Assembly (NCBI GenBank): GCA_034620365.1
Contig: JAQGEQ010000192.1
Coordinates: 3,219,001 to 3,283,000 of the forward strand
Direction: 5' to 3'
DNA from: Pegea sp. RAD2-039
Taxonomy: Eukaryota > Chordata > Thaliacea > Salpida > Salpidae
DNA: 64,000 nucleotides
The first letter of the stretch is position 1; each line of letters begins with the position of its first letter. The notes below the pieces were generated by a model. The model was not told the DNA's origin, ran no database searches, and saw nothing but the letters and a program-made list of their open reading frames with translations. The position numbers were made by a program, and so were the translations under genes. This document shows, in pieces, positions 1-64,000 of the stretch.

Positions 1-539
1 TTATGATTTTCTACATAAACTGAAAGAAGAGAAGGAAACATTAATCATTTGTGAAAAGTAAAGCATATATGAAAATTTGTTGGCCTAAAAAGTGTTTGAA
101 ATTACAACCAAGTTTAAATTACTCTTCATATCAAATAATTTTTCAAGGTTCATAGATTTATGAAACTTTTTCATACGGATTGACTTTAAAGCAAGACAAA
201 AGTACTTTTTTGTGGTCGAAAGATTTCCAAAATTTTTTCTGTCAATTAATTTTACTTAACCAAATTCCTTAATTTGAACAAGATTGTATTATGATATAAG
301 AAGTTTCTATTTCTAATAACTTAAAAATCCTTTAAAATATTTGTTTTAGTTTTTTTTAAACCTAAAGCTTGACACCTCTTTTAATATTTATTTTATGCGG
401 AAAATGTTGAGTTTGTTTACAAAATGCAAAACATTTTTTTAAATGACTAAGATGAGATAGTTTTTTTAATGCAAGTTAATACATTTGAAAAATTCAACAA
501 ACATAAATTTAAGATTTACAGATACTTCATAAATAATTT
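1..539. other. A+T-rich sequence, no gene seen
   Basis: No open frame with plausible splice sites and no recognisable domain on either strand. It precedes the 3' end of the LINE fragment that follows. Confidence 0.5.
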
Positions 540-1020
540 ATTTATTTTTTATTACAATAAATGTGAAGGAGAGGGCCTGAAGAGAGTACCTCCCGCTAAC
601 TCATATTCTCACAAATAACATCTATTTGGTCAAAAATATAGAAATCAAAAGATGTAACACATGACATTTCGCTAGCCCTCACAGCATATAACAGTGAACA
701 ATTACATAAAATTATAGTAATATAAAAAAGGGAAAAATTCACAGTTTAGAAATAGTAGTTTTGGCAACGTTATAACGGTTCAACTTCTGCTTGAACAACG
801 CGAGTGATTCTGACATGACAATGTCTGATGGCAGCTGGTTCCATTTACTAATTGTGTGGTATGAGAAAAAATTTGCTTTGATTAATGTACCAGATGAAAT
901 AGGCTTATTAAGATGTAGTGTGTGCCGTCTGAGCTGATATAACTTGAGGGAAGGACTAATGAAAACGAAATCATCAAACTGAAGGTCAATTAGATTTTGC
1001 ATAATTTTAGAAATAATAAA
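540..1020 (-). mobile_element. 3' fragment of a non-LTR retrotransposon, copy A
   Basis: On the minus strand an open frame of about 87 codons (1002 down to 739) ends with the pattern typical of the C-terminus of LINE reverse-transcriptase polyproteins: FFSYHTISKWNQLP, then an acidic-hydrophobic step and SLALFKQKLNRY. About 200 bases of 3' untranslated sequence follow, ending near 545 in an A-rich tail (TAATAAA-like on the minus strand). The 5' part, with the polymerase core and endonuclease, is absent, as is usual for 5'-truncated LINE insertions. A second, shorter copy lies at 5631-5930 in the opposite orientation, sharing both the coding end and the 3' untranslated sequence. CR1/L2-like is my best guess for the clade; the fragment is too short to prove it. 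Confidence 0.8.
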
Positions 1021-2297
1021 AGATTTGTTTTGTTTGCAGAAAAACTTAGTACTAAATTAATTTAGTTAGCCTATAAACGGTTCTTTCTGCTTTACTATGT
1101 ACATTTATCTATACTTCTATTTTAAGCTTTCACATACTAAACAATTATATAAATGAAGTGATGATTTTATTGTATAGCCTTTTGCTTAGAAAAAGTATGA
1201 GAGGTATAAATAGAGCATTTAAAAGAGTATAAATATTCATTTAATAAATATACTCGTTAAATTTAAACATGTAATTATCACCATTAGGGCTTAAATAAGT
1301 TTGTTGTCTTTTAAAACAATCTATGCTTGTAAAAATGTTGGCTTATGTAATTAATTAAAAGTATAAATCAAGTAGATAACAAACAGAAAAATTTTAATGT
1401 ATTTTTGAAGTCAACTTTCTAGGCTATACAATTATTTAAATTAGGCAACATAAAATGCAGCCTTTAACTTGTAGCATTAGGAAAATGCAAGTAATATTAA
1501 AAAACAATTTTTGTCTGATACGATGTTAACTTTCACTTTTTTATTTTCTTAAACGTATTTTCACCATTATAAAATGTTTAATAAACCAGAAGATAGTTTT
1601 GTTATGCATTAAAACTTAAACTTTTAGAATTTAAATTTTGTATTTTTGCAAAAACGTTTTTAAGTATAGGTTTTAAAATCATTTTCAATTCTGTTCATAT
1701 TCTCTTCATTTACTTTTTCTGTTTTACTGAAACAAAAATACCAAAAGTATTCCTTAATAAATTGCTATTAGCAGTTTCAAGAAACGTGAAGAAGTACTAT
1801 AAGCTTTTAGTGTTTGTCTTTCTAAAGGAATCAAGTAATAGATAAAAACTTTCGAATGATAATCTTTCATTTTTGCTACAAGTTTAAAACTTCCTTTACT
1901 TGTAAGATTCGATTAACTTTGTCGATTAACAATTCACTTTAGGGTTTCTCCATCAAGCGTGTGAGTTAATAAATTAATACTTATGAACAATTGAGATTAT
2001 CAACATTCAACAACTTTATAAACTTAAAATATATGAAGCATATGTCATAATTAAACATTATTCTTAAAAAAACTAAAAAGATTATAGTTTTGAAAGATTT
2101 TTTTTACGTTCTTCATACAACAAATGCCCAATAAAACTATTCTAATGCTTAAATTTATTGCAAAGATCAAAAGTAGCAGAATTTCATAACAATGTCGATT
2201 TGACTTAATTTAAAGCTTCATATTTCTTTCATGGTACTAAAGAAGTTTTCTTTTTTAATTTTTCAGTGGCGTTTTAGTTTTTGAGTGTCCCAGGGTT
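1021..2297. other. Intergenic / 3' flank of the 2.3-8.1 kb gene
   Basis: No coding exon found. A minus-strand AATAAA lies near 2154-2159, about 140 bases past the stop codon of the neighbouring gene, and is a candidate polyadenylation signal. The rest is A+T-rich sequence without visible structure. Confidence 0.4.
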
Positions 2298-5200
2298 TTA
2301 TTGGTACATCTGGTTCACCGCCAGCTGTTAAAGAAACTTTTATTAATTTGTATAATTTAAAATAGGTAAACTCTACGTTTCTTCTATTTGAAAGAAAATC
2401 AGTTAATACTATGCAAATAAAAGCATTTAATGATATTTCTAAAAATTTCTAATTCAGTAAATACTAGAAAAAGTTTTTTTTCTAGTAATAAGCAAACTGT
2501 ACAAGTTACATGTTTTTTAAAGTAAAAAATCTCATACGAAAATGTTTACTGCTTAATTTTAGTTAAATTATTGTTTTTAAGTAAAATTAGACAAAAATTG
2601 TTGAGGATCAGGGAGTTTTTTAAGAAAATTTCAAAATGTTTGTTAGAGATTTAAAAAATTAAAAATTTTGATATCTTGATTTAATGAGACAGATTTATTC
2701 ATGATATTTTAACAGTTACCTTAGTTTTTGATCGACAAACAACTTGGAGATCTGGATTAAGCTTTACCTCACTCATTTCCAATCTAACCTTACAATGTTG
2801 AGGACAGATTACTTTCTTTATTAGTGATTGTAAAGGCACCGATTTTATTTCAGTATTAGACTATAAGACAAAAATATATTTTAAAGGTTTTTATAGATTT
2901 TATCCTTATAAGTTATCTATAAAAAAAGTAAACATAAGAAAATTTAGTAATCTAACTCTAAAATCAAAGTTGACATCAAGTGTTGTTTTTACAATTGATA
3001 GTTTCAAAAACTAATTAACTCTCTGTTGTTTTTAACCAATTGCTAATTTCAATAATAAAACACAATTGAGTTCAATATTTTGATAGTGGGAAAGTTGCTA
3101 TATGAAATAATTTGTTTTATCATTATAAAGCGTAGCCACAACTAAAATATTTTTTTTAATTATTTAAAAGAGGCAACAAGTTGATTTTGTTTTATTTGTT
3201 TCACTTTCAGCTACAACTTCTTTATGATATAATAGTAACTTTAGACGTTATCAAAAAACATTCGAAGAGTTATCACAGATAACTTACTTGGCTGCTACCA
3301 ATGGTTTTTTTACTTTCTTTTCTATAAGGATGATTTGTAATGTTTGACGATGACTGTTATAAAATAAAAGTATTGTTTATAAGAATTGAAGACGATAGGT
3401 AGTTTTTAACATTAAACATATCTAGTGAATACAATCATTTACATTCTTATGACTTTTTCAAGCGTCTTAATTATAACATTCTTTGTTTAAAAAATATTTT
3501 GTTCAATTTAACTTTAATTGTGTTTACATAGATTTCTGCTAAGAATCAATAAATTATTGTTTTTAAGCTCACACATTCACAAATTTAATATACTTATCTG
3601 ACTTAATATCATAAATCATAAAATTGAAAAAACTAAAAACATAGATACTTATTTATTTGACCTCTTTAAAGTCTTAGAAAATAAAACATTTTGCAAAATA
3701 TCAATAGCCTTTTTTACAATTAAAATCCCCCAAAAATATATAAATCAGGACACACAACACTCTTCAGAACTTTAAATAAGGCCTTAACAGTAACCTCATC
3801 ATTAATTTTAGAGGGTGGTAGGTAGGTACATATAAAACGAGAAAATTTGGACTTTGATTAATGAAAATCAAAAGCGATAATCTCAAATCCTGGACAAATA
3901 ATGGGATCGATCTGAATTCTAGAGATCATGGGTGCAAGCGATGTTTTGTAAATTATTATTAATGTTTAATTTAAGCTCAGTCTGATCTTGACCTTTTTTC
4001 AAAGATGTTACAAGCTTACCGAAGTTATAAATAATATTCTAATTAAATTTAAACTACTAAAGTTTCTAAATAACCGATAAATAAAACGCTTTCTTGTCTA
4101 AATAGGCCAGATCAGCTGAAACTACTAAAATATAAAGATAAATTCTTAACGTTTCAAAAAGTCGAACATTAAACTAACTTGTTGAAATGTTGATTTGTTT
4201 TTAGTGTTGTTTTCTTGGTTACCTTTGAATACAGCTTTGGATTGATCAGCTATAAACTGTAATTACATAAATTTTCAGATTATTTTGTATGTTTTATGGG
4301 AATTTTAAAGACATTAAAAATGTCAATCATTGGTTTTTATGCTTTGAATTTTAAAGTAAATCGCTTTAAAGACTTTTTGTGTCTTTTATCAAAATATTTT
4401 TTTTTGCAAATTTCTGTATGTTAGCTATGTTTTTAAAATGATTTAAGTAAAATTTAATAAATTTGCTTTTTCAGTACTTACACTCAGGCTCTTTTCTTCT
4501 TCATTGGATTTTAAAGATGTTTCATTTTTTTTGTCGAAAATCTGATTTCAAAAAAAGAATTAATCTAAATTAACGATCAAAATGATAAAGAAAATTCTAT
4601 AAACGAATTTAACTGTCTATTGTTCAAATCAAATATTATTTTAATCATTTTCTTTAAATTAAAAAAAAAGTAATTGATTTTAAAATTAGCCAAATAAAGA
4701 CAAAAAAGTCAAAATCTTTTTAAGTTTTTTAATCTATTAAAAAAATTATTGTTTAGGTGAACTTAGATATGCTTACCAATGATTATAATAAATAAGTAGT
4801 AATATGCAACCTTAAATTATTGTCAATTTTTTTTAAATTTATAAATTAGTAAAGATTAAACGAGATTTCACTGAAATTATCTACAGTAAGAAAATTAAAA
4901 AATTGAGTTTAATCAATAGCTGAAATTTTAAATTATATTAAGAATGTAGAAGTTATACATGGTTTTATTTTTAACCAGTTTTCTTTTTAGTGTAACTATT
5001 ATAAATATTATAATTATTTTAACAAAACCAAAAAGTTTGAAACAATTTCTCATCCAAACAGAATAACTTATCACAAATAATTTACAAATTATTATGAGGA
5101 AACAATTTTATCACAACTTATATGCCTTATTCAAAAGAATCAATTTTTAAGAAAATTAAAAACTAACAAGCTGATATCTGTTTTTAAGGATCGATTTTTC

Positions 5201-8055
5201 CATAGATGTTCGGTTTTGATTCCTGATACTTGTTGATACAACTAAATCTTTTTTGCTTTGATTAATGGAGGAAGTGAAACTTGAAAACTCTGACAGAAGG
5301 GAATCTCGATCATTAATATAGTTCAATGAATGTAGAACGCTTTTCCGTTTCTGATCTTTAATGTGAGCCATCTCAGAAAACTCGGGCAACGTTTTCTTAA
5401 ACGTTCTTGCATTTAGGAAATCAGCTGACAGAGATCTCCGGGAAACCTGGCTAGAAGTTCCATATTTCAATCTTTCATTTTCTTGTTGGTTAAGCGACGT
5501 CCATGAAGTCTACAAAATTGTGAAAATAAATATAACTATTTGAAACATTAGATATAAAACTCTAAAGGTTAATACTCTGACATTTTCAAAACGTTTTAGA
5601 TAGTCTTTAATATGTATACAAATCATTTCAAAATCACTCGCGTTGTTCAAGCAGAAGTTGAATCGTTATAATATTGCCAACATTGCCATTTCTAAACTCT
5701 GAATTTTTCGCTTTTTTTTAAATAATAAAAAATTTTTTCTCTTATTTACTATAATTCTATGTAATTGTTCTTTGTTATATGCTTTAAGGACTATTGAAAT
5801 GCCATGTGTTACATCTTTTACTTTCTATATTTCTAACTTAATAGATGTTATTTGTGAGAATATTTGTTAGCGAGAGGTGCTCTTTTCGGGTACCCTCTTT
5901 CGGATATATTGTAATGAATAAATAAATTTCAAAATTCGTTTTATTAACTCTAATCTATACTGCTGACAATCATTTCAAACTTACTTCCAAGCAAGACATC
6001 TTAATTACTATGATATTTTTATATCAACAGAGAATCGTTCTTGCTTACCATCATTTGAGAGTTATAGTCTTTTGCTCTGTAATTGAGTATTGACTGCTCT
6101 ATTAATTCTGGATCTCCTAGTTGTCTGCTGCTCCGCGATTCATTTGACTTGTTCCGTGATTTTACAGGAGTTTGCTGATAATACAATGAAATTATAGATA
6201 GATATTTTATGTCACATGAAAACAGATTCAATCTAGTGTTATTTAATTTTGTGACATATCCTCTATAAACAAGATATTTTATAAATTTAACTACTGATTA
6301 AATCTATACCAGTAGTAGAATTGTGCTTCTAGCTTTGGTAGACAAGTTAGTTGATCTATTTGCTTGAACTTGCATCTCTGACTCTAATTTTTGTTTTTCC
6401 ACGATATAACTATGATAATAAGACATTTCCTACAAAATAATAATGTCTAAAGCTTGACTGCACAAAATAATTCACAATCATTTAAGAAAAGATAACTATC
6501 TATAAAAATTATTTCTCAGAATAGTATATCTTTTCCTTTATGAAATTATATGTAAAAATAACAAAATTTGTGCTAAAGAAAGATTTATCATAATCAAGCA
6601 GCTAGAAGTTGCTGTAAATTTTCAAATAAAAAAAAATATAAATTGCTTCATACACATTTTGTTCAAATGTTCAAAACTTTTTGGAAACTCTTTTTAGCTT
6701 CATTATTTAAAATTGTACAAAAGTCATATAAAAATAGGATTTAGTTTTGGATTTTATATCTACATTAAATCATTTAGCTAAAGTAATGAATATTTTACTA
6801 AAGATTAAAAAACAATTGTGTTTTTTTTCAAATTTTTTTAACAAGCTTCAATTTTAAGTGTTGTAAAAAGTAACTTTGGTGGAAGAGTTTTTATTTTATA
6901 GAAGCATCTTCTGTCTAAGTATTAGTTTTAATTATATAATCAGATTGTTTATTCTTAAACTACTATTCAAAATCTTTTGTACTCTAAATTTAATATTATT
7001 GGATAATTTTCTAAGAGAGTAAGTTAGACATTTTGACTTTTTGATCAATAATGTAGCTTAGATGTTACCTTAATAATTTGTTAGAAAAAACGATTACTGA
7101 TTTTCATAACTAATGTATAAAGTTGAAATTTAATAAATAAAAATCAGCTATACATGTTTGTTTTAGCTAGAAATTTCATCCTTAATATTTGTCATTAGAG
7201 CTTAAATCATAAAATTACTGATATTTTTTACCAAAAATCATACTATAAAACTAACTTGCTTCACCAGAGTTTTAGGGTCTACTACATTTTTTGACTGAAA
7301 AAGTGGTTGTAACCCTTTGGCTAAAATTCCAGTTTCGACAGTCTGAAAATATATACGGAAATTTTTCTTTAAACTTGATAAATAATAAAAGGGTTAATTA
7401 GTTAAGATTATTTTTTGCTAATACACCACTTTTCTAACAGAATAAAATTTTAAATGTTTATTTTTCCAGTTTTTTGACGTCTGAAAATTCTTGATGTAAT
7501 TACTACCAGCAATCTTTGTTAATAGAAATTACAAAAAGTTATAATTTATCTTTTAATAATTTTCAATTACTACAATTATAGTTAAATACAGGAAATTTTT
7601 TTAGATAACTTTAAAAACAAATAATTTTCTTGGCTAAATAAACTTGACAGAACTGTAGACCGACAAGTTAAAAAAGTATATCTTTATTCAACACACTGAG
7701 TAAAGCTTCTAATAAAGTATTAACAACAGATTAATACTAAACTAATTGTTTCATTCAAAGTTAAATAAAGTTTTATTTCTAAACATTTTTGATCACAATA
7801 TGATTGTATGATTAACAATATAAATTTTTGTATCAGCATTAACAATAATGTTATCAGCTGAAAAAAATTGTTATTATCATTTGTAACAATATTCCCATGG
7901 TATAGATCTAAATAAAGAACTTGTTCGATAATAAAGATAAGTAAAAAATCATATAAACTGATCCTGATTATTCAATCTCTGTTAACATATTTTAAGTAGC
8001 TCATACTTACATCATCCGTGTTTGCCTGTTTTGCAAATGAAGGATAATTTCCCAT
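2298..8055 (-). CDS. Unrecognised 351-aa protein, 11 phase-0 exons
   Basis: I do not recognise the family. Reading on the minus strand the exons are 8055-8011, 7342-7256, 6429-6310, 6174-6049, 5999-5985, 5509-5168, 4541-4482, 4249-4223, 3353-3288, 2860-2720 and 2324-2298 (TAA stop). Every exon is a multiple of three and every junction is phase 0; sizes run from 15 and 27 bases (micro-exons) to 342. The product starts MGNYPSFAKQANTDD. It is hydrophilic, rich in Ser, Lys, Asn and Glu, and has no signal peptide or membrane segment; residues about 45-66 (EMSYYHSYIVEKQKLESEMQ onward) could form a short coiled coil. That suggests an intracellular, largely disordered protein. The start is the first ATG of the 5'-most coherent exon, 22 bases after an acceptor-like TTTCAG. 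The two micro-exons, the final exon and the GTTAGT donors at 7255 and 5167 are the least certain parts. Confidence 0.7.
4985..5140. repeat. Dispersed repeat, copy 1 (intronic)
   Basis: The stretch from TTTTTAGTGTAAC through AACCAAAAAGTTTGAA, a TTTATCACAACTTAT core and a CCTTATTCAAA end recurs in the same order and orientation at 27036-27203. This copy has an extra A+T-rich insert of about 30 bases after GTGTAAC; the other copy has extra sequence before CCTTATTC. It lies in the intron between the 342-base and 60-base exons of the unrecognised gene. It has no coding potential and may be a SINE- or MITE-type element; ends and target duplications are not clear. Confidence 0.6.
5631..5930 (+). mobile_element. 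3' fragment of the same LINE family, copy B
   Basis: The plus strand repeats the reverse complement of copy A: the ACTCGCGTTGTTCAAGCAG block, the end of the reading frame, the same 3' untranslated segment (ATGTGTTACATCTTTT, then ATAGATGTTATTTGTGAGAA) and an AATGAATAAATAAA tail. Only the last 20 or so codons of the element remain, so it is more strongly 5'-truncated than copy A. It is inserted antisense in the intron 5510-5984 and fills most of it. Confidence 0.8.
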
Positions 8056-8077
8056 AATGAATAATTTCGAATTTAAA
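8056..8077 (-). promoter_or_regulatory. Possible 5' UTR start / splice acceptor before the start codon
   Basis: On the minus strand a pyrimidine-rich run ending TTCAACTTTCAG lies directly upstream of a 22-base leader and the ATG at 8055. It reads as a good 3' splice site, so the leader may be joined either to an upstream non-coding exon or to a trans-spliced leader. No sequence here distinguishes the two. Confidence 0.35.
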
Positions 8078-9776
8078 CTGAAAGTTGAACAAAAGGTTTA
8101 TTTTATTCAAAACTCAAATCACTTGTGTATGAGATTTTTATCAGATACCAATTAAATGAAAAACTAAATTAATTAATATATTTTTTGAATATTGGTAAGC
8201 TCACTATCGATTTTCAATCTAGTAATCAAAGTAAATTTAAATTGTTATCAACTTTTTAATATATATATCGTTTTTAAAGTGTAATTTATTTTTGGATAGC
8301 AAGAAAGTAACTTTTTGTACTAATGATTGATTGAGTTGATGGCAGTGAATAATTTTATAAAAATATTGAATATTACTTAAAAATAACATTATATACTTTA
8401 AAGCTTAGTGAAAAAAAATTTTTTAGTTAAATGATTTACAAAGAAAAGTAACTAAATATTTTAATTAAAAACTTTTTAAATAGGTACATTACCTTAAATT
8501 ACAGAATTTGATATTTCAATCAAGTCATTTTCAATAAACAAACATACAAACATACAGAAAGTTTAACATTTTATTTATCAAATGTAATTTAAAAGGATTT
8601 AATAAATACATCGTCTATATGCTATATAGTTACGTCACAAAAGCACTAAATAGGTTATCAACGGTAAAACTGATTAATCGTTTTTAAATAAAGTCATTTA
8701 AAATGCTATTTTTAGCTATTTCTGTAACTTCTTCGGGATTGTTTATTTATAAACGAGTTTTATCTAAAATTAAGTTATAATCTATATTATTTGTGAGCAG
8801 CCTACTAGTTACAAGATCGGTTTTTAATTTATAATCGAAAAGCTAAGCTGACTAAGAAAAATCTTTTAAATTAAAAATTATTTAAACAATCAATTTTTTC
8901 GATAGTAAATTGCTCTTAAAATAAGTGATTTGTTTTTGTTTCGCTATGTAAGCTTTTAAAAGATTTTAAATTTTGAATATTTATATTGCAAGTTCTTTTT
9001 TTGTGGAACAGCTTTAAATAGTTTGGTTAAATAACAATCTAACTACTAATATAACTTTCAAAAAAATATTATGACGTTTTTGCAAATTTATCTATTCACT
9101 TTATCACAAAAACTCGACAAATCAATCTTTTTTTCTAGTTTATTTACAATGAAACTTATATGTTTAAACTATAGACTATTGGCAAGATTTTTTCAAAATA
9201 AAACACCTGGCGCCCTAAATGAAACTAATTTACATAAATTTGTAATTGATGCAAAATATAACAAAAATTGCATAACTTTGATGATAAATTAAAAAAAAAC
9301 ATAAAAATATTTAGAATAATTATGTAAATACGGTTTTCAATGTTCTTTGAAAAATTAAAAATATTTTGCTGAAATTTTTTAGCTGTATTTTAGTTTTATC
9401 TAAAGAAGTAAAATAAAAAATTTAAAAAAGAAAAAAGATTAGAGATAGATCAATATGAAGAAAATGTTGAAGAAAATTTCACAAAGCTAGTTTATTTTGT
9501 AAGTCATATTTTTTGTTAGAAATACGTAAATTAAGATTTTAAACATAAAAACAGCTTTAAGCTTTTTCAAAGATTTGCAAATTAATTAATAAACTTCAAC
9601 AAATTTTCTGATCAATATTGACAAAATAAGTTTAAGACTTATATTTTTCACGTATGAAAAACAACAAAAGATGAAATGAAAGAAGTAAATGAATAATATA
9701 TTTATAATAGATCTGTTTATAAAAATTTTTTAGAAAGAATGTACAAAAACTTGTCCCAAAACAAATTTGATAATTT
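8078..9776. other. Intergenic between two minus-strand genes
   Basis: Contains the presumed promoter of the 2.3-8.1 kb gene and the 3' flank of the GLIS-like gene. The open frame at 9071-9292 on the plus strand has biased, low-complexity composition and no recognisable motif, so I do not call it a gene. Confidence 0.4.
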
Positions 9777-10362
9777 TTAGGCTGGCCCGTCAACGTAAAC
9801 TAAAGACAGTTGACTTGGACATCTATCCATAGCATTCAACTGTAAGAGACTGGTAGCATGGGCCTCTGTTGGTTGAGTGTTTCCAATTATGTTGTGAGAT
9901 TGTGGTCGAGTTAATAAAGTGGCGTCTATGAACAAAACAAAGCTTTATCAATTAGTTTAAAAAAATATTATTTTGACTTTCTGTTACCAGTTCATACAAC
10001 CGCATTTAAACTTTAAATATGCGAATAGTTACATCATGTTTGACTTCTTCTGACAATATTTACTGACAAACTTATTATACTCTATACATATATAAATGAA
10101 ATAAACTTAACCGAAAATTTAACTCAACCAAAAAAGCATTCAAATAAAAAATACATGGGTTTTAAAACCGAACTTAGTAAAATTAAGTCAATCAAGTTTA
10201 CGTTAGTGATCTTACCTCTAAAGTGGCTACGAGGCGATGAAATAGGTTGCCGTGTCCGGTCATACACAGTCATTACTGGACCACATTCAATTACATTTGA
10301 TTGAGGAGTAATAACTCTTCTTGGCAATCTATAATCACGATTTATGGTAGGTGATATAAATG
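9777..10362 (-). other. Alternative 3'-terminal exons of the GLIS-like gene
   Basis: Two open exons (10362-10216 and 9925-9777, TAA) lie downstream of the TGA that ends the short form. They encode [20 protein letters not shown] onward, then [20 protein letters not shown] onward, ending VYVDGPA. They join to each other in phase 1 with a good GTAAGA donor. They join to the GLIS gene in phase 1 if the weak donor CCAG|GTACTT at 11560 is used instead of reading through to the stop 17 bases later. Composition (Pro, Ser, Gln, Thr, Arg) resembles the GLIS tail. The acceptor CTAAG at 10363 is mediocre; a separate small gene is the alternative. Confidence 0.6.
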
Positions 10363-13300
10363 CTTAGTCACTAAAAGCGTTTAAAGTTCAAGCTAATGAA
10401 ATTTAACCGCTAAGATCTATTAAAGGACTTGTATTTGTGTTAACGGGAACTTTGTACTAGTTGCGAAGCCAGTTAAGGTTTTAAAAAAAGATGTATATCT
10501 TGTTTGGTCAGATAAGGTGATATATCAAAGGTTTAAGTCGAATAGGTTATCTTCGGCTTAAGTGTTCCTTAATTAAAGTGAGTAGAGAAGAAACAAGTAA
10601 AAGGTTTTGTTGTTAATATGATTCACCATCAGCAAAATAATGACTTTGTTTTCAGTAAGTTACCAAAATATGATGATAATCGCAAAATGACAGCTTGGGT
10701 GAGTTTTTAAACGAAATTATTTTCAAAAAGTATCAACGTTTCAACTACCTGATTCGGTTGCATTGGACAGCGGACATTACGTTTCGAGTCTCACACACAG
10801 AGCTTATATCAGCATTGATTTGTAGCGAGTCTGAAAATTTCAGACAAAGATAGTTACACAAACATGTCTCATGACAAGTTAAAAATATAAAGCAAACAGT
10901 TTGTATTTTGTGGAAACCACTGGAAAAACATCAAATACTTGTATCGAAGCAATAATTCTAGTTTACTTAGCTAGTATTACACTATACAATCTGATCGAAG
11001 TATTTCTTAATATTTCAGCAAATCTTTAAACAGTAAATTTTTATTTATGATTCATATAGGTTCGATTGGGCAATGCGGTTTATTTTTCTTCCTGTCTATA
11101 GATAGTTAAATCATTTTATAGAAAATCGCTTGCATCATTCGAAGAAACTTTATCCACAAACTGGAAAGTCGTTGAATAAAACAGTTTGCTTTTTTATTAC
11201 CTTCTTGATGAACTAATGTCAAAAATTATTATTCTGTCTACAGCAGGTTAATCTTATTTTTTAAATGAGCAAAGTGTTTACTTCAAACTAACTTTCAATT
11301 TTCAGTTCTTATCTAATTTTTAGGCGTTAAGGTAATATCAATTAAAAGAATTTGAATAAATTTCAAATATTAAATATCACAATTAAAACTAAGTTTTTAT
11401 TACAAAGTGTGTCATCATAAATATTTAATTATAGAAGTCGAGTATACAAGCAGACTTTGTTGAAAATAAAGTATTATTAAATATACTTTGCTATAAAAAA
11501 CAATACCTCTTATCTGTGAGACATTAAAGGAAAACCGTTATATCACAAACTCCAAGTACCTGGTTGTTTATAGAGAACGGCGTCGTTTGATGGTAAGGTT
11601 TTTGAAGGACTTCGTAGTGAAGGTTGTAGATGATTTTTGAAAGGTGGTAAAGTCTGATAATTTTGATAATGTAATTTTGGTGATATGACTCCAGGTGAAT
11701 TAATAAGATGCTGGTGTGATAACTCCGAATTAACTATTTCACCAAGAGATGAAAGAGGCACCATAGTATGTTGCTGTTGCTGATTACACTCATTATAGCT
11801 TACAGGATAATCATTGGGCTTGGTTGCAGAATTGTAGTAGCTGGTTGGACAAGAAGGTGCTGGTAATGAAAAGTTATGTGTTCTAGACTGTTGATGATTT
11901 GCTTGTACATATGTTTGATGAGAAGAAACTGCTTTAGTTTGATATTGAGGCATCGGAAAGCTTACAGCTGAATCACGTGATGTAAGAGCTGGCAGGTAGA
12001 TTGTCGTATTGTTGTTGTGTTGTGGAGAGTAATGTGTTTGAGGGTTGATATACTCAAAATTTTTCATGACACCATGTGGTTGATACGATATGATGTGAGA
12101 TGAAGTGGGTGGAAAGTTTGAATATTCTGGTTGACAAGCTTCTTGTCTACTAACTGTAATAAATAAATAGATAAAAAGGCAACTTTAGAATATGAAAATC
12201 AACCAAAGAAATTCAAGTCAACAAAATGAAATGATACAATTTTTATAAATTATTACAAACCACTATTTTCCAAAGGGTGTGCAGAATATGTTTGATTATC
12301 AGTGACTGTTACTGGTATCTGTAACGGTTGGATAGTCAAACAGTCGATCAACGGACGAGTATCCTTCTCTTCAAAGTTATCCAAATTTCTCATCTTTAAG
12401 TAATATCAATTAAATATAACGAAACAATATCAAAAAAGATTCTGAATATCATAGATAAAATCACTGACTTTTTTACGCAGTTGTGGTTCCTTAGGTTGAT
12501 GGCCACCTTTGACATGCTTTCTCAATGAGGATGGGTCAGTATAACGTTTGTTACAGCCTGGATACTGACAAGCATAAGGTTTCTGGAAAAAATCTTTGCT
12601 AGCTATCTTTATGTATTACAATTTTATATAAGAAAATAGAAAGAAAATGTTCTTAAAATTAGTTTGTTAGTTTAAATATTTTTAGTTCTATGAAACATAT
12701 TTCAACCAGTCGATATTTACCGCAAGTTTTTTGAAATATTTTATGATTGTATTTCAAAGAGCTAAAATGTATTCGATATATAATCGAATGTTTCTTCTTG
12801 AGAAATGATGATTGATATATTTAAGTGTTGCAATTTGCTTCTACCAATTGCTTGCTAATGCATAGAAGTCTTAATTGAAATATTATGACCACTAAAAGTA
12901 TTAGTGCTCTGACCAAAAAGCTACAAAATCACAGTTTCTGAAAGTTAAACTTTCACCTGTTTATATAGATTCATGAAGCTTTTGGTCATGGTAAATTGAC
13001 AAAATGAAATATTTGTTCTGAATAGCGGTTTTAGTGACGTCAAACAGAATTCGAAAATACCAGAAGATAAGCTAATGAATTAATGCGGTTTTAAACGACG
13101 ATAAAAGAGTTTAATGTAGAACAGAATTATGTTTATTAAATGGATTATTATGTCAGCAAATTGCGAAAACATTTTAAAGCCAAAAAAGTAATATCTTAAT
13201 AATGATATAAAGAGATTAAGTTTATCTTGATTTAAAATAGGCCCCGAGACTCTTCAAAAGAAGATTAAAATCTAATTGGAAATAAATTTAAATATAAGAC

Positions 13301-16300
13301 CTGAGAGTAAAAAGTTCCTTAAACATCGCCTAAAGTAAAAAAACACAAAACTAGTCTAAAAGATATACCAAAAATCATATATTCAAAATTATTATTAAAT
13401 ATTCTTATCGTTTGCCTATTAAAAGCAAAGTGGGCCATATTTAAACAAAACTATAATTATTTTGTATTCATGAAAGATCTGTAACTGCGTTACAACTAAA
13501 AAACTTAGTTTTTGTTCTGCTAATAACCGAAAAGGCAAGTAAAATAACATTAGAACATTACTTTGATTATTTTATTATTAGTTTTATTTTGTAAAAAAAA
13601 TTCAGCATTTATATAAAAGCAACTCTGAGTTTTTTAGTATAAAATTAAATTTATTGAATAATGAAATAATATAAAATGTCAAAAGTTAATAAAGAATTAT
13701 GGCGACAGTTATACAAAATCAAAAGTATTTTAATTAATAAATCAACTTACAGTATCAAGATGAGTTCTTTGATGTTTAGCTCTATCAGAAGAGTTGCTGA
13801 ATGCTTTTAAGCATCCAGGATGCTGACAGGCATAAGGACGTTCTCCGGTGTGGGATCGAAGATGAATCTTTAGATTTTCTAGTCGAGAAAAGGCTTTGTT
13901 GCAACCTTCATACTAAATTCATAAAAAGTTTACAATACATTCGATAAAGTTTGATTTTTATAGTAACTAGACGTTTATTCAATTGATCATTTTATACAAC
14001 TTTCGGATACTATTTGTACTTTTTTATATCAAACTTCAGATAAATATAGAGACATTAGTATCTACAAAGCAGGAATTTATAGCACTGATAAATTTTGGGT
14101 ATTTACTATTTATGTTCACATAACTCGCTGGTACATCAAAGTATGAGTTTACTGCGTTTTGTACATTTGAGTTTATTATTTAGTGGAATGTGATAAGGCT
14201 ACTGAGGATTGTTAAAAGATTTGTTGTATGCCCGCAGAAAATCCGTTTTTTATCTGAATGAAATACTTTAGAAACTTATTTAAAACTATTTTTCAATTTA
14301 TGAGATAAAAATTAAATAAATTATCTTAGCTTTAAAAGAACTTTTATCTTTTGGTTGTTAATGTCTTAACATCTACCTTTTTGATTTATGTAAGTTTTAA
14401 GTAGAACTAATCTCAAAAATGTATTATTAATTTAAAGTTTCCCAACGATAAAACCAGTAAAATTTTTCTAAGTTTGTTAAATTTATAGTTTACGAAACAT
14501 TTTTTACGTAAAAGTTTCATAATGAATATAACATATTTAATAATTTTATAGATATTCAAATGATGGTTATTTATTCTATTGATTTTATTTACTAACTGGG
14601 AGTTAGCGGGTCGATAAAACCTGTTACGTTCATTCTGAGCTATAAAAACTTTCCTAAATAGAATAAAATGTCATAGATCATATAAAATAGAAATATTTGT
14701 AGATATTCGTTCTTTACCATGAAATGTATTTCAAATTTTCAAAAATCATAGCATAAGTTGCTATCAGTAGAACAAATTTCACTCAATAAGACCATAAGCA
14801 AGTTTATGTTTCGTGATAAGATTAACAACTATTTGCAACATACTATCAAGAGTAGATATCTTGTCGTTATACCCGAACATATTGTTTTCTTTCTTTGGTT
14901 TTTATTTTTTTCAACTCCTCGTTTGTAATACTTTAAATCACTAAATATTTCTTTTAAAGTTATTTCTACGAAAAACAACAAAATTTTTGAAGAAATAAAC
15001 AAATTTTTCAGAAAATATTTTACAATTTGGAGTTTATGTTTGTAATAAAAACTTTAAAACGAAACATTGAAACTTTCAACCATTTGGTAAGTATAAATCC
15101 TTACAAATTTTTAATAGCTTCTTCTTATTTATAAATCGATTTAATTCCGAATAAAAATGGCTCAAAACATCATATTTCTAGTAACTTGTCTTAAATTACC
15201 TACATTTAGCATCTTGGCTAAAAAGTATTTTACTGGTGAAGTTACTCACTGTGCATTTGTTGGGTCGTTCACCGGAATGTACTCTCATATGAATAAGGAG
15301 TTTGTAACGAGCATTAAACGGCTTATGATTTCTGGGGCAGGCGTGCCAGTAGCAAGTAAATTCGTCACTTTTTCGCTGATCAATGTGCATTTTTTCAATG
15401 TGACGAACCAATGTTTCTTGCTCCTATTTAAAAAACATTTTCAAATCTTTAAAGGTTGGCAGAGTATGTTTGTCTTTAATTCTGGAATAATTAAGTACAA
15501 ATGTAAATCATAATTCTATCAAACAAACAATCTTTAAAAGTGTGAAGAAACAGCTTCAGTGATCTCTAGATGAAGCATTTCAGACGTTGACACATTAATG
15601 TACGCTAGTCACCATAAAGCAAATACCACACTTGTGTATTTTATGGTGTATAAACATAGTGGTGATTATTATAAAATTTCTACAAAATAAATTTTAAGTT
15701 GGTTCAATTAGTATAAAGGTCAAGATGATAAATTGACCGCTATTAGTTCTAGGCCTAGTTTAGAGCTTTAACAGCGTCTTACTTCCGCTGTTGCTAATGA
15801 CGATACTGTAAGTCTTCGAAAACGATCTTATATATAAGATCTTGAAAAAAACTTGAAATGCTGTTTGAAAGTCAATAAACTTATTTACTCAATTTATTTC
15901 TGTGGTTCAGCTAAGAAAGCTCTTGGAGATTTAAGACTTTTGTTATCTATAAATTTACTTTTATATTAGCGAAGTCCATAGGTTCATCTAAAAAACTTTT
16001 GACTAGGTTTACTTTTGAATAATTCTAAAATTCTCAAAATTTGGTATTACAATACTATGAAAGATAAACAAAAAATACATTTAGATCAACTGATTCTAAA
16101 AAAAATTAAAAGAAAAGAAATTTAAATTACTGGAAAGTGAAAAAAATGTTTTAACAAAGGTATTTTGATAACTACATCAAACTGTGTTGCCATTATTTCA
16201 TAATATTACTGATACAACTACATAAATTTATAGAGTTAAAACATCCTTTTACCTAAGTTTTCATGCTCTGCTACAATTGGCTATTTTAATAATATTTGTG

Positions 16301-19300
16301 TTTTGTGTAAAACGTCACAACATAAACGCACAAGTTGTATTACAAACCTTTCTGCTTGTAGTTTTCATTAACCTCAGTTTCTTGTCAGCTAGTGCAAAAT
16401 ATTGAATGGTATATATACTTGTGTTCTATAACTCTTCCTTATAAGATAAATAAACTCAACATAAACTTATATTTTTAGACCACAGCTCTAAAATCGTTAT
16501 GCCCTACACCAGAACTAAACCAGCTCTGTTGGTATTTCAAACCAAAGTTTTTATTATGTTACGAAATTGTGTGTTGTAAATCTACATCTATACATCTTAC
16601 TGTTCAATAATACATACAAGTTTTGCTGTTCAAAATGTAAAAAGAAATTCCTAGATGATAAAATTTTAAATTTTTTAAATTTTTGACGTTGCAAGCTTAG
16701 TTGCACCAAATTTGTTTTCAAATAAAAATAACAAAAGCGAATATTGATAAGAACGTGAGGGAGTTATATACGGTGGTTAAAAAACAATAATAAGTATCAC
16801 CTTAAACTTCAAATTACAATCCACCCATCGACAAATCCATTCACCTCCAATATTAGTTGCATTTGGTTTGTTGTTGCTCAAACTACTTTTTGGTTGAACA
16901 ATATTTTCCGGTTTGGATACATTCTCAACGTAGTGTATTGATTGTGCTCTGGACACCCGTGAAGCTGGAGATAAGATATTTGCTCTGCTGTCGATCTTAC
17001 CAATCTTGTCACTAAGTTTGTACAGTACAGAAGTTGAAGGGCATTTCTTAGAACGTTCAACTGGTGGTGGATGTGGAAAAATATGATGATTTGAAGATAC
17101 AGGTGTGATACAAGTAGATGGATTTCTAGAGAATGCTTCGTACGATGAATCAGCCGTTGTAAAAACACTATCAATACGAGGAGGCTGAGGAACAGTGATA
17201 AAGTCAACTATTCCAGTTGGAAGAGGAGAAGCTGCAGATGAAGAATTGCGCGAATTTATCACGTGATGCAAACCAGTCGGAGATATCCTCAGAAGAGCGT
17301 TCAAGTCTATTCCATCGACTGACAAAGGAGACACACTAAGCTGCCTTTTCCTTGTTGCTGAAATCATGGGATTAACTAATCGAGTCGCAGAGTGTCGAGG
17401 ACTCATTAGACTTGAGCTGACAGGTGACAACCCCCCTATTTGATAATAAGTAGATACAGCTGTTCCTGGTGTTAAGAATAAATCATCTCTATTATGGAAA
17501 TCACATTTTGTAGTGTCTCGGGTTGACCCTGTAGGTGTAAGTGAGGGAAGAACTCTGTAAGGGTTTAGAGTCTTAGGTGTGGTCGGTTTTTGAAAGTTTA
17601 GTCCACTACATGGTAGGCCAGTATAAATAAATGAATTTAAATGATTTGTTTCTTCAGATGATTGTGAATGATGAAATGTATTGATAGATGTTTGTGATGG
17701 TTCTGTTTCATCTCTTGCGGGTCTTTCAAGTTTGACTGATATTGAATTTTGAGGCTCAGGATTTAGATGATGCTGAGATTGCTGTTGCAGTGATGAGTAC
17801 GTAGACGTAAAATATGGCTCTTGTAAAACATTCACTGATTCACTGTTGATATGGACATCTGTGCAAAAGATACAAAAAGTGTATGCTTATAAAAAAATGT
17901 ATTTCATAAATGGCTAATATAACACACAGTGAAGCACTTTTAATTCAAAAATATTGTCAATGCGATTATATGCAGCTTTCTGGAGAAGTATGAAAAGTAA
18001 TCAAAACTAAGTTTTTAAAAACTTATCTACGAAGCCTTCAATCGAATATTTGCTTTTATGTTACGAGTCTTGGAAGAATGTACAAGTACATTGTGGAAAA
18101 TAAGGTTAATGTCAGCTTCATATTTTTGTTTGAGAAACACAATGTATTTGATGGTCTTAGATAAGGTTTTAACTTTTAGATAGGTTTCCCATTTTATGCA
18201 TATTGGCGCCATAACTTAGTCTAAAAAGTACATAAGTCTTATTTTAGTATTAAGATACGATGATTTTCTTTCTCTTTCAAAATTTAAAAGATTTTTTATT
18301 TTCAAGATCTTTTAAATGTAGAATCAAATAAATTTAACTTGTTCGACATCTGTTTGTGAATTTAGTCATGAATTTAAGATTACATAATTTGAACTTCGTT
18401 TATGAGCTTTATTTATGTACAAGCAATATTTCTATTTGAAATCAGAAATACTGATAAATAAAAACGTATAAAAAACTATGAAATTTTAAAGATACAAACT
18501 CAACATGTGATATTAGTATCAAACTTTAGTAAAGCTTTTATTTAAGCTTATGATAAGTAAATGTTTTCAAGCTTTTAGTCAGTTTGTTTGATGTTATTTA
18601 TCCTTATATATTATGTGTCATTGCTAAATACCAATTCCGATAGCTTTGCAATATTAGGGTTTATTTCCATCTCTAATTCATCAGAAGTAAAACGGCTTAA
18701 TAAAAATAAAGCTGGACAGATTCTTACAGTATTATAAAAATGAAAATAAATTAAATTGAAGAAAAAGTTCAACTTTTAACTCTTTCATGGTATTCATGTT
18801 AACACCTGAGAGTTTTCCTTGTCTCTTCTTATCTTAAGCATATTTTAGAACCAAAATAAACAAGTAGCAGCATACATAGAAACGTACCTAATATAAAAAC
18901 GACAGTTTAAGAAATGATTTAATAAAGTTGTAAGAACTCAAATGTTACAAAAGAATTTCTCTTCTAAAAATGTATTTTAATAATGAGATAGCTTACTGTC
19001 TTCCATTCTCTATACAATTTGTTACACTAATTTGTTTATCATTAAAATAGAAAATTACTGAAGATTAAATACTTAGATCGAAGTTTTTTAGCTTTCCAGT
19101 TAAAAAATTACTTTGTGTCCGCCTACTATTCCAGTAGAATAAAAATATTTAATGAGCGTACTTTTTTATTATAACAAACTTCAAATACAATGAAACATAA
19201 ATCTATGATCTTCTGGCTTTGTATGATATAGAGGCTCTTAAGCAAGTAAACACAATTGATGTAAGTAGATAAAGAAATAAAAGATTTTTGTTTTTCAAAA

Positions 19301-22191
19301 ACTCGGCAATATGTGTACTTGCCCTACTAACTAGATATTTAATAGTTTTCTAAGAAGTTGAATTTTGAGAACTTTGACTTGTTTCATTTAACAAAACAAT
19401 ATTTAATGTAGCTTTAATGAAGTAATATTACAAATTGTACTAATTATATTTTTGTTAATTACTTTTGTTTTTATCTTTTAACACTATTGATAAGCGAATG
19501 ACCTAAACTTTATAAAAGTAGCAATTGCCAGTAATCTAAAAAGGAGGCAAGATATGAACTTATGTTGACTTAGTTTAATCTCTTTTTTAAAATATTGAAA
19601 AATACATTTGTTAAGGTTAAAAGTCAAACAAAACTATAATATTCAGTTTAGTTAATTGATAATATCATTCAAAATGAAATCAGTATTATTTTATTATCAA
19701 GCTTAAAAAAACATTAGAAAAAAAACCTAAGTACAATTGAGCTTATTAATAATTTATTTTATTAATCCTATTAATCAAGTAAATTCAAGGACATATTGTT
19801 ACATGTCGCAGGTTTAAATGTTGAACCTTTGTTAAATCGCTCTGCATTTTTAATAATATTTTCAAACCATATTTAAAACGTAATTTCAAAAAATTTGCTT
19901 TACAAGGGAAATGATTTTAACATTTAATCTATTTAAAAGCAAGCTAGATATTTGTAAAAATAAATGATTCAGTTTTATTAAAAATCAGTCATATGCTGAT
20001 TATCTGATATTGTATCGTTTATTACTATTATTTATTTATAGGCTAATCATAGTTATTCAACAAATTTATTTTTGATTTGAACAATTAAACTGTAGTCCAT
20101 TTCTCAACAAATATTGCTAAAAAATTTTATAGCTATAAAAGGAATGAAATAGGTTATTTATGTTCATCATAATGCTATCGTTTCGTTTGAGAATGTAGAT
20201 ATTATGACTAATTTCGACAATTGTGTTATGCAACTTAAAATTAATTTAAGATAAAATAAATTCGATGGAAACTACCTTTCAAAGAGCCACGCTAATACTA
20301 TTTCATTTAGTAGCCAAAGACGTAAGCTTTTAGTAATAATAGAATGTTATAATAGTCCTATATTTTAATAAGATCACCGTTTCTATAACAAAACTCAATT
20401 AAGGCTTAAGTTATAGCTACAATAAATTTGATATTTTTGTTGGTTTGGTAAATCTAAATTGAAAGTGGTTTTGTAAAATATTTTACTTTTCTTGTAGATT
20501 AGTGATGATTAATTGAAACATTTATATTTAAATTTTTAGCAGTTTTGAATAAAGGTCACAAAATGTGTCATATTAAAACATTTAATTTTTAAATAGATCT
20601 TAAATCAAACTAATTTTATTTTTAAATAATAAAAGATATTAATTAATTAGATTAGATAATTATTTGATTTCAAATCTGATACCATTATTTTTAATCTAAT
20701 AGAGACCCCTTTTTAATTTCTACTTCTAATGGTTTTCCCCGTACAACTTTGAACTTTTAATTTTTAATTATTTGATTTTAATAAAAGCTTAATAAATGTA
20801 CAAACAAATTTTGCAATTGATTTCATAAAATAAAAATTTACTTAATGTATGTAACATTAAATTTAGTTTATTTTGAAGAAAAAATCAAGCGAGTATTAAA
20901 ATAAGTCATAATATTCGTTTCTTTGTTTGATGGTTTTAATTTAAGAAATGTAAATTAAAAACTTTCCATACCTACTCTTCTACTATTAGACTTGGATTTC
21001 AAAACCCAAAAAATAAAAAGTAATAAAATAAAAACAAAATGATTATAACAAAGATATTTGTCAAAATTGATTGTGATCACTGTATGAGAGACTGAATAGA
21101 AAAAAATTCTTTTCAACAACACAACGGACATAATTCATGCTACATCAACTTGAAAATGTCAACGACAATTTTTTCAAGCAAAGAGTTTAAGATTTAACAC
21201 ATCACCGGAAAGTATTAGCGATAACAATAGAATTGACACTAAAGTATTTCTCAAAGTTTAAATTTTGTATTTTTGTAGATTTCTTATACAAAATAAGTAT
21301 TCAAGCACAAACTAGCTCCAACTCAATTAAATCTAAAAACTCTGAACATATTTCAAACATTCTACTTGTAAAATAATACTTCTACAGTTTAAAAACAGTG
21401 CTGCAAATTATTTTATCTTTGATATAACATTCTAGTAAATGTAAACGAAGTGATAAGATATATTGATACTAATACAAGAAAACCTTACCAGGAATTTCAT
21501 TTTCTAAGTTGTAGGCAGTAGGCTCAGAAACAAAAGATTGATAAGTGGCTGGTTGTTGATGCTGTATATGATCATTCAACAAATTCTGCATAAGAATTAA
21601 TACTTTTAATAAATCAAATATTTTCTTTAAAATTAGATAAATACCAAATTAGCCTGTTCACAGTAAGAAATACCATCTTGACAAACTTGAAGCTTAGAAA
21701 AATGTTCTTGCAACTGACCTCTGGGCGACATTGTATTTGTCTATAATTGTATAAAAGTAGTGGAAATAATTTGGAATTTTCTTTTTAAATACCTGTCTAA
21801 TACCCCTACAAGACATCTGATTAATAGAAGGGGCTGGTGTCCCACACAATGAACCACTTTCACAGTTTATTTTAATAAGAGGACATTGAGAACTAAAGGA
21901 TGGAGTCATTATTGGTCCTGATGAAGAACAAATATCAACAGATGTCTCTAATCCCATGCTTGATAAGGAAGGGAGGGCATCCAACTGTTGATATACTTCA
22001 TTTGAAGTAACAGCAGATCTGAACGAAGTTGTTGAGTTTTGCTGAAGGTAAACAGGTGAGGGAAGATTCTGCTGCATGTTGTGAATAGAAAATAAATTAA
22101 AATCTTCAATTTCTTGATATTTGAGGGCCTGCTCAGATGAATAATCAGTTCTTGTTTCCTCATTTTCATCATTACATGGCAGATTGTTCAT
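9777..22191 (-). CDS. GLIS-family (GLIS1/3-like) C2H2 zinc-finger transcription factor
   Basis: Nuclear DNA-binding factor of the GLI-SIMILAR family. Exons on the minus strand: 22191-21793, 21740-21645, 21585-21489, 17858-16801, 15423-15250, 13912-13751, 12582-12469, 12393-12261, then 12153-11543 (short form, 947 aa, ends PGTWSL) or 12153-11560 + 10362-10216 + 9925-9777 (long form, 1040 aa, ends VYVDGPA). Five tandem fingers span residues about 540-692: CRWVDC, CYWHAC, CTYEGC, CQHPGC, CQYPGC. Diagnostic GLIS strings include [36 protein letters not shown] and [20 protein letters not shown] and ZIC proteins differ here. Residues about 367-408 hold [11 protein letters not shown] and [11 protein letters not shown], like the conserved N-terminal motif of GLI/GLIS proteins. 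VKLE near residue 239 is a sumoylation-type site. The rest is Ser/Pro/Gln-rich. An upstream non-coding exon was not identified. Confidence 0.93.
12583..15249 (-). other. GLIS introns between finger exons
   Basis: Intronic sequence 12583-13750 and 13913-15249 flanking exon 13751-13912. No further coding exon or clear repeat was seen in it. Confidence 0.6.
15424..16800 (-). other. GLIS intron within finger 1
   Basis: Intron with phase-0 junctions between CNLKFK and EQETLVRH. It contains one small inverted repeat at 15610-15648 (listed separately) and otherwise nothing recognisable. Confidence 0.6.
15610..15648. repeat. Short inverted repeat (hairpin) in GLIS intron
   Basis: CACCATAAA at 15610-15618 is the exact reverse complement of TTTATGGTG at 15640-15648. 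The 21-base interior also has partial self-complementarity (AATAC/GTATT and CACA/TGTG around the centre). The total is 39 bases, shorter than a typical microRNA precursor, so function is open. Confidence 0.45.
17859..21488 (-). other. Large GLIS intron (3.6 kb)
   Basis: Separates the N-terminal exons from the large central exon; the junction is phase 1. No additional exon was found. The minus-strand open frame at 18212-18027 has a faint transposase-like look ([13 protein letters not shown]) but is too short and too isolated to call. Confidence 0.6.
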
Positions 22192-25100
22192 ATTTCAGCG
22201 TTCACTCAGAATCTCAGGTAAAATCTTGAAGCCGTTTTTTAAGTAGATATGTCTGAGTATCGACAAATAGTGAAAATTATTTTTCAAATAGCGACAAAAT
22301 TTTAAAAAGCTCCAAATTTTATTCAGGTTTATTGAATCTGTATAATTAGTAAAATTATGGTAAGAATAACAAAATCTGTAATTTAAATTTCTAAAGTGCA
22401 TCAACTCGCCGAGCTTCCAAGCTCAAAAGACCCTCTCAAATCGATCGAATGAAAAATAAAGAAACAAGATCAACAACTTATCATTTTATTCTTTCACTTT
22501 TTAACAAAAATAAGCATGTTTGGTTTGAATAGAGGTTGGAATGAAATAAAACCGACTACCGAGCCTTCGCGCATTGTCATTTAATTTTGAACTTGACTTT
22601 TGCTTTTTTAACAGATAAATTAAGCTCTTACAACTTTACAAAATATTTTTGATAGACTAAATGAACAAGGTAGATGAAAGAGTGCTTAGCAATTTATATG
22701 AGTGACTAGAAAAACAAATGTTCAAACAAAGAAAAAATGTAAAATTATGCAATAAATAAAATTGTTAATCTTTATTTACACAGATAAGTATGCGTTGTTT
22801 TGATAAACATTCTTTACCGAGCTACGTATATTACAGAAAAAATCGCTTCGATTACTTTACTTAAAATACTTTGATCGGATAATGAATCATCAAAGTTCTT
22901 TAAATAAAACTTCATAGAAGTATTTAGCAATTAGTTTATTTTTGAACAAAAACTTCTAATAAAAGCGAATTTGATTCTGACTGATTTTCTAAATAAAAAT
23001 TAAAGAAGTTTACCAACAAACTGGCTTACAAATTGGCATGATTGAAAATATTAAGTAAAAGTTTTTCTGAAAAAATAATTTTATCGAGATTTGTAAGATT
23101 AAGAGTTGCTTAGAAACTGCAAGATATTACATCGTTATCTTGATAGTTAGATAAATCAAATATGTCTTAAAATGTTGAAATATTGTAATCGTACAACTTG
23201 AAAAATGTTTACCATCGTTTGTTTAAAAAACTCGTTTGTTAAAAACAATTGCCAATTGGTAGTTTTTCAAATTAATAAAAGTTATAATATTTGTTAATAT
23301 ACGAGAAAAAAGCTCTATAAGACTGATGAACTAACATTTTAGTTTCTTAAGTTTTACTTTTTCAGAAAAAAATTAAAAACTGAAACTCAACGATAGAATC
23401 ATGAGACAACAATCTTTAAAAAACATTCTCACTAACTCAAACATACGTTAGTTATCTCACTGGAGCTTTCCTTTTTTTATTCGCTCATTTTTAAGCTAAG
23501 CCTTCAGAAATTTGTTAAAATATGAAGTAAATATGTGACATGGTAACATGCTAAGACATGCGTCTTATACAAAAATCATTTCTAAACACTTTTGCTAAGG
23601 TGGCCTCTCATTATCTATCGGTTCAAGGTCGTATTTAAAAGGCTGATGCGCCGCCTAGCGTTGTAAAGCTGCTTTTAGGTCACGGTTCAAATGAATAACT
23701 GTTCACTTTATGTTTAATAAATACAACATCTAAATACAATTAAAAGAGTTTCCAAAATGTGTTTTTGCTACAAAATTAGTAATGTCAGTAGCTAAGTAAG
23801 CAAACTTAACATAGACAACTAAAATAGACAATTTTGATTTACTCTATCCCGATGACGACCAAAAGGTTTCTTGGAAAAGATATAAATTAAGGATGAAAAT
23901 CAAACACAATAAAGTTGCTCAAATAAATTTTTAGAAGCAAATATTTATGAATTTATTTGGTTTAAAATGTTCAATGATAAAATACGTTTGGAGTAAAAAC
24001 TTTGAACTTTTGTTACGGTAAAATTATTTGCTCAAACGATTTTAGATTTCAACCAAAATATAATTTATACTTTCATTTAAGACTTATGACTTTGACAAAC
24101 AGATTACTTGGTTTGGATATAAAGTCTTTCGATAGTTTATGATGAATTTATAATAAAAACTAATAACAGCAAGTTTATATCAGACCAAAAAATTATTTTC
24201 TTTTCCCAAAAATAGTCAAATTATTCTAACTACAATAAATGTTCAAACTCAGGTAACTTCATTCCATATTCCAATCACATTGCAAACAAGAGCTTCAGAA
24301 AGTTGATCGAAGGGTGCTTGAACAAGAATGGAGCTAATCAAACACCTTTCTTATCAGTTGAGATGGGTTTGAGAATGCTTGACCAAACAACTATGAGTTT
24401 TACAAAATTCTTAATGGATAATGAAAAAATTCTGAAAGCTAATTGACATTATAAATGCAGTAATTAAGAAACTCAGTGTGTAAAGCTGAAATAAAATCAT
24501 TTATACGTGTAAGCTAATCACCAGTTAAATCGTCTGATGATCTGATCATTTGATTAATTTAGAATTGTGATTTGAGCAATAACATACTGAAAAATGTATT
24601 CATATGTGTCTCAGAGTCTCTATAAAGACTATCTTCATTATCATCTTTGAATATTTATTGATAAAAAAATAGATTTTAAAACTAATCTTTATTATTTAAT
24701 GTTTTATGATGCTTACAATTATAAACCGTTTTGATTTTTTCAATAAATAATAATGAAATTAATTCTTAGTACAAAATTATGGTCTTAGGTCTTTCTGAAA
24801 TTTAAAGTAAGAAAAAAGTAAATAAAGGTTTGAGAAAAATTTATGATATCTATAAATTACTTCTTCAGGTCACTCTATATTAATTAAAAGATTAAGTACA
24901 ATATTTCATAAATTTTAAGAAATTAGTTGAACTTAAATTTATTTTAATCTTATGACTGCTACTGAAACACTGTGACTGCTAATCTTAAGTATAATGAAAA
25001 AGTAACTTAGTGGTATTCTAAGTTTTGCCCTGGCTAAATCGTTCTACAAACATTTAATAAGCTTATAACATATCAAATAAAGTATTTAATAGTTTAAAAA

Positions 25101-26329
25101 TTTGCCATGTAAATTACTGCTTATTTGAAAGCTTCTTACTTAGGTTCTTTCCAGTTGAAATTATTTTTTTATTTAAAAAGATACTGTCACAGTGGCTGCT
25201 GCTTTATCGCGCGTAATTATGCGTCTCTTAATCATCTTACAAAATCAAGCTCAATAATTTTGCATTAGACAATTTTGTTGGCCTGTTTTTTGCTGAAATT
25301 GAAATTAGAAATGTTTTTCAATGTTATGTTGCTCAATAAACTTACAAGGATTTTATTGCTTTGCAGCATCTGAGATCGGAGCCAGCATGACTTGCAAATA
25401 TTGCAAATCAAAGTTGTTATCGAGCTGTCAGACGAGCATACAAATACATGTTTTAATATATGAAAGATATTAGCGATTGATTTAATCTTGTATAATTAAA
25501 TAAAATATTATTTTTATATATATTATATTATCATGAAACAAAAGTTCACCATTACTAATCTTTTAAATTTTTCATTGATGATTTATCAGCACTTTATTTT
25601 ATTCGTTTCATTAGAAAAAGTATTAAAAAAAGTAACTAAATTTAGTAAAGCGCTTTCTGTTGTGTTTTAGTATGATAGTAGCCAGTATTGATAAAACTCT
25701 AAAGAGCGCTTTTTATAAAAAAATTATCTTCATGAAACAAAAGCATAGTTTTTATCGCAAATTTCTAAAAAATTTCACATTTATTGATAATTCATGATTC
25801 CCTGAATAGTTGTTATGTTTTACAGTAACGAAGCACACTACGCATATGTATAGAAATAAAATATAAATTAAATTTCAAATAAAACTTATAGGAATTTCTT
25901 TTTAATCTTTAACAACATCCTATTTATCAGATATTTTACTTAAATATGTATTCTTTCAATGGTATATGTTTTCAATGGCAATTACTAATAACTAAAAGTA
26001 CCATAAGACGAAAAGTAATTGGCCAGACTCATTATCTTATCTGTAGCCAAACACAGTATGAACTTTTACAGTTAAATTTGCAATATAATAATAATATAAT
26101 ATACATCAAATATAGATTTATGGAACAACTCTTTACTCAGGTGGTTAACTAGATAAAATAACTGGTAATATTATATTTCGAATGATACTTAGTATTTCTA
26201 GAAAAATTTTGAGAGATTAACAATTATAAAAAAGTATAAACGAAATCAGAATGCTTAATTCTCGTTCTTTAAAGCTTACTAACTTATAGCAAAAGGTTTA
26301 TTTAAATCCAGCTCTTTCGGTATAACAAA
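22192..26329. other. Intergenic: GLIS 5' flank, no gene seen
   Basis: Immediately upstream of the GLIS start codon the minus strand carries an open frame (22404-22195) that stops four bases before the ATG; it is low in complexity and is probably 5' UTR or promoter sequence. The segment 22400-22600 is less A+T-rich than its surroundings (runs such as CTCGCCGAGCTTCC and CGAGCCTTCGCGC) and is the likeliest promoter region. Beyond it I see only A+T-rich sequence. The open frame at 25946-26152 has no recognisable motif. Confidence 0.4.
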
Positions 26330-26880
26330 TTGACGCTGTCAGATAAATCAGTTTTAATTTATTTATTCGATGTAAATTTAAATTTCGATGTAAATTTACT
26401 GTCATCATCTTTGTTAGTTTCACAGACATTAAAGATGATGGCATTGCTTTCTCTGTCTTCACGGTCCAAAGTAAGTTTTTTTGTGCGTGTCGGTGACTTT
26501 CTTAGCAAGAATTTGCACCATACTAACATTTTTGTCACAATCGGTATCACTGACCACCGAGGCATATGTGACAAGTTTTTTTGTAAAGGCTTACAGTTCA
26601 TCCATTGATTTAAACAAACTAAAAATTTTTTCATTGATCTTGGTAACATCGTTACGAATTTCAGATTTAAATTTGGCAAATTCAGCGGATATAGATTTGC
26701 CGATGTCGGAGAACAGGTTGGAGTTAGAATTAGACGAGGTATATGTTATGTCAATGGTAGTACATTCAATGCAGAACCATTTATAACCCCATTTGCTTCA
26801 CCTGATTGTAATCAAATACATCATAAATTTTCTGGCTCACATCACTACAAGTGAGATGAAACTAGAAGAGGCATTTAATA
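26330..26880 (-). mobile_element. Degenerate retrotransposon ORF1 relic
   Basis: The minus strand, read through at least three frame changes or stops, gives pieces of a LINE ORF1-type protein. They are FHLTCSDVSQK, a WFCIECTT string like the end of a PHD-type zinc knuckle, a helical KFKSEIRNDVTKINEKIFSL stretch, a tail ASVVSDTDCDKN, and finally LTLDREDRESNAIIFNVCE, matching the 'RxxNIIIFNVPE' signature common in LINE ORF1 proteins. Shifts and in-frame stops show it is dead. Which LINE family it belongs to, and whether it relates to the other relics in this window, cannot be told. Confidence 0.65.
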
Positions 26881-27035
26881 CATTATATTATCAAACCTTC
26901 TTCGGATCAAGCTTTACTGCAGGATTGGCGAGTTTGTTTTGGTGAAGTCGGTTTGTCAGAATTGTTCTGTATACTGCAACGTAAGGTCTTTATACTTTTA
27001 TTTGAATCCAACATAGTTTTTACTATCATGGAAGA

Positions 27036-27203
27036 TTTTTAGTGTAACCAAACCAAAAAAAGTTTGAATCGATTTCTTACCCAGATAGAATAATCTAACA
27101 CAAGTAATATACAAATCACTTATTAAAAGTGATTTTATCACAACTTATAAGTACTATGTAATAACATATAACCTATAACCTAAAAACCTTATTCAAATAG
27201 AAT
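27036..27203. repeat. Dispersed repeat, copy 2
   Basis: Matches 4985-5140 in the same orientation: TTTTTAGTGTAACCAAACC, AAAGTTTGAATC, a TCTTACCCAGATAGAATAA block (TCTCATCCAAACAGAATAA in copy 1), GATTTTATCACAACTTATA, then CCTTATTCAAATAGAAT. Copy 2 has an added stretch with a small direct repeat (ACATATAACCTATAACCTA) before the last block. No reading frame is present. Confidence 0.6.
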
Positions 27204-27687
27204 TATAAAACATCCTGTTTCTTACAACATTTTTTTCTTTTTAAAACTAGATAAGAAATTTTTTAGTATCTTTACACTGGCGATGATAATCATCATTTCC
27301 ATGCAGCGTTGTTAGTGAAAAGTATTTTTTAATTTAATTAAATTAATTTAATCATTACATCTAACTTTTTTTTTTTTTTTGTAATTGTTATATAAAAAGG
27401 CAATTTTGTTATCACATATTGCGCGAACTACAAAAATATTAAAAAACAGAATTACGTAAAAGCTTTTTCGAACCTTAGTACACAACTAACTTAAAATCTG
27501 GATTTTACTGGATCTAAACTTAGACATCAAATCTCAAAATAATTTCTGCTTCAAAAATATTTACTATTCAGCATTCCAATTGGTAACACTTAATACTTAG
27601 GCGAGGTCAAAGCAATGATAAACAAACAAAGGAAATGTCATCAAGTTGTGGCTCTCAAAAACCAAGTGACAAACCTTTAATGTTTAG

Positions 27688-27689
27688 GC
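27688..27689 (+). promoter_or_regulatory. Acceptor-like site directly before the COX6B start codon
   Basis: CCTTTAATGTTTAG ends at 27687, leaving only two bases (GC) before the ATG at 27690. This looks like a 3' splice site and would leave almost no 5' UTR unless a leader or upstream exon is joined here. Confidence 0.35.
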
Positions 27690-30023
27690 ATGGATACTAT
27701 TGAAGGTAAAATTGAAAACTTTACTGCAGAAGCTTATGATGTAAGGTTTGCTCAATGGGCAAACGCTGGAAGGTTGGTGATATTTTATTTGTTGTTTTAT
27801 TATGTCAGCATTTGTTTAAAGTTTTTAATAAATAAAAAAGATTTTGAAAAAGTTTGTTATGATATTTTATGTTATAATTAATTAGCTTTCATAGCATGTG
27901 GTAGGATGTTGATAAAGTTGTTGATATTATATTTGAACAGATGTGTTTATTTTGTTTAGTTATTTGATGATATTTTATAGTAATTTATACATTGCAAAGC
28001 TGTCATTGTGGAAATAATATGTTTTTTATTTCACTACAACTTTTCAAAACAAATAAGTTGTTTGTGTTTTTATACCAATCACTAATCATGAAATGTTCAA
28101 TTTTAATACATTTTTCTTATATTTGTTCTTTATTATAAGCAAGGAACAATGTAATCAATAAGATTATTATAATAAAAGTGATTTTTATTGTTAATTCAAA
28201 AATATATATGATTCTGTAAAATAATAATTTAATGAGTTCTTATCATATTCAGATTTTATTTTTTTATCTTACTTGAAAGGATAACTGGTTAAAGCAATAA
28301 TTTTTTGTCAGTTTTACTTTTATTTGTTTTTTCATTGTTTAAGATAAGTTTTTCCTTATAGTATCCATGATGCTTATGAAGATTATTATAAAATAAACTA
28401 TTTTTGCTAAACTAATTACTTTATTGATCCTAACAAATAGTCATGAGTCTGGTGATATTTACATTTACTTATAAACAAAGTGACTTTCATTATTTTTTGT
28501 TAGCACTAATTTGTTTATCCTTACATCTATTTAAAATACTTATCCATTAATCCTGAAGCACTTATATGTCATGGTTTTATACTTTTGGAGTGAATATTTA
28601 AATCATTTATTTAAACTTTTGTAGACTATATATAAATTATTTTATATCAATAATTCACATCTTATATTATTGTAGATTTTATTTTTTTTCCCACACCTTA
28701 TAATGATATTTTGATTTTGTTTATTTATATGATTATTTTTGCAACTCATCATCAATAACTCCTTAAGCTTTTTTTGTATTCTTCAATTATATTCCCCACT
28801 GCAGCATTATTAACCCTTTAACACTTGCATTGATGATATTAACAAACTGTTCTACATCTTTAAATGGTTTTGTGAACTGAATGCTTTCTGTCAATGATGC
28901 TAAACTTCTTAGCACTAACTTACTTTTTAGCCTTCTTTCTAAATCTACTGATTTATGGCTTCAATAAGATAGATTAAAATGTTTAAATAGATAAACCATC
29001 AAACTCTGACCCACTTTTATCGGATTTCTACTTAATAATAATAAGTGTGATGTTAAAGACTTGGCTATTTTCATCTACTATGACCTAAAATGGGCTCACC
29101 TGGTAAGTTATTTGTAAAGAATTGGTTCAGTTAGTTACCAATCTCTCAAATCTTGAAACATCTAGAAAAATCTCAATTTAAAAAGAATCCAAGAAACACT
29201 CCAAATTAGAATTCAACTCCTCAGTATTGAGTGCTAACCTTGATAGTAAAAAGCTTGGATCCATCGAACATCATTTACTAGAAAAGTTTTTCTACATGTG
29301 GCATACCTTTACTTCATACAAATATTAGATTTCTGTGATATTGTCGCATTTTCTCCGACCTCCTGCTATTAATGGTTTCTGTCATCCTAACTTCAATGAT
29401 TTCATTAAAGTTGGCAATCTTTCATACGTTCTCACAGGTTCGTCGCTAAAAACTAACCCACGTAACTTGTTTAATAACACTCAATAAACTAACAGCTTTT
29501 TCAATAACGTAACCCCAGTTTGAAATCTTCTCGACTCCATAACTACGTCAAATGATATCACCTCTTAAAGTTGTGTTAAAAAATATTGAACAAGTTATTT
29601 TCTCCACTTCTTTGTTAATTATGATTCATAACTTATATATACGTAGGCCTCTGTAGTCTTCCTGTTTTTCTATATTAATTATATCAAATGGTATTTGAGA
29701 CTTTTTCATTATCTTTTTATATTCATATTGTTATTTTATTTGGTGTAAGAGCTGTATAATTTGTCATCTGCAGCCATGTGTTTAGTAAAATATAGAAAAT
29801 CAACTCATTCTAATAAAGCAACTTTGGATTTTTTAGGTGCCGCCAAAATTTTTTGGATTATCATCGATGCAATAGTGTAATGAAGGATAAAGGTAAATCG
29901 ACTTACCCTTGCAAGTACTTCAAAAAAGTCTACAAGAATATGTGTCCTTCACTATGGATTGAAAAGTGGAACAACAATATTGAAGAAGGAACCTTTCACG
30001 ATAGAATTGAAGTCAAGAAATGA
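27690..30023 (+). CDS. COX6B: Cytochrome c oxidase subunit 6B
   Basis: Nuclear-encoded subunit of mitochondrial complex IV on the intermembrane-space side, where it contacts the dimer interface. Two exons, 27690-27772 and 29837-30023 (TGA), join in phase 2 to give 89 residues, close to the 86 of the human protein. Diagnostic features are the twin-cysteine helices C29-x9-C39 (CRQNFLDYHRC) and C53-x10-C64 (CKYFKKVYKNMC), the spacing typical of COX6B and of Mia40-dependent import. The C-terminus is also conserved: CPSLWIEKW and EEGTFHDRI match the family's CPxxWVxxWxxxxxxGTFPGKI. No cleavable presequence is expected or seen. The first exon is short and uses a GTTGGT donor. The 2.06-kb intron carries a decayed LINE. 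Confidence 0.95.
28850..29640 (+). mobile_element. Decayed LINE reverse-transcriptase C-terminal relic in COX6B intron
   Basis: In the intron the plus strand translates, with stops and frame changes, to pieces reminiscent of LINE reverse-transcriptase ends. The clearest is around 29480-29590: FFNNVTPV, NLLDSITTSNDIT and VVLKNI. This has the same spacing as the 'F..ixxWNxLPxxIVxxxSLxxFKxxL' end seen in copy A at 739-1002. Upstream fragments (DLKWAH, KLEFNSSVLSANLDSKKLGSIEHHL) are consistent but weak. It is sense-oriented with the host gene and clearly non-functional. Left boundary is approximate. Confidence 0.55.
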
Positions 30024-30517
30024 TTTTATCTGACTTCAAATGCACAACTTTTAATTATTCAATCATTAATTCATACATTCTGTGATTAATCATTCCTTTT
30101 TTTTTTAAATCAATCAGAAATCAGCTGTTAATTAGCCAATAATTACTTCAATCATGTAATCGTGTGATTATTACGTTTTTACAATTTTTATGAAAACAAG
30201 ATCATTATTTTAATGTGTTATCAATTTTTTACCGCGTACAGTTTTTGCAGGATAAAAAATACCAACCAGGAAGTTGGTTACGAAAAAAGCTAGATTTGCA
30301 AGTCTACTACAAAGAGAATATATTTTAAATATCACAAAAAAGTATTTCAAACCTAGATCATTCAAATTTTGAACATTGTTAAGATTGATTTAAAGTATGA
30401 TATTCAAAGCAATCGATACAGAATAGTTTATTTTTGCATAATAAGTGTTAAGAAATTATTAAATCATTCATAAAACTAGAATAAATCTTTTTATTATAAC
30501 ATGAGTAGTTTGAGCTT
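30024..30517. other. Shared 3' region of two convergent genes
   Basis: About 490 bases separate the COX6B stop from the stop of the minus-strand membrane-protein gene. A minus-strand AATAAA (plus TTTATT near 30491) lies about 25 bases beyond the minus-strand stop, and another near 30428-30434. No clear AATAAA was seen for COX6B. Confidence 0.45.
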
Positions 30518-32271
30518 TTACATCACAAGATTTTCACAATCATCATTTGTAATTGCCAGTTGAGCTTCTTTTTCTCTGATTTGAATGTTTCGTTTGAAAA
30601 AAACAAAAAAAGTTCGACGATTTCTTCGATGTATTCTTTCACCATCGTTTTCGATAGATTGCCTTAAGAAAAAGGGTTTTATTATTTTGAGTAAGATCTC
30701 AAGTTAATTTTATGCTTATTTATCTATAGTCTTAGAAAAATATCGTTTTTTGATAAGTAATCAACTAGTCACCTATTTTTGTACTTTTTATGAATGATAT
30801 AACCTGTGATTATTATAAGAATTATCAAAACCAATGTAAGAGTTGTATAAAGAAAGACATAACCACCAATTTTTTCAAATAAGATTCCACTATATGTTTT
30901 ACATTCTCCGTTGTAATAAATCAGAGAAGGTCCTTCTGTACAACTAAAGTTTTCGTAAAAATTAGATATGGGCGTATTAAAATTGTACGAGAAAAAATAA
31001 CTTGAGATAATTTTCCAATAAGAATGTAAAGTTTAATCTTTCTTATAATATTAGCATCTTAATTCATAAATTTATCAAGCAATTGGAGCTTACTGACAGG
31101 ATGCAGAGGAGTGTTTGCTTGATTGAACACAGATTGCTGGCTCATTACAAAAGCTTGAATTACAAACCGATTTACAAAAACTAAAAATATTATGATATCC
31201 GTCAAAGCATTTTGCTGTAGATGGACATACATTAGGACGTATTTGACAAGTGCTCTCAGCTGTAAATATAGATTTTAAAGAGATGCTTTGTAAAATCTAC
31301 CAAAATGATATGCTGAAGAATTTTTCCATTCATTTTGTTTACCTTTACACGAAAAACTCACTGAACCAGAAAATATGAACGCTTGTGCCAATATTTCTTT
31401 ATTTTTGACAAAATGATTTTGTAGCTGTGAATAAGTACATATTGCCGTATTCATTTCATTTTCATTTGTTTTACCCAATGCTACAAGTTTTGGAAGATTA
31501 AAACAAGCTTTGTACTGAATCTAAAAGTAATTATTTTTAAATGAAGTACAGTTTTATAAATGTTTCAATTATCAGTAATATTAAATGTTTCTTATTTTAG
31601 ATTGTTCTTTATTTGATAAGTAAAACAAACTGATATAAAATTGTGTAATGCCTTCTGTTTTCTTCTTGAGATTCTTTTTGCACTAAAACTATTCATTGAG
31701 TCATAACCGGGTATTTTGCTATAAAATCTGGTTAACTATAAAAAAGTAATTTTCAAAGTTAAGAAATTATTCACAATTTTTAAAAGTAATAACAGATTAA
31801 ATTATGAACTAATTTTAGAAAAAAAAGTTCTCACTGGTGATACCAAATGATAGTATTGAATTTTGACTGACGGAAGAATTTTAGCTATTACTTCAAAGGA
31901 TACTTCAAAGCATTTACTGTACACTAAAGACAAGAAAGCTTTTAGTTTTGTATTTACTTAATTCATAAATGTTTTATTAAGAGTATTGTACAATTATTTG
32001 CCTCATTGAAAAAGATCAATAGTTATTAGATTTTTATCATTCTAACATTCCGAAAATTCTGGCTTGAAGGTGGCTTCAATTGCATCTACACTATTTGCTG
32101 CATCTTTAAATATATAAAAAACTATTATTTTAAGTTATATGTTGTATAAGTCTATTTCATTCACTTGTTCAGCTTACTGTGTTAGCAAAATAAAAAAACT
32201 TTCTACTGACCAGAAAATTTGAAGCCTAAGATTATTCCAATCATTACAAACTTCAATTTTTTTAGGATCAT
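30518..32271 (-). CDS. Small type I membrane protein with one EGF-like module
   Basis: Family not recognised. Exons on the minus strand: 32271-32211, 32103-32047, 31923-31844, 31735-31631, 31520-31343, 31259-31094, 30943-30773, 30662-30518 (TAA). Phases agree at all seven junctions, giving 320 residues. Residues 1-20 (MILKKLKFVMIGIILGFKFS) are a signal peptide encoded by their own exon. An ectodomain of about 220 residues of unknown fold follows. Six cysteines at about 193, 198, 204, 215, 217 and 230 have the EGF spacing C-x4-C-x5-C-x10-C-x-C-x12-C. A hydrophobic helix at about 244-266 is the membrane anchor, followed by HKKYKN and a 54-residue basic cytoplasmic tail rich in Arg (HRRNRRTFFVFFKRN). 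The 105-base fourth exon uses a weak GTTTGT donor and is the least certain; skipping it keeps frame. Confidence 0.8.
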
Positions 32272-32279
32272 ATTTTTAA
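32272..32279 (-). promoter_or_regulatory. Acceptor-like site before the membrane-protein start codon
   Basis: On the minus strand TTTTATATATTAG ends 8 bases upstream of the ATG, so it could be a 3' splice site. The tract is A+T-rich rather than strongly pyrimidine-rich, so support is weak. Confidence 0.25.
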
Positions 32280-34199
32280 CTAATATATAAAATCAACAAA
32301 AATGTAATGACATACACTCATTTATTCTTTAAAAATCAAATATAACTTATTTAACTTAGAGTTTGCCAAAAATATTTCGAATACACATATGTTACAAGGC
32401 TATGCATTTATAATAACTGAGACTTTAAAGATATTTTTAAAATAATATTTAGAAGAGTTTAATTAGAGTTCGGCTAAATTAATAATACATTTTTGACTCA
32501 CTAAAACATTAGATAAAGTTATCTTTTTGATAAAGTATATTGTTCAAGTGTTCAAACTTATACAATTATGGAAAAGCTCAAGTGTTGTATGAGTAATCAA
32601 AACACTATTTTAATACGCTTTAACTAATATAATATCATTTAAAATAAAACACCTTAGATAAACATCAAGGCTGGCTGACTAAAATTTTGTTCAATAAACA
32701 TAACGGTCTTAGTTTAATTCAAAGGTCAAACTTTTCAATAGCACCTTATAAAGAAAAATATATTGCAATTTTGTTTAAATTTCATTTAAAATTTTTTAAG
32801 TATTACATCATTTTATTTATCATAAAAGATGTAAATAATTTTACCGAAGATTATTAAGTCATTAGTAAGTAATCACTCATGATAAAAAACTTCATCAATA
32901 CAAAATGTAAAAACGATGCAGACAATGAAATAAAACAGTAATAAGTTGAAGTCTCCTTTGTTGAGCATATGTTTCCTATTTTTTGAAATTTTATTTTACG
33001 AGCACTTCATTCTAATAAATTAAAATTTTGTGAAATTTTAAAGAACAAAAATTAAGTTTAAGCTTTTTGAAAAATTATTTCAAAGTATAGGAAAACATTC
33101 TTTAAAAATAAAAAATAAAACTTTACAGAAATTATTAAATTTTATAAAATTGTAAAAGTTTAAGAAGTCATATTTTATGTTATCGTTACACAATCAATTA
33201 TTTGTAAGCGATTAAACATTACATATTCAAAAAAAGTAATAACATTTTAAGGCTATTGTTTTATTTTTAAAAGAGTTTGTTTTATGTAGGTAAGCCAAAT
33301 TACAATGATGAAATATTCTAACAAATATTTTCTGTTATTTTAGATAAATGTTTAGTATCATTGAAAGATTTTCAAATGTAAGATTGAATTGTAATCATTG
33401 TTTTGAAAGATTTTTTAAACAAATGTAAAAAAAAGTTTAAAAACAAATTTTGCTACATTAAGCAGTTTACAGATTTATTAATTTGAGTTTAAAAATTAAA
33501 ATCTTTAACATAAATTTATGTTTCTAAATTAACAATCATCATTTTGTTTAATTAAAAAAAGTGATTTAATCATGTCAAGTTGTATCATGATAATCTGTTG
33601 ACGTGATAAAAACTTTATTTGTAGCAACCTTAGTTTAGATCATGTTGTGAACAAAACATAGAACACAAAAGTTTTCTATAAATATGGCTAAGGTACTTAC
33701 TCATAAATAATAATCGATAATATATAAGAACTCCTCAGCAAACAAATGGAAGTTCAGAAAGACTTTTAATATCGACAAATCTTACGTTTTATGGTTAAGA
33801 ATACTTAAAAAATACTCAACTGCGCGCAGCAAAGCCCATACCCTATTAGTAGCAATTTGTTTATTTATTTAATACTTAACTCAGCCAAATATCGAAAATT
33901 GAGCTAAGTGAATTTGTTTTGAAATGTGTGACAGTAACTGCTAAATGTAAAATCTTTGCTAATGGAACTTCACTTAAAGCAGTTTTTCTTATTTTTAACT
34001 TACCACTTTTCCTATGAAATATATTTTTCTCAATTTGTTAAAAAGATTCACGACTAATGAGAATAAGTCAGAGTAAAAGAAACTTAAAATACGAATTTCA
34101 ATCAATAGAAGTGATAATTCATTCAAAAACAAAAATAACTAAAAAACAATTTTCGATTTGCAAGCGAGAAAATCTTGAAACATCTTTTGCGGTCAGTGA
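32280..34199. other. Intergenic, no gene seen
   Basis: A+T-rich sequence on the 5' side of the membrane-protein gene. No open frame with coding character or recognisable repeat was found. Confidence 0.45.
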
Positions 34200-34850
34200 A
34201 TGTTTTTAATATAATCAAATAGCACCAATTATACTATCGAGACTGGACAGAAATTGATTATTTGATGCTGACATTTGGTATGAAGTAAACAGTACTTTTG
34301 ATCGGCTGTATAGTAGAGTTTGTAGTGGAATAACACTCAGCTTAAAACCAGGGCACTTATCACATTGCAGGGGTTACGTGCTAGCCATACTTGTATAAGG
34401 ATCCAACTCTAGGGTTATACAATCATCACTTATGATCTCTGAACCATTTTCGTCAACGCTGCCTCAAAACTGTCCGCATTAAATGATCAAATTTCAATTC
34501 TAAGGCCACTGTACGTGTTAAATCTAGTTATGCACATAAAAACCATTCACAAAATACATATTTTGTTAGGTCGGTAATATCTCTAGAATGAAAAATGGTC
34601 GTTTACCAAAACTTGTATTGTTTGACAAACTCTCATCTGACTGCAAAAACAGAGGTACTCAAAAAAGTAGTAAGACCTAGTAAATCTCACTTTGAAAAAA
34701 GTAGACAATTTTCCCAGTTATGTCAACTTGTAGCGGATCGTGCAGCAGGAGAAGAGCCAACGAAAGCGCACCAACATTTTTGTGAGACAAACTAGAGCCG
34801 ACACTGCAGAACAGAAAAACAAAGCGTAAAGATGATAAGGGTTCTTCGGC
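34200..34850 (+). mobile_element. Decayed LINE reverse-transcriptase C-terminal region
   Basis: Plus-strand translation over several frames gives, in order, the landmarks of the C-terminal region of a LINE polyprotein. These are HFRQRCLKTVRIK (family: FHQRCLRxILxIKW), a SSYAHKNHSQNTYFVRS step, RMKNGRLPKLVLFDKLSSD (family: RMxxxRLPKxxLYGxL), CQLVADRAA (family: xxLAxDRxxWR), and a basic tail LEPTLQNRKTKRKDD (family: RKRRKxR). Stops and shifts interrupt it throughout. It is a different LINE group from copies A and B. The open frame at 34595-34795 is part of it, not a gene. Confidence 0.7.
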
Positions 34851-37800
34851 CGCCTAACATTCTCAATAATATCTTTAAAGGATGCAAATTGTGAGTTTTC
34901 TACCTTTTTTACCCTCCTATGTTTCATTCTTTTTGTTCGTAAGGCACATGCTTCTTTTTTTGCATGATTATATCTCAAAGTACTACCAATATACCAAACC
35001 TATCTAAACGGTAGTGCATTTGGTAAAAAATTAAATTTTTATGTTTAATACAAAGTTAAGCTCCTTACTTGATTTTTTACTAAATATAAACTTAAGTCGA
35101 AAAGTTACATTTTTAATGCTGCAGTAATTTTCCAAAAAGCTCTTTGATACTTGATTAAAACTAATTGAATGATTTAATTTAAATGATTAAATTTAAGCTG
35201 ATGTTTTGTTTTTTTAATTAGTTTGTAAAATAGATATAGATATTAAAAAACATTTCTTAATTTGGTTTTATGTGCAAAAAGTTTGTTAAACAGATTTGTA
35301 TATGTCAAAGTTAAAACAAATATCAAAATATTATAAAATCATTTCATTTCATAGAAAAAATTAAGTTATTAAAATTTTTTGTTTACTAAATATAAAAAAA
35401 CTTTGGTTTTAAGGTATCAAAAATATTAACAAAATGTTTTGTGATGACTGGCTTTAGTTAAAGCATTTTTAATTAAAAAGATATAAAATCTTAAGTTAAT
35501 ACAATTACAAACCTTACGCTTGCACAATTTGTATAACCTTTTCTACTGTAATTTTAACTTACAACAGTTTTAATAAAGTAAATTATCTGACTGTAGATAC
35601 TATAGAGCTAATGACCATAAAGTTAACTTCAGTTGATATTGTTTTTGTAACAAAAACAAGCCTTATGATATCAAAAGACTGTATTTAAGAAAGGTACGAA
35701 AGCAGGTACAACAAAACTGTCATCTGTTTTAATTTTAATTATATATAAGAAATTGATAACATCAAGTTAGTGTATTTAATGTATATATTTTGTATAATAT
35801 TTAGTTCACCATAAAAATTAAGGTTTTCACTAGATAAAACAATTTTGTACAAAGTTTTTTTATCTGGTTAAACCTATATTCAACATTTTTTTCGTTTAAA
35901 CATTTGAACATTAATTCCTTTAAAGCTTGAAGTTTCTGAGTTATGCTAAAATAATAATAAAACGTCAGGTTCTTTTCAAGCTTTAGCTGTTTCAAAAACA
36001 ACCAATCATTTAAAGTTTATTGATTTTGATTACTTTGTATTCAGTTTTTTAAACTTTCAATAAACTTATCAACACTTTTTTAAAGTTTCAATTGATGTTA
36101 ACTGTACCGACATAATTGTTAGTATTCTAGCAAATACTCGATTTTGAATTTTTTGTACATCAGTAACGACCTCGGTTAAGTTCTCAAAAATATTTTTGCA
36201 ACCTGTTTATAGATAAAACGAAGGTAACCGTAAAACTTTAATCTGATGATATTTGTCGAAATCGAAAGTCTGAAGATTACTTACTAATCCGTACAAATGC
36301 CATTAGGATTTTCTTTGATCTTACATTTTAACCGCTTTTACAAAACCTTCACCTTTCTAGGTTTTACAGTCACCTTTTAAGCTTTAAGAATTTATTAAAA
36401 ATTTTTATGTTAGCTTGCTCAGGATTAAAGTTGCTTTTTTTTTAATTTCAAATACTCGATTATTATATTTGTTAAAAGTATTTATTCAATTTGTATTGTT
36501 TACCATTTTTACTTTGCATGCAATGCGTAATAAAAGTTACTTTAATGAGGGGGAAAATTTAATGATATGCTAATATATTAAAGAGATGATAGCTTTTGAG
36601 GAAGTATTTCAGTTGGGAAAAACATCCCAAACTGCGATTACCTTTTTGGAAAAGCAACTACTTCACTTGGTGCTGTTAAAGTTGTTTGATTAATTCTTAT
36701 GATTACCGTATAAAGAATTGCAAATCTAATATTATAAGCAATCATTTACATAATTAACTAAGTTTAAATAAAAACTACTTTTACTTTTCCAGTCACTTCT
36801 TCATAATGAGCTGTTTAAAAAATGATTATTTTTAATGAAATAGTTTTTTTTTCAATTTTACTCTACTGGCTAAAACTGACAAATCTTATTAAATCAAAGC
36901 AAACTGAAAAATATTAAAAATTAACTTTCTGTTTGATTTATGGGAAATTTTTAAACTTTAAAGAATAAAACTTGGTATTTATTTAATAATGTTAGACAAC
37001 AAATATCAAATGAACTATTTAGCTAATAGTTATAAAAAAGTTTTCTTTTTTATTAAAAACTAATTTATTTAATCTGCAGTTTATTTTAAAATAAGACAAA
37101 ATGTTTTCAAATATATGCTTTTGTTGATAACATTTTTTCTACCTTCACCGGATAAAAAATATTTATTTTAGTTGCCCCCAAATAGATCAAGTTTAAAAAG
37201 TTGTGTAAAAGGCTTGCTGAAAAGCTTTTATAATAATAGTAGGGAGTCATTGATAAACTTATTTGTGCCTAACTAATACAGCTGATACTTAATCAGAGTC
37301 AGATAATCTTTGAATTTGACAAACTATTATTTTTAAGATTAAACAATGATTCAACGCTTCTCATTATTTTGAAATCAAGTGATATTTTCCGACTATAAAA
37401 ATTGTTTGTCCTGATACTACTGAGAACACATACATTTGTAGTAAAATTTAGTATGTAATATTTTGTTAATATTTAACATGTAGTATAAAATAACTTAACT
37501 TAGTACTTCGGTAAATCAAGTATAGTTAGCCACTCTTAAAAAACGAAAAGCTTCTAAATGTTTTTTGGTGCATTAATATTTACAGATCACAGCTAATAAA
37601 TATTTGCAAAATCAAGTTGCTGAATAAAATAATAACAGACTTTATGCCGTTTGTAAAATATTTTATCTCAATTTGATTTCTAAGGAATTATCTGATAAGT
37701 TTCATTTTACAAAAACAATTTAACTCAATAACTTTTATAGATTTTTTTTATTATATCAATAAAGTTTCCGAATATAAGATTGTATTTTTGATTTTTAAAT

Positions 37801-40800
37801 CCTTTAAGTAAAGTAGAATACATAAAAATTTTTATTTTTTGCATACATCAAGGTGATAACAAAAATATAATTCAATATTAACATTTAAAACCTTTCTAGA
37901 TGAATAAAAGCATTAAAGAAGACTAGTAATTTAGAGTTGGAAACAGCTAATAAGTAGGTGAACAAATTAGTAATCCTAAAAATGGCAAAAACGTTTAGTT
38001 TTGTAGCTTAAAAGAATATTCATTGTTTAAATAAATCATAAAAACAAGGCTACACACAATAGCTCTAAAAACATTATTTAATCTTTTTATTTCTTTGGTA
38101 TTCTGTAATGATACCAGCTATTAATAAAACAACCTTTTTGTTGTAGTTTTTAACAACTGCAAAATATTTATGCAAGGCTATAATTGTACTTTGCTAAGTA
38201 AAAAATGTATAAAGAATTATAAGTCCCAAGTAAAACTAAACATCACTTACTAAAATAAATTAAGTCGAAAAAAATCCTAAATGATTTATCTTAATGCTTT
38301 TGAAATAATATTTACTTGAAATAAAAGTGTATACGTATTTGAAAAGATCTTTGGATTAGTCAACTCTTAAAATTGAACTTACTTGATTTTAAAATTGGTA
38401 TATTTCAAAGCTCTTAGATAGCTTTACTGATCTTGATGTTATTTAAACTAAACTTTTATATTTTTTATATATTCATTTATTTATAATATTATTTTATAAA
38501 GTTCAAAAACATATGTATATATTTCCTTGTTTAAAGAAAACTTTGATAACTTTTTGTGAAAAATAAAACTATCATTTTTACTAAAGTTATAAAAACTAGT
38601 TTGTAAGTTTTCTATATTTTACATTTATTAGCAGTAGCATATACCTTTTGTTAGTAATAAAGCGTAAATAAAAGCTAAAAATGAATTTTAAAAAAGTTTG
38701 ATAAAACATCACCAAAGTAGCAATATAAAAGCTCAAAAAATTGTGAAGGTTGCTTAGCTTTGTATGCAGAACAATTTTACCAGTAATTTAGTTAAAAGCT
38801 AGTTTAATAGTTTAAGCTAGTTTATGTATATATTTAGTTATAATAATTGTAAGATTCAAATTTATTTCACAGCATTCCTAATAATTTAAACAAAAACCTA
38901 AAATTGTTTATTTATTTTTTATAAATATAATAATAAAACTAATACTTTGTCATAAAATGTTTTATTATATTTGTATATAGTTTTAAGAACATTATAATAA
39001 CTGCTGACTTTGTTTAAAAAAAAAGTTCATTTACAATAATGAAAATATAAAGAAATTTGATTGAGATTGCCCCTACATACTAAGCTATACTAAGTATAAA
39101 AATGATTTTATGCAAACATATATTATCCAGTTTTACATAGTGACTATATATAGTGCATTTGATAAAGAGAAATTTAGTTATTATGTCTTAAGCACTTATG
39201 ATCTGCTATCTGTTTTTTATACAAATACAAGCACGGATTATTTAGTATCTAACAGTCAGTTTATTAAGTTAGTTGTCAATTATGAAAGTAGTAAACTGAT
39301 TTGTGTGTAATAAGATTAGAAGTTTACAAATTAGTTTTTGTTATTCAATATCGGGTCAAACATATAAAACGATTTTTTTTTCTATTTTTAATAAGTCAGT
39401 TTATGTTTTAACAAGGTAATTTATTGATGTTACAACTAATAAATCAGTTTATTTGAAATGACTTAGGTTTTTTTGTTTTCATCAAATGCACTACAGCCTG
39501 ATATTTATGAGAACATTTCATTATTATATGAGTGTTCAGTTATTTCGTAAATATGATTTTACAATGGTTAGTTTTGGCGCCAACTTACTGTACCCGCTAC
39601 AAATAATGGGTTTATCTTTGTCATAATAAAACGACTCTCACAGCAATCTTAAGTAGTCTTTTACTAAACAATTTTTAGTCATTTATTATCTTTAAAATAA
39701 CGTCTTTGATACCTGACAAACAACACATTTCATTAACATTTGCATCATAATAAAAATAAAAGGGTAGAACTTAGTATTTTCTAGTCGATATGAAGTTTAG
39801 AATGACTTATGGCGTTAGTTTAAACTAAATGAATAATTTTTATTGTTTATAAGACGCCCTTTTGACTATTTTGAAACAAATATACCATCGATTGTACCTT
39901 GTATCTGTAGAGAAATAAATTTCACTAAAACGTAGGAACTTTCAGACTAATTAACTAAAGTCTATATACTAAATATAGTATCATTTAATATGTTGTGTAA
40001 ACATAAAACTGGTAAAATATTAAGTAATAGTAACTGAATATAAAAACGAAAAATTGTGTTGCTATAAAAAGCATCTAAGCTATCTGTGACAATTTTGATC
40101 AAGTAGGATAAAAAGTATTTCAGCTTTTATATTGAAAATAAATCAAATCTTTGTTCTTGTTCGTTCTTCAACTCGAAAGTGCTAAGCATCAAATCCATGG
40201 TTCGCACTCAACATCTTTTTGAATACGAATTTATTTGTTCTCACCAGCAACCAACTTTTCAAGTAGTTAGCTTATAAATAGAAACATTTAAATATAATTT
40301 TACTTGCCTTGATATTTATCAAAGTATTTTAAACTGGATTTACCTGGAAATTAATCTATTTTTCACTCGGTAACTTTTATTATTTTTCAAAAGTTTTATT
40401 ATAATGAATAATATTTTGTTTCTCGTCAATTACTCATTTTATTGGTATTTTACTGACAGCCTGGCTAAATGTTTGTTTGTCAACTTTCTCTTGTTTTCAA
40501 ACTAACAAAATGCTAAAGCAGTCAACATTTTCAAGTCATGCATTGCAGTAGATTTCGTTACGCTTTTTTAAAACAATTTCTTTTCACTTTTAAACTTTTT
40601 AACAAAAAGATATGGAAGCGCATTTTTTTATTATAAGGAACTGATAAAAGGTAGTGTTGATTAAATGATATTTCTGGAAATTGTTTTATTTCTAAAAAAT
40701 ATAAATTTGAAATCCATTTTTCTCATCCTTCATGAACAAATGATTAAAACCAGAATTCAAATAAGAAATAAACAAGTTTTTTTTAAGTTTCACCTTATTA

Positions 40801-43800
40801 TTTTTGCACTGAGATGTTAACGTATATGTAAAAGTATAAAGTTTGTAAAAGATGTCAGCGTCTACAAGTAAATTGGTTTTATGAACTTAATATTTGCACG
40901 AAACATTCAAACGAGGAACAATTGAATGAAGCGATTTGTACAGAGACGTTTTAAGTCCTCAAATCTTTAGTATTTTGTTTGATTTTAGTAAACATGTCTT
41001 GTGATTATTTTGACTGTGGCTAGCCGAAAAAACCACTCTTATAATCTAACTTTTTTCGTTCTGTTACTATAAAAGCGTATCATTGATGGTTCGGACATTA
41101 GGAGATATTGTTGAGACCTTTTGTATAAATTGTGTAGAATACTTTTATTTGTATTTTAACATATTCAATTCTATCATCAAAAATATTTTGTTTCTTTATA
41201 AGCAGTCTTTCAATAAGACTGCTTCCGGCTTTATGCTGGGGTTCGGAAATCATTACGAGATTTAGATAAAACTAAACCAATTTTCAAATAAAATTATAGC
41301 ATCTGTTAACTGTTTTATACAACTAATTTAAAAACTGCCGGCTCTAGTGATGACTGGACTTTAATTTTGCATTTTAGTATTTACTTAAGTAGCTTAAAGC
41401 ATTGAAATGTTCACTTAACTCAATTTTTTGTAGTGTTTTTAATTCGACAACTCTACTTGTGTGGTAAGTTGATTTTAGATTTTATACCACCTGTTTTATT
41501 TAAATTTAAGGATATTTTTAGTAAATTTAGATCATCTTTCTCAGTAATTTTTTAATTTTATTTTCATAAAATAATTTCGAAAAAATCTTTTTCTATCGAT
41601 ATGAGTAAGTACTATTAAAAGCTCTGGCCATAATTCATTAACGATTGATGAAGTATATCTTGATCATAAGGAGATTATTATTTGCTAATGGATTTGTTGA
41701 ATTGTACAAGTATCAAAATCGAACATATTTTCTTTTATTCTGCAAGTTTTTTTCTAATTTCACTGAGAAGAATAATTACTAGAAGAGTTTTCAAGTATTT
41801 CTTGCACAACTTGTAGTATCAAGTCATTCTTTATCTATTATTTTCAACTACTTATCATTCTACTACGCATATTTACTGTACATTAATTAACAATTGAAAT
41901 CATGTAAGCCTTGTTATTAAGTAGATTTGAAATATAATTCTTTAGATGCATTTGCAAGCTTATTAGATTCGCATCAGATTACACAACATTGCGATTCTTG
42001 GAAACGAGAGAGAGAGAAATAAAAAAGAAGAAAATATGCAAACGAATGTTGGGTGTAGGTAAAACATCGTTATTACTTTTGACTTAAATGCAACAACGGT
42101 GAGGTGTTTACGGTTTGGGGTCAAATTTGTGAATACTTTCTTTAAAGGTTTAATCAGTCTCGCTTAAGACGGCAGTAAAGTTAGATAAGACTTGCTATGT
42201 AATTATTAATCTTGGAAAGTAGACATGCTAAATAACTAGATTTCAAATGATATATCATGTTTTTATCAGAAATTGACTCAGTAGAATCATCAGTCTTGAA
42301 TTTAATAATTTTTGTCTGCTTTAATTTCAAAACCAAATTTTTAATCTGTTTTTATAAATAATAAAAATGAATTTTTATAAAAAAAATTAAATAAAGTTTT
42401 TTTTTCTACGAACAGCTTTTGAGGCAGTGATAAGTTTAGTAATCCTTTTATTATTAAATAAATTGGTGAACAAAAATATAGTCAATTGGCTGTATGACAA
42501 TTCTTAGAGCTTCGTTTTAAAAATAACTAATCAGCTTCTAGTCACGTGAGATAATTGGTCGAATTTGATTACAATTGTTGTTAAAATAAATCTGATTATT
42601 TAGTGAAATGCTCCGCGCTTATTGGTTGATAATTGCTTGAAGTATAAAGTTTTTACCGGTAATTATTAAAGTATTAAACATTAAATTCTCCTAAATGTTT
42701 TTCAATACTTATATAAGCCGGAACTACTGGCAATAGAAAGAGGAAAAACAAACTATAAAACGTCTATAGTACAAAAATAATTTTTTATATGAAGATATTG
42801 TGGAATTAAAGGGGTCAAATTCGGAGGTCGTTCTAATTGATCTTTCAATGCAACAATCGGTTATTAAAAGGGCCAAAGTTGTTGTTTAACTAGGATGAGA
42901 TTCAACATCCGGTAGAAAAGGTGATTTCCATGAAAATATATTTTCCTGATTGGTTGATTAAAATACTTTAAAAACACCTCAAAAAAGCTATACTGTCAAA
43001 AAATTTAAACGAAATTTATTGAATTGTTTTCACCAATTTATTAATGATACATTTCACTAAAGTAAAAAAATATAATTCCAAATATAATTCCACTTAGGAG
43101 CTAACAAAATCATAAACAGGCCAACTGCTCGCGACGCTTCTTGGTACGCATGATTAATTTTTCAAGTTTATTTTTCTTCTAACAACTTGTGTAAGTAATT
43201 ATGGTCATCAAAGTATCGTTTTTTTCTAACCAATTTAGAATCAGTAATTTTTTTCCTTTTCTACATGATTACTGCTTGTCTTTTGGAAAAATACTTTAAG
43301 AAAAATATTATTGTCTGTATATGCAGCAATGTGATTTATGTAATGTTGGTGTGTTTCCTTTTCGACTTCTTGGTACGTTTGAAATGCAGACAAGACGACT
43401 ATCAAAATATTTTGAGAAAGTTTTTATAAACTTATTGTTTTTAAATTTAATAAAAATTTTCTTACAAATAATACTGGTTCAAAAATTAGACATAAATATA
43501 AAAATGATAGTTGATAAGCAAAACTGTATTTGCTTTCAAGTCGAAAAATCTTAAAACCTTTTTTTGTAACACAAGTATCAAGTTTTCTGTTTGAAATCAT
43601 TTTGTAGAAAGTAAGCCGCAAGTTAAGACGGTTACAAAATTGAAAAATAACTTAATAAATAAGTCAACAATTTTAATTTGAAAATTTCATCTTTGATGAC
43701 ATTTTATGGCTAGTTTAAGGCATTTAATTACATCTTAAACGAGAAAATAATTAGAAATTATCATTTTCAGTTATGTCGCTTCGTGTTATTGGTAAACAAT

Positions 43801-44718
43801 TTCTTTAGTTAAATTTTCAATTAACAAAAATATATAAATCAATCAGAAAATTTAATTATCACTTTTAATTATAAATCAATCAGGTTTGCTTTTGGTTTCA
43901 TTTAAAGCTTGAACCAGTGTTGAACCTCTAATAAATTTAATTTTTTAACAAGGGATTTTCTCTAGCCAGTATAATGTTTGTTAGCTTTAATATGATTGAT
44001 TTCACACAAGATAAATACAGTTTTGATCTCTTTACTTCAATTCTACTCTCAATATTTACAGTTGTGAAATAGGATTTTAAAGATTCTTAATAATCGTAAA
44101 GAAAGTTATTTTTTAACTTCACATTGCTTTGACTTTTGACCACTCTTGGTAATCTGAATCTGAGTATTTGATCTTTTAAGCCTTTTTTGAAAGTGTAGCT
44201 ATCTATGGTATGTAAAATGTAAATATTTCTCCGATAAAATGGCTTTGCTCAAAATTTTAAAGGTTGTTAGTACTTGAGAGCAAGCTTACTAAACTCTATT
44301 TCAAATGTGAATCACAGTAAGGTTGACAATTTGAATTTGTAATAATAAAGTCTTGATGATTTTATAAAAACAAGCAGCATTAAAGATGATTATTTGGTTT
44401 ATTTTCAGTCTGCATTTCTAAATGACCTTTCAAGTTCGTACTGAAAAATTGATGAAGTCAAAGCTTTTACTTTTTAAACTGATGCAGAGAATTTTATTTT
44501 CAGCTAAGAGGAATTTTTATTAGATTATATAATAAAATGAAAAGTGACAAGGAAATGATTCTATCAAAAACAAATCAGACGTTACATTAAAGAAGTTAAA
44601 CATTACTTGCAAACATAAATATAAATAAATGTGGCATCGAGAATGAAGATAAATACAGAGATGACTAAACACAGACAGACTGCCAGTTAATGAGGTTCAC
44701 GATCAGCTTTTTGTTTAG
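34851..44718. other. Gene-poor interval of about 10 kb
   Basis: No exon chain, conserved domain or clear transposon was found on either strand. The short open frames here (35801-36001, 39110-39310, 41083-41265, 43321-43554) have low-complexity composition typical of chance frames in A+T-rich DNA. A perfect 10-bp hairpin lies at 41200-41224 and a GA-rich run at about 42005-42037. A GTCACGTGAG E-box occurs at 42541. The 3' part probably contains distal regulatory sequence of the FN3 gene. Confidence 0.4.
41200..41224. repeat. Perfect 10-bp hairpin with 5-base loop
   Basis: AAGCAGTCTT (41200-41209), loop TCAAT, AAGACTGCTT (41215-41224). The stem is exact and more G+C-rich than the surroundings. 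On the plus strand it is followed by CCGGCTTTATGCTGG. No associated gene was identified. Confidence 0.6.
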
Positions 44719-44780
44719 CATTACGTCACCTACTAACATCCTTTTTTATTAACTGCAGCGCATTATAAAAGTCACGTGAC
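44719..44780 (+). promoter_or_regulatory. Promoter-like cluster: CRE-like site, TATA box, palindromic E-box
   Basis: TTACGTCA at 44721-44728 is a near-consensus CREB/ATF site. TATAAAAG at 44764-44771 is a consensus TATA box. It overlaps the perfect palindrome GTCACGTGAC at 44771-44780, whose CACGTG core is a bHLH-zip (USF/MITF/TFE type) site. The cluster lies about 475-535 bases upstream of the FN3-gene start codon on the same strand, so it could be that gene's promoter. No transcript data support this here. Confidence 0.45.
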
Positions 44781-44847
44781 TTTAGGGTGATCATATATAA
44801 TGTTGCCAGAGTGAATTTTTAAACTCCAAAGTTTACTTACTAGTAGT

Positions 44848-44881
44848 AACCTACTATTGAAGTAGTTTACCTACTATTGAA
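44848..44881. repeat. Two-copy direct repeat, period 20
   Basis: ACCTACTATTGAAG occurs at 44848-44861 and again at 44868-44881, with similar flanks (GTAA / GTTT). It lies between the TATA-like site and the start codon of the FN3 gene and may be duplicated factor-binding sites or a chance small duplication. Confidence 0.6.
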
Positions 44882-45254
44882 GGCGTAAGTCTCTATTAGA
44901 TTACAGATCTGTTTTGCTGTTGGCAGCATTATTGCAGTTTTTATCAGTCTCATTTGAGTATAATTAAGAAGTAAAGAGATTGGCCTTTCTTGTTTTAGAT
45001 AAGTTTTTTTTCATTTGTAACTTTTGACAGGATTGAAAAATTACAAAAGCCTTTTTATTATTTAGTATCAAACATTTTACATTTAAAAACAATAACTTTA
45101 TCAAAGATTTCTTTATAAAGTTTGTAAAAACTAACTAAAAATTTTCCTTAAAAAGGTGATCAGCTTAAAAAAGGATTTTTATTCTTTTTTATTAATTTCC
45201 CCCACTTCCATTTGAAAGATCATTTTAGTAGAGAGGTTCAATCTAATCGAAAGG

Positions 45255-45315
45255 ATGTTACGGATGTTAATCCTGCTGACGTTGCTCAGCTCTTCACTGG
45301 GTTCTTCTTTCAATG
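45255..45315 (+). other. FN3 gene exon 1: signal peptide
   Basis: Twenty codons with a hydrophobic core ([14 protein letters not shown]), split from the mature protein by a phase-1 intron with donor G|GTAATT. An acceptor-like TCATTTTAG ends at 45228, 26 bases before the ATG. Confidence 0.8.
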
Positions 45316-48300
45316 GTAATTTTTTAATCTCAATTAGAATAATAAAATACTTTACAATTTTATCAAACTTACTAATTCTGTCGAAGATCTCTCAATGGTT
45401 TCATTTAGTAAACTTTTGCTCAGTTGAAAACTTTAATATTTTTATAATTTGATTTCAATGTCTTAAAATACCTACTTGGCAACATTCGCTAGTTCTTTTT
45501 GGCATTTAATTAAAGATTTTTACAAAACTTGATGTCGACGTAATTGTGATTAAAATAGTTTTATTTAAGATACTAATTAGATTTGATTTTTTTGTTCTTT
45601 TAAAAACTTTACCTTGATAAATTAATTGCGCAACAATTAAGCTTCTTGTATAAAGAAATTACTTTTATTTTCATAAATCTGAATGTTAAGAACTTTCAAG
45701 ATATTTTGGATGTATTGTTTTATAATCTTTCGAAGTAAACCCAGTTTATCTTTTTGCCATGTTTGCAAGATTGAAGTAAAATCATTGATAGCTAAACGGT
45801 ACTTTCGATCAAAGTAATTCAATTAAATGCTTTGTAACTCTGTTGGTTTACTCAAGATTAAATTAGAAATTTAAAATAATTATATTCCATTTAATAAGTT
45901 TAAACTCAACAAATTTTGAAACAGAAGACCCTAATTGCCGCCGTCGTCTCTTTGACCTGATCTTCATTGTTGACGGATCGCGAAGTGTGGGTCACAATAA
46001 TTTTGATCTTATAAAGTCATATGTGGTGAATTTTGTGGACCATTATCACATCGACCCTGGCTGGACCCGCGTTGCTCTGGTTTGTTGATAATATTTCAAT
46101 TTTAGAAGCAAATTCGTTTAGATATTAAATTCTTTTAATAAATTTTTATTTTCTAATTGAAAATTGTTATTTTAATTTGAACCAGGTTCAATATGGAAGT
46201 ATTATCAAAGAAGAAGTCTCTTTGGGAGAATATAATAATAAAACTTCTTTGAAAAAAGCCATCAATGAAGTCAAGTACATGGATGCAGGTATTGCTAACT
46301 TTTCAAACTTTTAATAAAATTTTGTTTTGTTTGCTTATTATCAGTCAAGGTACCTGTTGTAAAATATTTATGAGTATTCTCTTTCATTTTGGCATTCAAG
46401 CTCATTAATAATACAAGACTTTTCGTTTATAACTGAAGTTTGTCACAGTTCAAAAAAAATTATCAACTTTGTACCGCCACTTGAAATTAATTTCTACCAA
46501 CTTTCTTTTTTTTCTTAAGTAATTTTGAGGGCATAATTTCTATAAAATTTATCTTAACTCCTTTTAACTGATTTCATTCAAATTGAATCTTTTTAACTTT
46601 CTTCTATTAAAACATTTATTAAATGGCAATAGTGATTTATAGATTTTTCGAACTTATTTACTAAAGTAAGAAATAATTATTTAGAAGAATGTTGATGACG
46701 ATTTAAATAAAGATAAGTTGCTACTTACGATATTTCAAAGTTGTCACTCATAATAAGATCTTTAATACAAATTTCATAAAACAAAAACGTGCTTTGATAT
46801 GCAAATAGTGATTTTGCTGTACAAGATAACTAAAAAACCTTTTAAAATCATTTTCTATCTTACAAAACGCCGTTGCAAAGACATCAATCAAATAAAATCA
46901 AATGGGTTTGTAAAGCTGGATTCTTTATTGTTATTGGTCAAAGAATTTTCTCCTTAAATGAAATAGTTTTAGTAAATATTCTTTTATGAATATATGTCAT
47001 CAAAAGCTATTATACCTCATTCTAACCGCATTTGCAGAAGTTGACGTCATATCTAAAAATACAATATCATATTGTTATAAGTAAATTGAGAGCAAATTAT
47101 AAACGTTGCACGTGGTCTTTTCATTCATAAGTATTATAATTGTAATTATATTATTTGTTTTTATAATTCTAATATAAAGAAAACACTTGTATATTTAAGA
47201 ATAATAATTTAGCAAAATTTGTTTTCAGCTCATTTGAATTTTCATTAACGATTTTTTTAGTAATTTTAATCCAGAAAATCAAATTTATTATTGAGGCTAT
47301 TTTTAGAGACCTTAAACTTGCAAAATTATAATAAAAGAATCTTTGTATAGTTTTGATGAAGCTTTTATTGTAAAAGTATTAATAAAAATTAGTGATTATG
47401 ATAAGTGAATAGTTTTTGAAACAGATTTAGACATTTTCGGTTTTAATTAACTTTATTTTTTTCGATGTAATACTTAAATAAATAAATTTAATAAATAATG
47501 ACTGTTAAACGCCGTTCAACTGCAGCGAGAAATGTTCTCGAATTATTTGAATAAAGTTGTTTTCCTACGAAGATTAGTCTTCCGACCTCTTTCAAAATAA
47601 TATCAAACAAGACATCTCTCTAACTATTACTAAGTATTTATCAAATCAGAACTACATCAAAACTTATTGACGGTTTAATAATAAACTTTTACGTTTAAAC
47701 TCTTTTTTTCATAGGAAGCATGACTGGGCGAGCATTGAAGCATGTAGCTGTCAACTTGTTAAGTCCTGGCAGTGGCTCACGAATAGGAAACCACGCAACG
47801 AAAACTAAAGTGATTGTGCTAACGGATGGTAGATCACAAGACAGTGCGTCAGGGACAGTTTCAAAATATCAGCAAGAGATTAAAGTAAAACATTTTATAC
47901 AAAAATCAATTCATAAAGTAAAATTTCACCAAAAACTAGTATAAAAACTTTATTGTTCTGCTCAAATTTTCTAAATAGATTGGTTATAATTCTGTTTTCA
48001 AAAACTTTATAGCTTAAAAAACTCGAATTAAATAAATCTAGATAAATGTTAAGTATCAAATTAATAGTTTTGAACAGCTAAATTTAAGCAGAATCAGAAA
48101 TCTTTTTCTAAAATTACAAAATATGTTTTGAATTGATTCATATCTTTCATCACTCTGTCTACTATTTTTCAATGAAATACTAAAAGAATAGTCAAAGTAT
48201 ACATTATAAAAATCTTTTAACAGTTCCTAAGTTCTTGCTCTGACTTTAACGTAAAACAAACAATGATATTACTTTATTTACATCAGGATTTAGGAGCAGA

Positions 48301-51300
48301 ACTTTATGTAGTGGCTGTGGGTACGACGGTCAACATGACAGAACTGACCGAAATTGCTTCAAAACCTGCATCAAAGTATCTTCATCGTTACAACAAATTT
48401 GGTTCAATTCGACTGAGTTCTCTTGAGATTGGAGATGATGTTGAATGTGGTGAGCTTCATTCAAATTTGGTTAAATCACATTTAAAGTTATTGATTTTTG
48501 ATTTAAGTAAAAGCTTATAAAGTATTTAATAAACACTTTGAATGAATAGTTTAGGATGACTGTTGCAAAAGTAAAAATTAAAGTTTAAAGAAATGTTTAG
48601 TTATCGTAAAAATATTGCCTCAATTTTATGTGTGCTCTCTACATACAAGAATTGTAAATAGAAAAACTTTGTGCAAACAACTTGATCTAAATTTGACTTG
48701 CTTTCAAAATAATCGTATTCACTTTTATAAGAATCGTTTGAACTTTTTTCAAACTTTAGATTGTAGCTTTATTTTCTATTTCAAAAATTATTAAACTAAA
48801 TGATGGTGAGTTCAATGTTATTATGAACGTTTTAAAACTAAAATTGCTTTTAAAATATTGGTACAAGCATTCGGAAGACTGAATGAACTCGAAAAATGTG
48901 AATATATAAGTATGATATGGCTATATAGTAAAAAATTGCTTTTAGTCCCACAAATATTTCGATTGTTAAAAGTTCAACTATTCTAAATCGATCAATAATC
49001 TAATAGAAAAAGTTATACAAGAATAAAAGCATTTAAAAAGAAATCCCTTTGTTCTATTTAACTAATTGAATTTTATAAGTCTATAAAATTACTGTAATTA
49101 GTGTTTTGTTCCAAATATATTTTTGCAACAAATAGTACTTCAACAAAACAATATTGCTGTGGTCTATTCTTCATCATTACTAGTAATTCACTGGCTGAAA
49201 AACGAACAGATAGTTGAAAATATTTATTCAAAATTATTTCATAGAGCTATAAAAATATTTTCGATAAACTATATTTGTTAAGTGCGAAATGACCGAAAGA
49301 ATTAAATTATTAAATAGACATCAAAGGTATTATAATCAAATAAAGTAATAATAACAAAAATTAGGTTTTTGATTTCATAAAATGATCATTCATCCATACA
49401 AAAATGCAAAGCTGGTAAACATACATTTGGGTTATTCACTATTTCCTAATTTAGACATCAATGAATGCTCAAGTGACTCGCATGGGTGTGAACAACTCTG
49501 TATCAATACTTTTGGCTCATACAAATGCAGCTGCGAAGAAGGGTATGGTCTGGATGCAAGCGACAATAAAACATGTCACGGTTAGATGAGCATAGAGCTG
49601 GGCGTTTCAGTTCCTTATTGAGCATGAAAGTTCTAAAACCCGTCTATCAACCACTAATTAACTGCACTTACATTATGGCATCATTTTATTTATCTAACGG
49701 CTAAAAATAATACTGCATGCTGCATTAAGATCAATATCTATCGTGCCAATGACTATGTTTTTAGTTTGAATTTACAAACAATAACAACAAAAACAAACTA
49801 ACTTAATGAATCAGCGAAAGCCTACAATTTAGCAAAACAAGGTTGAAGGCCGATTGCTTAACCTAATTGGCTAAATAATGAAAGTAATTTCACTTAAGCG
49901 ATCAAAATAATTATAATTATTTGTTTTTAATTGTTTTTTTTATGGTGATACAAAAATACTTTAATTTAAAATAACTAATGAACACTGCTTTTAATTCTCA
50001 AAAAGCATTTCTCTGCTAGTAATGCTGAAAATCTTTATGGTCACTTTTTAATTTCTACTATTTTGTAAAGTTTAATTTTGTGTTTAGTTTATAATTGTGC
50101 AATATTGAACAAAAAGTTATATCAACAAGCAAATGCATGTCTAATTTCAGGATTTAAAATTCCTAAAGCTTTTTTAAATCTATAGATTAAATCCTACTCA
50201 ATTTAAAGTAAGATTACTAACGATAAGAAGCTTTAAACATAGCTTCCTTGAATTAAATATTGAACAAATAATCTAGGTTGTATGTTAGACAATTCTTTTA
50301 TCATTTTATAAACCTTTATGATTTGAACCCACTAATTGTTTTACTATATAACAGAGAAAAACGTCCCAGCCCCAATTGACTTGGACTTTAAAAATATAAC
50401 TGTGACAAGCACAAACCCACAATGGAATTTGCCGCCTAGTGATGATCGTATATATCTTCCGGTTTCATTCTTCAATATTTCGTATAGAAGATCAAATAAA
50501 CGAGGAAATTGGAAAACTGTTTCTGTTTATGGTAAGTAATAGCTACTTACAGATGATAAGATTTAACTAATTAAAACTGAAATTAAGATATTCTAAAGAA
50601 AATTTAATTGTTGAAAGTCATAAAGACGAATCCAAATTTTTAAGATTAAAATGATAAACAAAAAAATTTCTTTAAAAAAAATAAATTAAATTTAGAGAGA
50701 TTTATTTTCATTTATTACATTACAGTCAACAATTAAACTGAATAGAAATAATACGATTTTTGTTGATCTGAATAATTAATTGGTTTATAAATACATATGA
50801 GGTGGTCTTCTGCTCATCAGCCAATAAAAATACTTTCTCACTAAACTTCAAAATTACTTTCTTATCATTTGAAGAAGTTCATTTGGAAGCAGTGTAATAT
50901 CTTATAGAGTATAATAAGCTGTATATAATGTGTGAAATATTAGCCAGTAAAGCTTATCAATTCTTTAGTGGGCAAGTATAACTTGACATATGAAGTATCA
51001 CCTGTCACCCACTTTCTAAATTTATCTTTATATTTTAAGAAATTTTAAATTAAATTGAAGAAAAAAAAACAAAGAAAAATTGACGCTAGTATGTGAGTTT
51101 CATACATTCATTTTTTATTTTCTATTTAAAATTGAGTTTAAAAGTAACTTTTTTACAAATACTTTCTCAAAAAAATATATAAATAAAAAATATATAGCTG
51201 CATATCCTAGAAGTGTCTTCATTCGCAAATAATTTTTATGATCAAACAAAATACTAACACTTTGTATAATATTTACCCATCAAAAAAAGCTTTACAAACA

Positions 51301-54300
51301 AGAAATGATTTTATTTGGTCAGCTTGTTTAGTTGATGCAACTATAGATAGATTTTATACATTTAGTTTACATTCACAGTTCTTAGAACAGCCAGATTATA
51401 ACTAAGTTTTAATGACATTTTTTTAAATATCAACAGTGTGTGTGATATATTATCTAATTATATCCCATATTGTGTATATTTCAGCTTAATTAGTGGCAAT
51501 CTCAACATTTTTTTTCATTTTAGCCATCTAATAAATATCAAATAATGTACATTAGTTTTATATCAGTTAAAATAGATATGTTTCATTAACTTGAAAAGTT
51601 GTTTAGTCTTTAAGTAATCTTAAATGTATTCGTTATAAGTAATTTAGATTCATAAAACATAATCAGAATTAATGAATAAAGTTTTGAAAACTAACTGATA
51701 ATATTAATAACAAAATATTATCCTAAAAACTTATTGAAGAATCATAGTTTCTAGATTTAAACGCAAATAATCTTTTTATGAAAAGCTTTCATCGCTTTCA
51801 TCACTTTATCTTATGTTTAAAAATAAGTTTGATTTTTCTATAATAAGGCCAAATTTGCATGATGCATAAGATTGAAGTAATAAATTTCAAAAAAAATTTA
51901 TATAAGCGTATTAAGATAGATTTATAATTAAATTAGTTTTAAAATTTTTACATTTAAATAATTTTTCAATAAAAAGTTTTGCTGTTCAGTAAAATATACT
52001 TTTTTTAAGCCTTGAACGGAAGAGATTGAAAGATTTATAATAATATTTTTATGAGTCTTTCACTTAATATTTAAATTGAAATCAAGTGAATTATTGAAAT
52101 CAAATAACAAAAATTAGCATCTACTGATACAAACAAAGTAATTAGATTACTCAATAATCAAAGACTAATCAAATTAAAATTCAAAACGCTAAAATTATAT
52201 ATAAGTGTTTATAAAGCAGCCGAGTTTGTTCGAAATGTTTGGAAGCTACATATTAGTAAAAAATTGGGAACTTAAATATTCAAACTTATTGCTGATCTAA
52301 ACATTTTTGCAAGCAACTTACCTCACTTCTACTTGATTCATCTACATTTTCAGGAAGGTTTAATAATGATTTAATAACGTAATACTCAGATAATCTCACA
52401 TACTTAATTTGCTTGTTTAGGGTAAGTATAAGTAACTAAAAGCCAAATAAATAATTTCACAGAAAGTTGTAACCACGAGCTCAAAATTAAAAGACAAGAC
52501 CTAATCTTGAAATGATCGCATAATAATAGTTTTCACTGAACATCAAAATATCTGTTTTTTAATTCATTTTTTTCAGATAAAACTCATAAAATTGAGGATT
52601 TAAGAGCAGGCACTGAATACGAGTACAGAATTACTTCTGTTGCGTCAAATGGGAAAACTTCAGAAACTAAAAGAGGAAAGTTTACAACAGGTTGGTTTAC
52701 AATTAAAAGTATAAAATTTTTACTGTTTAAACGTGCGATTTATTTATTGCAAATTGAATTACCAAATTTTTAATAGTGGCTCAAATGATTATTTATTCAT
52801 TAAGAGTTACCTGGTCACACATCAATCACTTTATTTGACCCGACTTCACATTCTCTTACTGCCCGCTGGTCTACAACTGGTGGTCCTGGAATAACTGGGT
52901 ACAAGCTTCGCTATGTAAAATATTTGAACAGTTCGATGAGAGATCCGAATTTTCAGGTAAGCAAGCAATATAAAACGAAAGAGAATTTTTGATAAATATA
53001 AAACGAATTTTAAGAATTATTTTTCTAATTATCAGCTTTTTGACCTTGAACAAAATTTATGGGTTTTAAACCCATTCTTTTGAATAATTTATACACACTT
53101 TGAAGTAAAAGCCATCAAACGTCAGGTTGTCATCTATTGCGATACAGATTATCTAAAATGAAATCACTTTTTTTTAAATTGTTGTTATTTAAGATCGAAG
53201 AGGTTATGTAAATTTTTGCCAATTTATAACTATTGTGTAACATATTGTTGTTACTAACTAATGAAGCCAAAGAAAGTTTACAATTTTATTCTTTTAATGA
53301 AATTTAATAAAACTTTTAAACAATTATCTGATTTTACAACTGCCTTAGATGCTAAGATTAGCCACAAAAATATTTTTTACTTCTTACGGTAGTTACAACA
53401 ACTACATACAGCAATTTACAAATTATCAGTGATTAGAGTAAAGTAAATTATTAACTTTTTAAAACATTTACTCTGAAATATCATAAAATACTTTGATAAT
53501 ATTTAAATCCCAAATTATATTTGAAAAATTCAACTTTTATTAAATAATAATAAACTATTTAAAAGTGGATTTGATGCTTAATGTTACATAAAAAATCGCT
53601 TTAAGAAATACTTGAGATGAAATTTACTAAAAACTTTTGAAGTAGAATTAAAAGCTAAAATAAATGTCTTAAGTAAGCTTTATAGTTCAATTTTATTTTA
53701 TCAAAATGCGAAATGCTGTAAGCTAATACAATAAATTTTCAAGTTATTATAACAGCATTATATAGATCAGATTGCTAAAAGATTTTGAAATTGATAAATT
53801 AAGTCTTTCAATTAAATCTCGTCATACTAAAAGAACTTGATAAAAACATAAAGACAGTAATTTAAATTGATTTTTACCAGCATAGAAAAAACTGTTTTGT
53901 TTTAAAAGCAAGGTCTTACTCTAAACGTGAAGGTCAGTAAAATAATTTCACTTTTATGAGTCACAGCATTGGCACTAAGAGCATTTTATGTTACTCACAT
54001 TGAGTCTTTTTTCAGACGAAAGCCTGTCCACTCAGTTTTATTTCTCTAATTTAAAATCATGCTTGCAGCTCAAAGTAATTTTGAGAGTTATTTTCTGACA
54101 GTAAGTGTTAGTGGAAAGAGCTAAGCAAAAGGAGCTCGATATTAATTTGTCATTTATGATTTTTACTCAAAATGATAAACTTTAATTTATTCTAGTCAAA
54201 ATTTTCATCGCTAATATAAATTATTTTATAATTAGATTATTTAAAATGTAATTTTCACTATTTTATTGTTAAGTTTTTGTCTAAAAACATTTAACAAATT

Positions 54301-57300
54301 TATGTGGTTTCTTCTTTTTTAAAAATACATAAGAAGGTAGTATTAAGATGCGATTTCATATTTGAAAATTTTTTTTAATTTTTTTCTCGAAAAAGGCTCA
54401 TTTCAATCAAGTAAATTTTTTTAATCTGTTTTGTTGAGTCGTTGGCTTTCTGTTTACACTGCATCCATTGTTATAAGCTCGATCAAGTAGTTTAAAACTC
54501 ATTATTCAAAAACGGGCAGTTGATTATAAATTTTTGTTCTATAAATTTCTGCTTCTGCAGTATAAGCCGATTTATAACTTAAAAATAAATAAATGAAATC
54601 TTATCTTTTATTGAATGTTTTGTAGGAGTATCGTTTACTGCAAATTCAGTTTTATTTAAAAACAGAGCATAGCTAGGCAGAGGAATTATGTTTCTTAGGC
54701 TAATGCTGTTCCTTTTACTTTTAAGAACTGTTTGCTTGAGAAAGGTAAATGATGTTATGATTTTTATCTAAGCCTTATTTATCGATTATCCATAAATATT
54801 ACCAAAAATTATTTGATTGTTCGCTTGTTTCGATTTTATCTATACATTCACATATCTTGATAATGATATTTTATTAAAATCGTTAAATAATAACCTGTAT
54901 CTTATCAAGTTTCTATTCATATATTTTAAGATAATTATAATAAGAACTTTATTTCTACCTTAAAAAGCTAAAAAAGTGATTTTGTTGATAAGAAGCTTAC
55001 TCATTTGTTTTTTATCTAAACATATCAAGTTGTCAGTGGGTTAGTTGTCGACAAATTATTGAAAGATTTAATCAGTAATTTAAGAAGCAATTTTTTTACC
55101 CGTTTATCAAAGTTATTTTATTGATATTAAAAAGCCACATAATAATAAATCAGTTTAAAAAGTTTTTCAATTAACAATTGGAACAAAACTGAAATGGTTT
55201 TTCAAAGAACTTTCTATTTGCGATAAAAGATTGAATCTCTTAATGTCGATCAAAACTTTTTACTTAATGCTCAGTAATTCGAGCGTATAATGCATGGTGT
55301 AAACTTGACTTTTTCTTTTATCCTTCATTTACTATGATGTAATACTCAGACAAAATCGCGTAAATTCAATAAAGATGTACGAGAGCATGTGATTCGACAA
55401 TTAGAACCAGACACATACTATGACGCATGGGCAACAGCGTTGTATGGCACACAGGAAGGGAAATCAGTGGACCATTACGGTTTACGAACAAGTAAGACTT
55501 AACTTTAGTTTAAACATATAACTCCACTGACTAAAAATTTATGAATGACCAGCAAAAATGGTTCCATCTGTCACTAATCTTCGATTTGATGATAAAAGTC
55601 CATATACGGTAATTGCTTATTGGGATCTGTTTGGCGATTCACCAGAATTTGAGAAGATCGAATACTATGTCATCAAATGGTGGCGTGTGGGTGCCAAAAG
55701 AAAGATGATTATTCGAAAGACACAAGGTGAAATCAACTTAAAGAGTTACTAAGACTTAAAAATGTATTGTTGGCAGATACCCAGTGTACAATGCGACATT
55801 TACGACAGGGACGTCAGTATGCTGTTTCAGTTGCTGCTGTATCGGAGTCTGGTGAAGAAAGTGAAGAGATTTACGGAGATTTTGCCACAGGTGAAAGAGT
55901 TGTTTTTTAATACTGGAATTTGTATAAAAGTTGTTTACAGTTGCTTATGACAAGCCTCGATTACGTTTATTCCGACCAACCTACAGTACCATCAACGTCA
56001 AATGGTCTATAGATGATCGAGCAGAAATCACTGGATTCCAACTCAAATATTACCCTTCTGCCGAATCAGAAACTAATGTTAGTTAAATCTACTATTTTTT
56101 TCGAATTTGAAATTTGTTTTTTTTCAAGGCTCAAACAATGATATTGAAGAAAGAAATTAGAAAAGTTGTTTTGATTTCGTTATCGCCTGGTACATTGTAC
56201 ACTGTTAAATTAACTCCCCAGTATGAACACATCAAAGATAAAGCAGTTGTAAAGCAGATATCGACAGGTGGAGTATGAAACTGGTTTCATGAATGATTGC
56301 TTTAACTTTCTTGTATCAACAGTTGAATTAGGTCGAAGTATAGTTGAGTTTATGAGATCTACTCTAAAAACCATCACATTTAGATGGAAGGTTGATAAGG
56401 TTGTTGAACTAACTGGATTTAAAATTATTTATTATGGCTTAAGGTCAACAGCAGAAGTAAGTTTTTAAATCTTTGTATAAGCTTTTAATTCTTTGCAAGT
56501 TTTTCTTATGAGCTCTTCAATGTTGAACTAAATGTTGACTTTCAAACAGGTTAATTCTATTCAAGTTGGCGAAATAGTAAGGGAGCACACTTTAGAAAAT
56601 TTGAAACCTAATTCAACTTACATTATTTCTGTAATTCCAATTTATGACATTGAATTTGGTGAAAGTAGTGATGTAAGCATGACCACAAGTAAGAGCGGAA
56701 AGATCCAATTCTTGTTGTTTAACAATAAATACTTGAAAGATAACAATCACTGTTTTAAATAAAATGAGTTATAAACACTTTTTGAAAATTATTCTATAAA
56801 ACTTTCTTCTAAAATTTATAATTTTGTCAATTATTTGAAACAGAAACTTACGCTGCTATTCAGCTACAAACCAGTGATGTGAAGGCAACATCTTTTGAAG
56901 TTAGATGGGGATTAGAAGAGGAAGAAGATAATATAGATGATATAGATGAGATTACTGAGTATCAATTAAAAGTTCGACAAATACAAGAAGCTGAAGATGA
57001 TGTAAGGAAAAATATATTAAATATTTGTAGAAAATCTAAATCTTTTTGAAAGCAATTAACTTCTTTATCAAATTGAATTAATTTTGATTAGGCAAGAAAT
57101 ATTCTATAAATAAAAACTAAAAACCGTTTAAATAGCTTCCTAAAAAATGTTTTTCAATATCACTTATTTCTATAAATTTAAATTGTTATTTATTCAGGCT
57201 AAATTATTTGTCTTTGATGGAAGTACACACAAAACAACTTTAACTGATCTAGAACCAGAAGCAAAGTATGTTGTGGAATTAACTCCAATGTATGGAGATG

Positions 57301-60300
57301 AACCTGGTAAAACTATATCAGAGACAGAAGTTACAGGTAAACAAAAAAGACTGAAAATTATGACCAATCTATGTCAATGAACGTTTGACAATTTAAATGA
57401 CAATTTTAAACCCACTAAACTTTCAACAAATATTAAATTCAGCTCCTATTGGTGGAGTTCAGCTTGAATTTGTAGATTCGACTTCCGATTCAATTATGTT
57501 TCGATGGACTGTAGATGATACTGATAATTTACTCAATTATCGTTTATTGTATTACGAAAACCATTCAGATAATAGCCAAGTAAATATTTTATCGGGTTGA
57601 CTTTGTATAAATGAGATGAAAGTTTTCTCTTATGTAAATTACTTTATAAAAATTAACCTTTTTAAATGAAACTTTCACCGCAAGCAATTAATTTACTAAT
57701 AAGTTAAAATTATGTTGTTGTATAAATAATACTACAAACCTTTATACTCAGGAAAACATTTTAGTCTTAGATTCTCAGGCAAGAGAACACACTTTGACTG
57801 GTTTAAAGTATTCCACAAATTACACCATTGAATTAACACCAGTTTATGACAAATATAGAGGAATTAAAAGTAGCAAATTCATGATGACAAGTAAGGAATT
57901 CTTATAAGTAAATCTTTATTTAGCTCTGTAATTTTAGGAACAAACAATTCAATTAAAATAACTATGGCTAATTTTCCATTTCACAGAGAATAAATTATAT
58001 CAATTTGAAGATTTGTAGTTCGCTTCACATTAAATTAAACGAAAATTTGTACATAGTTTTGGTTATCATTAAAAAATGAATTGAAATTAGTTTTGAAATT
58101 TAGCTTTAATCTTATGTATGATGGTTTTTCTAATATTATAGAATTACAAGCTTGCAGCATATGTAAATATGCTATGAATAATTTTACTTTCAAAAAACAA
58201 ACAGAAAAATTGAAAATAGTTCAGTTACGCAACGTTAACATTGAACAAATAAACGAAACATCAGTAAGATTGACGTGGAAAGTTTACAAAGAAGGTGCTG
58301 ATAACAAAGAATTGTCAATAAATGATGTAAGCTGGAAACCTAAGAATAAAAAACAAACAAAGAAGGCTTCAACTAAAGGTGCCCTGTCAGATTTGTTCAA
58401 CTCGAAAAGTTTCTTATTATAAACAACTTAAATATTAAACTGTCAATCATAGAAAAATATTTTCATTTTATTTGGCTAAACTAATGTTTAACTCCAAAAA
58501 TCTCTGAAATTTATTTTTCTAATAAAAGATGAATAAAACTGATAATAAACTAACTATTCCAGAGAATTCATTGGTCATCAATGATCTGCAACCAAATGTC
58601 GAATATGTTGTAAAAGTTCAGGCATTATTTGGAAGTGGAATAAAAAGCAACTCAGTAAAAAAATACTTCACAATAGGTTTGACGTCTTCTAACTAAAATC
58701 TTAATAATCTAAACTATTTATTTTGTTCAAATTTCATCATCTGTGACTCACAATTACGATAATCTGAAAGATTTTCAATCTTGTAATGTTTTATATAGTC
58801 TATACTGTATAAAATTAGTTTTTCAATGATTTTTTATGAAAAAAGCAATCTAGAATTTCATTGGAAACATTAATTTACCTTCATCTCAAATAAAACTTCG
58901 ATCCACAGACGTTGATTTGATTCAAACAGTAACGACAACAGAAGTCACAAAAATGAAGCAAATTACTTCTGTAAGAACAACAGCTACAAGTTTACTAAAT
59001 GAAGATAGCACAACAGCGCAAAGTAAAATGCCAGGATCATTAAAAGAACATGATTCTTCAGTGGAAACAACTACAAAATTGATGGACAAATTAAAAGAGG
59101 GACATTCAAAGAAAACTAGGTTGACCGTAGTTGAAACAACAGCTTCTAACATCACAGTCCGCTGGAGTCATGTTAAAAAAGCCGGATTGATTGGTTTCTT
59201 GTTAAGATATTATAAGCTCAATGACAATGAACAAAAGGTACATTATATTAGAATAGCTTTACCGTAATTTTGTAACAACTGTGCAGGTTATTGAGCTTGA
59301 AATGAGTCCTCACACTCATAAGAAAACGATCTCAAACTTGGAACCAGATAGTTCAATGTTTGTAGAGATCATACCACTTTACGATGAAGAAGAAGAAGGT
59401 AAAGCAGCTTCAAGAGTTATAAAAACAGGTGAATAGGTGAACGGCTTTGCGCATGAAACTTTAATTTATTCAATTTGTAGAAGCGTTAAAAATCCCACAA
59501 GTGAGTGACCTTCAAGTTAGCTCTGTCACAACTAACTCAGCAAAAGTGCAATGGAAAAGTTTGGCATCAGATGATGAATATGAACAAGTTGCTTATTATC
59601 TCATTAAGCTTAGAAGAGATGGAATTACTAGCTATGATCTTGAAGCAGAAATTTCAGGTTAAAAGGTTTTTCTGATAAATCAAAGTCATTTTTAACAAAG
59701 GTCTTTTTAATCTCAGCTCTAGAAACGACATTGATTAATTTGTATGAAGAAACCAACTATACTATTAGTGTTGAGGCTTTTACTCTCAGCGGTCAACGCT
59801 CATCAGAAATTAACAAAACTTTTTCAACTGGTTAGATATAGTTAGACAGATTCTTAGTATTTAAGTTCTGAAAAGTCAATCATCAAAATTATACTCTAGG
59901 CTCTCCATCACTTAAATCTGACTTGCTGATTACTGATGTAAATCGGACAAAGACATCAATAAGCATTAAATGGGAAAGTAGAAATGAAATGATACAAGGC
60001 TATCAGCTGAGATGGAAGGAAACTGATCAAGCTAATGAAGAGGTTTATCTAATATTAGTCCAACTGCAAATTTCGAGTTTTTAGCTTTTTTTATTAGGAC
60101 TTATCTGTGAAGGAGCTCGATAAAAAAGTTTCAGAATTCACAATTTCTTTGTTAAAACCGGCAACTACATATACAATTGAACTAATTCCTCTATACAATG
60201 ATTATATTGGAGAACCTGCAACTAAAAAAGTTTCTACTTGTAAGTATCTTTTTGTAGTCTTATGCAACTAACATATAAGAAACTTGTCATCAGTAAGTAG

Positions 60301-63300
60301 CCGGGTTCCAGCTGTCATTGGTTTAGAAGTGGAGCCGATTTCAACTACTTCTGCAGCAGCTGTTTGGTATCTTGAAGAAAATACTGATGAGCAAGTAGTC
60401 CAGTTTTATCGAGTAAATGTATTTTCACAAACTGATGACAAGTATGTATTTAAAGACACAACAAAAAGTGAGTAAATAAAAGCTGGGTAGCTAAAACAAA
60501 TTAGACTTGTAAATATTTCAAAAGTTTTATCTTGAAAAAATATCAAAATGTTTTACTCAAAAATAAACATCGTTTTTATAGACAGATCTATTATCATCAA
60601 CGAATTAGAACCTTATGAAGATTATGTATTAGAAGTAACACCTGTTATAGATGACACTATTGAAGCACTTACGTCAAAGTTTAAATTCAATACAGGTGAT
60701 AATATTGCGAACATTAATTGAAATTTATTAAGTTAAAACTTGTATCTACTATTTTGTTAATTGATTTTTCAAAAATTTATTTCTACAATTTGATTATGCT
60801 TCAGATATTTATGTTTTATGCAAGTTGAATAATAGTAGTGTATTATTATTTTTTGGTAACAAATTTTTTGTGTTTACTATTTAGCTCAAGTTGTACTAGT
60901 ACCGGTTGAAGTTCCTACTTTGCTGGTGAAAAGTACGAAACCTACCTCAATATCATTAGAATGGTTTATAACTGTGGCTGATAAATATCTACTTAACTAC
61001 TCCATCATAGAAGATGGTAGAAAAGAAGAAGTAATTTTCATTAATTTAATCTAATAATCACAATTCGAAAAAAAAATCGTAAAATCAAATGATCAAAAAT
61101 TAGTTCTATTTCTATTGCTGTCAAATAAATACTTTTTACTTATTAGGTTGATAGCTTACTTTTTGAGCTAGGAACAACAGAAACAGAATTAACTGGTCTT
61201 GAACCCAGCACCAATTATGAAATTCAAATAACTCCTATATACAATGGAGAGAATGGAAAACCTGAATCAATTATAGTGCTTACAGGTTCTCTCATCTTTA
61301 TTTACCTTGCAAAAAATCTAGAAATATTTGAGAGCGCTTTTGTCAGACGATTTGTATGAAAAGAATGAAATGTTTGAGCTTTTAAACTTTTAAAGATTGC
61401 AATCATACTTTAGATGTAGTTAGTATATGCAAAATTCATACTTGCAGATGAATTGCTTTTGCCAACATTGGAACTTCTTGATGTTACTGTTCTCTCCCCA
61501 ACATCTGCCTTAGCAGAATGGCAAATTTATGGAACTGATGAACAATATGATCCTATCGACTATTATCAAGTTACTTATTGGTCACGTGAGCAAAAGGGTC
61601 CAACTATTCAGGAACAAATTGAAGGTATCTGATACTTTAAACCGTCTATATTATCAGATTATAGCTGATTTTTTTTCATTTTAAAATGAATTTGATAACA
61701 TTAATAACTTCATAATAGGTAACGAAAATGAAACTGTTTGTCATCGTAATTCGATAAATGTTGTTTACTGTAACTTATCATTTTATACGCAGCGAACACT
61801 TTCAAATTAAGCTACTTAAGTATGAATAAAGCGTATACAGTAAAAGTCACAGGCCACACTGAGGGTGGGTTCACAACAAACTCAATGAGAGCTAATTTTA
61901 TTACAAGTAAGAAGGCGTATTTGTTTGATTACATGCATATCAAGTTATGCAAAAGTTAATTACTCGTATCAAAAATACACAATTTCAAATCGATTATTTT
62001 AGATGAGGCAGAAAGTCTGGAATTAAAAGCTACAAATTTAAAAACCGATTCTTTTGATGTCAACTGGTTGGTAGAAAATAGTGAGGATATTTCACGATAT
62101 TTTATAAAATATTATGAAACGGAGAAACCGAATGAGAATGTAAGCTACTAGTTTTTAGATATAAGTAAAACTGTTTCTCTTCACTTCCAAGACGTTATAG
62201 AATTCTATTTATTCTAATTAGATGGAGCCAATACCAGTTCATCCAACAGCAACACATAAAACATTTTACAATCTGATGCCTAACACCACTTATACTGTTG
62301 ATGTAGCACCGGTTTATGGTTTTGAAGTTGGTGCATCAACTGTTATTGAAGTAACCACAGGTAATGATGATGCGAACAAATAACTATTGTGCGGTTTGAA
62401 TGTATCTTTGAAGTCTTGTATCAAGATTTTTTTAAGACAACACTGAGACTTCATTGTATATGATTGACTTAAAGATGAAATTTATCTAATAACATGAAAA
62501 AACATTTTTTAACTTTCTTTCTATTTACTACATTTTTCTTTATAATAGAAATATTTTTAAACCTCAATTTTGTAATGAGAAAATGAAATCTACTCTAAAT
62601 TTGTTTTTCTAACTTATGATAATGTATTACAGCTTCCTTATCACCAACTGAACTGACAGTTGCAAATGTGACAACTTATTCAATACTTGCTAAATGGACC
62701 ATCAATGAACACCTTGCCAAGCACATCACTGGTTATTTACTTCGCTATTACTCCACAAATGACCAAAACATGGTGCGTAAAATGTGATTTTCTTGAAGAA
62801 ACTATTTTTGAATAAAATAATAGCTTTATGCTGATAGATTAAAAAGCTGTACGCCGACTAATTTCTTTTAGAAAGTGAAAATTAATATATCGATTGAAAA
62901 TTGTTCCTTGTAATAAATATGAGACTATTTTTCAAGTAAATAAAAATTATAAAGTATTTATAATTCTACAGCCTGAAGAAATAGAAGTTTCTAAAAACAC
63001 TCGAGAAACTAATCTGGAAAACCTTCAACCTAATACAGAATACACAATAATTCTCATTCCAATGTTTGATGAAGTTCCTGGAGAAGAACTGAAAGCAGTT
63101 GGATTTACGCTTCCTTCTGGTTAGCATTCAATCAAAAAAGTTTATTATTCTACAAACTTTACTTAAATACTATTATAGAAGGGAGTGACATAAAAATTGC
63201 AAATCTGAAAGTTACAAATGTTACAATGACATCTGCATATGTGAGCTGGGAAATAGAAAATACAAATGATTACGACGCTGAAGTCTTGTACTACTTCTTC

Positions 63301-63838
63301 ACGTTGAGTGATGATGAAGTTGAACTGATTAGTAGTGAAACTTCAGGTAAGTAATCGTTTAAAACCTTATCTTATCTCATTGTTTTCCATAACAATCATC
63401 TATTGATAGACTTTTGCTTTTACAATTACTCTAAATTTGATTTATTTGACAGAAACCTCATATGAGCTGAATGATCTAGACCCAGAAACTTTTTATTCTG
63501 TTTCGGTTGCTGTGCAAACCACTAAAGGCTTGGTAACACCAGCTAACCAGCAGTTTACTACCAGTAAATAAATTTTTTTGGTGTTTTTTTTATATCATAT
63601 ATTTACTTTGATAAACCAAAAACCTCAAGAGAACAGCTGAGCGTAAAAAATATTTCTCAAATAGTAATAAGAAACATTAAACAGCTTTAAATCTTTTACA
63701 GAAAGCTTAAGTAAAATAATGATAGAAAAATTCAATTCAACAAGTGATTCAATTACTGTCGTATGGAATACTACTGACAGCAGTTTTCTAACTGAAATTG
63801 AAATGGAAGTACGAGTAGACAATGACGAAGAAGATGAT
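45255..63838 (+). CDS. Giant secreted VWA-EGF-fibronectin III protein (3' end outside window)
   Basis: Extracellular matrix or adhesion protein, closest in layout to the VWA/FN3 part of FACIT collagens XII/XIV and to tenascin-type arrays. At least 41 exons join without a stop into 1984 codons here; the reading continues past 63838 via a GTTAGT donor. Order: signal peptide 1-20 ([20 protein letters not shown]); VWA domain about 21-217; calcium-binding EGF 218-259 (DINEC); then FN3 domains from 260, seventeen complete and an eighteenth begun. Each FN3 domain is built from two exons, with phase-1 introns between domains. Exon 23 adds a Ser/Thr-rich spacer of about 70 residues before FN3 9. No collagen Gly-X-Y repeat, membrane segment or stop is seen in the window. 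The start is the first ATG before the signal peptide; TATA-like and E-box sites lie upstream. Confidence 0.9.
45925..48449 (+). other. FN3 gene exons 2-5: von Willebrand factor A domain
   Basis: Exons 45925-46079, 46186-46288, 47715-47884 and 48287-48449. The metal-ion-dependent adhesion site is complete: D37-x-S39-x-S41 (IVDGSRS), T110 (GSMTG) and D144 (VLTDG). It should therefore bind a divalent cation and a ligand as matrilin/collagen-type A domains do. Cys25 and Cys217 bracket the domain as in matrilins and can form the closing disulfide. The intron 46289-47714 (1.4 kb) shows nothing recognisable. Exon 2 ends with a GTTTGT donor. Confidence 0.93.
49455..49580 (+). other. FN3 gene exon 6: calcium-binding EGF domain
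   Basis: A single symmetrical phase 1-1 exon encoding [12 protein letters not shown], then [12 protein letters not shown] and [12 protein letters not shown]. The DxNEC start and the N-x3-F/Y-GSYxCxC middle are the cbEGF signature (PROSITE-type consensus). All six cysteines are present. Donor is GTTAGA. Confidence 0.93.
50355..58676 (+). other. FN3 gene exons 7-22: FN3 domains 1-8
   Basis: Exon pairs: 50355-50531 + 52577-52690; 52805-52956 + 55350-55491; 55553-55726 + 55777-55890; 55941-56077 + 56129-56267; 56323-56456 + 56550-56688; 56844-57001 + 57198-57336; 57443-57579 + 57752-57890; 58205-58378 + 58563-58676. Most keep the FN3 landmarks: a Trp in strand B (for example FRW, VRW, LTW), Tyr or similar in strand C and the 'L-x-P-x-T-x-Y' turn ([32 protein letters not shown]). 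Domains 1, 3 and 8 have an internal phase-1 intron, the others phase 0. Introns 50532-52576 (2.0 kb) and 52957-55349 (2.4 kb) hold nothing recognisable. Confidence 0.88.
58909..63838 (+). other. FN3 gene exons 23-41: FN3 domains 9-18 (last partial)
   Basis: Exon pairs: 58909-59237 + 59287-59428; 59481-59657 + 59717-59830; 59900-60042 + 60098-60239; 60294-60467 + 60582-60695; 60885-61030 + 61147-61285; 61448-61624 + 61793-61906; 62003-62139 + 62222-62360; 62633-62772 + 62972-63119; 63179-63346 + 63453-63563; 63702-63838 + next exon outside. Exon 23 begins with a spacer full of Thr and Ser ([25 protein letters not shown]) that may be O-glycosylated. Typical second-half strings are [30 protein letters not shown] and [15 protein letters not shown]. 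The acceptor of exon 29 (TCATCAG at 60293) is the least certain. Confidence 0.88.
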
Positions 63839-64000
63839 GTTAGTTGTACAATTAACTTAAATAGATAAATTAACATTTAAGGCGTCAGTTTAGTTTTACT
63901 CAACAAAAATATTTCATAAAATTGCTCTTTAAGTTAATGTTATTCTAATTGTCTTTATTCAAAAGTTTATGAAAAAACAAACATTTTAACTTTTATGATT
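63839..64000 (+). other. Start of intron after exon 41
   Basis: Begins with donor GTTAGT. The frame closes a few codons into the intron, so the second half of FN3 18 must lie beyond the right edge. Confidence 0.7.

Follow-up and report, generated by a model that had tools for sequence, protein, structure and literature searches.

Two alternating intron classes along a long FN3 array point to the copying of a two-domain unit

Does the order of two intron classes along an FN3 array still tell which unit was copied when the array grew? The question arises from a gene in the window, a stretch of 64,000 nucleotides (C3:3219001-3283000, forward strand) within a 105.7 Mb assembly; the gene extends beyond the window end. 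According to the original prediction, each FN3 domain between 50355 and 63838 is encoded by two exons, with a phase-0 internal intron in class A and a phase-1 internal intron in class B, and the alternation of the classes records an ancestral B-A pair that was duplicated as a block. We rebuilt the exons of this segment by hand from splice sites and reading frame, all junctions being predicted ones. The hand model has 35 exons from 50355 to 63838 without a stop, and it reproduces exactly the values given for the two-exon domains, their order (BABAAAABABABABAABA), phases and sizes and the spacer-bearing exon. In domains D1-D17, class A exons measure 134-158 + 139-148 bases, the spacer-bearing exon (58909-59237, 329 bases) aside, and class B exons 168-177 + 111-114 bases. 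The near-constancy of these sizes holds in the window and is looser over the full set of 42 domains described below (A 131-182 + 133-151, B 168-207 + 108-132).

The array lies on the plus strand and opens with a B domain directly after the EGF exon. This first domain, D1 (50355-52690; exons 50355-50531 and 52577-52690), is placed by the hand model; all later domains of the window are placed both by the hand model and by the exon chain introduced below. D2, of class A, occupies 52805-55491 (exons 52805-52956 and 55350-55491), and is followed by D3 of class B (55553-55890) and by four consecutive class A domains, D4 (55941-56267), D5 (56323-56688), D6 (56844-57336) and D7 (57443-57890). From there the classes alternate through D8 (B, 58205-58676), D9 (A, 58909-59428, with a Ser/Thr-rich spacer preceding the domain in its first exon), D10 (B, 59481-59830), D11 (A, 59900-60239), D12 (B, 60294-60695), D13 (A, 60885-61285), D14 (B, 61448-61906) and D15 (A, 62003-62360). 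A second class A domain, D16 (62633-63119), comes next, then D17 of class B (63179-63563) and the first exon of D18, of class A (63702-63838), whose second exon follows outside the window, 93-234 bases beyond its end.

The predicted gene order is a signal-like start, a vWA domain, an EGF domain and at least 42 FN3 domains, all on the plus strand. The exon with the start codon (45255-45315, phase 1 out) encodes a hydrophobic stretch that, judged by eye, resembles a signal peptide. Four exons (45925-46079, 46186-46288, 47715-47884 and 48287-48449) encode the vWA domain at 45925-48449, which matches Pfam VWA above the cut-off over residues 31-203 (137.8 bits), and whose best solved relatives by sequence are the vWA domains of collagen VI and proximal thread matrix protein 1. 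An EGF-like exon of phase 1-1 follows at 49455-49580 (Pfam EGF_CA, 36.9 bits). Spliced together from 45255 through D42, the model comprises 4381 residues without a stop. When two A and two B domains were submitted to Pfam, all four exceeded the 25-bit cut-off for FN3 (PF00041), with 36.1-38.5 bits, and profiles made from 11 of the 23 A and 11 of the 19 B domains matched fibronectin and titin chains best. An NCBIfam search with the N-terminal piece gave no match. The gene encodes an extracellular-matrix-type vWA-EGF-FN3 protein that is probably secreted.

We followed the array into the next 40 kb with an exon chain that scores only codon use, splice sites and frame and knows no A/B rule. The chain recovered 34 of the 35 hand exons, a figure that is partly circular, and not independent, because the chain was trained on the same exons; the miss concerned the ambiguous CAG/AG acceptor of the first exon, for which the hand value was kept. 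Beyond 63838 the chain is out of sample, and there it delivered the second half of D18 and 24 complete domains, D19-D42, which extend about 14.3 kb beyond the window. These comprise 12 B and 12 A domains in perfect B-A alternation, an arrangement with a probability of 7.4e-7 under random order, the phase of D22 (one of the 24, and of the 42 overall) being assigned by homology: the chain gave it a phase-2 junction, and both sides were re-set to phase 0. The donor of D30 was moved after the chain run, with phase 0 either way. AG acceptors and GT donors border all 84 exons of the 42 complete domains.

The full order of the 42 two-exon domains is BABAAAABABABABAABABABABABABABABABABABABABA, with 23 A (1:0:1) and 19 B (1:1:1) domains when D22 is counted by homology. 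Every one of the 19 Bs is followed by an A, and two neighbouring Bs occur nowhere, for which the probability under random order is 9.5e-8. The flanking introns of all 42 domains are in phase 1. The array closes with an A at D42, where the alternation ends: beyond it lie a domain whose phase-0 intron sits at the A position, a doubtful domain and, after these, three FN3-like domains whose internal introns are in phase 2. The description as two classes therefore holds for the central array only, from whose rule the domains after D42 depart.

The two classes differ in the position of the internal intron as well as in its phase. On a profile of the array, A introns fall at positions 46-52 in phase 0 (23/23) and B introns at positions 54-58 in phase 1 (19/19); because these positions differ, A and B introns are two different introns, and not one intron slid by a base. 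Measured to the conserved F-strand Tyr, the distance is 21-27 residues from the A intron (23 in 12 of 23 domains) and 13-17 residues from the B intron (14 in 14 of 19). On the fourth stretch of 1fnf, fibronectin repeat 10, the B intron lies just before strand E and the A intron at about the C-C' loop, the B intron being some nine codons further on.

The proteins encoded by the predicted exons divide in the same way. A maximum-likelihood tree of the 42 domain proteins separates A from B by one change (support 97/93; 96% of 200 bootstrap trees), while shuffled labels need about 14 changes on average and none of 500 shuffles came as low. The split persists (98/88; 97% of 200 bootstraps) in an alignment of 68 columns that lacks the intron-bearing columns 35-52 and 57-96, which span the C-C' region up to where strand E begins. 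The support values are rough, since the bootstraps had not settled in either tree (correlation 0.77 and 0.95), and most inner forks are open. Because the proteins split into A and B even without the intron columns, the internal intron is a lineage mark. A and B domains are thus not interspersed on the tree, which divides exactly by class and speaks for the proposal that intron phase marks two domain lineages. Contrary to the further proposal, phase does not do so wholly independently of protein sequence, as the proteins carry the same split, with mean identities of 22% between A domains, 21% between B domains and 17% across classes. The highest identity of a same-class pair is 35%.

The split is less clean when other FN3 genes of the genome are brought in. 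An enlarged tree of 85 rows (the 42 array domains and 43 others, the latter drawn from four of nine further regions for which models were made), obtained by a short search and with 62 of 82 inner forks open, has no single split: B requires 2 changes and A 4, at least four fibronectin-like domains stand beside A domains and one falls within B. At C1:1045-1069 kb lies a fibronectin-like gene with an FN2 domain (69.4 bits). The exons in the middle of its long FN3 array are mostly phase-0, an Ig-like stretch matches V-set below the cut-off (19.5 vs 26 bits), and neither of the end pieces submitted to Pfam matched an FN1 module. In the first stretch of this gene, 14 internal introns were mapped, and 12 of them are phase-0 introns at profile positions 47-50, the class A position. 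More widely, 14 of 26 domains have a phase-0 intron at 46-50, again the class A position, and the remaining introns lie elsewhere, one of them (1/26) in phase 1 at the B position. The occurrence of the A intron in this second gene hints that it may predate the vWA-EGF-FN3 gene. Of the 8 FN3 introns at C8:530-548 kb, 7 share the B position yet are in phase 0, so that position alone is insufficient to assign a class.

In a different reading of the classes, a single lineage has two favoured intron spots, reached by intron sliding or repeated gain, and phase is uninformative on descent. In the R3 receptor phosphatases, 87% of the internal FN3 introns fall in the strand C to E region (PMC5336234), which makes hot spots conceivable. 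The fibronectin-like gene on C1, whose introns include both the phase-0 A type and a single phase-1 case at the B position, also speaks for this reading. Sliding or repeated gain would, however, be expected to scatter the labels on the tree, as in the shuffles with their mean of about 14 changes, whereas one change is observed, and it is contradicted by the protein split that survives the removal of the intron columns. We regard it as highly improbable.

The order of the classes is best explained by the copying of a B-A unit as a block, a reading that we hold with considerable confidence and whose trace is evident only in the domain order. Two old FN3 lineages, A and B, would have become neighbours in a B-A pair; this pair, or multiples of it, would then have been copied by unequal recombination in introns, giving about 19 pairs in a row, and a few A domains added singly, or a few B domains lost, would have left the AAAA and AA runs. 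Because all 42 domains are class 1-1 modules, any whole number of them can be copied or lost without a break in the frame; such modules are well established as those used in shuffling (PMC8001218). Growth of FN3 repeats by several domains at once is described, with two-domain units commonest over all families and four domains as the main copying unit of FN3 (PMC1553488). Four-domain FN3 units would also result from BA BA blocks.

The ancestral B-A unit of the original prediction is supported by the order, which holds on through the 24 domains outside the window, and draws no support from distances or repeats. Mantel tests found no co-variation between the distances of B domains and those of the next A (r -0.035, p 0.65, 19 pairs), with r 0.089 and p 0.14 for A domains and the next B (18 pairs). 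None of the repeat offsets in the array reaches significance (best family-wise p 0.29), and a blastn search of the array returned no repeats at the DNA level. These null results neither help nor refute the copying of blocks, because saturation would give the same outcome. The growth of the array is old. A paralogue search with one A domain (D07) returned six matches at E 0.1, five of them in the same gene and a weak one on C27. A DNA match on C257 was weak and lay over intron sequence, and was dropped.

The A runs, D4-D7 and D15-D16, can be derived in two ways. The original prediction had single A domains multiplying separately. D05 and D07 do group together, with support of 95/89 when all 42 domains are in the tree and 84/81 when only A domains are, but the trees neither recover nor reject D04-D07, D05-D07 or D15+D16 as single clades (p-AU 0.17, 0.34 and 0.34), so that loss of B domains fits as well as gain of A domains. 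Loss from a perfect (BA)n array is a variant of block copying, to which we give somewhat less than an even chance. It would agree with the perfect alternation outside the runs, with the lack of any BB run and with the failure to recover D15 with D16, or D04-D07, as clades. The grouping of D05 with D07 argues against it, as do the introns between consecutive As, which measure 55, 155, 106 and 272 bases and leave no room for the relic of a B domain, with its coding length of about 290 bases; the p-AU values reject neither history.

The alternation might also have been selected for its function, if unlike FN3 neighbours misfold or aggregate less, whatever the copying unit was. Neighbours in the array average 17% identity, compared with 22% for A-A pairs, and selection against aggregation has been considered as a possible cause of unlike neighbours in a study that nevertheless preferred multi-domain copying as the main cause (PMC1553488). 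Selection alone cannot turn single copies into an alternating order; the AAAA and AA runs break the alternation, and the four pairs of A domains that stand next to each other have identities of 15-27%, close to the average of 22% for A-A comparisons. We consider this origin unlikely, and see in selection a reason for keeping the pattern more than a rival account of how it arose. In a further reading, tentative and rather improbable, the B-A pair would be an ancient supermodule whose alternation was kept, over and above inheritance, because unlike neighbours fold and assemble better.

Among known systems, the R3 phosphatases PTPRQ and PTPRO share with this gene FN3 domains with phase-1 borders and an internal phase of 0 (1:0:1) or 1 (1:1:1) (PMC5336234). 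That study describes 1:0:1, 1:1:1 and 1:2:1 patterns, uses internal phase as a lineage mark and reports four 1:0:1 domains in a strict pattern in PTPRO (PMC5336234). PTPRQ mixes four intron classes, and in the available parts of the paper no strict alternation is described for it (PMC5336234), in contrast to the array here; the R3 proteins are, moreover, membrane phosphatases, whereas the present gene begins with vWA and EGF. The expansion of repeat proteins by blocks of two or more domains (PMC1553488) resembles that proposed here, but there the unit is read mostly from sequence similarity, and here from intron class and order, similarity being worn out.

The tunicate fibronectin Ci-Fn, like the present protein, carries a long FN3 array in an extracellular protein (PMC5006582). 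It differs in its FN1, FN2 and Ig modules and in the many exons of the array centre that have phase-0 boundaries. An FN3 array interrupted by Ig modules is described as unique to tunicate fibronectins, whose central exons are also phase-0 (PMC5006582). The Ig-like stretch and the phase-0 exons of the C1 gene make it fairly probable that the animal is a tunicate, and Ci-Fn would then come from the same animal group; the lack of an FN1 match and the weak V-set match speak against this. A search for the COX1 family gave no matches and hence no mitochondrial clue, and the arthropod cuticle family PF00379 gave none either, a result without weight since the controls were equally silent. The N-terminal FN1 and FN2 modules of fibronectin are absent from the vWA-EGF-FN3 gene, whose N-terminal 260 residues match eight Pfam families, all of vWA or EGF type. 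The fibronectin-like copy on C1 lacks a visible A/B alternation, unlike the vWA-EGF-FN3 gene. In tenascins the number of FN3 domains varies by domain duplication and some domains are encoded on two exons, as here, but the duplicated domains of tenascin-W lie on single exons (PMC1578592, PMC11401434). A 320-residue C-terminal piece, in which FN3 was present, gave no match to a tenascin-type fibrinogen-related domain at E 0.01, the 3' end of the model being provisional. Collagens of the XII/XIV type join vWA and FN3 to a triple helix; no Gly-X-Y run was noticed by eye in plus-strand open frames of at least 45 residues, listed as far as 40 kb beyond the window. Matrilins combine vWA and EGF with a C-terminal trimeric coiled coil. 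In the present gene a Cys-led heptad-like stretch, which may resemble that coil, is encoded by a late exon (81606-81752, in coordinates extended past the window); Pfam lends no support to this comparison, as the stretch has no match even at E 10.

Both intron classes, and the copying of FN3 domains several at a time, are already in print (PMC5336234, PMC1553488). We did not find an alternation this long and strict within one gene, or the gene itself, in the literature searched, in which subscription papers were sparsely covered. The array reveals no new mechanism; it presents a known mode of growth with unusual clarity. Its value is that the copying unit of an old array can be read from intron class and order where similarity is gone (21-22% within a class), and other long genes made of FN3, Ig or cadherin domains could be read in the same way. 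If the B-A pair is a supermodule, the array would form a rod with about 20 such pairs, and intron class, as a fossil trace that survives the loss of sequence similarity, could help to read the growth of repeats in other giant matrix genes.

The alternation of class B and class A FN3 domains in the vWA-EGF-FN3 gene ends at D42. 3' of D42, exons predicted within 78393-81752 (window numbering carried on into the contig) encode FN3-like domains with phase-2 internal introns.

Elsewhere in the Pegea assembly (G000), a gene model at G000:C8:530001-548000 has FN3 domains spaced by ~530 residues, and in seven of the eight a phase-0 intron lies at the class B position. Dense FN3 matches at G000:C1:737-836 kb lie in very long open frames, the longest of them spanning 6547 residues, and probably belong to a titin/twitchin-like muscle gene.

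The same contig carries a fibronectin-like gene (G000:C1:1045244-1069247), in which Pfam identifies an FN2 domain at 69.4 bits and, only weakly, an Ig-like one; the FN3 array of this gene is long, and most of its exons are phase 0. The gene is similar to tunicate fibronectin as described in print (PMC5006582), but FN1 was not matched by Pfam in its two end pieces. Two tandem sets of predicted exons (G000:C1:1074110-1076552 and 1082460-1084990), almost identical to each other, appear transporter-like by eye.

Among the 112 matches listed for the N-terminal piece of the vWA-EGF-FN3 gene, 15 form a cluster at G000:C58:265285-414221, all 15 falling on the vWA part. Within the window, a minus-strand C2H2 zinc-finger exon (15250-15423; zf-C2H2_15, 65.4 bits), which we take to be GLIS-factor-like, sits amid predicted minus-strand exons (~11.5-22 kb).

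Beyond the phase-2 FN3-like domains, and still within 78393-81752, a predicted exon of the vWA-EGF-FN3 gene encodes a Cys-led heptad-like stretch, a candidate coil that may serve in oligomerisation.
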